From: Chitinophagaceae bacterium
Lineage (GTDB): Bacteria > Bacteroidota > Bacteroidia > Chitinophagales > Chitinophagaceae
DNA length: 64,000 nt
NCBI GenBank assembly: GCA_019638615.1
Contig: JAHBTL010000008.1
Span: forward strand, 1 to 64,000
Reading direction: 5' to 3'
Shown here: positions 1-64,000 of the stretch, one piece after another
Numbering within the stretch: position 1 is the stretch's first letter
How the letters are laid out: each line of letters opens with the position of its first letter
Translations under genes and position numbers: made by a program
The notes under the pieces: generated by a model
The model's input: the letters and a program-made list of their open reading frames with translations, nothing else
Database searches by the model: none
What the model was told of the DNA's origin: nothing

Positions 1-183
1 CTGATTAAACTTTATTACTACTGTGAACTCAGCAGCAGAACCCTGATACATTTTCTCCGAACCGGGCATATAAGAACTGAAAAATACGAACACGACATGT
101 CACGCTCAATGATGGGGTACTAGCAGTGACCTTTTTAGTCAGCCGCTGAAAACTTGAAATGGAGCCCTGCGAAAGGATGCGTT
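1..183. other. Edge segment with no confident gene
   Basis: This stretch lies downstream of nuoN at the left edge. A minus-strand reading frame opens with an ATG at 69-67 and stays open for 23 codons to the window edge, which is too little to call a gene. An inverted repeat (AGCCCTG at about 163-169 and CAGGGCT at about 194-200) spans the nuoN stop codon but has no T-tract, so it is not a convincing terminator. Confidence 0.3.
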
Positions 184-1557
184 TTAAGAATACAGGGCTT
201 TCAATAAGCCGGTGGGGAACAGTCCTAATACGATCACCAACAGTGCTGTAACGAGTAAAGTAATGCGAAATGTTTTTGAAAGGGGCTTTGTATCCGCTTC
301 GCCGTCTTTAAAATACATTGCCTGTATTACGCGGAAGTAGTAATAGGCGCTTATGGCAGCCATCAATACCGCAAAAATGGGTAACCACAGGTGTTGCCCG
401 TTTTTTACAGCCGCTATCAGCATATAATATTTAGCCATAAAGCCGGCTGTAAGCGGTATTCCCGTAAGTGAAAGTAAAAAAATAGTATTCATCAATGCCA
501 GGAACGGCTGCTTTTTTGCCAGCCCGTTAAATCCTTCAATTGAATAATCTTTTACCTTCACTAAAACAGCAAAGCTGCCTATGCTCGCCAGGCAATAAGC
601 CGCCGAATACAGGATCAGTCCTTCCCTGGCAAATGTATTAAGCGCATAAACAGAAAACAGCATAAACCCTGCCTGGGCAATGCTTGAATACGATAACATG
701 CGTTTTACACTTTGCTGGAATACGGCGGTGATATTACCAATAAACAAAGTAGCGGCAGTTATCAACGCTACCAGCAACTGCCATTCTGCATGCACTTTCC
801 CAAAGGATTTATCAAACAACCTTAAAAAAGCAATAAAAGAGGCCGCTTTTACAACAGACACCATGAATGAAGTAAAAACAGTGGGGGAACCATCGTATAC
901 ATCGGGCGCCCAGAAATGGAAAGGTGCTGCACTTACCTTAAAAGAAATGGCAATTAAAAGAAATACCAGCCCAATGGCCAGCATAGGCTGAAAACCGGCT
1001 TCCCCCAGGTTGATCGCTTCCACATAAAAGGAACCGGTAGCGCCATATAAAAATGCGATGCCCATCAACATAATTCCTGTTGAAAAGGATCCCATTAAAA
1101 AATACTTCAACGATGCTTCATTGCTTTTAAGATTGCGCTTGTCGCTTCCTGCAAGAATATACAGCGGTATAGAAATGATCTCTATGCCGAGGAAAAGCAT
1201 CAGCAATGTATTGAAAGAAGAGGCCAATCCTACACCGCACAGGATAAAAAATATGAGCGCATAATATTCATACACATCTTTACCTACTGCTTCAAACTCA
1301 TCGGCATTGAGCAAGAAATACAGGAGTGTGGAGCCGAAAGCAATAAAATTAAACACATAACTGAAAGGAGTGAATTTCAGCATCCCTTTTACATCCGGCA
1401 TAATATACCAGATATTATTGTACTCAAGATGATTGACTACGAGTAATGCCAATATGCCAAGCAGGGCAATTGATTTGGCAGTAGCTTTATTTTTAATAAC
1501 AATGCCACTGTACATCATTACTACTCCCCATATTGCCGCTAATATAATTGCCGTCAT
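184..1557 (-). CDS. nuoN: NADH-quinone oxidoreductase subunit N
   Basis: This is one of the three antiporter-like, proton-pumping membrane subunits of respiratory complex I. The 457-residue protein is hydrophobic throughout, with many predicted transmembrane helices. The family hallmarks are visible: a helix Glu near residue 126 (GIEIISIPLYIL) and a Lys in the KVSAAPFHFWAPD segment at about 207-219, both part of the conserved proton-translocation path. The length is typical for Bacteroidota NuoN. It is the last gene of the operon, 88 bp downstream of nuoM, and its ATG is clear. It is assigned by its position as well as its sequence, because NuoL, M and N are paralogues. Confidence 0.97.
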   Translation of the reverse strand: MTAIILAAIWGVVMMYSGIVIKNKATAKSIALLGILALLVVNHLEYNNIWYIMPDVKGMLKFTPFSYVFNFIAFGSTLLYFLLNADEFEAVGKDVYEYYALIFFILCGVGLASSFNTLLMLFLGIEIISIPLYILAGSDKRNLKSNEASLKYFLMGSFSTGIMLMGIAFLYGATGSFYVEAINLGEAGFQPMLAIGLVFLLIAISFKVSAAPFHFWAPDVYDGSPTVFTSFMVSVVKAASFIAFLRLFDKSFGKVHAEWQLLVALITAATLFIGNITAVFQQSVKRMLSYSSIAQAGFMLFSVYALNTFAREGLILYSAAYCLASIGSFAVLVKVKDYSIEGFNGLAKKQPFLALMNTIFLLSLTGIPLTAGFMAKYYMLIAAVKNGQHLWLPIFAVLMAAISAYYYFRVIQAMYFKDGEADTKPLSKTFRITLLVTALLVIVLGLFPTGLLKALYS

Positions 1558-1645
1558 AATTTAAAATACTCTTGTGAGCATGGTTTAATACCTTATAAGG
1601 CAGTGTTTGTTCAAACTATTGTCTTTCTTTTAAGAATGCTTCTCT

Positions 1646-3127
1646 TTACAATCCCGTCAGCCTGCTTTTGATCAAATCCACGGTTTCGGATGTTAACCCA
1701 AGCAGCGGTTTCGGATATACCCCCAGCACAAATACTATAATTACCACTATGCTCAGCGCCAAAAAAGCTCCGCTTCCCAGGCTGCCGATACCACCGGCCG
1801 TAATGCTATTGGCTGATCCGTAAAATACCTTCTGCACCATGTTCAATGTATATACTGCTGCCAGTATGATGCTGATAAGCGCAACGGCAGCAACCCATTT
1901 GTCATAAGCAAACAATCCGTTGAACATGAGGAATTCGCCTACAAATGCATTGGTTAACGGAAGCGCAATATTGGCAAGCGCAATAATTACCAGGAAAATG
2001 GTAAGCGCAGGCGAGGTACCGGCAAGCCCGCCGAGCTCCGAAATTTTCCTCGTACCTAGTCTCTTTTCTATCAATTCCACTACTATCCATAACCCAATGA
2101 TATTGATGCCGTGGTTGAACATTTGCAGCATCACGCCGTCAAAACCACTTTGCTGCCTGCTGAATATGGCCGCACACATCAATCCTATATGCACTATTGA
2201 TGAATAAGCGATCAAGCGTTTAAGATCGTCCTGCATCCATGCTATACAGGAAGCGTATACCATTCCGATGACCGAGAGCCATATAATGATACCGGAAAAA
2301 GACGCGCTTTCCTGCGGAAATACAGGAAGCAGCCAGCGAAGCACGGCATATACTCCCATTTTGACCATTACGCCGCTTAGGATCATTGTAACAGCAGTAG
2401 GAGATTGCTCGTATGCATCCGGCTGCCATGTATGGAACGGGAAAATGGGCATTTTGATAGCGAACGCGATAAAAAACAACCAGAAAACAAATTTGCCTTC
2501 TCCTGCCGGGAACTTCGCCTCCATGAAAGCCTTCAATGAAAACGTATTTTCGGGTGTATGGAGGTAAACATAAATAATACCGATCAGTAACAACAGCGAT
2601 CCCGCGAAAGTATACACGAAGAATTTAAACGTAGCCTGTATGCGCCTTTCGCCTCCCCAATAAGAAGAAAGAAAATATACCGGTATCAATGCTAGCTCCC
2701 AGAAGAAATAAAATACCAATGCGTCCATCGCACAAAATACCCCTATCAAGCCAGCTTGTGTAAGCAGCATCAGCCCGTAAAAAGCATTGGGCTTTTTATA
2801 GTTATTTTTTAAAGTAGATAAAAATACAAGTGGGAAAGCCAGCGAAGTAAGCATGCAAAGCATGCGGGCCATGCCATCATACTTTAAAGCAAAGCTGCTT
2901 CCCAAAGAAGGCATCCAGAAATAGCTTACATTATTAAGGTTGTAATATTTGTTATTGTCGGTAAAGAAAAGGCTGGTAATAACAATAGCAACCGAAATAA
3001 AAGAAGAAACAGTAGCCCATCTTTTAGCGCTATCGCCTTTAACAAGTAAAAACGCTATCAATCCGCTGAGCAAAGGAAACCAGAGCAGCAGTTCGGGAAA
3101 TGTAATTAAAACGTCTTTGGCATCCAT
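1646..3127 (-). CDS. nuoM: NADH-quinone oxidoreductase subunit M
   Basis: This is the second antiporter-like subunit of complex I, an integral membrane protein of 493 residues with many helices. It shows the key Glu of TM5 at about residue 144 (FFWELALIPVYF) and the Lys of the broken helix at about 225, in the IKMPIFPFHTWQPDAYEQSP segment. The start is an ATG 6 bp downstream of the nuoL stop, so nuoL and nuoM are tightly linked. The order L-M-N matches complex I operons generally. Function as a proton-translocating module follows from the family. Confidence 0.97.
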   Translation of the reverse strand: MDAKDVLITFPELLLWFPLLSGLIAFLLVKGDSAKRWATVSSFISVAIVITSLFFTDNNKYYNLNNVSYFWMPSLGSSFALKYDGMARMLCMLTSLAFPLVFLSTLKNNYKKPNAFYGLMLLTQAGLIGVFCAMDALVFYFFWELALIPVYFLSSYWGGERRIQATFKFFVYTFAGSLLLLIGIIYVYLHTPENTFSLKAFMEAKFPAGEGKFVFWLFFIAFAIKMPIFPFHTWQPDAYEQSPTAVTMILSGVMVKMGVYAVLRWLLPVFPQESASFSGIIIWLSVIGMVYASCIAWMQDDLKRLIAYSSIVHIGLMCAAIFSRQQSGFDGVMLQMFNHGINIIGLWIVVELIEKRLGTRKISELGGLAGTSPALTIFLVIIALANIALPLTNAFVGEFLMFNGLFAYDKWVAAVALISIILAAVYTLNMVQKVFYGSANSITAGGIGSLGSGAFLALSIVVIIVFVLGVYPKPLLGLTSETVDLIKSRLTGL

Positions 3128-3133
3128 AGCTGG

Positions 3134-5026
3134 TTATACAAACAATTGAATAATGAATAAAATCAAAGCCGCCACCACCATCATCAATATATAGGCTGCA
3201 ACCTGTCCGCTCTGCAATAGCCTTAACTGCCGGCTGCCATAATTTACCAGTTTGCCTACGCCGTTCACAGCGCCGTCCACACCCATCTTTTCAAATACAT
3301 TATTGAAAAATGCAGATAAATTACGAAGTGGTTTCACAATAATATTGTTATACAATTCATCCACATACCACTTATTTTCCAGCACTTTGCCTAAGCCGGT
3401 TGCTTCATCCAGGTCGGGCTTTTTGCTGAACCTGCTTACCGCATACAATATGGCAATAGCCGCCAGCGCAACAGAAGCGCCCATCAGCATATATTCCGTG
3501 TTATGGTCTAAATGATGCGCATGTTGCAGCTTTTTAACCGACCCTGCAAATATGGGTGCAAGGAAATGTTCAAGATGATGGCTGCCGCCCAGTACTGCCG
3601 GTACCCCCACAAAGCCTGCCACAGCAGAAAGAATTGCCAATACGATCAAAGGAATGGTCATGGCTGCAGGGCTTTCGTGCAGGTGATGCTCCTGTTCATG
3701 CGTTCCCCTGAACTTACCCAGGAAAGTAGTGGCATATAAACGGAACATATAAAAAGCGGTCATGATGGCACCCAATACCCCTACCACCCAGTATACAGCG
3801 TTTTTAGAAAACGCAGCAGCCAGTATCTCATCCTTTGAAAAGAAACCGCTTAAAGGCGGTATACCCGCTATAGCAATACAACCAATAAGAAAAGTCCAGT
3901 GTGTAACGGGCAGGTGTTTTTTTAAACCACCCATATTGCGGATATCCTGCTCATGGTGCATGGCATGGATAACCGATCCGGCCCCGAGGAATAACAACGC
4001 TTTAAAAAAAGCATGCGTCATAACATGGAATACGGCGCCTGTATAAGCGCCCACACCCAAACCCAGGAACATATACCCCAACTGGCTTACCGTTGAGTAT
4101 GCCAGTACTTTTTTAATATCGTTTTGCTTCAACGCGATGGTGGCGGCAAGAATAGCTGTAGCCAATCCTATTGCTGCTACCACGCCTTGTGTAGTGGGCG
4201 CCAGCGTATATAAAATATTGCTGCGTGCAATCATGTAAATACCCGCCGTTACCATGGTGGCGGCGTGGATAAGCGCCGAAACGGGAGTGGGACCCGCCAT
4301 CGCATCGGGCAACCAGGTATACAAAGGGATTTGTGCACTTTTACCGGCAGCACCCAAAAACAACAACAATGTAATACCGACCAGCACCATGTCGTTCGAC
4401 TTCATGCCGTCTGCTTTACTGAATACATCTGCAAAGGTGAGCGAGCCGAACTGCTGGATCATCCAGAAGGCTGCGAGCAAAAAGCCGAAATCACCGATGC
4501 GGTTCATGATGAAGGCCTTTTTAGCAGCATTGGTATAGTCGTTGTTTTTGAACCAATACCCGATCAGCAGGTAGGAACACAGTCCTACCCCTTCCCATCC
4601 TATGAACATAATGAGATAGTTGCCGCCTAACACCAGCAATAACATCGAAAACACGAACAGGTTCAGGTAAGCAAAATACCGTGCAAAATGTTCATTGCTT
4701 TCTTCATGCATATAGGCGGTTGAGTACAGGTGTATCAGAAACCCTACGCCGGTAATGATCAGCAGGAAAACAGATGACAACTGGTCTACCTGGAATGCAA
4801 AAGGAATTTTAAGCGTTCCCGTATTGATAAAATCGAAAAGACTGACCGCACCGCTATGCCCGGCTTTCACGTCATAAAACAAAACGATGCTTACAATAAA
4901 GGATGCCAGTATAACACCGCTTCCTATGATGCCGGTAAGCGATTTAGACAGACGTTTCCTCGCCAGTCCATTGATCAGAAATCCGGCCAGTGGAAATAAA
5001 GGAACCAGGTAAACTAATTTGCTCAT
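3134..5026 (-). CDS. nuoL: NADH-quinone oxidoreductase subunit L
   Basis: This is the most distal antiporter-like subunit of complex I, 630 residues. The N-terminal half carries the conserved GWEGVGLCSYLLIG segment (Glu near 145), the Lys near 229 in GAAGKSAQIPLYTWLPDAM, and the His near 254. The C-terminal part, with an amphipathic stretch and a final transmembrane helix at about 610-630, corresponds to the long lateral helix that clamps NuoM and NuoN. A His-rich loop around residues 445-515 is a local peculiarity. The start codon is an ATG, 61 bp after the nuoK stop. Confidence 0.97.
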   Translation of the reverse strand: MSKLVYLVPLFPLAGFLINGLARKRLSKSLTGIIGSGVILASFIVSIVLFYDVKAGHSGAVSLFDFINTGTLKIPFAFQVDQLSSVFLLIITGVGFLIHLYSTAYMHEESNEHFARYFAYLNLFVFSMLLLVLGGNYLIMFIGWEGVGLCSYLLIGYWFKNNDYTNAAKKAFIMNRIGDFGFLLAAFWMIQQFGSLTFADVFSKADGMKSNDMVLVGITLLLFLGAAGKSAQIPLYTWLPDAMAGPTPVSALIHAATMVTAGIYMIARSNILYTLAPTTQGVVAAIGLATAILAATIALKQNDIKKVLAYSTVSQLGYMFLGLGVGAYTGAVFHVMTHAFFKALLFLGAGSVIHAMHHEQDIRNMGGLKKHLPVTHWTFLIGCIAIAGIPPLSGFFSKDEILAAAFSKNAVYWVVGVLGAIMTAFYMFRLYATTFLGKFRGTHEQEHHLHESPAAMTIPLIVLAILSAVAGFVGVPAVLGGSHHLEHFLAPIFAGSVKKLQHAHHLDHNTEYMLMGASVALAAIAILYAVSRFSKKPDLDEATGLGKVLENKWYVDELYNNIIVKPLRNLSAFFNNVFEKMGVDGAVNGVGKLVNYGSRQLRLLQSGQVAAYILMMVVAALILFIIQLFV

Positions 5027-5087
5027 ATCAGGTATGGTACGAAAGAATTTTTAAGAATTTTCATCCCTCACTTTACTTTCCGTACGT

Positions 5088-5423
5088 TTAATGTTTTAAT
5101 CTGTTCAGGAAATTCACATCCACAGAATGTGTATTCCGGTACATCATTACTATAATCGCCAGTCCCACACTTACTTCCGCAGCAGCCACTACCATTATAA
5201 AAAATACAAACAACTGTCCATCGGTGCCCGCTTTTGAAGCTGCATCTGCTGCCGTAGCCGCCAGGTGATGCATTTTGGAAAATGCCACCAGCAACAGGTT
5301 AACGGAGTTTAGCATCAGCTCTACGCACATAAAAATGATGATGAGATTGCGCCGTGTAAGCACACCGATAATTCCAATGCTGAACAATGCTACTGACAGG
5401 AATATATAATGTTGTATCGTCAT
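5088..5423 (-). CDS. nuoK: NADH-quinone oxidoreductase subunit K
   Basis: This is a small membrane subunit of complex I with three predicted helices and 111 residues. Two buried Glu residues needed for proton transfer are visible, at about 35 (MCVELMLNSVNLLLVAF) and 83 (AAAEVSVGLAI). It is about ten residues longer than the usual 100; the extra length is an Ala-rich loop at about 51-70 between helices 2 and 3. It lies between nuoJ and nuoL as in other complex I operons, with an ATG start. Confidence 0.96.
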   Translation of the reverse strand: MTIQHYIFLSVALFSIGIIGVLTRRNLIIIFMCVELMLNSVNLLLVAFSKMHHLAATAADAASKAGTDGQLFVFFIMVVAAAEVSVGLAIIVMMYRNTHSVDVNFLNRLKH

Positions 5424-5445
5424 GATATACTTAAACTATTTTTAT

Positions 5446-5479
5446 TCTTACCATTTACTACTTACCGCCTACCACTACT
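5446..5479 (-). repeat. Degenerate heptamer tandem repeat at the nuoJ-nuoK junction
   Basis: Read on the minus strand this stretch runs GTAGGCG GTAAGTA GTAAATG GTAAGAA, a period-7 tandem in which GTA is fixed. It begins at the nuoJ stop codon and runs toward nuoK. Similar period-7 tracts occur at the nuoG-nuoH junction, after the beta-lactamase-like gene and between recA and the M1 peptidase. Confidence 0.6.
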
Positions 5480-5975
5480 CTTTCTTTCCTATCACTACCG
5501 CACCTACCATAGCGCTTAAGAAAAGTACACTGCTTATTTCAAAAGGAAGAACATACTCTTTGAATAAAACCGTCCCCAGGTTATGGATCAAACCAATATC
5601 ACCGGTTTTCATCATCAGTTCCTGGCGCATTATATCTGTATCCTTCAAAGCAGCGGTCAATACAAGCAGTAAACATCCGCCCGAAATAACTCCCGCAAAA
5701 CGCAACCATTTCTTTTTTAACGGCGTTGCAGATGCATTGAGGTTCATGAGCATTACTACAAACAGGAAGAGCACCATGATAGCGCCGGCATATACTATAA
5801 TATTTACAATGGCAAGAAATTGCGCGTTCAACAATATGTAATGACCCGAAATGGCAAAAAAAGTAGTAATCAGCCACAGAATACTATGCACGGGATTTTT
5901 ACTGAATATTACCATCAGTGCACTGCCTAGCGCCAGGGCTGTAAGAAACCAGAAAAGAAGCTGCGTAATGGACAT
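5475..5975 (-). CDS. nuoJ: NADH-quinone oxidoreductase subunit J
   Basis: This membrane subunit of complex I has 166 residues and about five predicted helices. The conserved third-helix segment AIVNIIVYAGAIMVLFLFVVM at about 54-74 contains the Tyr and Gly positions of the pi-bulge helix that takes part in coupling. It is encoded between nuoI and nuoK. The C-terminus (IGKKE) ends in a TAG that lies at the edge of a heptamer repeat, so the last residues may vary among strains. Confidence 0.95.
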   Translation of the reverse strand: MSITQLLFWFLTALALGSALMVIFSKNPVHSILWLITTFFAISGHYILLNAQFLAIVNIIVYAGAIMVLFLFVVMLMNLNASATPLKKKWLRFAGVISGGCLLLVLTAALKDTDIMRQELMMKTGDIGLIHNLGTVLFKEYVLPFEISSVLFLSAMVGAVVIGKKE

Positions 5976-6004
5976 TCGTTATTATTAGTTCGTTTTGGTA
6001 TTGA

Positions 6005-6559
6005 TCAGGGTTTAGATTTCTTCTTATCCAACTCACCCTTTGCTTTCGCATATTCCTCCGGATGCTTTACCGGGTCCGGAATCAACAGATCGGGCTTGCC
6101 ATATATAAAACTTTTACGGCTGTAATTAGCAGGAGCAAAAGTTTCACTCAGGTAGATCGCATCCTTTGGACAGGCTTCTTCACATAACCCGCAAAAAATG
6201 CAACGCAACATATTAATTTCATACCTGGCCGCATATTTTTCTTCCCGGTACAAATGTTCCTCACCCGGTAACCGCTCTGCCGCTTCCATCGTAATCGCTT
6301 CCGCAGGGCATGCAACAGCGCATAAACCACAGGCGGTGCAGTTTTCACGTCCCTGCTCGTCGCGGTTCAGTATGTGCAATCCTCTGAATACAGGACTGAA
6401 CGGCCTTTTTTGTTCGGGGTATTGTATCGTAGCTCTTTTTTTAAAGAAGTGCCTGAAAGTGATAAGCATCCCTTTAAAGATATTCCAGAGGTATATCTTT
6501 TCGAGCCAGGTCATTGGACTGCGATCGACAGGTTTTGCTCTTTGTGTTAGTGACTGCAT
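6005..6559 (-). CDS. nuoI: NADH-quinone oxidoreductase subunit I, ferredoxin-type
   Basis: This peripheral subunit carries the two [4Fe-4S] clusters (N6a and N6b) that pass electrons from NuoG toward NuoB. Two full CxxCxxCxxxCP motifs are present: Cys 74, 77, 80, 84 and Cys 120, 123, 126, 130. The amphipathic N-terminus (about 15-40) fits membrane-surface anchoring. At 184 residues the length is normal. The tail is Lys-rich. It lies 130 bp downstream of nuoH, the widest ordinary gap in the operon. Confidence 0.97.
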   Translation of the reverse strand: MQSLTQRAKPVDRSPMTWLEKIYLWNIFKGMLITFRHFFKKRATIQYPEQKRPFSPVFRGLHILNRDEQGRENCTACGLCAVACPAEAITMEAAERLPGEEHLYREEKYAARYEINMLRCIFCGLCEEACPKDAIYLSETFAPANYSRKSFIYGKPDLLIPDPVKHPEEYAKAKGELDKKKSKP

Positions 6560-6688
6560 GTTTACTTTCTTATTGCCGTTGATTCACAACAGGCTTTTTT
6601 TAAAGTTGTACAAAAGTATTTTTATCAGCTATACAACCCAACTAAAATCAAATTCCTTTTAACCTTCCCTTCCACACTTATTTCTTTG

Positions 6689-7738
6689 TTATGCCTGTTT
6701 CATTGTTAGCAATATTACCGCCCCGGTGGCTACCATATTTAACAATGCGAGCGGTATTAACCCTTTCCAGCCCAGGTTCATCAGCTGATCATAACGGAAA
6801 CGCGGAAGCGTCCACCTGATCCACATGAATACCAGTATCAGGATAAAGGTTTTTGTCATTAAAGCAAGCACGCCGCCTATTGCCGCTGCACCGCCGGACC
6901 AGGTTGACTCATCCACAAACGGTATATCGTATCCTCCAAAGAACAGCGTGGCAATAATAGCGCAACTGATAAACATGTTGATATACTCCGCAAAAAGGAA
7001 GAAACCCAGTTTCATGGAAGAATACTCCTGGTGATACCCCATGTTTAATTCGCTTTCTGCTTCGGGCAGGTCGAAAGGCGCCCGGTTGCATTCAGCCAGG
7101 GCACAAACAAAAAATATTAAAAATCCAACAGGCTGGTATACGATATTCCATAAGCCGGTTACCTGCTGTTCTGTAATTGTTTTCAGGCTCAACGAACCCG
7201 TGAGCATCAACAAAGCGATAAGCGACAGTCCCATTGCAAGTTCATAGCTGATGGCCTGGCTTGCACCACGCAGGGCCGCCATTAAGGAGAACTTGTTGTT
7301 GCTCGCCCATCCGCCAATCATCATGCCGTACACCCCCATGCTCACCACGCCAAATACGTATAATATCCCAATATTAATATCCGCTATCTGCAAACTTACC
7401 TGTTGTCCAAACAATTCAACCGTGCCGCCCCAGGGTATAATGGCGCTGGTCATCATGGCAGTAAGCATTGCCAGGCAGGGGCCCAGGACAAACAAAAGCT
7501 TATTTGAATTATTGGGAATGATCTCTTCCTTGAAAAAAAGTTTCAATCCGTCTGCCAGTGGTTGCAGCAAACCAAAAGGACCGGCGCGGTTAGGTCCATG
7601 CCTGTCCTGTATAAAGCCGGCGAACTTCCGCTCTACATACGTAGCATACATAGCCACCACCAGCGATATAGATATAACCACCGCTATTAAAATCAGTTTT
7701 TCCAATACAAAGGCCCCGTCTAAGGCAAGTAAATTCAT
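6689..7738 (-). CDS. nuoH: NADH-quinone oxidoreductase subunit H
   Basis: This membrane subunit forms much of the quinone-access channel at the junction of the two complex I arms. It has about eight predicted helices and the strongly conserved cytoplasmic loops: RHGPNRAGPFGLLQPLADG near residue 50 and AECNRAPFDLPEAESEL near residue 215, rich in charged residues that link quinone chemistry to pumping. A frame upstream permits a TTG start at 7744, but the ATG at 7738 gives a 349-residue protein starting MNLLALDG and is preferred. Confidence 0.96.
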   Translation of the reverse strand: MNLLALDGAFVLEKLILIAVVISISLVVAMYATYVERKFAGFIQDRHGPNRAGPFGLLQPLADGLKLFFKEEIIPNNSNKLLFVLGPCLAMLTAMMTSAIIPWGGTVELFGQQVSLQIADINIGILYVFGVVSMGVYGMMIGGWASNNKFSLMAALRGASQAISYELAMGLSLIALLMLTGSLSLKTITEQQVTGLWNIVYQPVGFLIFFVCALAECNRAPFDLPEAESELNMGYHQEYSSMKLGFFLFAEYINMFISCAIIATLFFGGYDIPFVDESTWSGGAAAIGGVLALMTKTFILILVFMWIRWTLPRFRYDQLMNLGWKGLIPLALLNMVATGAVILLTMKQA

Positions 7739-7773
7739 AATCAATAGTTCTTAAGGTTGTCTAGTTTTTTCAT

Positions 7774-7797
7774 CTCCCTTATCACTTACCACTTTAT
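7774..7797 (-). repeat. Degenerate heptamer tract at the nuoG-nuoH junction
   Basis: The minus strand reads GTAAGTG ATAAGGG just after the nuoG stop, the same period-7 pattern (GTAAGTR/ATAAGTR) seen at 22083-22116. Only about two and a half units are recognisable, so this copy is weaker than the others. Confidence 0.4.
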
Positions 7798-7798
7798 A

Positions 7799-8893
7799 TT
7801 AGCCTTCTTTCTTTTTTTCAAAGTCTGTTGAATGTGCCGGTCCGGGTATGGCCGCCAGGTTTACATCCGAACGGTTTACTTCGCTGACCGAATGAATATC
7901 CATCAGTAATTTCGGTTGCCGTCCATTCATTACCCTGCTGAATGTTTCATTGGGTTTTTTCAGCCCTACGTAATGCCCTTGTGAGATCACCGAATGCCTG
8001 TTCACCTTCACCGGCCCTTCTATCGTCCAGTCTTTAATATCTTTTCTTTCAAAACGGCAGGTATTGCAGATCCAATCTTCCACTTCGCCCCATTGGTCTT
8101 TGCGGGCGGTTACACGCAACACTTCATCGCCCCTCATCCATAAATGAACTTTTCCGCTGCATTTGTCGCAATTGCATGATGCATTTACCGGCTTGGTAAA
8201 CCATACCCGGTTTTTAAAACGGAAGGTCTTATCGGTTAAAGCGCCTACCGGACAAACATCAATCACATTCCCGATAAAATCATTGTCAAGCGCTTTTTCT
8301 ATATAAGTAGCTATCTCAGCGTGATCGCCCCTGTCGAGCACACCATGCACCCTGCTATTGGTGAGCTGTTCTGCAACGAATACACAACGGTAACAAAGTA
8401 TGCACCTCGTCATGTGCAGTTGGATATAGGGGCCGAGGTCGTGCTTTTTGAAAGTTCGTTTAGCAAATTCAAAACGTGTGCCTTCTTTGCCATGCTCATA
8501 GCTCAGATCCTGCAGGTGACATTCACCGGCCTGGTCGCAGATGGGGCAATCCAGGGGATGGTTGATCAACAGGAACTCAACAACACCGGCTCTTGCATCC
8601 TGTACTTTTTCGCTCGTAATATTTTTTACGATCATTCCATCCATCACATTGGTTCTGCAGGAGGCCACCAGTTTGGGCATTGGGCGCGGGTCGGCGGTTG
8701 AACCGGCGGCTACCTCTACCAAACAGGTGCGGCATTTTCCACCACTGCCCTTCAGCTTGCTGTAATAGCACATAGCGGGGGGGGTAACATCACCTCCTAT
8801 CTGCCTCGCGGCATTCAGGATGGTTGTGCCCGGCTCCACCTCAACAGTAATGTTGTCGATCGTAACTTTGAATAATTTTTTTTCTTCAGCCAT
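7799..8893 (-). CDS. nuoG: NADH-quinone oxidoreductase subunit G, short form
   Basis: This iron-sulfur subunit relays electrons from NuoF/NuoE. From the ATG at 8893 it has 364 residues. A [2Fe-2S] domain uses Cys 42, 54, 57 and 79; the N5 site has His 112 with Cys 116, 119 and 125; the N4 site has Cys 164, 167, 170 and 214. A second Cys set (about 240-245 and 276-279) matches the [4Fe-4S] entry domain of molybdopterin enzymes. The large Mo-bis-MGD-like body of the E. coli protein (908 residues) is absent, as in other Bacteroidota. A longer frame from 8920 would take its first nine residues from the neighbouring repeat, so 8893 is preferred. Confidence 0.93.
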   Translation of the reverse strand: MAEEKKLFKVTIDNITVEVEPGTTILNAARQIGGDVTPPAMCYYSKLKGSGGKCRTCLVEVAAGSTADPRPMPKLVASCRTNVMDGMIVKNITSEKVQDARAGVVEFLLINHPLDCPICDQAGECHLQDLSYEHGKEGTRFEFAKRTFKKHDLGPYIQLHMTRCILCYRCVFVAEQLTNSRVHGVLDRGDHAEIATYIEKALDNDFIGNVIDVCPVGALTDKTFRFKNRVWFTKPVNASCNCDKCSGKVHLWMRGDEVLRVTARKDQWGEVEDWICNTCRFERKDIKDWTIEGPVKVNRHSVISQGHYVGLKKPNETFSRVMNGRQPKLLMDIHSVSEVNRSDVNLAAIPGPAHSTDFEKKKEG

Positions 8894-8901
8894 AATGTAT
8901 A

Positions 8902-9533
8902 TTTCACGCGGCGAACACAACGGAGCAGCGACGCAGCGCTTTATAATTTATTTGCTATTCTGTGTATGCCATCTTTCAATAATACCACATTAAAATTGAT
9001 CAGTAAGCCAAGCTTTAAATCCGATAGTTTTAAATAGGTTAATACCTGTTTAAAATGAATATTAGCTAAAGCTTCTATACTTTTAATTTCAACAATTACC
9101 TTATTGTCAATGATCACATCTGACCTAAATCCTACTTCCAACTTTATTTCTTCATGAACAAGCGGAATTGCCTGCTGCCTTGTGAAGAAAACTTCTCTCT
9201 TGCTTAATTCATAGCAAAAAATCTCTTCATATACACTTTCAAAAAGACCCGGCCCATATTTTCTATGAATGCCGAATGCTATATCAAGCGCTAAGGTAGC
9301 AACTTCGTTTTCGATCATAAGCTAGCTTTTTATTTCTCGCAGCGCCTACAACGAAAGTGCGACGCAACGTTTTAATTATTAATGCTCTCGTTTTCCCGCC
9401 GCCCCTCTGTGTCGCCGCGTGAAATTTATTCTTTTCTCGCAGTGCACACAACGAAAATGCGACGCAACGTTTTAATCATTTAATCCTCTATTGCTTCGTT
9501 TTTCCCGCCGCCCCTCTGTGTCGCCGCGTGAAA
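8902..9533. mobile_element. Repeat-bounded GxxExxY cassette inserted between nuoF and nuoG
   Basis: The cassette fills almost the whole nuoF-nuoG gap. Its left end (8902-8913, TTTCACGCGGCG) is an exact inverted copy of 9413-9424 (CGCCGCGTGAAA) and again of 9522-9533. Behind the GxxExxY gene the terminal unit is duplicated in tandem: 9333-9424 and 9433-9533 share the segments TTTCTCGCAG, GCGACGCAACGTTTTAAT and CCCGCCGCCCCTCTGTGTCG, and the inner part of the left end (GCGACGCAGCGCTTTATAAT) is related to the same units. No transposase is encoded. Similar repeats around GxxExxY genes are, to my recollection, seen in other genomes; mobility here is inferred from structure. Confidence 0.65.
8941..9318 (-). 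CDS. GxxExxY protein, PD-(D/E)XK nuclease-like
   Basis: This 125-residue protein belongs to the GxxExxY family. The name-giving motif is present at about residues 24-30 (GLFESVY). A nuclease-like signature follows: Arg65, Asp67, then VEIKS with Glu77 and Lys79, the order expected of a PD-(D/E)XK active site. Enzyme activity in this family is not established, so nuclease function is inferred. The gene is cotranscribed with nuo genes only by position. Its stop codon touches one repeat and its start lies 15 bp from the next, so the gene and repeats appear to form one unit. Confidence 0.9.
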   Translation of the reverse strand: MIENEVATLALDIAFGIHRKYGPGLFESVYEEIFCYELSKREVFFTRQQAIPLVHEEIKLEVGFRSDVIIDNKVIVEIKSIEALANIHFKQVLTYLKLSDLKLGLLINFNVVLLKDGIHRIANKL

Positions 9534-9542
9534 CTCCCCCAC

Positions 9543-10892
9543 CTATGCCACTACTTCCCTCGCATCTGCATAATGCGCCAGTCCATAATTCCTGCGTAAG
9601 CATTCTTCAGGATTCAACACATGCCATTCAAATTCATCGCGGAAATGACGAATGGCTGCCGCCACCGGCCATGCCGCCGCATCACCTAAGGGGCAAATTG
9701 TATTTCCTTCGATCTTACGCTGTATGTCCCACAACAGGTCTATATCGCTCATTTTGCCTTTGCCGGAATCTATATTTTTCAGGATCTTTTCCATCCAGCC
9801 GGTTCCTTCACGGCAGGGACTGCACTGTCCACAGCTTTCATGACGGTAAAACCTAGCCAAAGTATAAGTATTCCTCACCACGCACTGGTCTTCGTCATAC
9901 ACAATAAAACCACCGCTCCCCATCATGCTACCCGTTGCAAAACCGCCATCGCTTAAGCTTTCATAGTTCATATACCTGGTTTCACCTTTGGCAGTTTTCA
10001 GCAAAAGATTAGCCGGTAATATAGGCACGGATGAACCACCGGGTATGCAGGCTTTTAACCTTTTACCATTGGCAATGCCTCCGCAATATTCATCACTGTA
10101 AATAAATTCTTCCACGCTGATGGTCATATCAATTTCATACACACCGGGTTTATTGATATTGCCGCAGGCGGAGATCAGTTTTGTACCGGTTGAGCGGCCT
10201 ACGCCGATCTTCGCGTATTCTTCTCCTCCCAGATTTATAATTGGCACCACTGCAGAAAGGGTTTCTACATTGTTTACCACCGTTGGCCGATCCCATACGC
10301 CTTTTACCGCTGGGAACGGGGGCTTGATACGCGGGTTGCCCCTTTTACCTTCCAGCGATTCGATCAATGCTGTTTCTTCTCCGCAGATATAGGCGCCTGC
10401 GCCACGCTGTACATATATTTCGCAATCAAAGCCGGAGCCTAAAATGTTTTTACCAAGAAAACCATGCGCTTTTGCTTCAACGATCGCCTGTTCCAGTATA
10501 TCGGGTATCCACGCATACTCACCACGGATATAAATGTACGTGGCATTGCTGCCCAGCGCAAAGGAGCTGATGATCAACCCTTCGATCAACAGGTGCGGAA
10601 TAAATTCCATCAGGTAGCGATCCTTAAACGTTCCGGGCTCGCTTTCATCCGCATTACAAACCAAATGGCGGGGAATGCCTTCAGGCTTCGCAATAAAGCT
10701 CCACTTCATACCGGTAGGGAAACCGGCGCCGCCACGTCCGCGCAAGCCGCTTTTTTTCACTTCTTCAACGATCGCTTCTGGCGTCATCTTCAAAGCCTTT
10801 TCCACGGCAGCATACCCACCCTGTTTCCGGTATGTATCGTAATAACGGATACCTTCTACATGTGCATCTTTTAATAATAATTTTACTCTCAT
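9543..10892 (-). CDS. nuoF: NADH-quinone oxidoreductase subunit F, NADH/FMN-binding
   Basis: This is the NADH dehydrogenase subunit that binds NADH, FMN and cluster N3. It has 449 residues. GRGGAGFPTGMKW at about 52-64 is the FMN/NADH Gly-rich loop; GAGAYICGEETALIESLEG at about 165-183 is the second conserved nucleotide-binding stretch; Cys 354, 357, 360 and 400 bind the [4Fe-4S] cluster. The start is an ATG. It follows a non-nuo gene upstream and is followed by the GxxExxY cassette, so both of its neighbours differ from standard nuo order. Confidence 0.97.
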   Translation of the reverse strand: MRVKLLLKDAHVEGIRYYDTYRKQGGYAAVEKALKMTPEAIVEEVKKSGLRGRGGAGFPTGMKWSFIAKPEGIPRHLVCNADESEPGTFKDRYLMEFIPHLLIEGLIISSFALGSNATYIYIRGEYAWIPDILEQAIVEAKAHGFLGKNILGSGFDCEIYVQRGAGAYICGEETALIESLEGKRGNPRIKPPFPAVKGVWDRPTVVNNVETLSAVVPIINLGGEEYAKIGVGRSTGTKLISACGNINKPGVYEIDMTISVEEFIYSDEYCGGIANGKRLKACIPGGSSVPILPANLLLKTAKGETRYMNYESLSDGGFATGSMMGSGGFIVYDEDQCVVRNTYTLARFYRHESCGQCSPCREGTGWMEKILKNIDSGKGKMSDIDLLWDIQRKIEGNTICPLGDAAAWPVAAAIRHFRDEFEWHVLNPEECLRRNYGLAHYADAREVVA

Positions 10893-10927
10893 ATTTTGAT
10901 CAGCGACGTTATTATCAATCGCTTATT

Positions 10928-11368
10928 TTATTTTGGCTGCTCCGGCAATCTGGTAGCCTGCCTGGCTGCCAGTTGCCACTTACCATGTTTATTTTTTACC
11001 CAAAGCTGCAATACGTGCAGCGTTATCTTAAATTCCTTACCGGCATTCAATCCTTCCGCTATTCCTGTATATCTTACCGTTGCCCAATCTTTGCCCATAC
11101 CGGCAACATAAAAATTATTCCTTTCTATCTTACCATAAGCAAGCTTACCGCTCTTACAATCATCCATAATTTCCTGCCGGGTTTGTACCCAGCCGGTAGA
11201 GTGTCCAAAATTTACATCATTGTATAACAATGCATCGATATCCTGGTAATGCTTTGCTATCAATGCATTTTCCAGTCTTACAACACTTTCCTTTACGATC
11301 ATACTATCTGCCTGCGCATATACAACCGGACTTACAAAGAACAATATTATGGCAAAAACAATACGCAC
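10928..11368 (-). CDS. Secreted NTF2-like (DUF4440-type) protein inside the nuo operon
   Basis: A 146-residue protein with a signal peptide (hydrophobic residues 3-17, likely cleavage after VYAQA). The rest resembles the NTF2-like/DUF4440 fold: an N-terminal helix pair with a YQDIDALLYNDVNFGHSTG stretch, then strands ending in LHVLQLWVKNKHGKWQLAARQAT. These domains are usually small-molecule-binding or stress-related; no catalytic residues can be assigned. It starts 5 bp after the nuoE stop and lies 35 bp before nuoF, so it is almost certainly cotranscribed. An exported protein is unexpected between two cytoplasmic complex I subunits. Confidence 0.8.
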   Translation of the reverse strand: MRIVFAIILFFVSPVVYAQADSMIVKESVVRLENALIAKHYQDIDALLYNDVNFGHSTGWVQTRQEIMDDCKSGKLAYGKIERNNFYVAGMGKDWATVRYTGIAEGLNAGKEFKITLHVLQLWVKNKHGKWQLAARQATRLPEQPK

Positions 11369-11373
11369 TTTAT

Positions 11374-11868
11374 TTAGTTATTTACCGCTGCATTTTTCCT
11401 GCACTCCTCTATAATGGCATCTACTTTTTCTTTGGTCAGATGTTCTTTATAGAATTTTCCCATCTGCATCATAGGCGCATAGCCACATGCTCCAAGGCAT
11501 TCTACCGTTTTCAGCGTGAACAATCCATCGCCGGTAGTCTGGCCGGGTTTGATACCCAGCTTTTCGCCTATATATGCCACAATATCATCGCTGCCTTTGA
11601 TCATGCAAGGGCCCGTTTGGCAAACTTCAAACATATATTTGCCTACCGGTTTTAGATTGTACATAGAATAAAAAGTAGCTACCTCATATACCTCAATCGG
11701 TTCAATTTTTAAAAGCGATGCCACATAGTCCATCGTTTCGGCGCTCAGCCAGCCAAACTGCTCCTGCGCCAGGTGCAATACCGGCAGTAACGCGCTCTTC
11801 TGCTTTCCTTCGGGATAGCGGGCGATGATCTCGTCTACCTTTTTCAATTTATCTTGAGAAAATTCCAT
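11374..11868 (-). CDS. nuoE: NADH-quinone oxidoreductase subunit E
   Basis: This thioredoxin-like subunit carries the [2Fe-2S] cluster N1a next to NuoF. Counting from the ATG at 11868 it has 164 residues, with the four ligands at Cys 83, 88, 124 and 128 (CQTGPC and CLGAC). An in-frame TTG at 11874 would add two residues but lies within an octamer repeat and is unlikely. The ATG itself is formed where the last repeat unit ends. The protein is otherwise ordinary in length and order. Confidence 0.96.
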   Translation of the reverse strand: MEFSQDKLKKVDEIIARYPEGKQKSALLPVLHLAQEQFGWLSAETMDYVASLLKIEPIEVYEVATFYSMYNLKPVGKYMFEVCQTGPCMIKGSDDIVAYIGEKLGIKPGQTTGDGLFTLKTVECLGACGYAPMMQMGKFYKEHLTKEKVDAIIEECRKNAAVNN

Positions 11869-11892
11869 TTTCAAATTTTCAAATTTTCAAAT
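11867..11892. repeat. Octamer tandem repeat touching the nuoE start codon
   Basis: Three exact ATTTTCAA units plus two bases occupy the nuoD-nuoE gap. On the coding strand the run is TTGAAAAT repeated, and the last AT joins a G to make the nuoE ATG. A change in copy number would alter the leader but not the reading frame. Confidence 0.85.
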
Positions 11893-11896
11893 CGGA

Positions 11897-13144
11897 CTAT
11901 GCATCCATTTCTCCTGCTATCAAATTTAAGCTACTCATTACTACTACAGCGTCTGCAAGCATCGCATTTTTTACCATTTCAGGGTAAGCCTGGTAATAAA
12001 TAAAACAGGGCCGCCTGAAATGCAAACGGTAGGGTGAACGCCCTCCATCGCTGATCAGGTAAAACCCCAGCTCACCATTGCCCCCTTCCACGCTGTGCCA
12101 TACTTCACCCGTCGGAATTTCTGTTTCTCCCATTATTATTTTGAAATGCCAGATCAGGGCCTCCATTTTCGTATATACATCCTGTTTGGGAGGAAGATAG
12201 TATTCCGGCACATTGGCGTGATATACTTCCGCTTCCTCTCCTTTAAACTCCTGTATTTTTTGATATGCCTGACGGATAATACTTAGTGATTCCCACATTT
12301 CCTGGTTGCGCACCAGCCAGCGATCGTACACATCGCCGGTGGTTCCTACCGGAACATTAAACTCAAAATCCTGGTAGCTGCAATAGGGCGTATGTACACG
12401 CACATCATAATCAACACCGGTTGCCCGGAGGTTGGGACCGGTAAAGCCATAATTGAGCGCTCTTTCTGCGCTGATAGGGCCTGCTCCTACCGTTCTGTCT
12501 ACAAATATCCTGTTGCGTTGCAACAGGTTCTCAAACTCCCGCAATGCGTCCGGGAACTCTTTCAGGAACTTTTCCAGCTTTTGCCAGGCGGTAGCATTGA
12601 AATTCCTTTCAAAACCGCCAATCCGGCCTATATTGGTAGTGAGCCGCGATCCACAAATCTCTTCATAAATTTCGTATACCAGCTCGCGGTATTGCATTAC
12701 ATATAAAAATACCGACAAAGCTCCTGTATCCACCCCAATTACAGAATTACAGATCACATGATCCGTGATCCTGGACAATTCCATAATAATAACCCGCAGG
12801 TAGTCTACACGCTTGGGTGTTTGTACACCCAGTAACTTTTCGCAGGTCATATGCCAGCCCATATTATTGATGGGCGCCGAGCAATAGTTTAGCCTGTCGG
12901 TCAGGGGTGTGATCTGGTAGAGGGGGCGTCTTTCAGCAATTTTTTCAAATGCCCTGTGTATATATCCTACCGTAGGTTCAGCAGATACGATCCTTTCCCC
13001 GTCAACTTCAAGAATGTTCTGGAAAACACCGTGCGTTGCCGGGTGAGTAGGCCCCAGGTTGAGCGTAGTGGTCTGCTTTTCAATAGAGCCATCCGGAAGC
13101 TTGATATTGTGTTCCCTGGTATGTTGTAAAATTTCTTCTGTCAT
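11897..13144 (-). CDS. nuoD: NADH-quinone oxidoreductase subunit D
   Basis: This 49-kDa-type subunit, related to the hydrogenase large subunit, forms the quinone-binding pocket with NuoB. Its 415 residues include LNLGPTHPATHGVFQN at about 28-43, whose His residues line the quinone site, RGERP-type early loops (AEPTVGYIHRAFEKIAERR) and the C-terminal GGRSPYRLHFRRPCF segment. It is separate from NuoC here, not fused as in enterobacteria. It lies 11 bp after nuoC. Confidence 0.97.
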   Translation of the reverse strand: MTEEILQHTREHNIKLPDGSIEKQTTTLNLGPTHPATHGVFQNILEVDGERIVSAEPTVGYIHRAFEKIAERRPLYQITPLTDRLNYCSAPINNMGWHMTCEKLLGVQTPKRVDYLRVIIMELSRITDHVICNSVIGVDTGALSVFLYVMQYRELVYEIYEEICGSRLTTNIGRIGGFERNFNATAWQKLEKFLKEFPDALREFENLLQRNRIFVDRTVGAGPISAERALNYGFTGPNLRATGVDYDVRVHTPYCSYQDFEFNVPVGTTGDVYDRWLVRNQEMWESLSIIRQAYQKIQEFKGEEAEVYHANVPEYYLPPKQDVYTKMEALIWHFKIIMGETEIPTGEVWHSVEGGNGELGFYLISDGGRSPYRLHFRRPCFIYYQAYPEMVKNAMLADAVVVMSSLNLIAGEMDA

Positions 13145-13155
13145 TGTATCAGGCT

Positions 13156-13671
13156 TTAAAAAGTTCCTCCTCTTCCGAACATTTCGTCGTCCTTGTCTAC
13201 CCGTGTCTGGTCTTCCATCGGGTATTCCTTACGCATCGGAAAGTAGTCCATTTCATCTACATTCAATATGCGTTTCAGGTTAGGATGTCCAATAAAGTTC
13301 ACCCCAAAGAAATCGTATGTTTCCCGCTCCATCCAGTTGGCGCAGGCGTACAACTGCGTGGCTGTAAAAACATCGGGTGTTTCAATACTGGTAAATATTT
13401 TAAATCGTAACCGCACGTTATTGGTAAAGCTGTGCAGGTGGTATACAACAGCCAGTTCCCTTCCTTTGTCATCAGGATAGTGTACCGCCTGCAGGTCCGT
13501 TAAAAAACGGAACTGGAGCTCTTCATCATCAAACAGGAACTGCAATGTTTTAAGGTTCATTTCTTTGGGAACCTCAAAAGTGAGCATGCCGTAGGGCTCA
13601 GTAAATCCCGTAACCTGCTCGCCAAATTTTTCCGCTAAACGCTGCCTGATATAATCGTTGGTTAATGCCAT
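13156..13671 (-). CDS. nuoC: NADH-quinone oxidoreductase subunit C
   Basis: This 30-kDa-type hydrophilic subunit supports NuoD in the connecting arm. At 171 residues it has the family's ending, with ERETYDFFGVNFIGHPNLKR at about 129-148 followed by a Tyr-Pro-Met-Arg-Lys-like tail. It lacks redox cofactors. The start is an ATG 31 bp after the nuoB stop. Confidence 0.95.
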   Translation of the reverse strand: MALTNDYIRQRLAEKFGEQVTGFTEPYGMLTFEVPKEMNLKTLQFLFDDEELQFRFLTDLQAVHYPDDKGRELAVVYHLHSFTNNVRLRFKIFTSIETPDVFTATQLYACANWMERETYDFFGVNFIGHPNLKRILNVDEMDYFPMRKEYPMEDQTRVDKDDEMFGRGGTF

Positions 13672-13702
13672 GTATATTGTACTGTTGACCTTACTGTTTT
13701 AT

Positions 13703-14293
13703 TTACTGAATGCCGTAGCTCAGCATTAATTGCTTGTACTGTTCGCCGTTCCTTCGCCTGATGCTTTCCTTACCCACCAGCCCCTGCACCGCCAATATAC
13801 CGTCCAGTATTGCCTCGGGCCTGGGCGGGCAACCGGGCACATACACGTCAACGGGAATGATCTGGTCTATACCCTGCAGCACGGAATAGCTATCGAAAAT
13901 GCCGCCGCTGGACGCACAGGCTCCTACCGCCACTACCCACCGGGGTTCGGACATTTGTATATAAACCTGGCGCAATACCGGCCCCATTTTTTTTGCTATG
14001 GTACCCATTACCAACAGCATATCGCACTGGCGGGGTGTAAAGCCCATTCTTTCCGAGCCAAACCTGCCCAGGTCGTAATGCGCCCCCATTGTAGCCATAA
14101 ATTCAATTCCGCAGCAGGACGTGGCAAAAGGAAGCGGCCATAAAGAGTTTTTACGGGCAAGACCTACTACCTCGCTCAGCTTCGTTGTAAAAAAACCGTC
14201 CCCCGTATAACCATCGGGGGCATTTGCCATGCTGATATGCCCTTGATGATCTCTTGGTTTGGGACTTGAATTAAACCGAACCGGACGTGCCAT
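13703..14293 (-). CDS. nuoB: NADH-quinone oxidoreductase subunit B
   Basis: This subunit holds cluster N2, the last iron-sulfur centre before quinone. The 196-residue protein has the tandem Cys pair (Cys 60 and 61 in ATSCCGIEF) plus Cys 126 (GACASSGGIFDSY) and Cys 155 (VPGCPPRPE), the full ligand set. Its N-terminal 35 residues are a basic, glycine-containing extension. The gap to nuoA is 84 bp, and the ATG is unambiguous. Confidence 0.97.
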   Translation of the reverse strand: MARPVRFNSSPKPRDHQGHISMANAPDGYTGDGFFTTKLSEVVGLARKNSLWPLPFATSCCGIEFMATMGAHYDLGRFGSERMGFTPRQCDMLLVMGTIAKKMGPVLRQVYIQMSEPRWVVAVGACASSGGIFDSYSVLQGIDQIIPVDVYVPGCPPRPEAILDGILAVQGLVGKESIRRRNGEQYKQLMLSYGIQ

Positions 14294-14377
14294 AATTTAC
14301 GTTTTAAATTTACAATTGAAATCTTTCCCTACATCAGCAGCTGTTTCCCCTTTCAATTGCGCAATAAAAGGAAGATA

Positions 14378-14794
14378 TTAGTCTTCCCAGTTAAGGGCTC
14401 CTTTTTTAAGAATATAATAAAATCCCGCAATAAAGAAGCCAACAAAAGCCAATACTGCCAAAAAACCCTCCCAACCCAGGTGCCTGAAATTTACGGCATA
14501 GGGGTAAAAGAAGATCACTTCTACATCAAATAATACAAACAATATGGCTACTAAAAAATATTTTACTGCAAGTGGCTGACGGGCATTACCGCTTATTTCT
14601 ATCCCGCTTTCAAAGTTCTCGAGCTTTTCGGCGGTATGCCTTTTGGGTCCTAACCAATGGGTTAATGCCATCATAACGACCACAAATCCTATGGCAAAAA
14701 GCAACTGGATGGCGATGGGAAGGTAATTAAACGAGCTATTCACGTCTGTAGAAGTAGGAACCGGTTGGGACTGTAATAAGTAGTACTTAATCAT
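14378..14794 (-). CDS. nuoA: NADH-quinone oxidoreductase subunit A
   Basis: This small membrane subunit has three helices and 138 residues. The conserved loop around ENFESGIEISGNARQPLAVKYF at about 59-80 and the acidic helix segment LFDVEVIFFYPYAV at about 87-100 are typical. It is the first gene of the operon, preceded by a well-formed promoter about 95 bp upstream. The start is an ATG; an N-terminal stretch of about 20 residues before the first helix is not conserved in the family. Confidence 0.95.
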   Translation of the reverse strand: MIKYYLLQSQPVPTSTDVNSSFNYLPIAIQLLFAIGFVVVMMALTHWLGPKRHTAEKLENFESGIEISGNARQPLAVKYFLVAILFVLFDVEVIFFYPYAVNFRHLGWEGFLAVLAFVGFFIAGFYYILKKGALNWED

Positions 14795-14886
14795 CTCGTC
14801 TCAAGATTTACTTTAACAGTAAACGGAATATGAGTTTAATAATTGCAAGATCCGTTTGCTGAGTATTGCAGAATAAAATCCAAAAG

Positions 14887-14916
14887 CAAAAATACGGTAG
14901 GCCTGTTTAAAAACAA
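14887..14916 (-). promoter_or_regulatory. Bacteroidota-type promoter for the nuo operon
   Basis: On the minus strand TTG (14916-14914) is followed by exactly 19 nt and then TATTTTTG (14894-14887), a perfect match to the Bacteroidota housekeeping consensus TTG-N19-TAnnTTTG. Transcription should start near 14880, giving a nuoA leader of about 85 nt. The upstream terminator of the TPR gene ends just before it, so the operon probably has its own transcription start. Confidence 0.7.
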
Positions 14917-14930
14917 TTATTTAATGAAAT

Positions 14931-14968
14931 TAAAAACCCCGAAATCGGTTTAGATTTCAGGGTTTTTA
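14931..14968 (-). terminator. Rho-independent terminator after the TPR gene
   Basis: A 15-bp stem with one mismatch (C14940 against A14959) closes a 6-nt loop, and the minus-strand side ends in a T-run. It lies 17 bp beyond the TPR stop codon and just upstream of the nuo promoter. Its symmetry means it could work in both directions. Confidence 0.85.
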
Positions 14969-14985
14969 AATCTGATGAAAATTTC

Positions 14986-16677
14986 TTATTTATTGGCTGG
15001 TTTTGCCGCTCCGCCACTTTTGTTTGCGTTGCCCGATTTGGGCGCGGGTCTTTCCTTGGCTTTTTTAAGAATGGTAAGGTTATTCTGAGCGTCCACATTA
15101 CTAGGATCAAGCTCTACTATTTTTTCAAGGTATTCAATAGCGGGATCATACTCCTTTAAAGTGTTGGCACTGTAACCGGCCATAAAGCCATAAGCCAACA
15201 ACAACGATTGCTTATATTTTGCTTTATCTGCCTCGGCAAGAGAAATAAACTTAGTCGCATCTTCTACCGGCTCCGCAGATGGTTGGCCGGAAGTAATACC
15301 AGCAGTATCTGCACTCCATTTTGTGCGGAATGCCAGATAATAGCCCTGAAGATCATCAGGATATTTCGTTTTATACAAAGTAGCTACGCTATCGGCAGTG
15401 GTGTATTTGTCGGCTGCAAAGTTTTCCCATCCTGCATAATACAAATCTATTTTTCCATAGTTAGGTTTGTAAGTTAAAATCCTGGTAAGCCAATCTGCTG
15501 AGTGGGCATAATCTTTTATCTTTTTATACATGTTAGAGGCTGCAGTGGCATACTGTACACGGTTAGCGGTTACGGTATCCATTTCGATTACTTTATTGAA
15601 GTATTCTTCCGCCTGTGCTACTTTATCGGGGAACTTGGAAGAAATTTCCGCCATCTTTACATAGTTATCGGGTAAAACTTCTTCAGGTTTGGCCTTTGCC
15701 AGAAAGGTTTCCAGGTTCTGCAGGGCATTTACAGAATCGCCGAGCTTATCGTAAGCATAAGCTTTAACACGATACAGCTTGGAATCTGCCTTTTCGCCTT
15801 CAGATTTTAATTTTTCATCGGCTTTTGCAATGGCGCCATTAAAATCGCCCGATGCATATACCAAACTGATCTCTTCTGCTTCTACTGAAGGAGTAAAATC
15901 AGTATTGGATTTATATTTTGCAAAAAAGTCCCTGGCTTTGTTTACATCCCTAGAATACCAGTATCTGTACAATTCATAATAAGCAGGAGCATAAGCAGGA
16001 TCCAGTTCCACCGCTTCGTTGAAGTTTTTCAGGAATATAGATGACTGGTCATCGCCCTGTGTAACATATACCTTACCCACCTTGTATTTTGCTTCCGCAT
16101 ATTTGGGGTCGAGCGTAAGTGCTTCGTTATACGAAGTAACGGCACCTCCGCCATCAGCCAGTTTGCGGTAAGCATCGCCCATATTGATGTAGACAGAAGG
16201 CTCCTTAAACCTTTTTACCTGGGTAGCAGCCTTAAGCTTTTCAATGGCATACTTGGCATCGCCTGCAGGCGCATCGGCATTAGCCCGTCCCACCGCATTA
16301 AAAATACCAACATCCTTACCTTTGGTAATACTGATCGCCGTTTCAAAACGTTGGCGCGCATCGTTTGCTTTATTTTCCAGCAGTTCAACATGCCCCATAG
16401 CTACCAGCAATAAGGGGTCGCTGCCTTTTGCCTGTAAAGCTTTTTGATAAACGGCTTTAGCGCCGTCTACATCCCCCTGCTCAATCAATGCCTGACCTAA
16501 CCAATAAACGGCTTCCACATCATCGGGCTTGGAGGCTACCACCTTTTCAAGCGTTTCTTTCGCACTCTTGTACTTTTCATAATAGAAAAGTTTCTTCCCT
16601 TCATCTACTGACTGCGCAAAAGCAACATTGCACATTAACACTGCCGCTACTGTAAATCTGATTGTTTGCTTCATCAT
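14986..16677 (-). CDS. Tetratricopeptide-repeat protein, exported
   Basis: The 563-residue protein has a signal peptide (hydrophobic up to about residue 20, ending NVAFAQS) and is built of TPR units from about residue 25 to 530; examples are the YWLGQALIEQGDVDGAKAVYQKAL stretch near 57-80 and EYDPAIEYLEKIVELDPSN near 508-526. The tail is Pro/Lys/Asn-rich. TPR arrays act as protein-protein scaffolds; this one would act in the periplasm. It is 47 bp downstream of a PstS-like lipoprotein. In other Bacteroidota this pair often follows ExbB/ExbD/TonB genes, which are absent here. The specific function is unknown. Confidence 0.85.
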   Translation of the reverse strand: MMKQTIRFTVAAVLMCNVAFAQSVDEGKKLFYYEKYKSAKETLEKVVASKPDDVEAVYWLGQALIEQGDVDGAKAVYQKALQAKGSDPLLLVAMGHVELLENKANDARQRFETAISITKGKDVGIFNAVGRANADAPAGDAKYAIEKLKAATQVKRFKEPSVYINMGDAYRKLADGGGAVTSYNEALTLDPKYAEAKYKVGKVYVTQGDDQSSIFLKNFNEAVELDPAYAPAYYELYRYWYSRDVNKARDFFAKYKSNTDFTPSVEAEEISLVYASGDFNGAIAKADEKLKSEGEKADSKLYRVKAYAYDKLGDSVNALQNLETFLAKAKPEEVLPDNYVKMAEISSKFPDKVAQAEEYFNKVIEMDTVTANRVQYATAASNMYKKIKDYAHSADWLTRILTYKPNYGKIDLYYAGWENFAADKYTTADSVATLYKTKYPDDLQGYYLAFRTKWSADTAGITSGQPSAEPVEDATKFISLAEADKAKYKQSLLLAYGFMAGYSANTLKEYDPAIEYLEKIVELDPSNVDAQNNLTILKKAKERPAPKSGNANKSGGAAKPANK

Positions 16678-16724
16678 TTTAAATTTTGAGATTTTGGTTT
16701 TGGTATTTGATAAATATATTAAAA

Positions 16725-17675
16725 TTATTCTTCTTTTATATGCGCTTCCCTAATGCTAAAGTCCATTTTTGTGGGTACAAGATACGCCCTTCTGAAAATT
16801 AACTGCCCTTTTTCTCCATTTAAAAAATTAGAAAATCCCCTGCCTAACCCCGAATAGTTTTCCTTCACGATATAATACAAACCACGTACCATCGGGTATC
16901 TTTTAGTAGCAATATTAGCCTGGTAGGGTTTGATATATTTGTCCCGCTCGTTCCGCGCCTCTATGGAAGCCACTTTTATTTTTGTAAGAAAGGCCAGTTG
17001 GTCCTTGTCTTCGGGATTTCCTATCCAGCTTACGCCAATAAAACCGATGGCGCTTTCATTATTAGATACATAATTAATCACCTGTTCGCTTGTCCGGGCT
17101 GCCGATACCTCGGCACTGAGCGGCTGGCCTTTTAATACGGAATCAAGCATAAACCTTACAGTGCTTGTTGCAGCGTTGCCATCCATCACCGGTTTCAGCT
17201 TGTACCCGCTGGTACCATTCATTAATGAACGTATATCCCCCATCGAAAAAAGAGAATCTTTTTGCTTATTGTTTACAATTACCGATATAGCATCAGACGC
17301 CATTTTTCCCCACGATGGTGCAAAGCCCAATGTATCTTTTAAAGTTTTAACTTCTTCTTCACTCAGCCCTCTTGTTACGATGACCATTCTTATACTATCG
17401 TTCAGCAAATCCCTTAAACAATCCGCCTCCGCTTTATAGTGAGGAATGATGGTTGCATCGGGATATTGCGACATAAACACTTTGATCTGGGAGTCAATGA
17501 TGGGCTTAAATGACTCATCTGCACTGATATGAATGGTACCAGATTTAAGATCATCGTTCCCGGGAATCACTTTATATTTCCTTTCGTCGCTTCCGCAACC
17601 GGCAATACAAGCCCAAAAAGCGCTGTATAATACGCAATGCACCAGGAGGCGGGAAAGCTTATATATATCAGTCAT
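16725..17675 (-). CDS. PstS-like phosphate-family substrate-binding lipoprotein
   Basis: A 316-residue protein with a lipobox (IAGC, Cys27) and a periplasmic-binding fold of the PstS family: the sequence GTIHISADESFKPIIDSQIKVF starts the first lobe, and SEQVINYVSNNESAIGFIGVSW near residue 205-226 is the typical hinge-region stretch. True PstS proteins serve a Pst transporter, but no pstCAB genes are nearby and the neighbour is a TPR protein. It may therefore act in something other than phosphate import; the ligand cannot be read from the sequence. Its ATG overlaps the upstream gene's stop by 4 bp. Confidence 0.85.
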   Translation of the reverse strand: MTDIYKLSRLLVHCVLYSAFWACIAGCGSDERKYKVIPGNDDLKSGTIHISADESFKPIIDSQIKVFMSQYPDATIIPHYKAEADCLRDLLNDSIRMVIVTRGLSEEEVKTLKDTLGFAPSWGKMASDAISVIVNNKQKDSLFSMGDIRSLMNGTSGYKLKPVMDGNAATSTVRFMLDSVLKGQPLSAEVSAARTSEQVINYVSNNESAIGFIGVSWIGNPEDKDQLAFLTKIKVASIEARNERDKYIKPYQANIATKRYPMVRGLYYIVKENYSGLGRGFSNFLNGEKGQLIFRRAYLVPTKMDFSIREAHIKEE

Positions 17676-17917
17676 TTTCTAAAATATTTTTTTTGATACC
17701 CTCTGTATAACCTGAACAAGCCATAAGCAATGCCTACACAACCAAAAAGCGTATCAATCAACGGATCACTTTTTAACCAGCCGATATCCAGCCGCCGGTT
17801 CAATAAGAAAAGCAATCCTACAGCAAGCCATAACACCCCCATGGTATAATCGTACAGGGAATGATAAAACGAATGCCTTTTTTTATCCGGATCGTTGTGA
17901 TTTTGCTGTAGTGCCAT
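17672..17917 (-). CDS. Small membrane protein, two predicted helices
   Basis: An 81-residue protein with hydrophobic segments at about 26-42 and 52-70 separated by a short charged loop (NRRLDIGWLKSDP), and basic ends. No family is recognised with confidence. Its last 4 bases overlap the start of the PstS-like gene (ATGA), implying translational coupling and a shared role with the lipoprotein and TPR protein. Confidence 0.75.
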   Translation of the reverse strand: MALQQNHNDPDKKRHSFYHSLYDYTMGVLWLAVGLLFLLNRRLDIGWLKSDPLIDTLFGCVGIAYGLFRLYRGYQKKYFRK

Positions 17918-18272
17918 AAATTTATTTTATGGGAGTGGCAAGTTAGCAAATCCTTTGGTATTTGAAGCCACCCGTCCAAAATTTGATAAAATGTTACTTT
18001 TAGGTTTGTTTAAAGGCTAAAATGCTGATATACAATACTCCACGCCTGCTCAGGATGTATAGGGCAATCTTCCGGTTTACAGCAACAAATTGTATATATT
18101 TCAGCCTTTTTAAAGATGCGATAGCGATGGTATTCCACAAACTCCGGGGTAAGGATAAAATCCCGGCGGGGATGTTTGGGCAACGGAGGTTTCCCGATAT
18201 CGCAAACAAGTTTCCCATTCCGGCAAATAGTTTACGATAAATGACATCATATTTGCCGGATACAATATTAAT
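17918..18272. other. Divergent intergenic region, 355 bp
   Basis: This separates the minus-strand PstS-like operon from the plus-strand Cys-rich gene, so it should hold promoters for both. I see no perfect TTG-N19-TAnnTTTG match, no hairpin terminator and no convincing small gene; the open frames inside it have no protein-like features. Confidence 0.5.
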
Positions 18273-18602
18273 ATGTGCAGATTTAAAAACTGGTACCAGG
18301 ACGAAAACGGCTATGTCATTCAGTGCGAGGATTGCAGGCATTTCCAGGTAAGCTTTGGCACCAGCATGTTAACATTTGACGAAGCCCAGTTCAAAAGCTT
18401 TATCCAACTGGTATCAGACAAAAAAGCAAATCATGCGCTGATGCACAATCCCGATTGCAAATGCATTATTCTGCCTACCCCCTGCAGCCAGATCCATCTT
18501 ATTTTAAGTGAAAATGAATTTATGAACCTGCATGAAATGATACAGGCGGCAGATACCGAAATACAAACCCGGCAATTGCTTAATTTCTTCCATTCAAAAT
18601 AA
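18273..18602 (+). CDS. Small Cys-rich cytoplasmic protein, probably DUF6686-type
   Basis: A 109-residue protein without signal peptide. Cys residues come in pairs that could bind metal: Cys2, CEDC at about 18-21, CKC near 62-64 and one Cys near 71. This layout matches a small family known from Bacteroidota and labelled DUF6686, though I assign it from memory of the pattern and not from a search. Function unknown. It is 141 bp upstream of the PLP enzyme, on the same strand. Confidence 0.75.
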   Translation: MCRFKNWYQDENGYVIQCEDCRHFQVSFGTSMLTFDEAQFKSFIQLVSDKKANHALMHNPDCKCIILPTPCSQIHLILSENEFMNLHEMIQAADTEIQTRQLLNFFHSK

Positions 18603-18743
18603 AACTCCTGTCGCGGGTTATTTTCAACCCCGGCTGTACTGTGGCATCACATTTTTAATGAACCCTGTAAGGGCGGCTAAAACCCTGTATCTTTAAGGCG
18701 GCGTAAACCTTTTAACACTGGTTATAATATCAATTTATCAGTT

Positions 18744-19925
18744 ATGGATTTTTCCGGATATAAAAATGGGACCAAAGCAATCTGGGCGGGCGAAGATATT
18801 CCTTTCAGCAATAGCCCTGCAACCACACCTGTTGTAAACAGCGTTACATTTTCATATACTGACCTTGATGAATGGTACGCAGTAGCTACCGGCAATGCAA
18901 AGGGTTATATTTACAGCCGCAATACCAACCCTACAGTACGCGTGCTGGAAGAAAAGGTACGCCAGCTCGAAGGCGGAGAGGATGCTACTTCTTTTGCCAC
19001 GGGTATGGCTGCTATCAGCAATACCCTGTTTACATTTCTTACCCCCGGGAAGCGGGTAGTATCATTAAAAGATACTTATGGCGGCACCAGTAAAATTTTT
19101 CTCGACTTTTTGCCCGGATACAATGTGGATGTAAAGCTTTGCGATACAACCGATCATGAACAGCTTGAGTCGGAAATCGCAAAAGGATGTGACCTGTTGT
19201 ACCTGGAAACACCCACCAATCCTACGTTAAAGGTGGTTGATATTAAAAGGCTGGCCGATGCCGCGAAGAAAGCAGGCGCTATCGTTGTTGTGGATAATAC
19301 ATTTGCCACCCCCATCAATCAAAATCCTTTATTGCTCGGCGCCGATCTTGTTTTGCACAGCGCTACCAAATTTTTATGCGGCCACTCAGATGCTATGGGC
19401 GGCGTGCTTGCCGGCAGGAAAGAACTGGTGCGGAAAGTATTTCAGTTCAGGGAAATCAATGGCGCCAGCCTGCAGGCAGAACCTGCTTATATGATCGCCC
19501 GTGGCATGAAGACGCTGGAGCTGAGAATAGAACGCCAAAACACATCAGCACTTACCATTGCCCGTTATCTTAAAGCGCACCCAAAGGTTACAGAAGTGTT
19601 TTACCCCGGGCTGGAAACGCATGCCGGATACGATATTGCAAAAAGGCAAATGAGAGGCTTTGGCGGTATTTTAAGCTTTTCCGTGGGCGGTGGCTATGAA
19701 AGTGTAAAAAAGATGTTGCCCCGGTTGAAACTGGTACACCTTGCGGCCAGCCTGGGATCGGTCAACACCCTGGCCGGTCCGCCCCGAACCACCAGCCATG
19801 TAGAACTTACAGAAGAGCAGCGTGCATTGCTGGGTATTCCCGAAGGATTGATCAGGTACTCTGCAGGGATTGAAAATACAGATGACCTGTTAAGCGATCT
19901 TGAACAGGCGTTGAAGACAATTTAG
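18744..19925 (+). CDS. Cystathionine gamma-synthase/lyase-type PLP enzyme
   Basis: This 393-residue enzyme belongs to the Cys/Met-metabolism PLP family. The Schiff-base Lys is at 209 (HSATKFLCGHSD), the ring-binding Asp at 184 (VVDNTFATP), and the SRNTNPT and YGGT phosphate-contacting motifs lie near 58-64 and 112-115. LYLETPTNPTL at 152-162 is also diagnostic. Such enzymes make cystathionine from an activated homoserine (MetB), split it (gamma-lyase) or release methanethiol from Met; the sequence alone does not separate these. The gene stands alone, and its stop overlaps by 4 bp the convergent epimerase gene. Confidence 0.93.
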   Translation: MDFSGYKNGTKAIWAGEDIPFSNSPATTPVVNSVTFSYTDLDEWYAVATGNAKGYIYSRNTNPTVRVLEEKVRQLEGGEDATSFATGMAAISNTLFTFLTPGKRVVSLKDTYGGTSKIFLDFLPGYNVDVKLCDTTDHEQLESEIAKGCDLLYLETPTNPTLKVVDIKRLADAAKKAGAIVVVDNTFATPINQNPLLLGADLVLHSATKFLCGHSDAMGGVLAGRKELVRKVFQFREINGASLQAEPAYMIARGMKTLELRIERQNTSALTIARYLKAHPKVTEVFYPGLETHAGYDIAKRQMRGFGGILSFSVGGGYESVKKMLPRLKLVHLAASLGSVNTLAGPPRTTSHVELTEEQRALLGIPEGLIRYSAGIENTDDLLSDLEQALKTI

Positions 19926-20989
19926 AACAGGATATTCAATCCCAGTCCCGGACGATTGACTGTTTGCATATAGCCCTCACGGAGTACAAACCCTCCTTTT
20001 GCGACATCATCCGCAAGGTCAAGACTTCCATCCAGGTCAAGATAACGGGTATGTTCACATGCAAATGCGGCATGTAAGGCGGCGGTGATGCTTATACAGC
20101 TTTCGTCGTTGCAGCCCCAGAATAGCTTTTTTCCTGCATTACGGGCAACACCGGCAATATCAAATGCCCCGGTAATGCCACCACATTTCATCAGTTTGAT
20201 ATTAAAAATGCCATACACACCCTCCTTTACCAACTGCAACGCGGTGTCGGCATCTTTCAAAGACTCGTCCGCAGCCAGTTTAGTTTTTACAGATGAAGGC
20301 AACCCTTCCAGCGCATGGTCATTACCAGGGGGCAATGGTTGTTCTATCAGCTCAACATGTTGATCTTTTACAAGCTCCAGGAATGTTTGCAACTGCTCCA
20401 GAGTATATCCCGCATTGGCATCTACCCGTATTTCAAAATGATTGCCGAATTTTTCCCGAAGCCTGATGATCCTTTCAGCGTCTTCCGCCGCATGTAAACC
20501 CGTTTTAATCTTCAACGCCTTAAAGCCCCTGTCATAATATTCCATCGCTTCTTCAAGCGTTGCGGCAACATCTTTAATTCCGATGGTAACGGAAGTGATC
20601 ATGCCTTGATGCTGCCTCCCGTAAAAATCAACCAGTGGTATCTCAAGCCATTGGGTAAACGCGTCGTGCAAGGCAATATCAATAGCAGCCCTGGTGCCGG
20701 GATAGCTGCTGTAAAGCCTGTTATACAAACGGATCAGCGACAGGCACTGCCTGATATCTTTTCCGGCCAGTTTTGCCACCTCATCGCTCTGCAGGTTCAG
20801 GTAAGTGGTTTCAGGAGACTCTCCCACCACGGCGTATTCCGGGCTGGCGGCACCTGTTCCCTTTATACCGTTCGATAGTTCCAGTTCTAAAAAAACCACC
20901 TCGGTATAGTCGTACGTTTCACGGGTAATGGTATACGGCCGGCTGAGCGGGAAGCGTTTTTTATATACTTTAACGGAACGTATATCCAT
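19922..20989 (-). CDS. Dipeptide epimerase / N-acetyl-D-Glu racemase (enolase superfamily)
   Basis: A 355-residue enolase-superfamily enzyme of the L-Ala-D/L-Glu epimerase group. Catalytic features are all in place: the KxK pair (Lys160, Lys162 in ALKIKTG), metal ligands Asp190, Glu216 and Asp241 (RVDANAGY, LIEQPLPP, AADES) and the opposing Lys265 (NIKLMKCGG). Members epimerise dipeptides from murein; homologues paired with a DUF1611 gene (DgcA with DgcN) act on N-acetyl-Glu in D-glutamate breakdown. The DUF1611 gene lies 9 bp upstream, so either substrate fits. It ends the peptide locus and is convergent with the PLP enzyme. Confidence 0.88.
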   Translation of the reverse strand: MDIRSVKVYKKRFPLSRPYTITRETYDYTEVVFLELELSNGIKGTGAASPEYAVVGESPETTYLNLQSDEVAKLAGKDIRQCLSLIRLYNRLYSSYPGTRAAIDIALHDAFTQWLEIPLVDFYGRQHQGMITSVTIGIKDVAATLEEAMEYYDRGFKALKIKTGLHAAEDAERIIRLREKFGNHFEIRVDANAGYTLEQLQTFLELVKDQHVELIEQPLPPGNDHALEGLPSSVKTKLAADESLKDADTALQLVKEGVYGIFNIKLMKCGGITGAFDIAGVARNAGKKLFWGCNDESCISITAALHAAFACEHTRYLDLDGSLDLADDVAKGGFVLREGYMQTVNRPGLGLNILF

Positions 20990-20998
20990 GCGCTGTTA

Positions 20999-22048
20999 TT
21001 AAAGCGTAACCTGTATTAAATTTCTGAGCAAAGGTACGATGCGTCCGCATCCCTGCTGAAGCGGCAGCACCACGGGAACGCCTAAGCGCTTTTCGTACTC
21101 CTGCCGGAAACGTTCTGCTTCTTCCGTGGTACAATGCTCTGTATTCAACGCTATGGCTATCACCTTTGAACCATACATACCAATAAGCTTCATTTCCGAT
21201 TCCAGCGACGGGATTTCACCCCATGCGGGCTGGTGATCGTAATATTTTCTTTTGGGTGCATGCACCAGTATCACGTGCCTGGCATTACCGGAAACCAGCA
21301 ACTCGGAGCCACAGGGTCCACCGGGATTGCGCAATGCCGCCTGCCCTTCTATTAAAATTATATCCGGATGTGTTTCTTTATCACAGCTTAATATGGCATG
21401 CTCCAGCTCTCCTCCTGTAAAATCGTTCAGGGTTGAATCAAAAATGAATCCATATTTTCCTCCCTGCAGCCAGCCGGTTTGTCCTGTGTAGATCATCTGC
21501 GCATGGATACCCGCTTCTTTACACGCTTTCAATAAAAAACGCGCAGTTGTTCTTTTCCCCAAAGCACAATCAGTGCCAATTACAGCCACCACAGGTGTTG
21601 CAAGGTTAAGGATTTCTCCTGTCCAGAAATGCAGCTCCCGCCGGGGCCGGGGCTTTCGTATATCGATCAATTCCACATTATTACGCTTTGCGAGCGCTGC
21701 CATATCCGGCCTGTCAGACAGATAATCGTGTAATCCGTTTACAACAGATAACCCATTGTGAATCGCTTCTCTTATTTCATCCAGCATGGCAGGCGGCAAT
21801 ATCCCTCCATTTGTTGCCACCCCAATAATGCAATGTGTTGGTTGGGTATACAACGCGTCTTTAATATTTTTAACCACCGGAATACCGCGGGATTTGCCAT
21901 CCAGCATTTCTCCCGCGTCTTTTCCCGCGTTTACTTCGTCTATCACCGCCGTTATCAAAAATCTTTCCCCTTCCCTGATCAGCCCGTGTGCAGTTTTTGC
22001 ATCGGGAGTATGTAACAAACCCCCGCACAGTATAATTGCTTTATTCAT
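20999..22048 (-). CDS. DUF1611 P-loop protein, DgcN-like N-acetyltransferase candidate
   Basis: A 349-residue protein from the ATG at 22048; a longer frame from 22075 would add nine non-conserved residues. It has an N-terminal Rossmann-like part and a P-loop domain with GTDCALGKRTT at about 158-168. Proteins of this family next to the enolase-type epimerase have been reported as D-Glu N-acetyltransferases (DgcN), feeding a racemase (DgcA). That assignment is by neighbourhood and family; the older annotation is only DUF1611. It lies in the peptide locus with two serine hydrolases upstream. Confidence 0.85.
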   Translation of the reverse strand: MNKAIILCGGLLHTPDAKTAHGLIREGERFLITAVIDEVNAGKDAGEMLDGKSRGIPVVKNIKDALYTQPTHCIIGVATNGGILPPAMLDEIREAIHNGLSVVNGLHDYLSDRPDMAALAKRNNVELIDIRKPRPRRELHFWTGEILNLATPVVAVIGTDCALGKRTTARFLLKACKEAGIHAQMIYTGQTGWLQGGKYGFIFDSTLNDFTGGELEHAILSCDKETHPDIILIEGQAALRNPGGPCGSELLVSGNARHVILVHAPKRKYYDHQPAWGEIPSLESEMKLIGMYGSKVIAIALNTEHCTTEEAERFRQEYEKRLGVPVVLPLQQGCGRIVPLLRNLIQVTL

Positions 22049-22082
22049 CTTCCTGCTATCAATTGTATACAACAATATAATG

Positions 22083-22116
22083 GTACTACTTACTACTTAT
22101 CACTTACTACTACTCA
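22083..22116 (-). repeat. Degenerate heptamer tandem repeat at a gene end
   Basis: The minus strand reads GTAAGTG ATAAGTA GTAAGTA after AGTAGTA, a period-7 tandem. The repeat overlaps the 3' end of the class A-type serine hydrolase gene and encodes its Ser-Ser-Ser-Lys tail and stop, so it is not simply intergenic. Confidence 0.65.
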
Positions 22117-23002
22117 CCACAAACTCATACACCAACCTGCTCACCTCCGCCAAAGCCTCCACAGATTTTTCCTCATCTTCTATTCCTCTTGATAATAACA
22201 CGATCACATATTTTCTCCCGTCGGGTAGAAACACAATGCCCGAATCGTGGCGTACTCCTTTAAAAGCGCCTGTTTTGTTGGCAACTTTTACATCCGCAGG
22301 AAGCTTTCCGCCGATAACGCGCTTAAACTGCTGATGCAACAATATATCCAGCATATCGGCTGTTGATTTTTTATCGGCAACAGTACCATTGGCAATACTT
22401 TCCATTACCAGCATAAGGTCGTTGGCGGTAGTAGTATTATTCAATCCCTGCTCAAAAGCTTTATCGTCTTCCACACCACGAAGCACCTGCATTTTTGTTG
22501 TACCAAGAGCCCGCATGGTTGCTGTAACATTTTTTGCGCCCACCAGCTCAATCATATTATTGGTTGCAAGATTGCTGCTTACGGTTATCATCCTGAAAAC
22601 AATTTCCCTTATCGGCAGCTTCCTGCCAACATGCAGATACAGGTCATGCTCGCTGTCATCTGTTGAATCGAGTGAATACGGGCTGCCATCCACAATACTT
22701 GAAAATGTATTTTTAACCAGCATGGAATCGGTTATGGAAAATTTTCCCTGCGCGGCCTGTTTGTAGGCTTCTATCATCACCGGTGTTTTCATAGTGCTGG
22801 CTGCGTGAAAGACCTCATCGCCATTACGGGAAAATGTTGTGCCCATGCTCAGATCCCTGAATGCCACACCAAACACAGCGTCCGGATATGACGCAAACAC
22901 AGCTTCGATTTGTCTGCCCAGTTTACCGGTATCATTTGCTGGTTTTGTACCGGAAGCGCAGGAAATCATTCCGCCAAAAAGCAGGATCAAAATATATCTC
23001 AT
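22100..23002 (-). CDS. Class A beta-lactamase-fold serine hydrolase, lipoprotein
   Basis: A 300-residue protein with lipobox (MISC, Cys15), so it should be anchored in a membrane facing the periplasm. It has the class A active-site order: STMK with Ser69 and Lys72, SSN at 142-144 in place of the usual SDN, a Glu at about 184 in the omega-loop position, and KTG at 243-245. The fold covers beta-lactamases and DD-peptidase relatives. With its peptide-locus neighbours it may cleave peptides or bind murein, but resistance to beta-lactams cannot be excluded. It lies 5 bp after the class C-type gene. Confidence 0.85.
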   Translation of the reverse strand: MRYILILLFGGMISCASGTKPANDTGKLGRQIEAVFASYPDAVFGVAFRDLSMGTTFSRNGDEVFHAASTMKTPVMIEAYKQAAQGKFSITDSMLVKNTFSSIVDGSPYSLDSTDDSEHDLYLHVGRKLPIREIVFRMITVSSNLATNNMIELVGAKNVTATMRALGTTKMQVLRGVEDDKAFEQGLNNTTTANDLMLVMESIANGTVADKKSTADMLDILLHQQFKRVIGGKLPADVKVANKTGAFKGVRHDSGIVFLPDGRKYVIVLLSRGIEDEEKSVEALAEVSRLVYEFVVSSSK

Positions 23003-23007
23003 GGCAT

Positions 23008-24594
23008 TTATTGTTTTTGTTTTACGGGAATTAAACGGAGGGCAGAGAAATCCAGGTCTGAACCCGGATCGATCATCCTGAGTTTTACCTGGTCAATACT
23101 CAAATCGGGATTCAGCGCGTAACTCAGGTAAGCATCGGCCTTAAAATCCCTGTTACGGAAACGGGCGATGAATACGTCGCGATGAAAATGTTCCACATCT
23201 GCGATCAATTGCGGATTGAAGTCGAACTGAAGAACCATTTTATCTCTGTTTTTTGTAATAGTGAAATCGCCGCATAACTGATCCCTGAAAGTACCGGTAT
23301 ATTTTTCCATCGGTAATGACGTCCCGGCAGCCGGATCCTTCTTTATTATTTCTTTTTTCTGCGCTGTTGCCAGTCTTGCAAGCGATGAATCCAGTGATTG
23401 CCTGTACCCTGCTATCCAGTCAAAAGATGGGTTATTCATATAGTAGTCCAGCACATGGTATATCACAGACCAGTAAGCGCCGGTAGCCTCCTGGTTAGTC
23501 AATACACAGATGCCGAGTTTCAATTTAGGGATCATGACCACCTGCGATACAAACCCATCGAGCTTGCCGCCGTGAAATACCAGTTTATATTTACCATAAT
23601 TCAGCGCACGAAAGCCCAAAGCATAACCATAGAAATCAGCTTGTGCTGGTTTTATGCTTTTGTCGACTTTATAAACGGGCATCGGACGAACGATGTTCCA
23701 CAATTCATTGGTGGTGGCAGGTTTGAATAAAACCTGCTTATCCATTGTACGCCCCGAATCCAGATGCGTGATCAGCCATTTGGCCATATCCGTGGCGTTG
23801 GAAACTACGCCGCCGGCAGGGTTGCCCGCATCTCCCATTGCCTGGTCATAAGCTGCAGGTATCTCCTTCAGTTTTCCGTCCAGCCGGAAATGCGCAGCGG
23901 AAATATTAGGCTGGTTTTTAAAAGCAGAAAACTTTGATATGCTACCGGTCATGCCTACCTTATTAAAGATCTTTGTTCTGACAAAGTCTTCCCATTCCAT
24001 TCCGGATGCTGCGTGAATCACCTCGCCCGCTACGAGATAAAAGATATTATCGTAAGCATATGCGCTTCTGAAGCCCTTTACAAAGGGTATATATCTTATC
24101 CTGCGGATAATTTCCTGCCGCGAATAGCCTGACGGGGGAAACAGCATCAGGTCGCCCGCATAGGCCGGTATACCACTGTGATGCACCAGCAAATCGCGGA
24201 CAGTGAGGTTAGCAGTGATATATGTATCGGCGGTTTTAAACCAGGGCAGGTAATTCACTACGGGATCATCCCATTTCAGCTTTCCTTCTTCTACTAATAT
24301 AGCCAGGGCGGTTGCCGTAAAGGCTTTTGAGTTGGATGCTATGGCAAAAAGAGTATTGGCATCTACAGGATCGGCACCTCCCAGCTTTTTTACGCCATAC
24401 CCTTTTGCGAGTAACACTTTACCGTCTTTTACGATCGCTACGCTCATACCCGGCACTTCAAAGGTTTGCAGTGCTTTGGCCACATAAGCGTCCAATGCCG
24501 GGGGCAATAAGCTTCGTTTGTCCTGCGCCGTTATGAGCTTGGCAGAAAGCAGGAACAGGCAAAATGATGCTGTTAAAGTATATAATTTCATCAT
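23008..24594 (-). CDS. Class C beta-lactamase-fold serine hydrolase
   Basis: A 528-residue exported protein (signal peptide ending LITAQ). The class C / D-aminopeptidase active site is intact: SNSK with Ser87 and Lys90, YDN with Tyr181, and HGG at 341-343 in place of KTG. The C-terminal 110 residues form a separate beta-rich domain of the DUF3471 type. Family members include D-stereospecific aminopeptidases, esterases and DD-peptidases, which suits the D-residue theme of this locus. The gene starts MM and either Met could be used. It lies 114 bp downstream of the S9 peptidase. Confidence 0.87.
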   Translation of the reverse strand: MMKLYTLTASFCLFLLSAKLITAQDKRSLLPPALDAYVAKALQTFEVPGMSVAIVKDGKVLLAKGYGVKKLGGADPVDANTLFAIASNSKAFTATALAILVEEGKLKWDDPVVNYLPWFKTADTYITANLTVRDLLVHHSGIPAYAGDLMLFPPSGYSRQEIIRRIRYIPFVKGFRSAYAYDNIFYLVAGEVIHAASGMEWEDFVRTKIFNKVGMTGSISKFSAFKNQPNISAAHFRLDGKLKEIPAAYDQAMGDAGNPAGGVVSNATDMAKWLITHLDSGRTMDKQVLFKPATTNELWNIVRPMPVYKVDKSIKPAQADFYGYALGFRALNYGKYKLVFHGGKLDGFVSQVVMIPKLKLGICVLTNQEATGAYWSVIYHVLDYYMNNPSFDWIAGYRQSLDSSLARLATAQKKEIIKKDPAAGTSLPMEKYTGTFRDQLCGDFTITKNRDKMVLQFDFNPQLIADVEHFHRDVFIARFRNRDFKADAYLSYALNPDLSIDQVKLRMIDPGSDLDFSALRLIPVKQKQ

Positions 24595-24708
24595 GGTTAC
24601 AATTAGCGCGCCGTGTATTTACCACATAGGAACAATAGATGCATAGAAAATATAGGTTTTTTAAATCTAATTGTGCATACCTGTATTCCTGTGTGATGGG
24701 TTATCCCG

Positions 24709-26820
24709 TTATTTCTTCTCTCCTAATTTCCGTATCAGGAACTCCGCAGTTGCTTCGTCTACCTTTAGCTGGTTAGAGAATTTCATCCAGTGATGGGTTT
24801 CATCAGGAATAACAAGTGTCTCAAACCCGGTAAACTTTTTTTCTTCAAACCTTCGCACCAGATCAACACTTTGCTTAAACGGTACATTGCCGTCATCATC
24901 TCCGTGAATGATCAGCACAGGCGAAGTCCACCCATGTATATAGGCCACAGGTGAAGACTGCCAGATGAGTTTTCTTGCCAGCTCAACATCAGGGGCCTGC
25001 TCTTCTTTGGTGATTTCAGGGGCAAAAACCATCAGGTTGTGTTCTCCGTGTATGTCCACCCCGGCTGCAAATAATTTAGAATCTTTTGCCAAAGCCATGG
25101 CCGTTAAAAAACCGCCATAGGATCCGCCATATATGCCAATGCGCCGGACGTCAACAGCAGGCTGGGAGGACAGCCAATCGCCGGCTGCTTTTATATCCAG
25201 GTATTCCGATGCGCCATTGTTCCATGCGCCTTCTGGATTTTGAAATTCATATCCATACCCTATGCCTAACCGGTAGTTTACAGAAAGTACAATGAACCCT
25301 TTGCTCACCAGGTATTGATTGAGCGCGTAAGTATTAGCATAATAATCGCCATAGTGCCAGCCCAGCAGCATTTGCCTCTGCGGACCGCCGTGTATAAATA
25401 CGATAGCAGGTTTTTTGCCTGTTTTATTGGCAGGTTCAAACAATTGTCCATATGCTGTTTTGCCGTCAGCGGCTTTAAAGGTTACAGATTTGGGTGTTAC
25501 AAATTGTGTGGAAGGAAAACCGGGAGGGATAAGCTCCTTTCCGGTCAGCATTGTCTTACCGCCATTAAATGGTATAACAGCTAATGCGGCAGGACGTTGC
25601 GTACCGGCGCTTAAAAATGCTATGCTATTGCCATCGCCTGTAACTACAGGAAAGGTTTCGATCCCATCTCCGGGCGTTAATATTTCCATAGCGGCTTTAT
25701 CAACAGGCACGCGGGCCAGATGCCTGCGTTCGTAATCGTATTTGTCGGGCCCGGTACTGGCGCTGAATACAATCCATTTTTTATCAGGGCTGAGCTTTAC
25801 ATGTTCTACCATAAAATTTCCCGGAGTAAGCAACATGGGGTTACCACCAACAGCAGGCATAGAATATAAGTGCGGCCAGCCGTCTTCATACGATACGAAT
25901 ACAATCCGGTTACCAGTAGCCCAATGCAGGTTGTACCTGCCGTTAGTAGCCGGCACTGAACCTCGAAGCGTTTCCGGCGCTTTCCATATCCGGACAGCTT
26001 TTCCTGTTGTGATATCAGCAGTATATATTGCCCAGGGCTCATGTTTATTCACGGTGACAGAGTCAGGCTTTCCGCCGGCTGCAGGTCTTCTTACAAAAAC
26101 AATATGGTTGCCATCAGGCGACCATTTGGGTGATTGATCGCGGGCAAAAGAAGGATCTATCCATTGTATGGGGGAAGCAGAGTCTCTGAATATGCCGATA
26201 AACGAATGATCGCCGCGAAAAGCGGTGAACAGCAGTTTCTTTCCATCAGGCGACCATTGTAATCCGCCCACGTTACCTTTTGTTGTAAATAAATTATGCG
26301 CGGGAACAGAACCATCGGCGGCGGCTATACGAGCCTGCCTGTTTTTTATATACGCTACGGTTTTATTGTCAGGAGAAACTGCGGCATCATCGCCTTCATC
26401 CAGCAATATTGCAGCGCCTCCCGTAAAAGCTATACTATATAGTTGTATTTTGGGAGCAGTGGCGAAAGATGACGGGTTGCGGGGAACCGTTTCATCGTAT
26501 GCGCCATGATCGCCGCCGCGGGTATATACTATACGGCTTCCATCGCGGGTAAAAGTTATACCGCTGATCTCCTGGCCATCATCAACTGCATAGCTGGTAA
26601 GCTGTCGCAATGTAAAATCCGGACCTTCAGCCACATAAATATTTCTAAGTCCTTTTTGATTGATGGCGACAGCTATTTTGGAGCCATCGGGCGATGCCGT
26701 AAGCTCTGAAGGAAAAGGATAGGAAAGCGCGGACTCCAGTGTGAATGACTGGGCAAAGGTTACCTGACCGGGTCCAAAACCCAATATACCTGCAAGGAAC
26801 AAAATGAGAATAAGGCGCAT
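24709..26820 (-). CDS. S9 family (prolyl-oligopeptidase/DPP-type) peptidase
   Basis: From the ATG at 26820 the protein has 703 residues with a signal peptide (MRLILILFLAG to TFAQ). The N-terminal part to about 420 is a WD40/TolB-like beta-propeller with repeated SPDG/SPDKK motifs. The C-terminal alpha/beta-hydrolase domain has Ser567 in GGSYGG, an Asp in HGDDDG at about 642 and a His in DETHHW at about 677, the triad order of the family. It should remove dipeptides or cut oligopeptides in the periplasm. A frame from 26895 adds 25 residues ahead of the signal peptide and is rejected. Confidence 0.93.
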   Translation of the reverse strand: MRLILILFLAGILGFGPGQVTFAQSFTLESALSYPFPSELTASPDGSKIAVAINQKGLRNIYVAEGPDFTLRQLTSYAVDDGQEISGITFTRDGSRIVYTRGGDHGAYDETVPRNPSSFATAPKIQLYSIAFTGGAAILLDEGDDAAVSPDNKTVAYIKNRQARIAAADGSVPAHNLFTTKGNVGGLQWSPDGKKLLFTAFRGDHSFIGIFRDSASPIQWIDPSFARDQSPKWSPDGNHIVFVRRPAAGGKPDSVTVNKHEPWAIYTADITTGKAVRIWKAPETLRGSVPATNGRYNLHWATGNRIVFVSYEDGWPHLYSMPAVGGNPMLLTPGNFMVEHVKLSPDKKWIVFSASTGPDKYDYERRHLARVPVDKAAMEILTPGDGIETFPVVTGDGNSIAFLSAGTQRPAALAVIPFNGGKTMLTGKELIPPGFPSTQFVTPKSVTFKAADGKTAYGQLFEPANKTGKKPAIVFIHGGPQRQMLLGWHYGDYYANTYALNQYLVSKGFIVLSVNYRLGIGYGYEFQNPEGAWNNGASEYLDIKAAGDWLSSQPAVDVRRIGIYGGSYGGFLTAMALAKDSKLFAAGVDIHGEHNLMVFAPEITKEEQAPDVELARKLIWQSSPVAYIHGWTSPVLIIHGDDDGNVPFKQSVDLVRRFEEKKFTGFETLVIPDETHHWMKFSNQLKVDEATAEFLIRKLGEKK

Positions 26821-26939
26821 GATCGAAAATAGTTTTAGCAACGGCTGTAAAACATTACGTAAAAAAGCAGCCCTTTGCAGGGCCGACTTTTGCATAAAAG
26901 CTTATGTGTTTGATGAATACAATCATGAGGTGTTTTCAT

Positions 26940-28340
26940 CTACTGATCCCACCAAAGATGATCGGTCAATTTTACATCAGGAATATTATCTCCGTTTCTT
27001 GAGAGCTCATTATTAGGATAATTCATTCTCCTGATAAAAGTGCTGAGCAGTGCGCCAACGGGCAATGTAAAGTTCGTATACTCATAATCTGTCCTGCGGA
27101 GATCGTCCCATGTAACCGGGCTTAAGAAACAGGCCATATATTTTTCTTTCATAATCAGCTGAAGTGTAATATTATCGGCGCCAACGCTTACAATGGGATC
27201 ATTAATATATGCATCAGAAGCAGCAACCCCCATCTTATCCATATTCGCTTTTATTCCGGCAAGGTATGCGGTATATGCCTTTAGTTTTTCCCCGCTGCGA
27301 AAATAAGCTTCAGCTTCTATAAATTTTGTCTCAGCATATGTTATAACCAGGAGAGGAGAGGTTTCACTTGAATACCATTTGTTTGAAACAAGGTAACATT
27401 CTTCATGATCTATACCGCTGCCAATGCGTCCTTTGCCATTTATGGTTCCTCTATAGTCTCCGAATTTTGTTTTGTCTGTAATTAAAGGAAGGCGCGGATC
27501 AAAAAGACCAAACGTACTGCCATTTGCAGCATCCACAAAATGCGAAGATAAAAAACCATCTAAATTAAGCCCCTCATTATTAAGAGCTACACCGCACCAG
27601 GGATTTCTTACTTCAAAAGCTGTTATTTGCGCATCATCATCATTACTGGTGTATGATTTCGAAAGCTCAGTTAATATATCATTCGCATTGTACGCGGGGG
27701 TTTTACTGAGTTGGTTCAGCATACGCGCTTTTAATGCATGCGCAGTTTTTACCCATGCAGAAGCTGATCCCGCATGAATAAAATCACTTGGTCCATCAAG
27801 CTGATCTTCCGCATCAGGAGATCCCAGAAGCGTAATGCCGGTATTCAGCAAATTTAAACAGGTATCCATTAATGCTTTCTGGTTGTCAAGCTTGGGGTAA
27901 AGATTATCAACCCCTAAAAAAGCTTCTGAATATGGAATATCTCCCCAAAGATTAGAAGCCATATTAATGTGCAAAGCCATTAATACATCTGCTACTCCTA
28001 TATACGCATTAAGCCCTTTTTCCGAAGCAAATTTCTTCATATCAAAAAGGTCTGTCATAACATCATAATAGCGTTCATAAGTCCCGCTCGCATTCAGAAT
28101 GTCGTAGATATCAGCTGCGCCATTCGCATTGGGAGACGCGAGGTACTGGGAATAATATGAAGTAATATTACTGGTATTGAAAACATTATTGGACGTGCGA
28201 TACGTCGTATTTGCCAATAATCCATTTATCGGGGGTTCTGAACCAGCATTTGGATCCTGGTTTATATCGAGATATTTTTCACAACCGAATAGTATGAACG
28301 ATATCGCAATAGTGATTGAATATAAGAGTATCTTTTTCAT
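26940..28340 (-). CDS. SusD/RagB-like surface lipoprotein (SusD-like_2 type)
   Basis: A 466-residue lipoprotein (lipobox LFGC, Cys20) that lids the SusC channel at the cell surface. It opens with the family signature EKYLDINQDPN and belongs to the variant often labelled SusD-like_2. It has helical TPR-like stretches (ALMDTCLNLLNTGITLL) and the typical end WDDLRRTDYEYTNF. The ligand is not predictable by itself, but peptidase neighbours suggest peptides, as with RagB. It follows SusC by 12 bp. Confidence 0.92.
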   Translation of the reverse strand: MKKILLYSITIAISFILFGCEKYLDINQDPNAGSEPPINGLLANTTYRTSNNVFNTSNITSYYSQYLASPNANGAADIYDILNASGTYERYYDVMTDLFDMKKFASEKGLNAYIGVADVLMALHINMASNLWGDIPYSEAFLGVDNLYPKLDNQKALMDTCLNLLNTGITLLGSPDAEDQLDGPSDFIHAGSASAWVKTAHALKARMLNQLSKTPAYNANDILTELSKSYTSNDDDAQITAFEVRNPWCGVALNNEGLNLDGFLSSHFVDAANGSTFGLFDPRLPLITDKTKFGDYRGTINGKGRIGSGIDHEECYLVSNKWYSSETSPLLVITYAETKFIEAEAYFRSGEKLKAYTAYLAGIKANMDKMGVAASDAYINDPIVSVGADNITLQLIMKEKYMACFLSPVTWDDLRRTDYEYTNFTLPVGALLSTFIRRMNYPNNELSRNGDNIPDVKLTDHLWWDQ

Positions 28341-28352
28341 AGCAATTTGTAT

Positions 28353-31300
28353 TTATAAGCCAACATTTAATGTGAACATGAAACTGCGGATGGCAGGATA
28401 ACTAAAGCCTGCGAACCCATTTGCGTTGCTGCCGGCAGGGGTAGAGCTGGACTCAGGATCAAACCCTTTGTATTTAGTAAATAATAAAAGATTGTTGCCG
28501 GTAAATGCAAGACTTATATTTTTTATAAATGAATTGCTCAATATTTTTCCGGGGATGCGATATGATAATGTTGCCGTACGAAGCCTTACCCATGAAGCAT
28601 CTTCAATAAAGTTTTCAGAAATACCTCTGTAAACAGCGCGGTAATAACCTGCTGACCCGTAATCAACACCATCCGGTCCAACACCCTGTCCTAACCAAAC
28701 CGCTTTTGTATTCTTTGTACCATCTGCGAGCACCCCGTCAAATACAATGGTTTCTTCACGATTTGCGGTGATAGCAGATTCGCCAAATGCGGCAAGAAAA
28801 TTAGTGAACTGGTCATATTTTTGTAACCCCTGTCTGAAATCCCAAAGGAAATAGAGGTTCCAGCTTTTGTACGAAAAATTATTGCCGATACTGCCAATCC
28901 ATTTGGGGTAGGCATTGCCCAAAACACGCTGCGTAGAGGTAGGCGTTAATACGGGAAACCCATTTGCGCCGATCAGGATAGGAAGGCTTTTATCGGAGTA
29001 TAAAGGATCCTTATTATCGCCATAACGCGACCAGGGCGTTCCATAGATATCGCCTGCAGACTGCCCGGGTACGTATTTCATAGTAACAGATGAATTAGAG
29101 TACCCATAGTGAGAACCTATAACGATCTCTGTAAGCCCGGGCGCTAATGACACCACCTTATTTTTGTTTGCTGAATAGTTAATTGTAATATCCCAGCTAA
29201 AATCTTTTCTTTTAACCGGAGTGCCTCTTAATGTGAGCTCAACGCCTTTGTTTTCAATTTCGCCTGCATTCAATGTAATGGTTGTAAACCCTGTTGAGGG
29301 CGTAACGGATACAGGCAATATCTGATCCCGGCTATTGGATTTGTACCAGGTGAAATTAGCCCCTAACCTGTCACTGAAAAAAGAAAGGTCTGTACCAATT
29401 TCAAATGTGGTTGTGCGTTCAGGTTTCAGGGCGGCGATACCCGCTTTTCCGGATCTTGACCATCCTATCACGCTGTTAACAGGTCTGTCAAACGACGGGG
29501 CGTATACAACGCTTGTACTGTATGGAGAGGCATCTTTACCAATTCCGGCCAAAGATGCCCTGAGCTTACCGTAATCGATCCAATCGGGGAGCGTTTTAAT
29601 ATGTTCCGTAAAGACATAGCTTATACTCGCCGAAGGATAAAAGAAGGACCGGTTGTCTTTCTCCAAAGTAGAGGTCCAGTCGTTTCTGCCTGTTAAAGAG
29701 AGATACAGGAATTTGTCATAGCCCAGGGTAAGGTCTCCATACAGACCGACAATTCTATACATCTCTTTATACTGGGCGATGGAAACCTGCCTGGCGTTAC
29801 TTAATGAAAAAAGATTGTATACATCCAGTTCATCGCCTTCTGCGCTTACCCTGTTTAAACTTCTGTCAAGCAAATCATTACCCACCCTGAGCGTTGTTTG
29901 AAATTTATCTCCCCAGGTATGATCAAAGGTCAACGCAAGGTTGGAGTTTACCTGCCTGTAATTAAGCCTGTATTCATGAACAAATCCCAATTCATTGTCT
30001 TCCGCCTGTATTTCATCAGGTACTCCTTTAGGGCCCGGAGCTGTTGCAGTCCTGGCATCGATATACTGGTCCAGCCCCAGCATATAGGTGGCCGTAAGCC
30101 ATTTTACCGGAGTGTAATTAAAATTGATATTACCAATTACGCGGTTTACATCGGTTTTAAATTTATTGGTTGCCGCGTAATATACGGGGTTACCATTGCC
30201 GTATGTTTTTTGCGTGCCATCCGGTTTAATGTAATCTTTTACATCCCATCTCGGCGCCCAATAAATCAATTCTTCATTATAGCGGTCCGCGTCATAAAAG
30301 TTGCCATATGAATTGGTGTAATATAAAGAGGTACCCATTCTAAATTTATCACTGAACTTTAATTGTCCGTTTACTTTGGCATTTATGCTTTGATAATAAG
30401 TGAATGGAATCGTTCCGTTTTGACGCATGTAGGAAAGCGCAGAAGAAAAAACAGCTTTGTCATTGCCACCGGAAAAGCTTACCGTGTTTTTGTATTGATG
30501 TCCTTTGTCGTAGGCTCTTTTCCAGTTATTCCATAATTGAGCAGGGTGAGCAGGGTCAATCTGGCGTGCATTTTCTACAGTTGGTCCCCACGCAGGCCAA
30601 AAGCTTGTAGAATCATAAACAAATATATTTCCCTGGGTATACTTAAGCTGCAAATCCGGGATCTTATTTACCTCATCCACACTGTACGTGGAAGAAACAT
30701 TTACGCTTAGTTTGCCAACCTGCCCTGATTTAGTAGTAATAACAACCACGCCATTCGCTCCTCTCAGCCCATACAATGCCGTGGCCGCACCACCACGTAA
30801 TATATTTATTGATTCAATATCAGCAGGGTTAATATCAGAAATGCGGTTGGGCATTTGTACGCCACGTCCCCCGGTGGTACCGGTGGTAAATGTACTGTTA
30901 TCAACCGGCATCCCGTCAATTACAAAAAGAGGCTGGTTGTCTTTATCCGGATTCAATGAATTAATTCCGCGAATGAGTATGTTCGCGCCCTGTCCGGGCC
31001 CGCCTCCCACACTTGAAATGGTAACACCGGCAACTTTGCCCTGCAGCGCATTTAGTAAATTTGATTGTTTAGACTGGTTGATCTGCTCGGCGGAAACCTG
31101 CTGGGAGGCATAACCCAATGTTTTTGCGGCTCTTTTTATACCCATGGCTGTTACTACAACTTCATTAAGTGAATTATCCGCCAGTTGCATCTGGAAATTA
31201 GCTTCACTCTGCTCGTTGTCTCTAATTACAATTTCTACTGTAGTTGTTTTAAACCCGATTGCTGATATCCTCAAAGTATATTTCCCAGCCTTAATGTCGC

Positions 31301-31886
31301 TGATTGTAAACTCCCCATTGTTATTTGCTGAATAACCTTTCCCGGATCCGGCTAATTCAATGGTTGCATTAGGAACAGGCTCACCGTTCGCATTAGTTAC
31401 ACGTCCCTTTATCCCTCCCTCAGCCTGTATCACATCCAGTTCCTGTACGCCGGAAAGTTCTGCCACCGGTTTGATCTTTTTTATGAGAATGTTGGAATTT
31501 ACCACATCGTATTCCAAATCCGTATTATCCAGGATATCGGACAATACCTTATCAAGTCCCTCCAGCGAGGCGCTATAGCTGATGCGATTGTAAGGACTTA
31601 TATCACTGGTTTTGTAAGAAAACGATAAATGGCTTAAAGATTCGATCTTCCTGATGGCTGTTTTAAGCGATACATTTTTAAGATCCAGGGAAATTTTGAT
31701 TTTACTCAGGTCCTGGCCCGATGTATTGCCGGCGATTAAAACGCCATTAATCGTCAACAGTAAAACCAGGATCACTATTCTCATAAGTATTATACTCATT
31801 TTTATTCCCCTCACCGGATGGAGGCGGAAACGAAGTTTTGCAATGCATGAGGATAATATACCATGCATTTTCCAATAAAAACTCAT
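28353..31886 (-). CDS. SusC/RagA TonB-dependent outer-membrane transporter with STN domain
   Basis: From the ATG at 31886 this has 1177 residues. After a signal peptide it has an STN domain (about residues 60-115, sensing domain found in transporters that signal to FecR), a carboxypeptidase-regulatory-like domain (GGIKGRVTNANGEPVPNATI and onward), a plug domain with the NEVVVTAMGIKR start and a long beta-barrel. A frame from 31913 and a later ATG near 31799 are other start options. The STN domain fits the FecR and ECF sigma genes upstream. It imports the ligand delivered by SusD, energised by TonB. Confidence 0.93.
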   Translation of the reverse strand: MSFYWKMHGILSSCIAKLRFRLHPVRGIKMSIILMRIVILVLLLTINGVLIAGNTSGQDLSKIKISLDLKNVSLKTAIRKIESLSHLSFSYKTSDISPYNRISYSASLEGLDKVLSDILDNTDLEYDVVNSNILIKKIKPVAELSGVQELDVIQAEGGIKGRVTNANGEPVPNATIELAGSGKGYSANNNGEFTISDIKAGKYTLRISAIGFKTTTVEIVIRDNEQSEANFQMQLADNSLNEVVVTAMGIKRAAKTLGYASQQVSAEQINQSKQSNLLNALQGKVAGVTISSVGGGPGQGANILIRGINSLNPDKDNQPLFVIDGMPVDNSTFTTGTTGGRGVQMPNRISDINPADIESINILRGGAATALYGLRGANGVVVITTKSGQVGKLSVNVSSTYSVDEVNKIPDLQLKYTQGNIFVYDSTSFWPAWGPTVENARQIDPAHPAQLWNNWKRAYDKGHQYKNTVSFSGGNDKAVFSSALSYMRQNGTIPFTYYQSINAKVNGQLKFSDKFRMGTSLYYTNSYGNFYDADRYNEELIYWAPRWDVKDYIKPDGTQKTYGNGNPVYYAATNKFKTDVNRVIGNINFNYTPVKWLTATYMLGLDQYIDARTATAPGPKGVPDEIQAEDNELGFVHEYRLNYRQVNSNLALTFDHTWGDKFQTTLRVGNDLLDRSLNRVSAEGDELDVYNLFSLSNARQVSIAQYKEMYRIVGLYGDLTLGYDKFLYLSLTGRNDWTSTLEKDNRSFFYPSASISYVFTEHIKTLPDWIDYGKLRASLAGIGKDASPYSTSVVYAPSFDRPVNSVIGWSRSGKAGIAALKPERTTTFEIGTDLSFFSDRLGANFTWYKSNSRDQILPVSVTPSTGFTTITLNAGEIENKGVELTLRGTPVKRKDFSWDITINYSANKNKVVSLAPGLTEIVIGSHYGYSNSSVTMKYVPGQSAGDIYGTPWSRYGDNKDPLYSDKSLPILIGANGFPVLTPTSTQRVLGNAYPKWIGSIGNNFSYKSWNLYFLWDFRQGLQKYDQFTNFLAAFGESAITANREETIVFDGVLADGTKNTKAVWLGQGVGPDGVDYGSAGYYRAVYRGISENFIEDASWVRLRTATLSYRIPGKILSNSFIKNISLAFTGNNLLLFTKYKGFDPESSSTPAGSNANGFAGFSYPAIRSFMFTLNVGL

Positions 31887-31936
31887 AGTTTTGGTTGGTT
31901 TAAATAATTTCAAAACAGGATTTACTTTAAACTTCC

Positions 31937-31971
31937 GACCGCGCCAGGTTGCAACTGGTTCGGTCTTTTTT
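31937..31971. other. Inverted repeat in the fecR-susC gap
   Basis: GACCG (31937-31941) pairs with CGGTC (31961-31965), and CCAG (31944-31947) with CTGG (31955-31958). A run of six T follows on the plus strand. On the minus strand, which carries the genes, the stem lies in the leader of susC with no T-run after it. It may be an RNA stem in the susC leader or an operator; a plus-strand terminator would have no gene to serve. Confidence 0.4.
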
Positions 31972-32012
31972 ATATTACGATGGTGGCGACATAAACGAAA
32001 ATTTCTTTTTAA

Positions 32013-33014
32013 TTATCTAATATGATATATACCATCTTCCCGTTCGAGTTCTGTATCAGTGAGCCTGCACAATACCTCCAACGCTTTCTCTATTCCCTGG
32101 TCGCGTTTAAAAGATGTTGAAACACGCAATGTTTCTACCCCGCCAACATCCACTTTCACTTTTTGATTATATACCCGTTCAAGATCAAGGAGTATATCTC
32201 CTATCATATAATCATCGTATATTAATTTTCCCTCCTGCCATGCCGACGTTTCGGTTTCCTTTACCTGTGTTTCATTTACCAGCTTTGCTTTTGGAGTAAT
32301 GCTCACCTGCTGTCCGACCGTAAGCAAGGCAACCTGCTTCTTCGCATAATTCACCTTTACTTTTCCCCGTTTAACCGATACGGTTATCTTTTCCATATCG
32401 GGATACGCTTTAATATTAAAAGCGGTGCCCAGCACTTCCGTACTCACTTCGCCGGTATATATTACAAAAGGAATTTTATTCGCGTGTTTTACATCAAAAA
32501 AAGCTTCCCCTTTTAAAACCACTTCGCGCTTGCTGCCTGTAAACTTTTGGGGGAATTCAAGCGTACTTTCCGCATTCAGCCACACTTCCGTGCTGTCAGG
32601 CAATAACAGGTACCGGTACTCCGAACGTTCCGTTGATTTGGTAACCTGTATATTAACCGCAGCAGCAGCCATCTCCGGTTTACGCATATCATCATTCCAT
32701 ACCCACGCCAGTACCCCTAATACAATTACCACTGTAACAGCTGCCGGCCACCTCTGCATCATTCCCTGCAGTTTTTTTCCAAAAGATGCCGTTTCAACAG
32801 CCGGCCCGCTCAATCCCTTTAAATGCCCTTCAACATCTACAAATGCCATGGAGGGTTGTTCTTCGAACTCACTTTCATACACTTTGTCGAAAAATGCCTG
32901 GATAACAGGATCTTTTTCCGCCATCCGGATATATGAAAAAACCTCCTCAAATTCCTCTTTGGTACAGGTGTTATCCAGAAATTTACGGAACAGGTATTTT
33001 ATTCTTTCCTCCAT
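32013..33014 (-). CDS. FecR-family anti-sigma factor
   Basis: From the ATG at 33014 the protein has 333 residues (an upstream TTG at 33023 is unlikely). An N-terminal cytoplasmic region of about 85 residues binds the sigma factor; a single membrane helix (AAVTVVIVLGVLAWVW) follows at about 92-107; the periplasmic part has a FecR domain (YLLLPDSTEVWLNAEST) and a C-terminal DUF4974-like module. It should release or activate the ECF sigma on contact with the STN domain of the SusC gene product. Order sigma-FecR-SusC is the classic arrangement. Confidence 0.93.
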   Translation of the reverse strand: MEERIKYLFRKFLDNTCTKEEFEEVFSYIRMAEKDPVIQAFFDKVYESEFEEQPSMAFVDVEGHLKGLSGPAVETASFGKKLQGMMQRWPAAVTVVIVLGVLAWVWNDDMRKPEMAAAAVNIQVTKSTERSEYRYLLLPDSTEVWLNAESTLEFPQKFTGSKREVVLKGEAFFDVKHANKIPFVIYTGEVSTEVLGTAFNIKAYPDMEKITVSVKRGKVKVNYAKKQVALLTVGQQVSITPKAKLVNETQVKETETSAWQEGKLIYDDYMIGDILLDLERVYNQKVKVDVGGVETLRVSTSFKRDQGIEKALEVLCRLTDTELEREDGIYHIR

Positions 33015-33147
33015 TAACAGCAAATATTTTTATATGACAAGCACTATAAAAGAAAACCGGTTATATATTTAGACGAAACAAAAAGGCAATGTTCCTATTG
33101 CCGGAATTTTTTTAGGAAAGAATACGAAAAAAGCGTGAGGTGATTTA

Positions 33148-33717
33148 TTAAATCATTAAGAAGAAGAGGATACCTATACTGCCGGAAAGAAAGCGGTGGA
33201 TGAACTGCAGGGCCAGCGATAACTGGTTTTTTACTGTATGGCGGGATATGGAAAGCTCCGTTGCTATTTCCTGGTAACTCAGCCCTTTATCGCGGTTAAG
33301 CGTGTATACCAAGCGTCTTTGGGGAGGTAATTGATTGATCGCCTCATGTATCATGGAGTTGCACTCTCTTGCATCCAGCAATTCTTCAGTATGATGTACA
33401 GAAAGCTGTACACGGTCCCACAAGGCTGTGCGTAAACGCTCGTCGGCAGCGGCTTTGCGCAGAAAATCCGTGAGCTCGTTTTTTGTAACACGATACAACC
33501 ATGCTTCCATATTATGAATACCATCAATGCCATTGCGGTGTTCCCAGGCTTTTAAAAAAACGTTCTGAACAATATCATGCGATTGGAACTCAGATTTTAC
33601 AACCCGCCACACCAGCCCGATAAGCTTTTGCTCGTGTTTCCGTACAAGACTTTCGAAAAGAAATTCCAGCTCCTTATCAGACCTGGCAGTACTGTTATGG
33701 TAGAAGCGTTTTCTCAT
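33148..33717 (-). CDS. ECF RNA polymerase sigma factor (Bacteroidota family)
   Basis: A 189-residue ECF sigma-70 factor. Region 2 covers about 20-90, with SHDIVQNVFLKAWEH as the core-binding stretch, and region 4 covers about 130-180 with the helix-turn-helix LSYQEIATELSISRHTVKNQL. The protein ends in a hydrophobic tail (FLSGSIGILFFLMI), a feature seen in many members of this group. It would direct transcription of the downstream locus when FecR signals. The ATG start is clear. Confidence 0.93.
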   Translation of the reverse strand: MRKRFYHNSTARSDKELEFLFESLVRKHEQKLIGLVWRVVKSEFQSHDIVQNVFLKAWEHRNGIDGIHNMEAWLYRVTKNELTDFLRKAAADERLRTALWDRVQLSVHHTEELLDARECNSMIHEAINQLPPQRRLVYTLNRDKGLSYQEIATELSISRHTVKNQLSLALQFIHRFLSGSIGILFFLMI

Positions 33718-33793
33718 CTCCGGGGAGATATCATGTTTTGATACTTTAAAAATAAGAAAAAAATAATATCGAACCGGGCTGTCTGTTTATTTT

Positions 33794-34966
33794 TTATATT
33801 TTTTCCTTTCTCCTGCTTCCTTCGTATAATTCATATTCCAGCAACCGGCAATCAATGGTGCTCGTGTAAAACTCTATCCGCCGGCCTGCTTTTAATCCCA
33901 TTTTTTTAGCAAGCTCCAGGTTTCCTGTAAAAACGTATCCATAATACCCTCCGCAACGTTGCTTAAAAAAATCGCCGATCCGCCTGTATGTATGTTCGAG
34001 TTCCTGTACCTGCCCTAACCTTTCGCCATATTCAGGATTGAGAAATACCACACCCGGCACCCCTTGCGGAACTTCCGTATCTGCAAAATCGCAAACAAAA
34101 AACTCGATCATACCTGCAACACCGGCCGCAATCGCATTTTTCTTTGCATTTTCAATAGCCTTTTCACTGCAATCGCTGGCAACGATCCGGGGACGTGCAG
34201 CCTCGTTAATCCGGCTTTCCAGCAACGCATCTTCTTTTAAGTATACGGTTTCATCGTACCCCTGCAAATGCATAAAGCTGTAATTGTTCCGGAACAAGCC
34301 CGGGCGCCGGTTGGAAGCGATCAGGGCCGCTTCTATTGCTACGGTGCCCGATCCGCACATCGGGTTGATAAAGGGCGACCTCCTGTCCCACCGGGTGGCA
34401 TATATAGCAGCAGAGGCCAACGCCTCCAGCATGGGGGCAAGCCCGGGTATTTTTCTATACCCGTGCCTGGCTATAGAATGTCCGGACGTATCTGCAAATA
34501 TCTCCGCTTCATTGCCCTTCCAGAATAAATGTATGACCGCGCCGGTGAGCTCAGAACCGGTGGGCGGCCGTTTTTCTCTTTTGTTACGCAGCCTGTCAAC
34601 AATCGCATCCTTTACCTTTAAATTGGCGAAAAGGTTATTATTGATCGTTTCATTGCTTACATTGCTGGTTACTGAGAAATAGGTATTCTCCGGCAGGATA
34701 AGCTCCCACGGATAGGTTGTTACCTGCCGATAGATTTCATCGGCATTGTGTGCCTCAAATTTTTTTAAGCTGTACAATACCTGGCTGGCACAGCGCAGGT
34801 TCAGGTTCAGCCTGATGCAGTCGGTAACGGTTCCGTATATACGTACTCCTGTTACAAAAGAGTCCTTCACTGCATATCCTAATTCAGTTACTTCCTGTAG
34901 CAGGTAAGGCGTTATCCTTTTATGGCAGGTGATGGTGATAAAAGAGGAGGTAGTAAATATATTCAT
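33794..34966 (-). CDS. THUMP-domain rRNA guanine-N2 methyltransferase (RlmL N-domain type)
   Basis: A 390-residue protein with an N-terminal THUMP domain (about 45-150) that binds RNA, and a class I SAM methyltransferase domain with motif I at 201-214 (NPMCGSGTVAIEAA). Motif IV reads NPEY (310-313), where most m2G methyltransferases have NPPY; Glu in place of the second Pro is worth noting but may be normal in this phylum. By family it modifies a guanine of 23S rRNA. It stands alone between the sigma factor and the permease. Confidence 0.9.
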   Translation of the reverse strand: MNIFTTSSFITITCHKRITPYLLQEVTELGYAVKDSFVTGVRIYGTVTDCIRLNLNLRCASQVLYSLKKFEAHNADEIYRQVTTYPWELILPENTYFSVTSNVSNETINNNLFANLKVKDAIVDRLRNKREKRPPTGSELTGAVIHLFWKGNEAEIFADTSGHSIARHGYRKIPGLAPMLEALASAAIYATRWDRRSPFINPMCGSGTVAIEAALIASNRRPGLFRNNYSFMHLQGYDETVYLKEDALLESRINEAARPRIVASDCSEKAIENAKKNAIAAGVAGMIEFFVCDFADTEVPQGVPGVVFLNPEYGERLGQVQELEHTYRRIGDFFKQRCGGYYGYVFTGNLELAKKMGLKAGRRIEFYTSTIDCRLLEYELYEGSRRKEKI

Positions 34967-35033
34967 GATGCTGCGCCAAAGCTAATACCCGGCATTTGCA
35001 AACATAGGCAGAATAAGCATGCGATGCCGCACT

Positions 35034-36362
35034 TTATAACATCCACAACGAAAGCAGGTATACACATAGCAATGTGGTAAGCCCCATCCATATTGTAGCA
35101 ACAGAGTATACCCTGAGCATGGTATTCATTTCAAGTCCCGAAAATTTACTGATCACCCAGAAATAAGCGTCATTGGCATGAGAGATCATCATAGAGCCGC
35201 CGCCCATCGATAAAACACAAAGCATTTGCCCGGCAGGAGTATTAAGGCCCAATGCCGGCAACAGCGGTTGCACAATCGATGCTGCCGTAATAATGGCAAC
35301 CGTGGAAGACCCCTGTGCCGTTTTTAATAAAGCTGTAAGCAAAAAGGGAAAGAAAATGCCCAGGCTGCCGAGTGGTAATACTTCTTCAAGATGCTGACCG
35401 ATATGAGTCGCCGCCAGTATAGCTCCGAACGCGCCCCCGGCTCCAATGATCACCAGTATACCTCCTGCTTTCTCGGCGCCTTCCTGCAACAACCTGCTTA
35501 TTTCATTTTTATTCCATGAAGGAACAGCGGTAAGCGCCAGCAATACTCCTATGCATAAGGCAATGACCGGATCACCTAACAGGGAAAGCGCTTGCCATAT
35601 TCCCGATTCTTTTTTTTCCATGCCGCCAAAAGCGCCTAAGCCAATTAATAGTATGGGGATGATCACAGGTAAAAAAGACCGCAACACTCCCGGCTTGTTT
35701 ATTGTCATCTCCACTGCTTCATCACCGTCAACAGACCGTAGGTTTATTTTCCTGCCCGCGTATCCTGCCCATATATATCCAACTACGCTGGCCGGAACAG
35801 CCACCGCTATGCCGAGCAGTATCAGTTTCCCGAAATCCACCTGCATAATACCCGCGGCAGCGGACGCGCCGGGATGCGGGGGAATTAAACAATGAACCGC
35901 GTATAATCCCGCCGCCATCGAGGTTGCCATTACGGGCATGGCTATGCGCGTTCGGCGGGCCAGTGATTTGTTCAGCCCGCTTAACACAATATACCCCGAA
36001 TCGCAAAAAATGGGTAAGCCCACAACAAAACCGGTAATATTCATTGCCAGCGGCGCTCTTTTCTCACCGGTCTTTTTTAATATCCAGCCGGCCATCACAT
36101 GCGTACTACCGGTATGTTCAAGCAATATGCCCAGCGCGGTTCCCACCACTATGATAAAACCCAGCGATTGCATGATATGCCCGAAACCCTCCTTCATGGT
36201 TTTTATTATGTCTGCAACCGGCATTTGTACTCCCAGTCCTACCACAAAACATGCTATCAGCAAAGCAAAAAACGCGTGTACTTTATATTTTGCAGTCAGC
36301 AGTATAATAACAGCAATCCCGGCAATAAGAAAAGTCATTAGTTGAAAGAGTGAAGTAGCCAT
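35034..36362 (-). CDS. GntP-family gluconate-type proton symporter
   Basis: A 442-residue inner-membrane protein with about 12-14 helices. The family fingerprints include GLPIFCDSGYIVLSGL at about 113-128, LIPPHPGASAAAGI near 158-171 and the late GGGSMMISHANDAYFWVISKFSG segment. The family carries gluconate and related sugar acids with protons; no gluconate kinase or dehydratase is near, so the substrate is uncertain. It is transcribed divergently from the YihY gene, with an 88-bp gap. Confidence 0.9.
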   Translation of the reverse strand: MATSLFQLMTFLIAGIAVIILLTAKYKVHAFFALLIACFVVGLGVQMPVADIIKTMKEGFGHIMQSLGFIIVVGTALGILLEHTGSTHVMAGWILKKTGEKRAPLAMNITGFVVGLPIFCDSGYIVLSGLNKSLARRTRIAMPVMATSMAAGLYAVHCLIPPHPGASAAAGIMQVDFGKLILLGIAVAVPASVVGYIWAGYAGRKINLRSVDGDEAVEMTINKPGVLRSFLPVIIPILLIGLGAFGGMEKKESGIWQALSLLGDPVIALCIGVLLALTAVPSWNKNEISRLLQEGAEKAGGILVIIGAGGAFGAILAATHIGQHLEEVLPLGSLGIFFPFLLTALLKTAQGSSTVAIITAASIVQPLLPALGLNTPAGQMLCVLSMGGGSMMISHANDAYFWVISKFSGLEMNTMLRVYSVATIWMGLTTLLCVYLLSLWML

Positions 36363-36450
36363 TCAGCATCATATTAAAAATGTAAATGAATATAAGCCTG
36401 CGTTTTGTTTCTGAAAGTTTTTTTGGCATATTTTTTTGATAATTAAATAT

Positions 36451-37389
36451 ATGTTTTTGAAAAATAGCTGGAAAATACTTCGCCAATCTGCCATTGATTT
36501 TATTGACGACAGGGTGATGAAGCTGAGCGCAGCGCTGGCATATTATACTATTTTTTCGCTGCCGGGTTTGCTGATCATTGTTATATGGATTATGGATATG
36601 TTTTATGGGGAGGCCGCTGTTGAAGGGACTATTTACGGGCAGATCAGTTCCCTGGTAGGCAGAGACGCGGCGATGCAGATACAGCAAACCATTCGCAATG
36701 CAACACTTTCTTACCAAAGCGGGTTTGCCGCGGTTGTTGGTATTGCCACCCTGGTCATTGGCGCCACAAGCATATTTGGTGAAATACAGGATTCCATCAA
36801 CCTCATCTGGCGGTTGAAGGCCAAACCCAGGAAAGGATGGCTTAAATTAATCATCAACCGTTTACTTTCTTTCTCTATCATTGTATCATTGGGGTTTATT
36901 TTACTCGTTTCTCTTATCCTTAATACGCTGATGGACGCGTTTATCAACCGGCTTACGCTGGCATTCCCCGAAACACAGGTTTTTGTAGCGTATATATTTA
37001 ATATTGTGCTCACCTTTGTTGTTACCTCTTTTTTATTCGGTTTAATTTTTAAAGTATTGCCCGATGCAAAAGTGGAATGGAAACATGTAAGAATGGGGGC
37101 CTTTACAACCGCTTTGCTGTTTATGGCCGGTAAATTTGCCATTGGATATTATCTCGGGCAGAACAAAATGTCCAGCGCATACGGAGCTGCGGGTTCGGTT
37201 ATCCTGATATTGCTCTGGGTATATTATTCTGCTATCATATTGTATTTCGGTGCCATTTTTACAAGAGTATATGCAATACATAAAGGATCACATATCTATC
37301 CCAACGAATATGCGGTATGGATAAAAGAAGTAGAAATAGCGCCTGAAAAGCCGTTGAAAAAACTACCGGAACAAACCATACAGGAATAA
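36451..37389 (+). CDS. YihY/BrkB-family inner-membrane protein
   Basis: A 312-residue protein with six predicted helices, in the YihY (formerly RNase BN-annotated) family. LSAALAYYTIFSLPGLLII at about 23-41 and SSAYGAAGSVILILLWVYYSA near 235-255 are the family marks. The molecular role is not settled for this family. An in-frame TTG lies at 36436; the ATG at 36451 gives a normal N-terminus (MFLKNSWKIL) and is preferred. Confidence 0.9.
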   Translation: MFLKNSWKILRQSAIDFIDDRVMKLSAALAYYTIFSLPGLLIIVIWIMDMFYGEAAVEGTIYGQISSLVGRDAAMQIQQTIRNATLSYQSGFAAVVGIATLVIGATSIFGEIQDSINLIWRLKAKPRKGWLKLIINRLLSFSIIVSLGFILLVSLILNTLMDAFINRLTLAFPETQVFVAYIFNIVLTFVVTSFLFGLIFKVLPDAKVEWKHVRMGAFTTALLFMAGKFAIGYYLGQNKMSSAYGAAGSVILILLWVYYSAIILYFGAIFTRVYAIHKGSHIYPNEYAVWIKEVEIAPEKPLKKLPEQTIQE

Positions 37390-37449
37390 AACCGGGGTAG
37401 CTTTCTCGGCCAGGCAGGCAATACAGTTTCCCGGTTATATCCCTCACTG

Positions 37450-39360
37450 TTATTTTATACCCGCTCTTTTCTTCAGCTCCGTAACCGGCATCGTTATCAT
37501 TCTGCCAACAGGCTTATCGTTCCTGTAAGTGATCACCCTCATGGTTACTGCGTCTTTAGGAACAGTAAGAGCAGTTTTGTATTCGGGGTAAAACTGATCA
37601 GGAAAAGAATTGTCAAAGCTGTAATAAATATTCAATCCTTTTACCTCGGTGCTTAATTCCACTACCGCAAGGTTTTTTGAGTTTTTGGTTGCTTTAAAAA
37701 CAGGGTCGTACATGGCAGGCGAATACTTTTTTTCTGTTATGTTGAACCGCTCAAATTGTTTTTCAACCTTGCTGACAAAATCATCCCAGTTCTTTTTTTC
37801 TTTGGGCGACCACACCGATTCTGCTACAGCAAAAGCTCTTGGCCATAGCATATACTGCAAGTGACGGGTATTATAGACCTGCTCCGTCCAAAGGTTTCCC
37901 TGTCCGCCCTTAATATAAACCGGGTCAATTCCATCGGGTACAGGCTCAAACTCGTATGTTTTTCGTAACCGGAGTGTAGCATATACAGGCGGTTCTATCA
38001 CTGCATCGCCCTGCATATAATCAAGATAAGCATGTGTGCTTGGGCTCATCACCACTGCATGCTTTTGTTTAGCGGCTTCAATACCTCCTTTCATACCACG
38101 CCAGCTCATGACTGCCGCGTTGGGCGCCAATCCTCCCTGTAAAATTTCATCCCACCCGATCATTTTTTTCCCTTTCGATTCAATGATCTTTTCCACCCGT
38201 TTCACGAAATAGCTTTGTACTTCATCCAGATTTTTCAGCTTTTCCCGTAGCATTAACGCTTTGATGGCAGCGCTTTTCTCCCAGAAATTCCTGGCTGTTT
38301 CATCGCCTCCCATGTGTATGTATTCAAAAGGGAAGAGTTGCGCTACTTCGGTAAAAACCTTTTCTAAAAAAGCATATACTTTTTCATTGGCAGGACAAAG
38401 GGTATTGTCTACCAGCCCGTAAAAGTGACCCGAAGGCGGCCATACCATGAATTTTTCGCCGGAGTTCACCTGGTATTTTTCAGCGCCGGGCGTGCATGAT
38501 AATTCAGGGTAGGAAGCGATAGCAGCAAGGCTGTGCCCGGGTATATCTACTTCCGGCAATATATTGACGAACTGTTCCTGCGCATACTGTACAATCTCCC
38601 TGATGTCCTCCTGTGTATAAAATCCACCGTAGTCCCGGGGTTCATCGGGCTCAGGCTTTGAAAAAGAATTAAATGTGCCAACCTTCTTTACATTCCATGC
38701 TCCCACCGAAGTAAGTTTCGGGAGGCTTTTGATCTCGATACGCCATCCCTGGTCGTCGGTAAGGTGCAGGTGCAGCAAATTGAACTTGTATCTTGCCATG
38801 TCATCAATAAACTTCTTCACTTCTTCTTTTGTAAAGAAATGCCTTGCTACATCAAACATTAAACCTCTCCATCCAAAACGGGGATAATCTTTTATTTCTA
38901 CACAAGGGGCAGTCCACAATATGTTTTTTACCGTCGTTTTACTTTCGATTTCAGCAGGCAGCAGTTGTAAGAAAGACTGAACGCCATAAAACAAACCTGC
39001 CGGCTCATTGGCAGATATTGTAACTGATTGCGCTGTTACCGACAACAGGTATCCTTCCTTTCCCAGTTCAGGATCTTTTTCTTTTAGTATAATAATACCA
39101 ATGTCCGCGCTGCCTGTATCTTTTTTAACCGGAACAGGAAATCCGGTGGCGGCGCCTAACATCCCGGAAAGATAATCTGCCACTTTATCTGCACCGCCTG
39201 ATGCGGTCACCCGTATGGCGGTATTTTCATGCAAGGCAAACGACCCCTGCTTTTGTATCAGCGAAACAGGCTCCGGGATGATAACAGGTTTGCCGTCCTG
39301 CGCTGTTACCCCCGCCGATAATAAAAGCATACCGCAAAAGACCAGGAAAATATATCGCAT
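37450..39360 (-). CDS. Beta-N-acetylhexosaminidase, GH20
   Basis: A 636-residue exported glycosidase (signal peptide to GVTAQ). An N-terminal GH20b-like domain (about 25-150) precedes the catalytic TIM barrel starting RFGWRGLMFDVARHF. The catalytic Asp-Glu pair is Asp353-Glu354 in HMGGDE, used in substrate-assisted removal of terminal GlcNAc or GalNAc. The C-terminal region is a small beta-rich domain. It would act on chitin, glycoprotein or murein sugars in the periplasm. It converges with yihY, 60 bp apart. Confidence 0.95.
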   Translation of the reverse strand: MRYIFLVFCGMLLLSAGVTAQDGKPVIIPEPVSLIQKQGSFALHENTAIRVTASGGADKVADYLSGMLGAATGFPVPVKKDTGSADIGIIILKEKDPELGKEGYLLSVTAQSVTISANEPAGLFYGVQSFLQLLPAEIESKTTVKNILWTAPCVEIKDYPRFGWRGLMFDVARHFFTKEEVKKFIDDMARYKFNLLHLHLTDDQGWRIEIKSLPKLTSVGAWNVKKVGTFNSFSKPEPDEPRDYGGFYTQEDIREIVQYAQEQFVNILPEVDIPGHSLAAIASYPELSCTPGAEKYQVNSGEKFMVWPPSGHFYGLVDNTLCPANEKVYAFLEKVFTEVAQLFPFEYIHMGGDETARNFWEKSAAIKALMLREKLKNLDEVQSYFVKRVEKIIESKGKKMIGWDEILQGGLAPNAAVMSWRGMKGGIEAAKQKHAVVMSPSTHAYLDYMQGDAVIEPPVYATLRLRKTYEFEPVPDGIDPVYIKGGQGNLWTEQVYNTRHLQYMLWPRAFAVAESVWSPKEKKNWDDFVSKVEKQFERFNITEKKYSPAMYDPVFKATKNSKNLAVVELSTEVKGLNIYYSFDNSFPDQFYPEYKTALTVPKDAVTMRVITYRNDKPVGRMITMPVTELKKRAGIK

Positions 39361-39592
39361 GCGTTACAAATTTGTGCTCAAATGTATAACAAACAAGGAA
39401 ATCCTGATAGAAACGTACAGTTCCGCAAGGCGGGACCGTATACTGAGCCAGACCTGCCGCCTTGCTGTTACTTATCCTAATTTCATAAATATCCATTGCA
39501 TAAATAACTACACCTATAACTATAGCGAAACAAGCAACGCCCATGCAGAATGCACGCGCAGGGCACTTCGATTAGCAGAGAAGAATAAGGAG
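39361..39592. other. Intergenic region with a long-loop inverted repeat
   Basis: GCAAGGCGG at 39425-39433 is repeated inverted as CCGCCTTGC at 39457-39465, with a 23-nt loop and no T-run. No convincing gene is present. This region precedes the GH20 start, so it should hold its promoter. Confidence 0.4.
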
Positions 39593-40045
39593 TTAAATGT
39601 TCTTCTTCAAAAAAATTTTGACGGCATCTTTACTCATATACTTTCCTTCTTTTGATATACTTAAAAAAATTAAGAAGCAATCAAAATCAGTATCATACTT
39701 TGCCTTACCAATATAATCCCTCTTTCTTAGTAAAGCATCTTTGTCAATGTTCAAGTGATCTAAATTCAATAAATAGATGTAATAATCTAAATATTTTAAT
39801 TTAATTCCGTAACTGTCATCTAATCGAGAAAAATCTATTACTTCGCAATTAATTGGTACAAATACAGAATCCGTTGCGGAAACAATGGCTAAATCCTCAC
39901 CGGGAAGCCCCCACTTGGATAGAAAATTATTTTTTGAATACACGCTACCATTTCTTAAGAAAAAGTCATTTTGTGAATATGAGTGATAAGCCGAAAAAAA
40001 GAGTATGAAAGAAAAGAAAACTTTTAGCTTATTATTTATTTTCAT
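39593..40045 (-). CDS. Hypothetical secreted protein, AT-rich gene
   Basis: A 150-residue protein with a signal peptide (MKINNKLKVFFSFILFFSAY to SYSQ). It is rich in Asp, Lys, Tyr and Leu, with no motif I recognise. The gene is visibly richer in A and T than its neighbours (codons such as AAA, TTA, AAT dominate), which suggests recent acquisition. No partner gene is evident. Confidence 0.7.
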   Translation of the reverse strand: MKINNKLKVFFSFILFFSAYHSYSQNDFFLRNGSVYSKNNFLSKWGLPGEDLAIVSATDSVFVPINCEVIDFSRLDDSYGIKLKYLDYYIYLLNLDHLNIDKDALLRKRDYIGKAKYDTDFDCFLIFLSISKEGKYMSKDAVKIFLKKNI

Positions 40046-40132
40046 TTACCTCATTTAACATCACGTAATTAATGTAATGCCTCTATAGGTATTGTTCACA
40101 GCATATGCATAGCTTTACCACCACTTCATCAT

Positions 40133-40639
40133 TTAGTGCTCCTTTAACTTCACCCACACATATTCATCGAGTATCACATTATTTTTTACAGCCGATCGTT
40201 TTTGAATACTCTCTAAATGAAAACCATTTTTTTCAAGCACCTTCATAGATGCCTTATTGTGCTCAAATACCCTAGCATATACGCGTACCAGGAAAGGAAA
40301 ATGCAGCGCGGTATATTCCATCATCTGCTTTACCGCCTCGGTAGCAATGCCTTTGTTCCAGAATGGCTCTCCTACCCAATACCCCAGCTCGGCGGTCAGC
40401 CGCGAAATATCTTCCTGCAACTCAAGTCCTATGCAGCCGGCCAGCGCCCCTTCCGCATGGATAGCTAATACCGAAGCGGGCTTTTTCAACATGCAAAAAT
40501 TAATGAACTCACTTGCGTGCTGTATTTTATAGGGATGAGGCAGGCGGTCTCTTACATTATTCCATATCAAAATATTGTCAGCCAACGCAGCCAGTGCCTG
40601 CCGGTCGCTCTTTTCCCACATACGTAGCTCAACATGCAT
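40133..40639 (-). CDS. GNAT-family N-acetyltransferase (RimJ/RimL type)
   Basis: A 168-residue acetyltransferase. The acetyl-CoA loop region is GYWVGEPFWNKGIATEAVKQM at about 85-105, and VYARVFEHNKASMKVLEKNGFH near 120-141 is the typical last motif of RimJ-like members. These enzymes acetylate N-termini or small molecules; the substrate is unknown. The start is only 3 bp after the mgsA stop, so the two are cotranscribed. Confidence 0.88.
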   Translation of the reverse strand: MHVELRMWEKSDRQALAALADNILIWNNVRDRLPHPYKIQHASEFINFCMLKKPASVLAIHAEGALAGCIGLELQEDISRLTAELGYWVGEPFWNKGIATEAVKQMMEYTALHFPFLVRVYARVFEHNKASMKVLEKNGFHLESIQKRSAVKNNVILDEYVWVKLKEH

Positions 40640-40642
40640 TTA

Positions 40643-41095
40643 TTATACTTTTCGTTTTACATAACCGCTGTAATCGGGTATAACCGCTTCATACTCCTGG
40701 TGCATCAAAGGCGATGTCATTAAAAAATCGGAGGTGGCACGGTCGTTCGCCACCGGAATATTCCACACAATGGCAAGCCTCAGCAATGCTTTTACATCAG
40801 GATCATGAGGCTGTGCCTCCATAGGATCCCAGAAGAATATCAATACATCAATCAGTCCTTCGGCTATCATGGAGCCAATTTGCTGGTCGCCTCCCAGCGG
40901 ACCGCTCAGCACCTGCTTTACGGGCCGGTCCAGCTTTTCTTCCAGCAGCCGCCCCGTTGTGCCTGTTGCTATCAATTCATGCCGGGCAAGCACGGTCTTG
41001 TTAAACTCCGCCCATTCAATCAGGTCATTTTTTTTATGATCATGCGCCACCAGGGCAATGCGTTTCCTTGTTTTAAGTATGCGTGAGGTAGTCAT
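40643..41095 (-). CDS. mgsA: Methylglyoxal synthase
   Basis: A 150-residue cytoplasmic enzyme that turns dihydroxyacetone phosphate into methylglyoxal and phosphate, a relief path when glycolytic phosphates pile up. Family sequences visible are RIALVAHDHKK near 12-22, the phosphate-binding TGTTG at about 44-48, GPLGGDQQIG at about 65-74 (with the catalytic Asp) and FFWDPMEAQPHDPDVKAL at about 88-105. Length and motifs are standard. Confidence 0.95.
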   Translation of the reverse strand: MTTSRILKTRKRIALVAHDHKKNDLIEWAEFNKTVLARHELIATGTTGRLLEEKLDRPVKQVLSGPLGGDQQIGSMIAEGLIDVLIFFWDPMEAQPHDPDVKALLRLAIVWNIPVANDRATSDFLMTSPLMHQEYEAVIPDYSGYVKRKV

Positions 41096-41189
41096 TTCTT
41101 TATTCTTAATTTACCCTGAAAATAAAAAAGCTGTATGCAATAAAAAAGTGTTTATGGTATTTTGTACAGAACCACATGGATAAGCGCAT

Positions 41190-41223
41190 AAAAAAAGCCG
41201 TTGAAAATAAACTTTCAACGGCT
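41190..41223 (-). terminator. Rho-independent terminator after recA
   Basis: A perfect 11-bp stem (AGCCGTTGAAA at 41196-41206 with its complement at 41213-41223) closes a 6-nt loop; on the minus strand a run of seven T follows. It sits 38 bp beyond the recA stop. Confidence 0.92.
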
Positions 41224-41261
41224 GGTATTTAATAAACCGTCCATTATTTACAGAGGCAGCC

Positions 41262-42266
41262 TTATGCAGACTGCATTTCTTTGATCTTCTCTCTTATTTT
41301 AGCTTCTATCTCGTTCGAAAGCTCCGGGTTGTCAATTAATAACTGTCTTACAGCATCCCTGCCCTGACCCAGCTTATCGCCGTTATAGCTGTACCAGCTA
41401 CCGCTTTTCTGGATAATGTTCATCTCTACACCCATATCTATAATTTCACCGGCTTTGGAAATGCCTTCTCCGAAAACAATGTCGAACTCAGCGGCGCGGA
41501 ATGGCGGTGCCACCTTGTTTTTAACCACTTTTACTTTTACGCGGTTGCCTATCGCTTCATCGCCGTCTTTAATTTGTGCCATACGGCGGATATCAAGCCT
41601 TACAGAAGCATAGAATTTCAGGGCATTACCGCCTGTTGTAGTTTCCGGATTGCCAAACATCACTCCTATCTTTTCACGCAACTGGTTAATGAAAATACAT
41701 ACGGTATTGGTTTTGCTGATGGTAGCGGTCAGCTTGCGCAAAGCCTGGCTCATCAACCGGGCCTGCAATCCCATTTTACTGTCGCCCATCTCTCCTTCCA
41801 GTTCGCCTTTGGGTACCAGGGCGGCTACGGAGTCAATGACTACCACGTCCAGTGCACCAGAAAGGATCAGCCTGTCCGCGATCTCAAGTCCCTGCTCCCC
41901 GTAATCGGGTTGTGAGATCAGCAGGTTGTCAACATCTACTCCCAGTTTGCGCGCATAGGAACTGTCGAATGCATGTTCCGCATCAATAATAGCACATACG
42001 CCTCCTTTTTTCTGCGCTTCGGCGATTATATGGATAGCAATGGTGGTTTTACCGGTAGATTCAGGACCGTAAATTTCAACGATCCTTCCCTTCGGCACTC
42101 CGCCTACGCCGAGGGCCGTATCCAAACCTATGGATCCTGTTGAAATTACTTCAAGCTGCTGTTCGGCTCTTTCGTTCATCATCATAACACTCCCTTTGCC
42201 GAAATCCTTTTCGATTTTATCCATTGTAAGTTTCAGCGCTTTTAATTTTTCGTTGGTTCCTGACAT
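41262..42266 (-). CDS. recA: Recombinase A
   Basis: The 334-residue strand-exchange protein binds single-stranded DNA, pairs homologous DNA and triggers the SOS response. Walker A is GPESTGKTT at 67-75; the Walker B/DNA-loop stretch is [15 protein letters not shown] near 138-152; loop L2 is [14 protein letters not shown] near 200-213. It has the short basic C-terminus typical of this phylum. It is a single gene with its own terminator. No clear LexA box was recognised upstream. Confidence 0.98.
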
Positions 42267-42379
42267 ATTGTAGTATTTATGTATTCAAAATTAACTGTTG
42301 GCTGTAAAGATAGGGATAAACTTATTAACACTAATAATTTTAGCAATAAAAAACTAAAATATTTTGTTTTTATACCGAT

Positions 42380-42411
42380 AGCTCTCAGCCATCAGCAGTC
42401 AGCTATGAGCC
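42380..42411 (-). repeat. Degenerate heptamer tandem repeat between recA and the M1 peptidase
   Basis: The minus strand reads GCTCATA GCTGACT GCTGATG GCTGAGA GCT, period 7 with GCT fixed. It differs in sequence from the GTAAGTR tracts elsewhere in the window, but has the same period and junction location. Confidence 0.65.
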
Positions 42412-42420
42412 AGGGGTGTC

Positions 42421-42446
42421 AAAAAAGCGCCTTGCGGGGCGCTCTT
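42421..42446 (-). terminator. Rho-independent terminator after the M1 peptidase
   Basis: AGCGCC (42426-42431) pairs with GGCGCT (42438-42443) around a short loop. On the minus strand the stem is followed by six T. It lies about 35 bp beyond the peptidase stop. Confidence 0.85.
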
Positions 42447-42477
42447 TTGATATTATGTATGCTTGTTAAATTCCCGC

Positions 42478-44973
42478 CTATTGTATTTTACTATTGATAT
42501 ACTCTATCTGCGCCTGGATATCCTCAGGGTTGGAAGCTACATTTTTTAAGGCTGTTTTTTGCGTGGCGATCGTTTTAAGTAACACCTGGTTTATATAAGG
42601 CAGCAGGTTCTGGCGGTAAGCCGCAGGAATTTCTTCACGCATTTTTACCAGGGCGTCAACCGCTTTTTTTACAGACGCTGTCTCCGTCAGTTGTATGGCA
42701 TAATAGGCTATCGCATTGGCGTTCTCAAGTTTCGATTCGCCAAAAGGCAATGCATCATACCAGTCCAGCACATAAGCCAGGTCTTCCTGCCTGGCATTGC
42801 CAGCGAATACATTACAGATAGCACCTCCCAACTTTCCCTTGACCGTTAAAGCCGACAACTTTTTTGCTTCGGTATAAGCCTGCGCTTTATCGGCTTCATT
42901 CAGTGCTAATAATGCCGCGCCTGCCACGCTGTAAGAAGAATCGTTCACGCTCCTCTGCACCAGTTCCCTGTAAATAGGTTTATCATACAGGCTTAATGCC
43001 ATCAGGGCTTCAGCTCTTACCGTGGGCTTTTGATCGCCTTTGGCTACCTCAAAAATGGTGGTTTCCATCAATTGCTTTACTATTTCTTTTTTAAAATCGA
43101 GCGACTGAACCGCAAGGATCCGCAATCCATGGTATTTATCTCTCAACGCTGTTTTCAGCAATTCAACCGCAGGCAGGCTGTCCTGCATACCGGCACATGC
43201 GGTAATGGCTTCCCGGCGATCCACATAGTTTCCTGCTACTTTATACAGGTGTATATATTCGGCAAGCGACCGGCCTGTTTCGTGCTTTTCTGCCAGCAGT
43301 ATTTTATCGCCGTCAAAGTTTACAAGATCGGGGCGGGCAGCCGCGCTAAAAGTGAAGGTCTGATCTTTGGACTTAATCCATACATTGTGCCTTAGTTTGG
43401 CGTTTCCCTGGTATACATCTATGGCAACGGGCAATATAAATGCCGCTCCCTCCTGGGTTTGTTTTACATGTACCGCAACGGTTTTACCGGCTTCATCATA
43501 GCTATACCGTATGTCCAGCTTGGGGTGACCGCTGCCGAAATACCACTGGTTAAAGAACCAGTTCAGGTCTTTGCCGCTTACTTCTTCCAGCGCCAGCCGG
43601 AGCTGGTGCGCTTCGCCCGTCTTAAATTTATTGCTGGTTAAATACAGGTTCAATCCTTTATAAAAAGCCTCTTCGCCCAAAAAATTTCTCAGCATATTCA
43701 GTATCCTGCCGCCTTTATTGTAGCTCACCAGGTCGAACATGTCTTCCCTTTCCTTATAATAAAAGCGCACCAAATTCTTTTTAGCTTCTTCAGGACTTCC
43801 AAGATACTGGCGCATGTCTTCATAGTTTTCCGCATCACCCGCGTCTTTACCATATTTGTATTCATTCCATAATACCTGGCTCAGGTTGGCAAACGATTCG
43901 TTTACAGTAAGATTGCTCCAGCTTTCGGCTGTAACATAATCGCCAAACCAATGATGGAACAATTCATGCGCTATCGTGCTTTCCCAGGCATTGCCATCCA
44001 GTAATTGCCTTGAGTCCTGCTGTGCGTCTTCCTTATGTAAGGTAGCCGTTGTATTTTCCATAGCGCCACTCACAAAATCACGCCCTACCATTTGGGAATA
44101 CTTAATCCAGGGGTAGTTAACACCGGTGATCCTCTCAAAAAAGGAGATCATTTCAGGTGTATTGCCAAATATTTTTTTCGCTACCCCGGCATATTCCTTC
44201 TCTACATAATAGCTCACTTCCTTGCCCTTATACATTTCTCTTACCACGGCAAAATCTCCTACCCCCATAAAAAACAAATACGGCGCATGTGGCAGATCCA
44301 TTTTCCAGTAATCCGTGCGGGTACCGTCTGCATTTTTTTGTTGCTGCAACAATTTACCATTGCTGAGCGTAACATATTTTGAAGGCACTACCAGGAAAAA
44401 CTCCTGGGTAGACTTTTGATTGGGCTTATCAATTGTAGGGCACCATACGGAAGTGCTTTCCGTTTCACCCTGTGTCCATATCTGGGTAGGCTTATCTTTT
44501 TCCTCACCACGCGGATTTATAAAATAAAGGCCTTTGTTATCGTTGATCGCGGCGCTTCCTCCCTTTGCCATTTCATCGGGTTTAGCTACGTAGTCAATAT
44601 ATATTTTGTACTGCTCGCCCCGCTTATAGGATTTATTGAGCTTCACCTGTATCTGCTGCCCGTCGTACCTGTATTTCAAAGGCGCTGTTACCGTACCCTT
44701 AACAAGCCCCACCGCCTTTATTTCCATTCCTTTCGCGTCGAGCGTAAGTGAATCGGTACTGTAAAAATGCGGCTCCAGGGTAATCCATACCTTGCCGTAC
44801 ATATATGATTTTTCATAGTCAAACCTGGCTTCCAGCTTTGTATGCACCAGGTTATTTATTTTTTCGGCACTTGCGCGGTATATGCCCTGTGCAGCACTAT
44901 CGCTCTGGGCATAAGAGTGAACAATCACAACAGTAAGCAACAATACTACTGATAATCGGGATGCTTTTTTCAC
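42478..44973 (-). CDS. M1 family zinc aminopeptidase
   Basis: An 831-residue exported enzyme (signal peptide to SYAQ) that removes N-terminal residues from peptides. GAMEN at 303-307 holds the N-terminus of the substrate; the zinc site is HELFH at 336-340 with Glu359 (NESFANL). The C-terminal half from about 590 has helical HEAT-like repeats common in the family. The start codon reads GTG (44973); no better ATG fits the signal peptide. It is divergent from the next gene across 327 bp. Confidence 0.95.
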   Translation of the reverse strand: MKKASRLSVVLLLTVVIVHSYAQSDSAAQGIYRASAEKINNLVHTKLEARFDYEKSYMYGKVWITLEPHFYSTDSLTLDAKGMEIKAVGLVKGTVTAPLKYRYDGQQIQVKLNKSYKRGEQYKIYIDYVAKPDEMAKGGSAAINDNKGLYFINPRGEEKDKPTQIWTQGETESTSVWCPTIDKPNQKSTQEFFLVVPSKYVTLSNGKLLQQQKNADGTRTDYWKMDLPHAPYLFFMGVGDFAVVREMYKGKEVSYYVEKEYAGVAKKIFGNTPEMISFFERITGVNYPWIKYSQMVGRDFVSGAMENTTATLHKEDAQQDSRQLLDGNAWESTIAHELFHHWFGDYVTAESWSNLTVNESFANLSQVLWNEYKYGKDAGDAENYEDMRQYLGSPEEAKKNLVRFYYKEREDMFDLVSYNKGGRILNMLRNFLGEEAFYKGLNLYLTSNKFKTGEAHQLRLALEEVSGKDLNWFFNQWYFGSGHPKLDIRYSYDEAGKTVAVHVKQTQEGAAFILPVAIDVYQGNAKLRHNVWIKSKDQTFTFSAAARPDLVNFDGDKILLAEKHETGRSLAEYIHLYKVAGNYVDRREAITACAGMQDSLPAVELLKTALRDKYHGLRILAVQSLDFKKEIVKQLMETTIFEVAKGDQKPTVRAEALMALSLYDKPIYRELVQRSVNDSSYSVAGAALLALNEADKAQAYTEAKKLSALTVKGKLGGAICNVFAGNARQEDLAYVLDWYDALPFGESKLENANAIAYYAIQLTETASVKKAVDALVKMREEIPAAYRQNLLPYINQVLLKTIATQKTALKNVASNPEDIQAQIEYINSKIQ

Positions 44974-45300
44974 GAGTAAATTGATTTGATGTGTTGAGAA
45001 TTCATAAGATATAACTGAACAAATACTATTTGTTTATCACCCATTTGTGTTGACAAATCGCTATGATAACGGCATTTACAGCAAAAATTGTATTGTAATG
45101 AATGATAAGAGGCAATTTATTGCATATACCATTGAAAAACACAATAATATCACTATTTATTACGATAATAAAGACGTAAAAATACTTGTGTACCCGTGAA
45201 ACTATTGGTTTTTTACACGAACGGCACATATGTAAGCTTTTAAGTAGCTTTGTAAAGTATTGATCTTTAGCTGGAAAGCCACGTAAGAAAATCTTTTTGA
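44974..45300. other. Divergent intergenic region, 327 bp, AT-rich
   Basis: It separates the M1 peptidase from the low-complexity protein gene. A good -7 box (TAGCTTTG, 45245-45252) lies about 48 bp before the plus-strand gene, but no TTG stands 19-21 nt upstream of it. A 67-codon open frame on the minus strand has no protein-like character and is not called. Confidence 0.4.
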
Positions 45301-46773
45301 ATGCGGAAACTGATATTTGTTTTCCTTATTGCTTTAATTGCTGAGGATGTATCCAGCCAGGGCGATCATTTTATTTATATCCAGGCAGATAATCAACAGT
45401 CTTTTTATGTGCGTTCCGGGTCAAAAATGTTCCGGTCGTCAGGAGAAGGGTATCTTGTCATACCAGGCTTGCTCTCTAACAATTATGAATTGATCATTGG
45501 ATTCCCGGGTGTTACGCCTGTTACAGAATGGCGTTTTGATTGTACGATTGATGAAAAAGACCTGGGGTTTATATTAAAACGGAGCACCGCGACCGGAGCG
45601 CCCGAGCTGATCAACCTGGGACAAAAGGATGGCATTACCGGCACAAAAGTCCGGGTGAAAGAGGAGAAAAAAACCATGCCTGAAACAAAACCGCTTACAG
45701 GCAGCATAAGCGATGACCCTTTTTCGAAAATGCTGGCGGATGTTGTAAATGATCCCTCCATCAGGCTGCAACCCGTTATCATTGAAAAGAAAACGGAGCC
45801 TGTACTGGCAGCAGCACCCACCACCGTTGTTGACAGCACAAGTAAGTCTGTTGCCATTGTACAAAAGAAGGATTCAGCCGGCAGCCTGGCGGGTTTAACC
45901 ACCGGAGCGAAAAATACTCCGGCCGCTGCAAAAGACAGCATTCAGGCGACTCCCGGCGGGGAGAATAAAACAGTTGCTTTAAAAGAGACTTCACCCAAAA
46001 CAGACAGCGCCCTTACAAAAGCGACTGTTGTGAAGCCAGACCCAACCCGGCTGGCAAATACCGTAGCTGCCAAACAACCCGATAATCTGCCGTTTGTTGT
46101 AAAAGAAATAAAAAAGGAAGAAAAAGAAGCTTTTGTACTGAAAGAAACGCCCGCAACCCGAAACAAACCCACTACAAGCGATAACAGCACGGATCAAAAA
46201 ACACTGCCTTTTACGGTTCAACCCAGGGAAGAGCCGGTTGCCACAGTAAAAAAACAGGACGTACCCAATGACAAAACATCGCCCGGCAGTGACAACAGCG
46301 GCAAGGCAACAGCTACTGTTACAGCCCAGCCAAAAGAGGAATCTTTTGTAGCAAAAGAGTTGCCGAAAACAGACAATAAAGCCTCAACCGCTAACAGCAA
46401 CCCCGGCGATAAAAAGACTTTGCCTTTTACGGTTCAGCCCAAAGAAGAACCGGTTGCTGTAAAAGAATCACCCAAAACGGAAAATGCAATTCAGCCCAAT
46501 GCCGTTAACGGTGCCGACAAAAACAATGGTACCAGCACGCCTCCTAAAGAAGATAAACCTTTTGTACTGAAAGAAACCATCACCGCAAAAAAAGAGCGTG
46601 CAGATAAAATTCCTACTGTATCCGAGCCTGCTAAAAATGTTGTTACTTCCTCTGTTTCTATTAAAAAAACATTGCAGCGCAAAAGCATTGATGGCATTGA
46701 GCTGATTTATGTAGATGAGGGAGAAAACGGCGCCAAAGACACGATACGCATACTGATACCGGGAGTGAAGTAG
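45301..46773 (+). CDS. Secreted protein: N-terminal beta domain plus repetitive Lys/Pro/Thr tail
   Basis: A 490-residue protein with a signal peptide (to about residue 19, SSQG). Residues 21-115 form a beta-rich domain with FIYIQADNQQSFYVR and the DLGFILKRS stretch; I have seen this kind of domain in other Chitinophagaceae surface proteins with changing tails. Residues about 120-450 are a low-complexity tail in which a unit like LPFTVQPKEEPVAVKE recurs at about 300, 335 and 375, with related VLKET and VAKEL blocks around it. The end (about 455-490) is folded again. Function unknown; a surface or cell-wall role is inferred. Confidence 0.75.
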   Translation: MRKLIFVFLIALIAEDVSSQGDHFIYIQADNQQSFYVRSGSKMFRSSGEGYLVIPGLLSNNYELIIGFPGVTPVTEWRFDCTIDEKDLGFILKRSTATGAPELINLGQKDGITGTKVRVKEEKKTMPETKPLTGSISDDPFSKMLADVVNDPSIRLQPVIIEKKTEPVLAAAPTTVVDSTSKSVAIVQKKDSAGSLAGLTTGAKNTPAAAKDSIQATPGGENKTVALKETSPKTDSALTKATVVKPDPTRLANTVAAKQPDNLPFVVKEIKKEEKEAFVLKETPATRNKPTTSDNSTDQKTLPFTVQPREEPVATVKKQDVPNDKTSPGSDNSGKATATVTAQPKEESFVAKELPKTDNKASTANSNPGDKKTLPFTVQPKEEPVAVKESPKTENAIQPNAVNGADKNNGTSTPPKEDKPFVLKETITAKKERADKIPTVSEPAKNVVTSSVSIKKTLQRKSIDGIELIYVDEGENGAKDTIRILIPGVK

Positions 46774-46858
46774 AGAATGTGTACCGGTGGTAATATCTCC
46801 TCTCGCTTACTTTATCCAGAAATAACCTGTTTTTGCTGAGCAGAATGCTAAAAACCCC

Positions 46859-46866
46859 TATTTTTG
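46859..46866 (+). promoter_or_regulatory. Possible -7 box upstream of the tRNA
   Basis: TATTTTTG matches the Bacteroidota TAnnTTTG box. The nearest TTG upstream (46833-46835) stands 23 nt away, longer than ideal. A start near 46873 would include the tRNA-like hairpin element in the tRNA precursor. Confidence 0.4.
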
Positions 46867-46905
46867 CACCCCGTTTTAAAGTTGAACCATTTGGACCTTA
46901 AAGCA

Positions 46906-46949
46906 ATCAGGCGAGGTAGTCCGCCACGCCACGGCGGAGATGGGTTCAA
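46906..46949 (+). pseudogene. Shrunken tRNA-like copy in front of the tRNA gene
   Basis: ATCAGGCGAGGTAG (46906-46919) repeats exactly the 5' end region of the true tRNA (46956-46969), and GATGGGTTCAA (46939-46949) repeats its T-arm (47008-47018). Between them the D-arm, anticodon arm and variable loop are replaced by a perfect stem-loop, TCCGCC-ACGCCAC-GGCGGA (46920-46938). The 3' acceptor strand is lost, so it cannot make a functional tRNA. Confidence 0.7.
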
Positions 46950-46959
46950 AAAAATATCA

Positions 46960-47033
46960 GGCGAGGTAGCTCAGTTGGTTAGAGCGCAGGATTCATAACC
47001 CTGAGGTGATGGGTTCAATTCCCATCCTCGCTA
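46960..47033 (+). tRNA. tRNA-Met (anticodon CAU)
   Basis: A cloverleaf is readable: acceptor GGCGAGG with CCTCGCT (first pair G-U), D-arm with GGTTAG, anticodon loop TTCATAA, T-arm GGGTTCAATTCCC and discriminator A. CCA is not encoded. The anticodon stem has one A-C mismatch next to the loop (31-39). CAU also occurs in a lysidine-modified tRNA-Ile; I prefer Met from overall sequence likeness, but this is not decided by the window. Confidence 0.85.
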
Positions 47034-47057
47034 CAATTCAAATGGTGTTTATGTAAA

Positions 47058-47080
47058 GGCGCATTTTATGCGTCTTTTTT
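47058..47080 (+). terminator. Rho-independent terminator after the tRNA
   Basis: A seven-base-pair stem (47058-47064 with 47068-47074, one G-T pair) closes a short T loop and runs into six T. It lies 24 bp after the tRNA. Confidence 0.8.
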
Positions 47081-47288
47081 ATTGTTTATAGTCACTTATC
47101 ATCAATATGTATCGTTCAATATGTAGTCCGGTAATGTTTAACCGAATGACGCTAAATACACATAATCAATCAAATATGAAGGTTCAACTCCCGTTCAGGT
47201 AAAATGAAAATTAATGCTTACTTAAATGTTTGCTATCTGGAACCGAAAACGGGGCGTTACAGGAAATATCCCTTCAAAGAGAGAAAAA

Positions 47289-47315
47289 TTGTCGCGATTA
47301 ACCGAATCGTGACAA
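47289..47315 (+). promoter_or_regulatory. Inverted repeat, distal operator of the Fic gene
   Basis: TTGTCGCGAT (47289-47298) and ATCGTGACAA (47306-47315) form arms matching at nine of ten positions, with a 7-nt spacer. A weaker relative (TTGTCA at 47319-47324 and TGACAG at 47340-47345) lies between this and the proximal copy. Confidence 0.7.
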
Positions 47316-47359
47316 TTTTTGTCAGGGTAAAAGGATTCGTGACAGAAATAAGCATAATT

Positions 47360-47385
47360 TTGTCGCGATAAAGAAATCGCGACAA
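47360..47385 (+). promoter_or_regulatory. Perfect inverted repeat over the Fic start codon
   Basis: TTGTCGCGAT (47360-47369) and ATCGCGACAA (47376-47385) are exact 10-bp inverted repeats with a 6-nt spacer, and the last A is the first base of the ATG. A protein bound here would block initiation or elongation. The Fic protein's own N-terminal winged-helix-like region is the natural candidate. Confidence 0.8.
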
Positions 47386-48764
47386 TGGCTAAATCAGCAA
47401 ACCCAGCGAAAGATTTACGGGAAATCATCCTTACCCTTTCCAGCGAGGCAAGCGGACTTTCTATTGAAGCTATTGAAGCCAAATTAACAAGCCCTCCTGA
47501 GCGACGGACCCTGCAAAGACGTTTAAAGGAGTTAATAGCCTCAGGCGAACTGTTATCCTCCGGAAAAGGGCGTGCCACCAGATACGAGCTGGCGAAAGTT
47601 GCACCTGTCAGCAATCCAGGCACGGTCAACTCCGATTTACTGCCGCTGTCCGGGCAGGCACGGGAGATCCGGCAATACGTTTCGCAACCCCAACAAAAGC
47701 GCCAGCCGGTAGGCTATAACCGGAGCTTTCTTGACAACTACCAGCCTAACAGCAGCAGTTACCTGACAAAACAGGAAAAAGAGCGGTTAGCCGGACTGGG
47801 AGTAACCGCGCAGATGAACGCCCCGGCAGGCACTTATGCGAAACAAATTTTACAACGGTTATTAATCGATCTGGCCTGGAATTCCAGCAGGCTGGAAGGG
47901 AATACCTATTCCCTGCTCGATACACAACGGCTCCTGTATCAGGGAGTGTCGGCCAACAACAAATCTGCGTCGGAAGCACAAATGATCCTTAATCACAAAG
48001 ACGCTATTGAATTTATTGTCAATAATACTGCCGATATTGGCTTTAACCGGTACACGGTCTTAAGCCTGCACGCACTGTTATCCAATAACCTATTGCCTAA
48101 TCCGGCTGCTTCCGGCAGCCTGAGAACGCACGGCGTGGGAATAGCAGGTTCTGTTTACACGCCTGCCGGTACACCCCAGCTTATTGAAGAAATGTTCGAA
48201 CAGATGCTCGATAAGGCAGCTCAAATCCTGGATCCGTTTGAGCAAGCCTTTTTTATCATGGTACAGCTTCCTTACCTGCAACCCTTTGATGACGTTAATA
48301 AGCGGGTATCCCGTTTAGCGGCCAATATTCCTTTGAACAAAAAAAATCTTGCTCCACTGTCGTTCGTGGAGGTGCCAGATACACTTTACATAGACGGATT
48401 GCTTGGAGTATATGAATTGAACCGGGTTGAATTACTAAAGGACGTGTTTCTCTGGGCCTACGACCGCTCTGCCAAACAATATGCCGTCCAACGTCAGTCG
48501 TTGGGGGAACCCGACCCTTTCCGGATGCAATATCGCGATCTGATCCGTTCTCTCATCTCGGAGATCATTACCGCACCGAATTCAAAAGCGGAAGCGATCC
48601 CTATGATTCAGGCGAGGGCTCTCAGGCTGCCGGAAAGCGACCGGGAAAAATTTGTGCAAACCGTAGAAAATGAACTGGTCAGTTTACACAACGGCAATTT
48701 CGCGCGTTATTTCGTAACACCATCCCAGTTTAAAAACTGGCAGAAAATCTGGAATACTATCTGA
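47385..48764 (+). CDS. Fic-family protein with N-terminal DNA-binding-like domain
   Basis: A 459-residue protein. Residues about 8-70 look like a winged helix-turn-helix (LSIEAIEAKL, then RRTLQRRLKELIASG). The Fic core follows. The inhibitory-helix motif is SSRLEGN at 167-173. The catalytic loop reads QPFDDVNKR at 299-307 where canonical Fic proteins have HPFxxGNGR, so the general-base His is a Gln and both Gly positions differ. AMPylation of a target is therefore doubtful, and a regulator or toxin-like derivative is possible. Base composition is close to the surrounding genome. It stands alone downstream of its palindromes. Confidence 0.88.
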   Translation: MAKSANPAKDLREIILTLSSEASGLSIEAIEAKLTSPPERRTLQRRLKELIASGELLSSGKGRATRYELAKVAPVSNPGTVNSDLLPLSGQAREIRQYVSQPQQKRQPVGYNRSFLDNYQPNSSSYLTKQEKERLAGLGVTAQMNAPAGTYAKQILQRLLIDLAWNSSRLEGNTYSLLDTQRLLYQGVSANNKSASEAQMILNHKDAIEFIVNNTADIGFNRYTVLSLHALLSNNLLPNPAASGSLRTHGVGIAGSVYTPAGTPQLIEEMFEQMLDKAAQILDPFEQAFFIMVQLPYLQPFDDVNKRVSRLAANIPLNKKNLAPLSFVEVPDTLYIDGLLGVYELNRVELLKDVFLWAYDRSAKQYAVQRQSLGEPDPFRMQYRDLIRSLISEIITAPNSKAEAIPMIQARALRLPESDREKFVQTVENELVSLHNGNFARYFVTPSQFKNWQKIWNTI

Positions 48765-48817
48765 TGTATTGCAGAACTCTTTTTAAAAGTTAATAATCAA
48801 TTATTAAGCAATACTTC

Positions 48818-48910
48818 TTATTCTTCTCCTTCAGGATGACAATCGGGCAATTCACTAAACCTAAGAAAATCCTCTATAATGCTATTAGATAATTTTTCCG
48901 ACCCGGCTAC
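48818..48910 (+). repeat. Left 93-bp direct repeat of the IbrA/IbrB module (attachment-site-like)
   Basis: It matches 51774-51866 at 83 of 93 positions by hand count, without gaps. The right end (TTCCGACCCGGCTAC here, TTCCCGTCTCGGCTAC in the partner) resembles the T-arm and acceptor end of a tRNA. A terminator follows in each case. Confidence 0.8.
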
Positions 48911-48911
48911 G

Positions 48912-48937
48912 AAAAGGTTCCATAAGGAGCCTTTTTT
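48912..48937 (+). terminator. Terminator behind the left direct repeat
   Basis: A 10-bp stem with one G-T pair (48912-48921 with 48926-48935), an ATAA loop and a T-run. It would stop plus-strand transcription before the GNAT-like gene. Confidence 0.8.
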
Positions 48938-49301
48938 GCACAATGATTTACACCTGTATATATTCTCTATTTGCAACTCCACAATAAGCACTATACCGGT
49001 TTTACTTCTCTACTCTATTATATCTGTATATCTTTTCACGGGTACATGTTTAAATTAATTTCTTCAGGATCTGAAACCTTATCTGTAAAAAGAAGGCGTG
49101 GGATGGGAGTGGTTCTTGGAAGAAAAGTTTATTTTTGAAGCATATCAAAGATTGATTTACCAGGCTCTTATTGATAGAGCCCAGCTAATAATAACGCCTG
49201 TAAACTATTACAGGATTTGGATGATTTGAGAACGAAAGTATCCTTAAAGAGAAAATGCAGGAAACCTGCAAAAGCAGAACAGAAGGGCAAGCATATACAA
49301 T

Positions 49302-49727
49302 ATGGAAATCGTTAAATTAGAAGGAAAAGATCAACGGCTGTATAATTTGGTTGCCCATTTGGTAATGGACGAAGATGTACTGCGTTACAACCTGAATTAT
49401 CCATATAAAACATCACCGGATTACAGATGGTATATCGGAACAGAGAACGGAAATACAATTGGTTTTATTCCTGTAAAGCTGGACGGAGGAAAAGCCGTCA
49501 TCAACAATTATTATATCGCAGACGATGACAGCATAGTTCTCTCTACCCTGCTAAAAGAAATCATTCAGACCCTCCGTTCCGATTTTGAAATCGAAGCGGT
49601 CGTACAAACAAGACATATCCTTACTTTCGAAAAGTGCGGGTTCCCTACCATGCTTTATTGGAAAAGATATGTAAAAATGAAAATGGATAAACTGGAGCCG
49701 GGCAGAGATAAAGCTGTTGCAATTTAA
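49302..49727 (+). CDS. Small GNAT-like protein of the IbrA/IbrB module
   Basis: A 141-residue protein that begins MEIVKLEGKDQRLYNL. Strand-rich spacing and the segment WYIGTENGNTIGFIPVK near 43-59, followed by FEKCGFPTMLYWKRY near 109-123, look like a GNAT acetyltransferase fold, though no full acetyl-CoA loop is visible. It ends 8 bp before the PAPS-reductase-like gene, so the two are cotranscribed. It may be an unusual or non-catalytic member. Codon use is more AT-rich than in the nuo region. Confidence 0.7.
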   Translation: MEIVKLEGKDQRLYNLVAHLVMDEDVLRYNLNYPYKTSPDYRWYIGTENGNTIGFIPVKLDGGKAVINNYYIADDDSIVLSTLLKEIIQTLRSDFEIEAVVQTRHILTFEKCGFPTMLYWKRYVKMKMDKLEPGRDKAVAI

Positions 49728-49735
49728 AAAACGAG

Positions 49736-51025
49736 ATGCAAATGGGAAAGAATGTGTATGAGCTGACAATGCATCGCATTGGGTTAATTTTTAATGAATT
49801 TGACAATATTTATATTTCTTTTTCCGGAGGAAAGGACAGCGGTGTAATGCTGAACCTTTGTATCAAATACATAAGAGAGAGCAGGATTAAAAGACGGATT
49901 GGTATTTTTCATCTTGACTACGAAGTACAATATGAAAAGACAACGCAATATGTAGATCGCGTCTTAAAAGAGAATCCCGATATTATCGATGTATACAGGG
50001 TTTGTGTCCCGTTTAAAGTAACTACCTGCACATCCATGCATCAAACCTTCTGGCGCCCATGGGACGACAACCACAAAGAGCTCTGGGTAAGAGAACAACC
50101 ACAAGGAAGTTATACGAAAAGCGATTTCCCGTTTTATAATAGAGAACTGTGGGACTATGATTTTCAGATGCTATTTGCCGAATGGTACCACGAGTTAAAG
50201 AAAGCCGGGAGAACCTGCTGTCTGGTAGGGATACGTACACAGGAAAGCTTCGACCGCTGGCGGACGATATACAGCAGCAGAAGAACAAGTTTATATAAAG
50301 GATTAAGATGGACGCATCGTATTACGGACAATGTATACAATGCTTATGTTATCCACGACTGGCTGACAGCGGATATATGGGTTGCCAATGGCCGATTCGG
50401 CTGGGACTACAACCGCTTATACGATCTTTATTACCAGGCCGGAGTACCTCTTGAGAAACAACGCGTGGCCAGCCCGTTTATCTCTGCTGCCCAGGAAAAT
50501 TTATCACTTTACCGGGCTCTCGATCCTGATATGTGGGGAAAAATGGTATGTCGTGTAAACGGGGTCAATTTTACCGCACTATATGGGCATACAAGTGCAG
50601 TGGGGAGAAATGCAGTTGTTTTGCCCGAAGGATATACATGGGAACGTTACATGCATTTCCTCTTGCATACACTACCTGAAAAAACAAGGAAGAATTACCT
50701 GAAAAAACTTGCCGTAAGCATTGATTTCTGGAGATACAAGGGAGGATGCCTGCCTGAGCAAACAATCGACAAGCTGCGCGCTATCGGCATTAAAATTGAA
50801 GTTTCGGCAGGTTCGAATTATAAAACATCCAAACGTCCTGTCCGGATGGAGTACCAGGACGACATCAATATCCCTGAATTTAAGAACCTGCCTACCTTTA
50901 AGCGAATGTGCGTGTGTATCCTCAAAAATGACCATTTGTGTAAATACATGGGATTCGCTCTCACAAAGAAAGAACTTGAGAATAAGCAGCGGGTAATAGA
51001 CTTTTACAAAAAAATATATACATAA
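49736..51025 (+). CDS. PAPS-reductase-fold DUF3440 protein, IbrA-like
   Basis: A 429-residue protein of the PP-loop ATP pyrophosphatase group. The nucleotide loop SGGKDSG lies at about 30-36. Family likeness to IbrA (DUF3440) is seen in GIFHLDYEVQYEKTTQYV and in the Trp-rich middle (HQTFWRPWDDNHKELWVRE). IbrA with IbrB was first described as a pair regulating prophage-borne genes in E. coli, and similar pairs are common on mobile elements; their chemistry is not known. It starts 8 bp after the GNAT-like gene and is followed by the ParB-like gene after 5 bp. Confidence 0.87.
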   Translation: MQMGKNVYELTMHRIGLIFNEFDNIYISFSGGKDSGVMLNLCIKYIRESRIKRRIGIFHLDYEVQYEKTTQYVDRVLKENPDIIDVYRVCVPFKVTTCTSMHQTFWRPWDDNHKELWVREQPQGSYTKSDFPFYNRELWDYDFQMLFAEWYHELKKAGRTCCLVGIRTQESFDRWRTIYSSRRTSLYKGLRWTHRITDNVYNAYVIHDWLTADIWVANGRFGWDYNRLYDLYYQAGVPLEKQRVASPFISAAQENLSLYRALDPDMWGKMVCRVNGVNFTALYGHTSAVGRNAVVLPEGYTWERYMHFLLHTLPEKTRKNYLKKLAVSIDFWRYKGGCLPEQTIDKLRAIGIKIEVSAGSNYKTSKRPVRMEYQDDINIPEFKNLPTFKRMCVCILKNDHLCKYMGFALTKKELENKQRVIDFYKKIYT

Positions 51026-51030
51026 ATCTC

Positions 51031-51537
51031 ATGGAGGAATATACAAGTCCTGTTTACAACCTGATACCGGTGCCTGTAGAGAAGATACAGGCCAATGCTT
51101 ACAATCCTAATGTGGTAGCACCACCGGAGATGGAACTGTTGGAGCTTTCCATTTGGGAAGATGGTTATACGATGCCTTGTGTTTGTTATTACCTCCCCGA
51201 TATAGATATGTATGAGCTCGTAGATGGGTTTCACAGATATACGGTAATGAAAACTTCAAAGCGTATTTACGAGCGGGAAAAGGGGCAACTACCTGTTGTT
51301 GTTATACATAAAGATCTATCTAACAGAATGGCTTCAACGATACGGCATAACCGGGCCCGTGGCACACATAATATAGAACTCATGACCAATATAGTCGCAG
51401 AACTTAAAAAATCCGGGATGACGGATGACTGGATCATGAAGAACATTGGAATGGAGAAGGATGAATTGCTTAGACTGAAACAGATCTCAGGATTGGCTGA
51501 ATTGTTTGCAAATAAAGAGTTCAGTGTTCCCAAATAG
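51031..51537 (+). CDS. ParB-like nuclease-domain protein, IbrB-like
   Basis: A 168-residue protein of the ParB/sulfiredoxin type. VDGFHRY at 64-70 and NRARGTH at 107-113 form the conserved nucleotide-handling motifs, and a helical tail follows with a possible helix-turn-helix (DDWIMKNIGMEKDELLRLKQI). The pair with a DUF3440 gene is the IbrA/IbrB signature. It is the last gene of the three-gene module and is followed by the right direct repeat. Confidence 0.87.
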   Translation: MEEYTSPVYNLIPVPVEKIQANAYNPNVVAPPEMELLELSIWEDGYTMPCVCYYLPDIDMYELVDGFHRYTVMKTSKRIYEREKGQLPVVVIHKDLSNRMASTIRHNRARGTHNIELMTNIVAELKKSGMTDDWIMKNIGMEKDELLRLKQISGLAELFANKEFSVPK

Positions 51538-51773
51538 TCATATAAAAAATATTAAATGCGCTAACAGGGTTGCAGATTTTTAGTAATTTTACATCACCTA
51601 CAAAGGAGGATTAGAAATAGATCCCACCTGGAATCGAAAGATTTCAGTAAATAAATTATCGTCAAAAATACCTACTCATGTAGGTGTTTTCCTTTCAGGC
51701 ATTTTGTTCAGATTTTCGCCATTCGGTCTTTAATATCCTGACTTTAAAAATCCTATGCCTTAACAAATCTTTT

Positions 51774-51866
51774 TTATTCTTCTCAGCCAGGATGACAGTC
51801 GGGCAATTCGCTAAATCTAAGAAAGTCCTCTATAATGCTATTAGATAATTTTCCCGTCTCGGCTAC
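51774..51866 (+). repeat. Right 93-bp direct repeat (attachment-site-like)
   Basis: It pairs with 48818-48910. Its right end, CCCGTCTCGGCTACA, looks like the 3' end of a tRNA gene, and a terminator follows at once, as it would after a tRNA. The recombinase stump begins 220 bp beyond. Confidence 0.8.
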
Positions 51867-51870
51867 AGAC

Positions 51871-51904
51871 AGCTCATAAGGCGTAAGCTTTATGGGCTTT
51901 TTTT
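51871..51904 (+). terminator. Terminator behind the right direct repeat
   Basis: A 12-bp stem with two G-T pairs (51871-51882 with 51887-51898) capped by a GTAA tetraloop and followed by seven T. Confidence 0.85.
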
Positions 51905-52085
51905 ATGTTATTGGGTGCCCAAACGGTAGCAAAATCAAAGGCCCTTCCTAAAAAATAGCTACGAATCTAACTGTAGCTAAATTGTTGGCAGTCAAATGTA
52001 TAAAACCATTTAGATTTTACAATCTCCGCGCTATCGCATCCTGTTACCTTTTCACATTTTTCACAATACTACTAATAGAATTTCA

Positions 52086-52298
52086 ATGAAAATATTATTC
52101 TGGCTTTACAGATCTCGAGTTAATAAATCAGCGCTCGCTCCTATAATGATAAGAATTACCCTTAATACCAGAAGACTCTCATTTACCACCAACTTATTTG
52201 TTGAAACAAAGTCTTGGGATGCGAGAAAGCAACAACTTAAAGGTAACTCAACAGTAACAACAGCGTACAATAATGCATTTTTAGCGTTGAGGAGTTAA
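52086..52298 (+). pseudogene. N-terminal stump of a tyrosine recombinase (arm DNA-binding domain)
   Basis: The 70-residue product begins MKILFWLYRSRVNKSALAP and continues through LFVETKSWDARKQQLKGNS, the arm-binding domain of Bacteroidota phage-type integrases. A normal protein would be about 400 residues; here a TAA ends the frame before the core-binding and catalytic domains. No catalytic remnant was found downstream before the CHAT gene. It marks an old integration event. Confidence 0.8.
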
Positions 52299-52374
52299 GA
52301 GACTTAATATTAGGAAAAGCGAAGTCTGCACAACCTCAAACAATAAACTACAAACTATAAACGCTGATACCTGA

Positions 52375-55185
52375 TTACTGTATAAAAGCCCCGTCATTTT
52401 GCTTTTTCCCTATTCTGTTCAATATCAGTACAATACTACCCAACAACAGCGCCATCCCCCCAAGCATATATGCCCATTTGGAAGTAAAAGGAGATTCATA
52501 AAGGGGCCGGGTTTGTCCGATCAATACCAGGTGCGCCCAGTAAGACGGGTGCATTTGTTTGGGATTTTGCTTTATAAAATCAAGTTTGGACAATCGCAGC
52601 GCATTCGTGAGATCATATCCTTTATCCATATACCGGTAAAAGCGATTGATGATATAAGCCGTAGACTGATCATTGGCAGGCCAAAGGGTTGTTACCACAC
52701 TGGGGCAGCCGGCATACAGAACACCCCGGCTCAGGCTCATCACCCCCTCTCCTGCCACAAATTGTCCCACACCTGTTTCGCATGCGCTCAGCAGCATCAG
52801 CCTGGTTGAATCAAAATTGAGATTGTACAATTCATTCAGATACAGCTTGTAACTGTCGGGGCGTGTGGAGTCTTCAGGATAAAAAGCAATGAACGACTGC
52901 GATGGTTTGTGCACATCCATCACCGCATGGGTAGCAAGATGCAAAATATCGTAATGATTGGATGATTGCAAAAAGCTGTCTTTGGTGGCCGATCCGTCAA
53001 ACAATATCTTTCCTTTCAAACCCTCCACTTCCTGCCTGGTAGCAGGCAGGCGATCCAGGATGATGGAGTCGGAATACAAATACGTTTCTTTACTCGTAAA
53101 AGGAGCCATCGCCAACAGCGAAGGTTTTTTATAATGAACGGCCGCTTCATGATCTGTTATAAACCGCGTGGTAACATTATAGCTGATCGCATAATCTTCA
53201 ATTAACATTCTGCCATTGGCAGGATTAACCAGTATTTCAAATGGGAAATAGTAAAAAACCCCATCCGGTAAAATGATCCATTCGGTTTTGTCTTTAATAA
53301 CAGGCAAAAAGGGAGTAATACACTTTGTAAAAAGGGCTTTCACAACGCTATCGGCAAGCGCACCGTTCAGTTTCCCTGTCTGCTGCAATCCCTTCTGCAG
53401 GGATTCAATCGCCTCCATATTGATCTCATGAACCGGAATTCGCTCATATTCTATGTCTTTTTGGGTAACCGCGAAAATATACACAAACGCTTCACTGAAA
53501 TAAAAATCAAGCAATGCCTGGTTTTTTCCTATGCTGTTTTGCAATGCCTCCGCATGAGATTGAATACTGATATTATTACGCTCCTCGTTCAGCCCGGTAT
53601 ACTGCCGTATTTTTTGTTGCAGCAAAGCAAGCTCAAGCTCATAATTCCTTTTTTCTGCATTCAGCTCTTCAGCATTTTCGTTTTCCTGCTTATCCATTTT
53701 AATCTGCAAACGGGCGATATTGTATTTTATCTCCCGCTCTCTTTGCAGCAGCATATCCGGCACCTGCATTTTGTTTTTCACTTCAAATTCTTTCAGGTTG
53801 GCAACCAGCACCGACGCTTTATTGCGCTCTACTGTATAATACCCTTTCCATAATAATTCTTCATCGCGGGTAAGATCATACAGTTCAATGGCAAGGTCAA
53901 TAGATTTATTATAGGCAACGTTGTTGTTACGCTTTAAAAATATTCTTGCCTCATCTGTATCCATTGTTCCTTCAAGATAGGCGGCCAGCTGAATAGCCGA
54001 TTGATATGCATCAAATGAAGCACGGAGATATTGTATTTCCTTATCAACCCTGTATAGCTTTTCAAAACAATCCGCTTTTTTTATTAGAGCGTTAAACAGG
54101 TTGAAAGAAGAAGTAGTTCCCGAAAACCCGGAGGGATTACTGTATATGCTTGTATCGGAATAGTCATACATCATACCGATGACGGACTGTTGATAATGTT
54201 GCAAAGCTTTAAAAGGTTCGCCCGTCAGGGCGTAATAATCGCCGCTGTACAATTCATGAACGCCCAGTGTAATTTTATTGAGCCTGCCTTCCTGCCGGGC
54301 TATCTTGTTATTGAACAGGGTAAGGTAATGTGCGGCAGAATCGTATTGCTTCAGCATAAGATGCGCGTTGGCGATATAGTTCAGCAGCTCGGGAGACGGC
54401 TTTATCCTGTTGCTGTAATGGAAATAATACAAAGCGTTTTTATATTTATCCATCATCATATAAATGTTGCCGATATTCAGCGATATATTATCAGTAAATC
54501 GCTTATATGCTAACAGCTTCTTGTATTTTTCCAACGCTTCCTCATACCTCCCCAGGCGGTTCAATATGGTGGCGATATTGTTTTCAAATCCTATTTTTAA
54601 CGGGTCATTTTTCTTTTCGCTGCCAATTAACTGCAATGCTTTTTCAAAGCAGTTTTTACTTTGCAAATAATTACCTCCTTCAAAATACAGGGCTCCCAGG
54701 ATATTGTAAAGCCTTTCCACTTCCTGAGGCATGTGGTATCTTTCGCTTAATGTCAGGGCCTTTTCCAGTAAAATCCTTGTTGAATCAAATTTGTTCTCCC
54801 GGTAATATATCCCTCCGGCATAGAGCAAAGGTTTGAACTGAAGCGAGTCTTTTATGGAAGCATGCTCATTGGCCACGGAGAGCGCATCCATATAAAAAAT
54901 TTTAGCTTTCCCGTAATTGCCCAGCACTTCTTCCAGTACTCCCCTTTTCCAGCAGGCATTGAACAAAAAGCTGTCAGGAAAGCCAGCCTGCTTTTTGCAG
55001 GCGCCGACTACTTCATCAAACGTTTTTCTTGCAACAGCATCGGTTTCATCAGTTGGTTCAGGCAGGTTGAACAGGCTGTCGGCTGTATGATATTTTTGTT
55101 CGACCGGAGCAACGGGCACAGGATCTCCTGAGCGGGACAAGAGGCAACAGCTTACAAATAAAATAATAATGAACGCCCTGCGCAT
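52375..55185 (-). CDS. TPR and CHAT-domain protein, membrane-associated
   Basis: A 936-residue protein. It begins with a signal peptide (FVSCC region at about 10-15 could be a lipobox), has TPR-like repeats at about 130-480, a coiled-coil-rich stretch near 470-530, and a C-terminal CHAT (caspase-like) protease domain with His753 (HLATH) and Cys802 (SACETG). A final membrane helix lies at about 905-925. CHAT proteins cut partner proteins and take part in cell death or signalling in some bacteria. A lipoprotein gene lies upstream with a terminator hairpin in between. Confidence 0.88.
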   Translation of the reverse strand: MRRAFIIILFVSCCLLSRSGDPVPVAPVEQKYHTADSLFNLPEPTDETDAVARKTFDEVVGACKKQAGFPDSFLFNACWKRGVLEEVLGNYGKAKIFYMDALSVANEHASIKDSLQFKPLLYAGGIYYRENKFDSTRILLEKALTLSERYHMPQEVERLYNILGALYFEGGNYLQSKNCFEKALQLIGSEKKNDPLKIGFENNIATILNRLGRYEEALEKYKKLLAYKRFTDNISLNIGNIYMMMDKYKNALYYFHYSNRIKPSPELLNYIANAHLMLKQYDSAAHYLTLFNNKIARQEGRLNKITLGVHELYSGDYYALTGEPFKALQHYQQSVIGMMYDYSDTSIYSNPSGFSGTTSSFNLFNALIKKADCFEKLYRVDKEIQYLRASFDAYQSAIQLAAYLEGTMDTDEARIFLKRNNNVAYNKSIDLAIELYDLTRDEELLWKGYYTVERNKASVLVANLKEFEVKNKMQVPDMLLQREREIKYNIARLQIKMDKQENENAEELNAEKRNYELELALLQQKIRQYTGLNEERNNISIQSHAEALQNSIGKNQALLDFYFSEAFVYIFAVTQKDIEYERIPVHEINMEAIESLQKGLQQTGKLNGALADSVVKALFTKCITPFLPVIKDKTEWIILPDGVFYYFPFEILVNPANGRMLIEDYAISYNVTTRFITDHEAAVHYKKPSLLAMAPFTSKETYLYSDSIILDRLPATRQEVEGLKGKILFDGSATKDSFLQSSNHYDILHLATHAVMDVHKPSQSFIAFYPEDSTRPDSYKLYLNELYNLNFDSTRLMLLSACETGVGQFVAGEGVMSLSRGVLYAGCPSVVTTLWPANDQSTAYIINRFYRYMDKGYDLTNALRLSKLDFIKQNPKQMHPSYWAHLVLIGQTRPLYESPFTSKWAYMLGGMALLLGSIVLILNRIGKKQNDGAFIQ

Positions 55186-55213
55186 AAAAAAAGGTAATCA
55201 CGGATTACCTTTT
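55186..55213 (-). terminator. Terminator hairpin directly abutting the CHAT start codon
   Basis: An 11-bp perfect stem (55189-55199 with 55203-55213) and an ACG loop. On the minus strand the T-run ends exactly at the CHAT ATG. It should end transcripts of the lipoprotein gene or attenuate read-through into the CHAT gene. Confidence 0.85.
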
Positions 55214-55239
55214 AAAACGATATTTTTTTTTGATTATTA

Positions 55240-56154
55240 TCAACGATTGGCAACAATTACAATATGCGGCGGCCGGGGATTGGATGCCTTCTCTTTTTTA
55301 CTCGGAAAAAGCCATTTAAACACATTATCAATCGCATCGGTTATATCATTGATAAGCGAACCGGGAACATCAGAAAGATTGCTGTAATATGTAAACTTAA
55401 GATCTATCTTTCTCAGCGCCTTGTTACTGCAATCGTTCAGCCGGTAATAGAGTGTGGCTTCTACAGTTTTACCATTGGCAGGGTTCAGGGTGCCGAATAT
55501 GCCGTCCAGCACTGAGCGTCTTAAACTTATTACGCCTGTGTGGGGGTCAATACGTATATTTTTCGAATTCAATGTCTGACCGGGCGGCGGCTCATCCGCT
55601 ATGCCATTCCCGTTATCATCATCCTCATCGTCGTCAAACTCACAATCCGAAAACAGTCCTCCTGCGCCGCATACGGGAGTAGCATTGACATCGCCATTGT
55701 ATATGGGAATGGCCAGGGTATCATTGTTTTCCAGCACATAAACGCCATCCATATAGTTAACTCCCGATGTAATTACTTTGGTAAAACAGGTATCCGATGA
55801 TCCCTCGGCTATGAAACCTACTCTGAAGGCCAGGCCGCTTTCACTTTTAGTTACATTGATTTCCCCTGTGCTGCTGTTAATGATCAAACCTTCCGGCTGA
55901 GCAAAATATTGCCCCTTACCTGGATTGTTAAGAGGAGAAACCTTATAGTCCTTGCCCGAAGCAAGGTATTGATAGCAGAGAATGGAATCACCATAATCCG
56001 GGGCGCAGGAATTGATACCGGGACGGGTAAGCTCTGTATTATCGGCGTTCGTGGCCCTTGATGGAGCCGGGACGGTTACGTCATCCATTTTTTTAACACA
56101 GGCAGCAAGCATTATAAATGCCATTGCAGCCAGATAATATTTTTTCTCTTTCAT
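55240..56154 (-). CDS. Secreted acidic lipoprotein, unknown function
   Basis: A 304-residue lipoprotein (lipobox LAAC, Cys19). It has beta-rich segments, five or more Cys, and an acidic loop at about 176-192 (DDDEDDDNGNGIADE) that looks like a calcium-binding Asp-rich loop. A short hydrophobic region (VFKWLFP) is close to the end. No family was recognised. It is directly upstream of the CHAT gene, suggesting a paired function, but the terminator between them argues against constant cotranscription. Confidence 0.75.
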   Translation of the reverse strand: MKEKKYYLAAMAFIMLAACVKKMDDVTVPAPSRATNADNTELTRPGINSCAPDYGDSILCYQYLASGKDYKVSPLNNPGKGQYFAQPEGLIINSSTGEINVTKSESGLAFRVGFIAEGSSDTCFTKVITSGVNYMDGVYVLENNDTLAIPIYNGDVNATPVCGAGGLFSDCEFDDDEDDDNGNGIADEPPPGQTLNSKNIRIDPHTGVISLRRSVLDGIFGTLNPANGKTVEATLYYRLNDCSNKALRKIDLKFTYYSNLSDVPGSLINDITDAIDNVFKWLFPSKKEKASNPRPPHIVIVANR

Positions 56155-56399
56155 AAGGTGGGGTTAAATACTTCAATGAAGCAACCTGGAAGTCGCTGTA
56201 TTGAAATACTAAAATACAGACCGTAAAAATACTGTGCAAGCTTCATGCGGTATAATTGCATATCACATGTTAATCACTCACAACATACATTGCAAGCACT
56301 TGCGAAACAACCGGATACACAGCCGGCATTCCCATTTTTTTGATATAGGATAATGCAATTTTGATAAAAGCAAATTTGAAAATGGAGCAGCAATCCATA

Positions 56400-57512
56400 C
56401 TACACCCGCAGGAAAGCCTTTTTCCTGTACATGAAATAAAGAAAGGCCCATTTAACGGCAAGAAAACAGAACACGAATACGACAGCGTTGTAAGGCTCGC
56501 CTGTCAGCTGAAACAACCATTCAAAAAAAGAAGCAGTAGTATTTTTCCAGTCAATGAACGACCCCGACATGTATATCAGGATGGAGTTCATACCGATCAC
56601 CGTAAAAAAGAAAGCCCACTTACGATATCCTTTTATATCAATAATATAATAAAACAATGCAAGCAGCAGCAGGCTCAGTCCGCCCACATGCAATACAAAA
56701 GAACTGCTCCAGAGGTTTTTATTAATCGGAAATACGAGATTCCACAACTGCCCCAATGCCACCAAAATACCACCAGCTACCGCCATGCGCCACACTTTTT
56801 TCAGAGCATCAGCATGATGATTTTTCAGGTAAGTACCGGCTAATATCCCAAGCAGCCCCGTTCCAATGGCGGGTATGGTTGATACCAATCCTTCCGGGTC
56901 GTGCACACCGGGCGTCAGGAGCTTGCCCGGCACCAGCAGCGTGTCAATATAAGACGCGATATTTCCCTCACGGGTAAGCGTACCTGCCGGATAGCCCGGA
57001 GCCGCAAAAAACAAAAACAAAAGCCAGTAGCCCAGCAGCAGCCCGCAAAACCATATAACCTGTGTTTTCCTTCCCGAATAAATATAAATGATGTTGGCAA
57101 ACATATAAGCCAACCCGATACGCCCCAGCACACTCGGAAAACGCATTTCTGAAATGGGCTGAATAATAAGGTCATTATTCTTTACCCAGCCCAATACTAC
57201 CAGTATCAATCCCCGCTTTACCACCTTCCATACCAGCTTTCTTTTATCAACATTATTATCCAGTTGCCTTCCTATAGAATAAGGCGTTGCCACACCGGCA
57301 ATAAACAAAAACAAAGGGAATATAAGATCGTACACCGTGAATCCATTCCATTGAAGATGGGTAAACTGGTGTGATAAAGCCTGCCAGAAAGGAGCATTGG
57401 TTACTTTTGCCAGCGAATGAAAAATACGTTCACCGCCAATGATCCAGAACATATCAAATCCTCTTAAAGCGTCTAAAGAGTGAAGACGTTGCAGCTTGGA
57501 AGGATGCATCAT
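56400..57512 (-). CDS. Heparan-alpha-glucosaminide N-acetyltransferase-like membrane protein
   Basis: From the ATG at 57512 (a second ATG follows at 57509) this has 370 residues and about ten membrane helices. It opens with SLDALRGFDMFWI, the mark of the DUF5009/HGSNAT-like family, and keeps a His in HQFTHLQWNGFTVYDLIFP near 50-68. The family moves acetyl groups across membranes or onto sugars. A frame from 57659 adds about 49 residues without conserved features and is rejected. Confidence 0.85.
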   Translation of the reverse strand: MMHPSKLQRLHSLDALRGFDMFWIIGGERIFHSLAKVTNAPFWQALSHQFTHLQWNGFTVYDLIFPLFLFIAGVATPYSIGRQLDNNVDKRKLVWKVVKRGLILVVLGWVKNNDLIIQPISEMRFPSVLGRIGLAYMFANIIYIYSGRKTQVIWFCGLLLGYWLLFLFFAAPGYPAGTLTREGNIASYIDTLLVPGKLLTPGVHDPEGLVSTIPAIGTGLLGILAGTYLKNHHADALKKVWRMAVAGGILVALGQLWNLVFPINKNLWSSSFVLHVGGLSLLLLALFYYIIDIKGYRKWAFFFTVIGMNSILIYMSGSFIDWKNTTASFFEWLFQLTGEPYNAVVFVFCFLAVKWAFLYFMYRKKAFLRV

Positions 57513-57662
57513 AATACGATAAAACTTTGACCGGGTTGAATAATCAATAATAATTCGAATATAGGAAATTACCCGCGCACCAGGAATACGACCGATCTGT
57601 ACATTTAAAATTGTCGCTGAGCGGCACCTCCACCATCGTTGCCTGAGACGACAAGACAATGA

Positions 57663-57690
57663 TGCTAAGCGAGGACGCTTAGCACAGCGG
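57663..57690. repeat. Left copy of a small repeat flanking the padR pair
   Basis: Bases 57663-57678 are the exact inverted complement of 59287-59302 (16 bp), and 57676-57690 (CGCTTAGCACAGCGG) repeat directly at 59294-59308. Internally, GCTAAGC and GCTTAGC form a hairpin with a 6-nt spacer. Confidence 0.75.
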
Positions 57691-57740
57691 ATGGCTTTTA
57701 TTCCGATGTCGCCCGTTTTATTTTATTTTTACTACAAATA

Positions 57741-57770
57741 TTGTTTTTATATGAATATTTACTACATTTA
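57741..57770 (+). promoter_or_regulatory. Bacteroidota-type promoter for padR
   Basis: TTG (57741-57743), 19 nt and TACATTTA (57763-57770) agree with the TTG-N19-TAnnTTTG consensus except at the last base. The start site would be near 57777. An ATG at 57770 lies inside the promoter, so translation must begin at 57791. Confidence 0.6.
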
Positions 57771-57790
57771 TGGCAAATATTCTTATATAC

Positions 57791-58111
57791 ATGGAAACAC
57801 TGGGCGAATTTGAGGAACTGGTACTGCTCACCGTTACCATATTGAATGGCGAAGGATATGGACTGAGCATCATCCGGGAAATGGAAGACAGGCTAAACCG
57901 TAAAGTAAGCCTGGGCGCCATACAAACGGTTTTGAAACGCCTGGAAGACAAAGGCATGGTAATCTCCAGGTTCGGAGAGGCAACACAGGTACGTGGCGGC
58001 AAAAGAAAGAGGTTGTACAAAGTAACAGGTACGGGCATAAAAATGCTGCAGCATATCAAAGCGCAGCGGATAAACCTTTGGCAGGCCATTCCCAAATTGT
58101 CAATAGGATGA
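57791..58111 (+). CDS. PadR-family transcriptional regulator
   Basis: A 106-residue winged-helix protein beginning METLGEFEELVLLTV, the usual opening of Bacteroidota PadR proteins. The recognition helix region is SLGAIQTVLKRLEDKGMVISR and the wing contains RGGKRKRLYKVT. It normally controls an ABC-type permease gene beside it. The start at 57791 is chosen from the promoter position and family length. Its TGA overlaps the next ATG (ATGA), so the two are translationally coupled. Confidence 0.93.
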   Translation: METLGEFEELVLLTVTILNGEGYGLSIIREMEDRLNRKVSLGAIQTVLKRLEDKGMVISRFGEATQVRGGKRKRLYKVTGTGIKMLQHIKAQRINLWQAIPKLSIG

Positions 58112-59091
58112 AAGATCAGATACTGCCACCCAGGGCTTTGCTTGCCTTTGTCAGGCATGTTATACATCCGGCTTTCAGGGAAGAGATTGAAGGGGATTTG
58201 ACAGAACAGTACTATACCAATTTTGTATCAAAGGGAAAAACTGTTGCAACAGTAAGTATGATTGCTGAAATGATATGCCTGGTAAAGCCACGACTATTGA
58301 ACCTGCCCAAAATAAATCATCATATCATGAATAAGAGACAAATAATAATGATGCTGATGGCATGCGCCGCCATATTGCTGATGACCGGGCTTCCTTACCT
58401 TCAAGGCAGGTTTAACACAGCTTCAGTGGTAATTTCTACTGTTGTACAGGTTTTGGGATTCATATCCACAATATTAATACCTATTGGTGTATTAGGCATA
58501 TGCATACCTAAAGCCCAAAATTCACCATGGTATAAGGTTGTAACTGTAATGGCTGTATTGTTCTATATATTTATATTAGTATTACTGGCTGCACGTGGAG
58601 ATATCAAAGCCCTGATCATAAGCACTTGTTTAGGGTTATTATTATTTCTGCCATTTTATCTTTATAGAAAAAACGCAAAGCTGATAGCTTACCGCATGTT
58701 ATTCCTGTACTTTATATTTCTTCCCCTGGTTGCTATGTTCGGTCGCAAATATATGGCTGCGCAACTGGCAACTCAAAGCAGGAACAACACTATACAGCTT
58801 GCCAATGAATGGATAGCGAATATTGAAGATTACAAAGCAAAAAATGGTGATTACCCGCAGAAGATCACAGATATAAAAAATGAGTTGCCTAAGCCTGTAT
58901 ATATGGGCATAAAAAGTATAGTATATGAAAAAGTATCCTCCGGATACCATTTACAGTTTACTCAATGGGTGGATATGGGCGCAGCGCAGGAAGTAGTAGT
59001 CTATAGTAAAAACAGCAGCTATTATAGCAAAGGGCATATCGCCAGCTTTGATACAGGTATACCCGGCTGGAAGTTCTACTGGTATGATTAG
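58108..59091 (+). CDS. Permease-prefix-domain membrane protein lacking the FtsX permease
   Basis: A 327-residue protein. Residues 1-60 match the permease prefix domain that in this phylum usually stands before an FtsX/MacB permease (MKDQILPPRALLAFVRHV, then REEIEGDLTEQYY). Instead of the permease there are about five membrane helices (about 90-235) and a soluble C-terminus (about 245-327) with a pseudopilin-like stretch, EWIANIEDYKAKNGDYPQKI. No ABC ATPase is nearby. It may be a regulator-linked membrane sensor, but the role is unknown. The longer upstream start at 58078 is rejected because of ATGA coupling. Confidence 0.8.
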   Translation: MKDQILPPRALLAFVRHVIHPAFREEIEGDLTEQYYTNFVSKGKTVATVSMIAEMICLVKPRLLNLPKINHHIMNKRQIIMMLMACAAILLMTGLPYLQGRFNTASVVISTVVQVLGFISTILIPIGVLGICIPKAQNSPWYKVVTVMAVLFYIFILVLLAARGDIKALIISTCLGLLLFLPFYLYRKNAKLIAYRMLFLYFIFLPLVAMFGRKYMAAQLATQSRNNTIQLANEWIANIEDYKAKNGDYPQKITDIKNELPKPVYMGIKSIVYEKVSSGYHLQFTQWVDMGAAQEVVVYSKNSSYYSKGHIASFDTGIPGWKFYWYD

Positions 59092-59126
59092 CTTTTAGCG
59101 GATCTCACATAATCATATATAGCGGC

Positions 59127-59300
59127 ATGAAACATTGTTTTTTAATTATACTGCTGATAAGCGTGATCATAACCGGCATCTTCCTGCCATACATCTTCAG
59201 GTATTCCACGTTTCCGCTACGAACTCAAGGGAAACGCTTACAACTTGTATTTTGTACAGATTTTATGTTAACCAAAGCTGTGCGTGGCGTCCTCGCTTAG
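59127..59300 (+). CDS. Possible 57-residue membrane peptide ending in a repeat
   Basis: The frame encodes a basic start followed by a hydrophobic helix (MKHCFLIILLISVIITGIF) and a short basic tail. Its stop TAG lies inside the flanking repeat, so the C-terminus is repeat-derived. It could be a small membrane protein or the truncated N-terminus of a larger one. It starts 35 bp after the permease-prefix gene. Confidence 0.3.
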   Translation: MKHCFLIILLISVIITGIFLPYIFRYSTFPLRTQGKRLQLVFCTDFMLTKAVRGVLA

Positions 59301-59308
59301 CACAGCGG
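59287..59308. repeat. Right copy of the small repeat flanking the padR pair
   Basis: 59287-59302 is the inverted 16-bp copy of 57663-57678; 59294-59308 repeats 57676-57690 directly. The two copies enclose padR and its membrane partner. Confidence 0.75.
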
Positions 59309-59401
59309 GAAGATTGGAAATCTTCACTTTCAGCACAACGATTTTAAATGCGCTCGATTTGTTGGGATGAACCCTACATTTGCTGTTTATTCGTATATAG
59401 G

Positions 59402-62400
59402 ATGCGGAAACAATTTTTAACCTGCTTTGTGCTGTTCCTGTTTGCCTTGTGTGGTTGCGATAACCGTCACAATGAGGTGTATGCCCCCCCTGCTGATCCG
59501 CTGTTTTCCCAATTAGACAAATCCTACACGGGTATTGACTTCCGCAACGATTTAAAAGAGGAAACTGATTTTAATGTTTTTAATTACAGGAATTTTTATA
59601 ACGGCGGAGGGGTAGGTATTGGCGATATCAACAACGACGGGCTAGCCGATGTTTATTTTACCAGTAATATGGGTAAAAACCGCCTGTATCTCAATAAAGG
59701 AAATATGCAATTTGAAGACATTACCGCTTCAGCCGGCGTAGGCGGAACAAAAGGCTGGAGCACGGGAGTGGCAATGGTAGACATCAACGGCGACGGACTG
59801 CTTGACATCTATGTATGTAATTCCGGGAACCTAGCAGGAGACGACAGGGCGAATGAGCTTTTTATCAACCAGGGTAATTTGACCTTTAAGGAGCAGGCTG
59901 CCCAATACGGACTGGAAGAAAAAAATGCGCTCACTACACACGCTGCTTTCTTTGATTACGACCTGGATGGCGACCTGGATTGCTATATACTCAACAACAG
60001 CATAAGACAGATTGGAAGTTTTGGATATGATAAAAATATCCGTACTACCCGCCACCTCCAGGGAGGCCATAAGCTGTTCCGCAACGACAATGGAAAATTT
60101 ACGGATGTCAGCGAGCAAGCCAATATTTACGGGAGTGAGATCAGCTTTGGACTGGGCGTAAACATAGCCGATTTAAATGGCGACCATTGGCCGGATATAT
60201 ACATCAACAATGATTTTTTCGAAAAAGACTACCTCTATATCAATCAGCGGAACGGAACATTTAAAGAAGTCATAGAAAATTACCTCGGGCATATCAGCCT
60301 TGCTTCAATGGGAGCGGATATTGCAGATATTAACAACGACGGGTTGCCTGAAATTTTTACAACTGAAATGTTGCCGGATACCGACTATCGCCTGAAAACA
60401 CTTACAAAATTTGAAGATTATGATTTTTTTAATGCCAAAGTAAAAGGCGATTTTTATTACCAGTATATGCAGAATGCGCTCCATCTTAACAATGGAGACA
60501 ATACGTTTTCCGAAATCGCTTTTCTTTCGCGCACGGCAGCTACCGACTGGAGCTGGGGTGCATTGATCTTTGATTTAGACAACGATGGATGGAAGGACAT
60601 TTATGTATGCAACGGCATTTACAAGGATATAACCAACCAGGACTTTATTGACTTTCTCGCCAGCGACAGGGTAAGTATTAAAGCAATAACGGAAGGAAGC
60701 TTTGATTTCAGGGAATTCCTGGATTCTTTGGGAAGCACTCCTGTTTCCAATTATGTATTGATCAACCAGCACGATCTTACATTCAGCAACCAGTCGTATG
60801 AGCTTGGATTGGGTATGCCCGGCTATAGCAACGGAGCCGCTTATGGCGACCTGGATAATGACGGCGATCTGGACATAGTAGTAAACAATGTAAATATGGA
60901 TTGTTTTGTCTATCGCAACAACACCCGTTCCAAAAGCAGCAGCCACTATCTTAAAGTAAAGCTGCAGGGAGAGGGAATGAATACTTTTGGCATTGGTGCT
61001 AAAGTAACGGTGCATACCAATCACGAACAAAGATGTCTTTACCAGGTACTTTCCCGGGGTTTTCAGTCAAGTTCCGATCCTGTTTTGAACTTTGGTCTGG
61101 GAACACAACAGCAAATTGATTCTGTTGTAATAGTATGGCCTGACCTTATGCAACAAACATTACATGGTGTACCTGTTGATACTGTCATTACGGTAAAGCA
61201 GGTGCAGGCAAAAGCAAGGTTTGTTCAGCCACGCCTTCCGGCTCCTTTGTTTGAGGAAGTGAGCGTCACAAAAATCAGAGGGGCTTCCGCACATATTGAA
61301 AACAGCTTTATTGACTTTGATAAAGAACGGCTTATTCCGCGTATGGTGTCTACAGAAGGTCCGCGGTGTACAGTAGCGGATGTAAACGGAGACAGGCTGG
61401 ATGATTTTTTCGTGGGAGGAGCCGGCGCCGATACCGGAAAATTGTTTTTGCAACAGCACAACGGAAGCTTTGTCCGTTCCATGCAAAAATCCTTTACTGT
61501 TCCTAACAACAATGATCAGACAGGCGTGGTTTTCCTGGATGCAGACCGGGACGGGGACAACGATTTGCTGGTTGTATATGGAGGCAATGAAAAAAAAGAT
61601 ACGGGTGCGGGACTGCGCCCTCAACTGTACCTTAACGATGGCAAAGGGAATTTTAGCCCCACCCCCGACGACAGGTTTAAAGGCGTTCGCCTCACCGCCT
61701 CATGTGCCGTTGTTGCAGATGTGAATGCCGACGGATATCCCGATGTATTCATCGGTGGCAGGGTTGTGCCGGGCCAATACGGAATCAATCCCCGTTCCTG
61801 CTTACTTATCAATGATGGCACAGGTAACTTCATTGATCAAACAAGAACACTCGCTCCAGGTTTGCAAACCATCGGCATGGTAACCGATGCTGTTTGGGCC
61901 GACACGGATGGAGATAATATAAAAGAATTGATCATAGTGGGCGATTGGATGCCGGTAACGATATTCAAAAGCGCTGGCGGAACTTTTGTAAAAAAGGAGT
62001 TACCGGTATCGAACGGTTGGTGGAATTGCATCCGAGCCTCAGATTTGAATGGCGATGGCGCAGTTGACCTCGTATTGGGAAATCTTGGGCTGAATTCAAA
62101 GATCAGGGGCGATGCATCGCACCCGGTTGAATTGTATGTGAAAGATTTCGACGGCAATGGTCAATGCGAATCCATATTGTGCTATTACAAATCCGACAGC
62201 GTTTCATATCCGTTGGTTTTAAGAGGCGATATGATCATGCAGATACCGGAGTTAAAAAACAGGTTCCCTAGATATTCCGATTACGCTGGCAAATCCATCC
62301 GTCATATTTTCACAGGAAAAGAGCTGCAGGATGCAGTGATCAAAAAGGCAGACCAGTTGCAAACCTGCATAGCGCTTAATGACGGCAAAGGTAATTTCAC

Positions 62401-62725
62401 GCTTTCCCCTTTGCCGTTGCACGTGCAATTCTCGCCGGTATACGGCATTCTTATCAGCGACCTGGACGGCGACGGCCAAAACGACCTGCTACTGGGCGGA
62501 AACTTTTTCGGGCTCAAACCCGAAACAGGACGATACGACGCCAGCTATAGCTGCTTTTTAAAAGGCAACGGACAGGGAAATTTCAGCTTTGTTCCCAATG
62601 CTTTAACGGGTATGATCATTAAAGGCGAAATACGCGATATTGTTCAGCTTCCCGGCAGCAGGTCCCCGCGTATTCTTTTTGTAAAAAACAACGACCACCT
62701 GCAATTATTTGAAAGAAAGCGCTGA
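59402..62725 (+). CDS. CRTAC1-type FG-GAP/VCBS repeat lipoprotein with ASPIC/UnbV domain
   Basis: From the ATG at 59402 it has 1107 residues and a lipobox (LCGC, Cys18). It contains many FG-GAP/VCBS units with calcium-binding loops, such as DINNDGLADVYF, DINGDGLLDIYV and DLDNDGDLDIVV, in two sets (about 55-500 and 650-1070). An ASPIC/UnbV domain lies between them at about 510-610. Such proteins are large surface beta-propellers, often coexpressed with SusC/SusD pairs; none is adjacent here. Role: adhesion or ligand binding, by family. A frame from 59348 adds 18 residues ahead of the signal and is rejected. Confidence 0.9.
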   Translation: MRKQFLTCFVLFLFALCGCDNRHNEVYAPPADPLFSQLDKSYTGIDFRNDLKEETDFNVFNYRNFYNGGGVGIGDINNDGLADVYFTSNMGKNRLYLNKGNMQFEDITASAGVGGTKGWSTGVAMVDINGDGLLDIYVCNSGNLAGDDRANELFINQGNLTFKEQAAQYGLEEKNALTTHAAFFDYDLDGDLDCYILNNSIRQIGSFGYDKNIRTTRHLQGGHKLFRNDNGKFTDVSEQANIYGSEISFGLGVNIADLNGDHWPDIYINNDFFEKDYLYINQRNGTFKEVIENYLGHISLASMGADIADINNDGLPEIFTTEMLPDTDYRLKTLTKFEDYDFFNAKVKGDFYYQYMQNALHLNNGDNTFSEIAFLSRTAATDWSWGALIFDLDNDGWKDIYVCNGIYKDITNQDFIDFLASDRVSIKAITEGSFDFREFLDSLGSTPVSNYVLINQHDLTFSNQSYELGLGMPGYSNGAAYGDLDNDGDLDIVVNNVNMDCFVYRNNTRSKSSSHYLKVKLQGEGMNTFGIGAKVTVHTNHEQRCLYQVLSRGFQSSSDPVLNFGLGTQQQIDSVVIVWPDLMQQTLHGVPVDTVITVKQVQAKARFVQPRLPAPLFEEVSVTKIRGASAHIENSFIDFDKERLIPRMVSTEGPRCTVADVNGDRLDDFFVGGAGADTGKLFLQQHNGSFVRSMQKSFTVPNNNDQTGVVFLDADRDGDNDLLVVYGGNEKKDTGAGLRPQLYLNDGKGNFSPTPDDRFKGVRLTASCAVVADVNADGYPDVFIGGRVVPGQYGINPRSCLLINDGTGNFIDQTRTLAPGLQTIGMVTDAVWADTDGDNIKELIIVGDWMPVTIFKSAGGTFVKKELPVSNGWWNCIRASDLNGDGAVDLVLGNLGLNSKIRGDASHPVELYVKDFDGNGQCESILCYYKSDSVSYPLVLRGDMIMQIPELKNRFPRYSDYAGKSIRHIFTGKELQDAVIKKADQLQTCIALNDGKGNFTLSPLPLHVQFSPVYGILISDLDGDGQNDLLLGGNFFGLKPETGRYDASYSCFLKGNGQGNFSFVPNALTGMIIKGEIRDIVQLPGSRSPRILFVKNNDHLQLFERKR

Positions 62726-62745
62726 TAGATGACGGAATCAATATC

Positions 62746-62759
62746 GTGATAAATGTCAC
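62746..62759 (+). promoter_or_regulatory. CRP/FNR-like dyad upstream of the Crp/Fnr gene
   Basis: GTGA-TAAATG-TCAC is a GTGA-N6-TCAC palindrome, the spacing of CRP/FNR sites. It lies 21 bp after the CRTAC1 stop and 47 bp before the Crp/Fnr ATG, where it could serve autoregulation. Confidence 0.6.
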
Positions 62760-62806
62760 CCGCCACACAAATATTCCGGTTAAATTGCAGCAGCTAAACA
62801 TGTTTC

Positions 62807-63454
62807 ATGGAAAATAATATGCAGCAATTACCCGCGCTCTTTCCTGGTTTTCAGCCTGATCTTATTGAAGAGTTATCCGATACAGGAGAGATCCGCTCGT
62901 TTAAAGCAGGCGATATCATTATGAGAACAGGACAAAATATCCGTTTTACCATGCTGGTAGTGAGCGGGCTTATCAAGGTGTACAGGGAAGACGAGGAAGG
63001 GGATGAGTATTTTATATATCACCTGCACCCGGGCGAAGCCTGCGCGGTTTCTATGATATGCGCTACCAGGCAGGAAACCAGCCAGGTAATGGCAAAAGCG
63101 GTTGCCGATACGGAAGTGATCACCATTCCTTTGTCGCTCATGGATGAATGGATGGCAAAATATAAAACATGGTATTATTTTGTACTGGAAACTTACAGGG
63201 GCCGCTTTGAGGAATTGCTCTATACTATTGATCATATTGCCTTTCGTAATATGGACGAACGGCTGTTATTCTATCTGCGCAAACATCAAAAAAGCTTAAA
63301 AACCAATCGCATCGACATCTCTTTTACAGAAATAGCACAGGAACTCAACTCCTCCAGGGAAGTGATCTCCAGGTTAATGAAAAAACTTTCTGATCGCGGG
63401 CTGGTAAAGCTCCATCGTTCTTATGTAGAAATCGTAGCCCTGCCGCTACAATAA
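62807..63454 (+). CDS. Crp/Fnr-family transcriptional regulator
   Basis: A 215-residue regulator. The cyclic-nucleotide-binding-type beta-roll occupies about 20-120 (with GDIIMRTGQNIRFTMLVVSG), a long dimer helix follows, and the C-terminal winged helix has the recognition motif LNSSREVISRLMKKLSDRG at about 180-198. There is no FNR-type Cys cluster at the N-terminus and the cAMP-contact Arg/Glu set is not evident, so the signal is unknown. The neighbouring TauE/SafE gene suggests control of a sulfur-linked function. Confidence 0.92.
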   Translation: MENNMQQLPALFPGFQPDLIEELSDTGEIRSFKAGDIIMRTGQNIRFTMLVVSGLIKVYREDEEGDEYFIYHLHPGEACAVSMICATRQETSQVMAKAVADTEVITIPLSLMDEWMAKYKTWYYFVLETYRGRFEELLYTIDHIAFRNMDERLLFYLRKHQKSLKTNRIDISFTEIAQELNSSREVISRLMKKLSDRGLVKLHRSYVEIVALPLQ

Positions 63455-63543
63455 ATTATACCTGGCAGACATCAGCATCACCGGTGATAATAGTCACGAA
63501 ATGATAACTGCATTCCTCCAACATTTGCATGAAATTTTTTTTC

Positions 63544-64000
63544 ATGGAAATGGAAATTGCAGGATATATAACGGCGGCCTTTATTGGTATTTTGCTTGGG
63601 ACAATGGGCGGTGGCGGATCTATACTTACTGTACCCATGCTGGTATATCTTTTCAGAATGCAACCTGCTTATGCTACCTCTTACTCACTCTTTATTGTTG
63701 GATTTACAAGCCTTACCGGGGCTATGGGCAATTACCTGAAAGGCCTGGTGCATATACGCACTGCTATTTTGTTTGGTCTCTCCTCTTTTATAACGGTTTT
63801 TGCCGTACGAAAATGGGTAATGCCTGTTATACCCGAAACTATTGTACAAACTCCTTATTTCGTGTTAACCCAGTCAGCCCTCACCATGATTTTATTTGCA
63901 CTGCTGATGGTGGTGGCTGCGATAAGCATGCTGCAAAACAAAAATAAAGAAAGCAAAAACAGCGATACGGTACATGCTCAATTGCCCGTTGTGAAGCTTT
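63544..64000 (+). CDS. TauE/SafE-family sulfite/anion exporter, partial at the window edge
   Basis: An open frame that runs off the right edge (152 codons seen). It starts MEMEIAGYITAAFIG and contains GTMGGGGSILTVPML at about 19-33, the hallmark of TauE/SafE (DUF81) permeases, then several membrane helices. Upstream in-frame ATG at 63529 is another possible start. Family members carry sulfite, sulfoacetate and other sulfur anions. It is 89 bp downstream of the Crp/Fnr gene, suggesting that the regulator controls it. Confidence 0.88.
   Translation, partial: MEMEIAGYITAAFIGILLGTMGGGGSILTVPMLVYLFRMQPAYATSYSLFIVGFTSLTGAMGNYLKGLVHIRTAILFGLSSFITVFAVRKWVMPVIPETIVQTPYFVLTQSALTMILFALLMVVAAISMLQNKNKESKNSDTVHAQLPVVKL

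Follow-up and report, generated by a model that had tools for sequence, protein, structure and literature searches.

A GxxExxY gene bracketed by inverted heptamer arrays in the nuoF-nuoG gap: a candidate nuclease-palindrome element of operon gaps

Introduction

How does a small gene with inverted repeats at its ends come to lie inside the complex I operon, and do the gene and the repeats belong together? The question was raised by one locus in a 64-kb stretch of Chitinophagaceae DNA, the whole of which is called the window here. The original prediction had described a compact cassette between nuoF and nuoG that lacks a transposase, encodes a protein with a nuclease-like D...ExK signature and may represent a partnership between a repeat and a nuclease. 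We know of no established role for GxxExxY genes, the family to which the gene was assigned. Among the matches listed in the literature searched, with subscription papers and preprints outside its scope, no description of GxxExxY linked to repeats was found; in the passages found, 'GxxExxY' was a passing gene name and no repeat partner was reported for the family. The sole match to the array strings was a muscle-enhancer paper.

Results

A GxxExxY gene, an arm and two ORF-less units occupy the nuoF-nuoG gap

The nuoF-nuoG gap in the window is 649 nt long and contains two ORF-less units, the gene of 125 aa and a final arm, arranged with their neighbours as follows.

7799..8893, minus strand: nuoG (N-terminal, short form), downstream operon neighbour, intact; TIGR01973 match to the N-terminal part, below the full-length cut-off
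8902..8939, no strand assigned: arm downstream of the GxxExxY gene, a degenerate heptamer array with TTTCACGCGGCG outermost, 8 nt from the nuoG start
8941..9318, minus strand: GxxExxY protein gene, 125 aa, PD-(D/E)XK family; TIGR04256 and PF13366 profile matches
9333..9424, no strand assigned: ORF-less unit adjoining the gene, 92 nt, bounded on both sides by end motifs that face inward, TTTCTCGCAGCG and inverted TTTCACGCGGCG
9433..9533, no strand assigned: second ORF-less unit, 101 nt, a direct repeat of the first; outer edge 9 nt past the nuoF stop
9543..10892, minus strand: nuoF, upstream operon neighbour, intact; TIGR01959 match

The gene, its two intact neighbours and the inverted TTTCACGCGGCG ends were all found where the original prediction had placed them, with TTTCACGCGGCG at 8902-8913 (+) and inverted at 9413-9424 and 9522-9533, and no further copy with at most one mismatch was present elsewhere in the 64-kb window (shuffles mean 0.32). 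The predicted perfect 12-bp terminal inverted repeats are present, but comparison with relatives showed that they are only the outer tip of longer arms of degenerate heptamers, and their role as functional ends was not supported. Likewise, a tandem repeat does exist, but the supposed duplication of a right terminal unit is in fact the two ORF-less units, each with inward motifs and 89-90% identical over two aligned parts. No transposase was found in the cassette, where TIGR04256 and PF13366 were the sole profile matches, and this agrees with the compact, transposase-free cassette first described. The cassette also had no Rfam match up to E 0.1.

Within the window, the repeat by itself is weak evidence, suggestive and not decisive. 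The inverted repeat inside each ORF-less unit was equalled in score by 32 and 46 of 500 random window stretches, and 13-bp perfect inverted pairs 300-700 nt apart occurred at three places, the other two inside ORFs (20 simulations, mean 0.55). Comparative data decide the matter: they ruled out a chance repeat as the explanation, though the 12-bp repeat alone would not exclude chance. The window inverted repeats at 17.2 kb and 48.1 kb were dropped, both lying inside ORFs. The gene at 47385-48764, presumably Fic-like, contains a 16-bp perfect inverted repeat with its halves about 500 nt apart, probably by chance.

The encoded protein is a GxxExxY family member with a conserved D...ExK motif

The 125-aa protein matched TIGR04256 with E=3.5e-36 (124.1 bits against a curated cut-off of 35, model positions 7-115 of 116) and PF13366 (PDDEXK_3) with E=7.7e-35, and by these profiles it is a plain member of the GxxExxY family. 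In alignment A2 of 35 relatives, which were chosen for the absence of stops, G22, E27, Y30, D67, E77, K79 and Y95 were invariant and Q91 nearly so. The predicted signature was borne out, as D67, E77 and K79 form the D...ExK catalytic motif of the PD-(D/E)XK nuclease superfamily. The predicted structure was confident (pLDDT 95.8). Its top Foldseek rows were LHK-Exo, SSO0001 and lambda exonuclease, all weak (best E 0.014), which we take to share the restriction-endonuclease-like fold, SSO0001 presumably being a Cas4 protein; a homing endonuclease and Hjc followed in lower rows, also with weak E-values.

Estimates of dN/dS were 0.03-0.21 in the six pairs where they could be made, namely 0.03 in three Flavobacterium-type pairs, whose synonymous sites were almost saturated, and 0.10-0.21 in three pairs from the genus of the window; a further two pairs of that genus were saturated, and three pairs of unequal length were unusable. 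By these estimates the protein is under purifying selection, and it is very probably made and of consequence, at least in the lineages that gave estimates. Such selection argues against a dying passenger in the window's lineage.

GxxExxY genes are common in this part of the tree: the search of 58 genomes, which took in that of the window, found them in 41. With this protein as the sole query at E 1e-5, 4 of 72,556 plasmids and 0 of 50,697 phages carried a match, and PADLOC gave no match at E up to 0.01. Two additional GxxExxY genes are present in the genome of the window. One (L224, G000:C12:253812-254147) lies between trpG and trpD of the trp operon, and the other follows a 2'-5' RNA ligase-like gene and precedes a radical SAM gene. 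On both sides, L224 is flanked by TGGGATn-like repeats that fit neither of the end types described below.

Inverted heptamer arrays accompany GxxExxY genes in several phyla

We scanned a contig collection and analysed the best 80 of 570 confirmed GxxExxY loci, a set in which nearer relatives are over-represented. The set contains 79 distinct loci; L075 duplicates L006 and was omitted from the tree. Bacteroidota account for 57 of the 79, and the remainder belong to Cyanobacteriota, Planctomycetota, Acidobacteriota, Ignavibacteriota and further groups. The labels of some MAGs are open to doubt: L100, labelled 'Rhizobium', groups with Flavobacterium, and L134 is labelled 'Carnobacterium'.

In a motif-free test of the left flank against the reverse complement of the right, 38 of 78 loci exceeded the 99th percentile of 1560 control intervals, two of the 80 loci having too little flank. 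The array unit is a heptamer near CRCAAAG, about 25-fold enriched beside the gene and mainly in inverted orientation. Within 100 nt of the gene its density was 15.4 per kb forward on the left and 17.4 per kb reverse on the right, against 4.3 and 6.7 in the opposite orientation and a background of 0.66 and 0.65 per kb beyond 2 kb. Inverted arrays on both sides were found at 25 of 77 loci of the same best 80 and in 0 of 3850 control intervals; 63 of the 77 had an array on at least one side, a figure that stands beside a control of both-sided arrays only. Two end types were distinguished, A (consensus TTTCnCGCAAAGnCGCAAAG, heptamer spacing mostly 8) and B (consensus TTAACCGCAAAGnnCnCAAAG, spacing mostly 9, also 11 and 12). 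A motif of type A or B lay within 400 nt of the gene at 75 of the 80 best loci, with about 24% expected by chance from the far density, the motifs and end types having been defined after the loci were viewed. The predicted partnership of repeat and nuclease thus extends across phyla at the level of sequence, as seen in the heptamer enrichment, the end typing and these 75 loci.

A Y1/RAYT transposase was tested as the partner of the arrays and was not supported. At 30 Y1-transposase loci of ten relatives the heptamer was at background (0.48 per kb, against 5.03 at GxxExxY loci), and an A or B motif was present at 6 of the 30.

Arrays of another kind were observed at a second cargo family. Four-helix-bundle (TIGR02436) genes of relatives (L185-L214) are also bracketed by inverted period-7 arrays, whose heptamers vary between genomes; 18 of 28 such loci were above the control 99th percentile for an inverted flank match, and the arrays matched themselves best at lag 7 (0.60 vs 0.37). 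A GxxExxY gene with array ends (L219, G011:C597) apparently lies, as judged by eye, between type III restriction mod and res genes.

End type tracks the protein tree, and left and right ends match

Typing by script assigned 54 of 111 loci to A and 39 to B and left 18 untyped, by an A/B rule that was framed after the tree had also been viewed. On the protein tree the end type changes 3 times, against a mean of 30 and a minimum of 22 in 300 shuffles of the labels; because near relatives share protein and flank by descent and loci at a common site do not count as independent, this comparison overstates the effect and is not a probability. Host phylum does not account for end type, since A and B are each represented in Bacteroidota, Cyanobacteriota, Planctomycetota and Ignavibacteriota. 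On this evidence, end type is a property that tracks the protein tree and not the host phylum.

The two ends of one locus also resemble each other more than ends of the same type taken from different loci, with mean matches of 20.7 vs 13.8 for A and 21.2 vs 15.8 for B. The own partner end ranked in the top 5% of same-type ends at only 24 of 49 A loci and 9 of 36 B loci. In 11 nuoFG copies (without G001 and L105), the outermost 12-mers agreed at 11.45 of 12 positions against 9.84 when permuted, and 0 of 5000 permutations reached the observed value.

Most copies lie between co-directional genes, directly after a stop codon

Neighbours were counted at 57 loci where they lay close, after one locus whose neighbours were distant and those shorter than 8 kb had been set aside. 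Both neighbours were co-directional with the gene at 45, only the upstream one at 9, only the downstream one at 2 and neither at 1. The upstream gene was co-directional in 54 of 57 compared with 184 of 253 control triplets (Fisher p 1.9e-4, a value that overstates, since shared sites were not discounted and loci at one site are not independent). The dependence on cotranscription that had been suggested is therefore supported as a tendency. At typed loci of at least 5 kb, and with distances of 400 nt or more dropped, the median distance from the upstream stop codon to the outermost left end was 6 nt (n=41), and that from the right end to the next start was 15 nt (n=36).

The flank comparison covered the 45 highest-ranking of 265 protein pairs, in some of which one flank was too short. 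Proteins 78-84% identical were found at unrelated sites (L125/L132, L118/L147, L077/L078 and L084/L085), and seven Flavobacterium-like loci share one site. These comparisons indicate that both movement and long inheritance occur among GxxExxY copies. Among the loci compared there was no clean empty/filled pair at strain level and no closely related empty site, and by eye no target-site duplication was evident in the nuoFG junctions and dispersed copies read.

The nuoF-nuoG gap is variably filled in relatives

We examined nuoF-nuoG junctions in 39 of the 58 genomes searched. An intact cassette was present at 10 (G000, G001 at a contig end, G004, G005, G008, G012, G020, G021, G022 and G032), and in two (G003, G006) a decayed gene was still bracketed by TTTCACGCAAAG and CTTTGCGTGAAA. 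Three (G010, G011, G033) kept short remnants that were read by eye as scars. A four-helix-bundle gene with other repeat ends occupied the gap in two, confirmed in G014 (L042) and decayed, by eye, in G018 (L046); seven had other genes there (G002, G007, G016, G023, G024, G030, G052); and in 15 the gap was at most 100 nt without a cassette. Gaps in relatives are thus empty, scarred, pseudogenised or otherwise filled, and repeats do occur elsewhere in related genomes; the arrangement that would have spoken for a conserved operon part, universal, with no empty sites and with repeats nowhere else, did not occur. A wider contig scan added three nuoFG cassettes, in Lacibacter luteus (L077), Niabella aurantiaca (L079) and a Sphingobacteriales MAG (L105). 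Within the complex I operon, the nuoF-nuoG gap looks like a general hotspot of insertion.

Two of the other fillings were noted in their own right. The gap of G002 (L035) holds an AAA ATPase gene and a small second gene, the ATPase resembling AbiL/AbiLi/AriA defence proteins, and that of G016 (L044) holds an ATPase and small-gene pair that looks similar by eye.

In the tree of 111 GxxExxY proteins, 12 of 13 nuoFG copies fell in one clade of 16 rows (support 88/79), together with four copies from other sites. Because these 12 share one protein clade, most nuoFG copies probably descend from one old insertion, and the recent insertion originally supposed for the window's copy is not upheld. L105 stood outside this clade, beside L098 (support 95/84), and by eye its array is of the other kind. 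Since both its protein and its array differ from those of the other nuoFG copies, the gap was probably filled at least twice. The polarity of the L105 array is also reversed, with the AACC tips toward the gene and not outward, as if the element were circularly permuted or came from a tandem array. Identities between G000 and G008 were 93% for nuoG and 66% for the cassette protein, and between G000 and G001 81% and 78%. These identities are suggestive, host and cassette disagreeing for G008, but incongruence between nuoG and the cassette protein was set aside, since it did not reach significance in the AU test (p 0.097) or in its reverse on nuoG (0.367).

ORF-less copies are dispersed in some genomes

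The pattern TTTCACGCAAAGNNGC occurred 17 times in G008, 9 in G009, 45 in G014, 22 in G020 and 62 in G045, and was absent from five other genomes, among them that of the window; the reversed pattern, used as a control, matched in none of the ten and had no match in the end-type pattern search either. Relatives thus carry the repeats elsewhere. In the window's own genome, blastn with 207 bases of the repeat unit matched this locus only, and the end-type pattern search matched the nuoFG locus only. ACGCAAAGNCGCAAAG was present in only 12 of 58 genomes (reversed-pattern control: one match in each of five genomes), against 41 of 58 with a GxxExxY gene. Despite its 45 end motifs, G014 gave no TIGR04256/GxxExxY match in the genome search.

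Thirty motif loci, of 155 matches, were read. GxxExxY was not matched within about 1.5 kb at 28 of them, and 25 had no clear inverted partner within 700 nt, so that most copies are single arms. Full palindromes were also present outside nuoFG in G005, G008 and G020, as end motifs that face each other at distances of 62-251 nt; the type-pattern search gave four such pairs, and five stood among the matches listed for TTTCACGCAAAGNNGC. One G020 pair (2619058-2619324) encloses a pair of the other sequence. A tandem array around a full gene in G010 includes five mini-ORFs of 13 codons (MTENEISYIINGL and variants) in which the first and last codons of that gene are preserved; judged by these codons, they are internal-deletion derivatives of it.

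Nesting of arrays was observed as well. CGCAAAG-type arrays are nested in or interleaved with period-7 arrays of TTCAAAAGTC and AGGTATCAGG types at L163, L177 and L181 in G014 and at L158, L169 and L183 in G009, which suggests repeated insertion into the same gene gaps. At L245 an array is nested in or adjoins an array of another type.

Discussion

The recurrence of the gene and its repeats between co-transcribed genes in several phyla suggests, on comparative grounds, an undescribed small element in which nuclease and repeats belong together. The element would consist of one PD-(D/E)XK GxxExxY gene with inverted heptamer arrays at both ends, accompanied in some genomes by ORF-less derivatives. 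Linkage and inversion are seen in the heptamer densities, the co-variation of end and protein in the typed tree, and the matching of ends within loci. Most likely, the nuclease recognises the cognate type of end array, probably as hairpin or cruciform DNA, and this recognition would have kept gene and ends together or spread them. We infer that the protein binds or cuts the ends and thereby moves the element, and that read-through expresses it. The element would settle in short gaps of co-directional genes, directly past the upstream stop codon, a context observed at most loci; because it sits right after that stop, both neighbours would stay intact and the GxxExxY gene would be read from the host operon, and operon gaps may be favoured for this. 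The nuoF-nuoG copy of the window's lineage would then be old and mostly inherited, its protein still selected, with the turnover seen at the site reflecting loss or decay in some relatives.

Several known arrangements resemble this one. MITEs of classical insertion sequences are short inverted-repeat derivatives, some made by internal deletion and some nested. The short inverted-repeat derivatives described here are similar, some being internal deletions of a longer copy and some nested, but the long copy has no transposase and no target duplication was seen. As in REPIN/RAYT and REPtron systems, in the available passages on them (PMC3116915, PMC8266576), small palindromic repeats are dispersed intergenically as single units or inverted doublets and are linked to one small nuclease gene whose type matches the repeat type; tandem clusters occur and a classical transposase is lacking. 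In these passages TnpA-REP/RAYT is proposed to keep and spread REP palindromes, which is the role we envisage for the GxxExxY nuclease. So far as those passages go, the differences are that the enzyme here is of the PD-(D/E)XK family and not HUH/Y1 (TnpA-REP), that the arrays are heptamers spaced mostly 8 or 9 nt and bracket the gene itself, and that most copies follow directly on the stop codon of a co-directional gene. REPIN/RAYT is defined by an HUH enzyme, which is not the partner here; we therefore did not file the element there and judge it to be a new version of the arrangement of palindrome and cognate nuclease. The intervening sequences (IVS) of 23S rRNA with an S23/four-helix-bundle ORF, in the part of the source available (PMC4990558), are likewise small ORF-bearing elements in a transcribed unit, selfish in appearance and subject to reductive loss. 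They differ in lying in rRNA and not between protein genes such as nuoF and nuoG, and in encoding a four-helix bundle and not a nuclease-family protein; the Coxiella IVS ORF is described there as undergoing reductive evolution and probably not made (PMC4990558), whereas the protein here is under purifying selection.

The main rival is a role of the arms in RNA. In analogy to the 23S rRNA intervening sequences, the arms would pair in the operon mRNA and so enclose the gene in a stem, which RNase III would trim, making the insertion harmless; selection would act on pairing, and the nuclease would be cargo. The outer arms do form a closing stem in the predicted gap RNA (MFE -192.4 kcal/mol, a figure given without a shuffle control), the two ends covary from species to species, copies share the direction of the upstream gene, and four-helix-bundle genes of the IVS type, one of which fills this gap in G014, carry comparable array ends. 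Excision of an ORF-bearing element by RNase III has a precedent in the Coxiella IVS, as far as the source passage goes (PMC4990558). Pairing alone, however, explains neither why end type follows the protein tree nor the strong purifying selection on the protein, and the lack of an Rfam match also speaks against it; we consider this explanation unlikely. A domesticated host or defence gene with its own regulatory repeats, the arrays being operator or terminator-like sites and mobility long ended, would account for the purifying selection and for inheritance at orthologous sites in Flavobacterium and mostly at nuoFG, and an AbiL/AriA-like ATPase gene with a small partner does sit in the same gap of G002. 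The long vertical retention exemplified by seven Flavobacterium-like loci at a single site is equally what a useful host gene would show. Similar proteins at unrelated sites, dispersed ORF-less arrays and decay to remnants look element-like all the same, and PADLOC gave the protein no defence match in the range searched, so that a domesticated gene has, in our estimate, a distinctly small chance of being the whole explanation.

Alternatively, replication slippage or a different cellular enzyme, such as a Y1/RAYT transposase, might have spread the arrays, and GxxExxY would be a passenger that chanced to be caught between them. Y1_Tnp matches were present in 10 of 10 genomes searched, G014 has arrays without GxxExxY, and the tandem units suggest slippage or recombination. 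Y1 loci nevertheless stand at heptamer background, Y1 matches also occur in G013 and G026, both without TTTCACGCAAAGNNGC, and the co-variation of end and protein is left unexplained; we regard this origin as very improbable. The sequence evidence is not uniform for the preferred reading either, since the arrays of G014 without GxxExxY, and ACGCAAAGNCGCAAAG in 12 genomes as compared with GxxExxY in 41 of 58, speak against a simple partnership. Overall, we would give an even chance to the reading of the window locus as one copy of a widespread element, a counterpart of REPIN/RAYT in which palindromes go with a PD-(D/E)XK nuclease, marked by cognate recognition and settling in operon gaps and represented here by an old inherited copy. 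A wider proposal is more tentative, and we think it possible but rather doubtful: a new class of mobile elements, specialised for life between co-transcribed genes, in which a cognate PD-(D/E)XK (GxxExxY) nuclease cuts heptamer-array palindromes and spreads them without a transposase, with a parallel class that pairs period-7 arrays with four-helix-bundle proteins.

The cognate arrays offer a testable substrate for the GxxExxY family, and the family offers a testable enzyme for the arrays. If the nuclease acts on the arrays, the partnership would represent the REP/RAYT arrangement achieved a second time, by a different chemistry; it would explain a class of repeats in the gene gaps of several phyla, and would show how an element lives in the complex I operon without breaking it.
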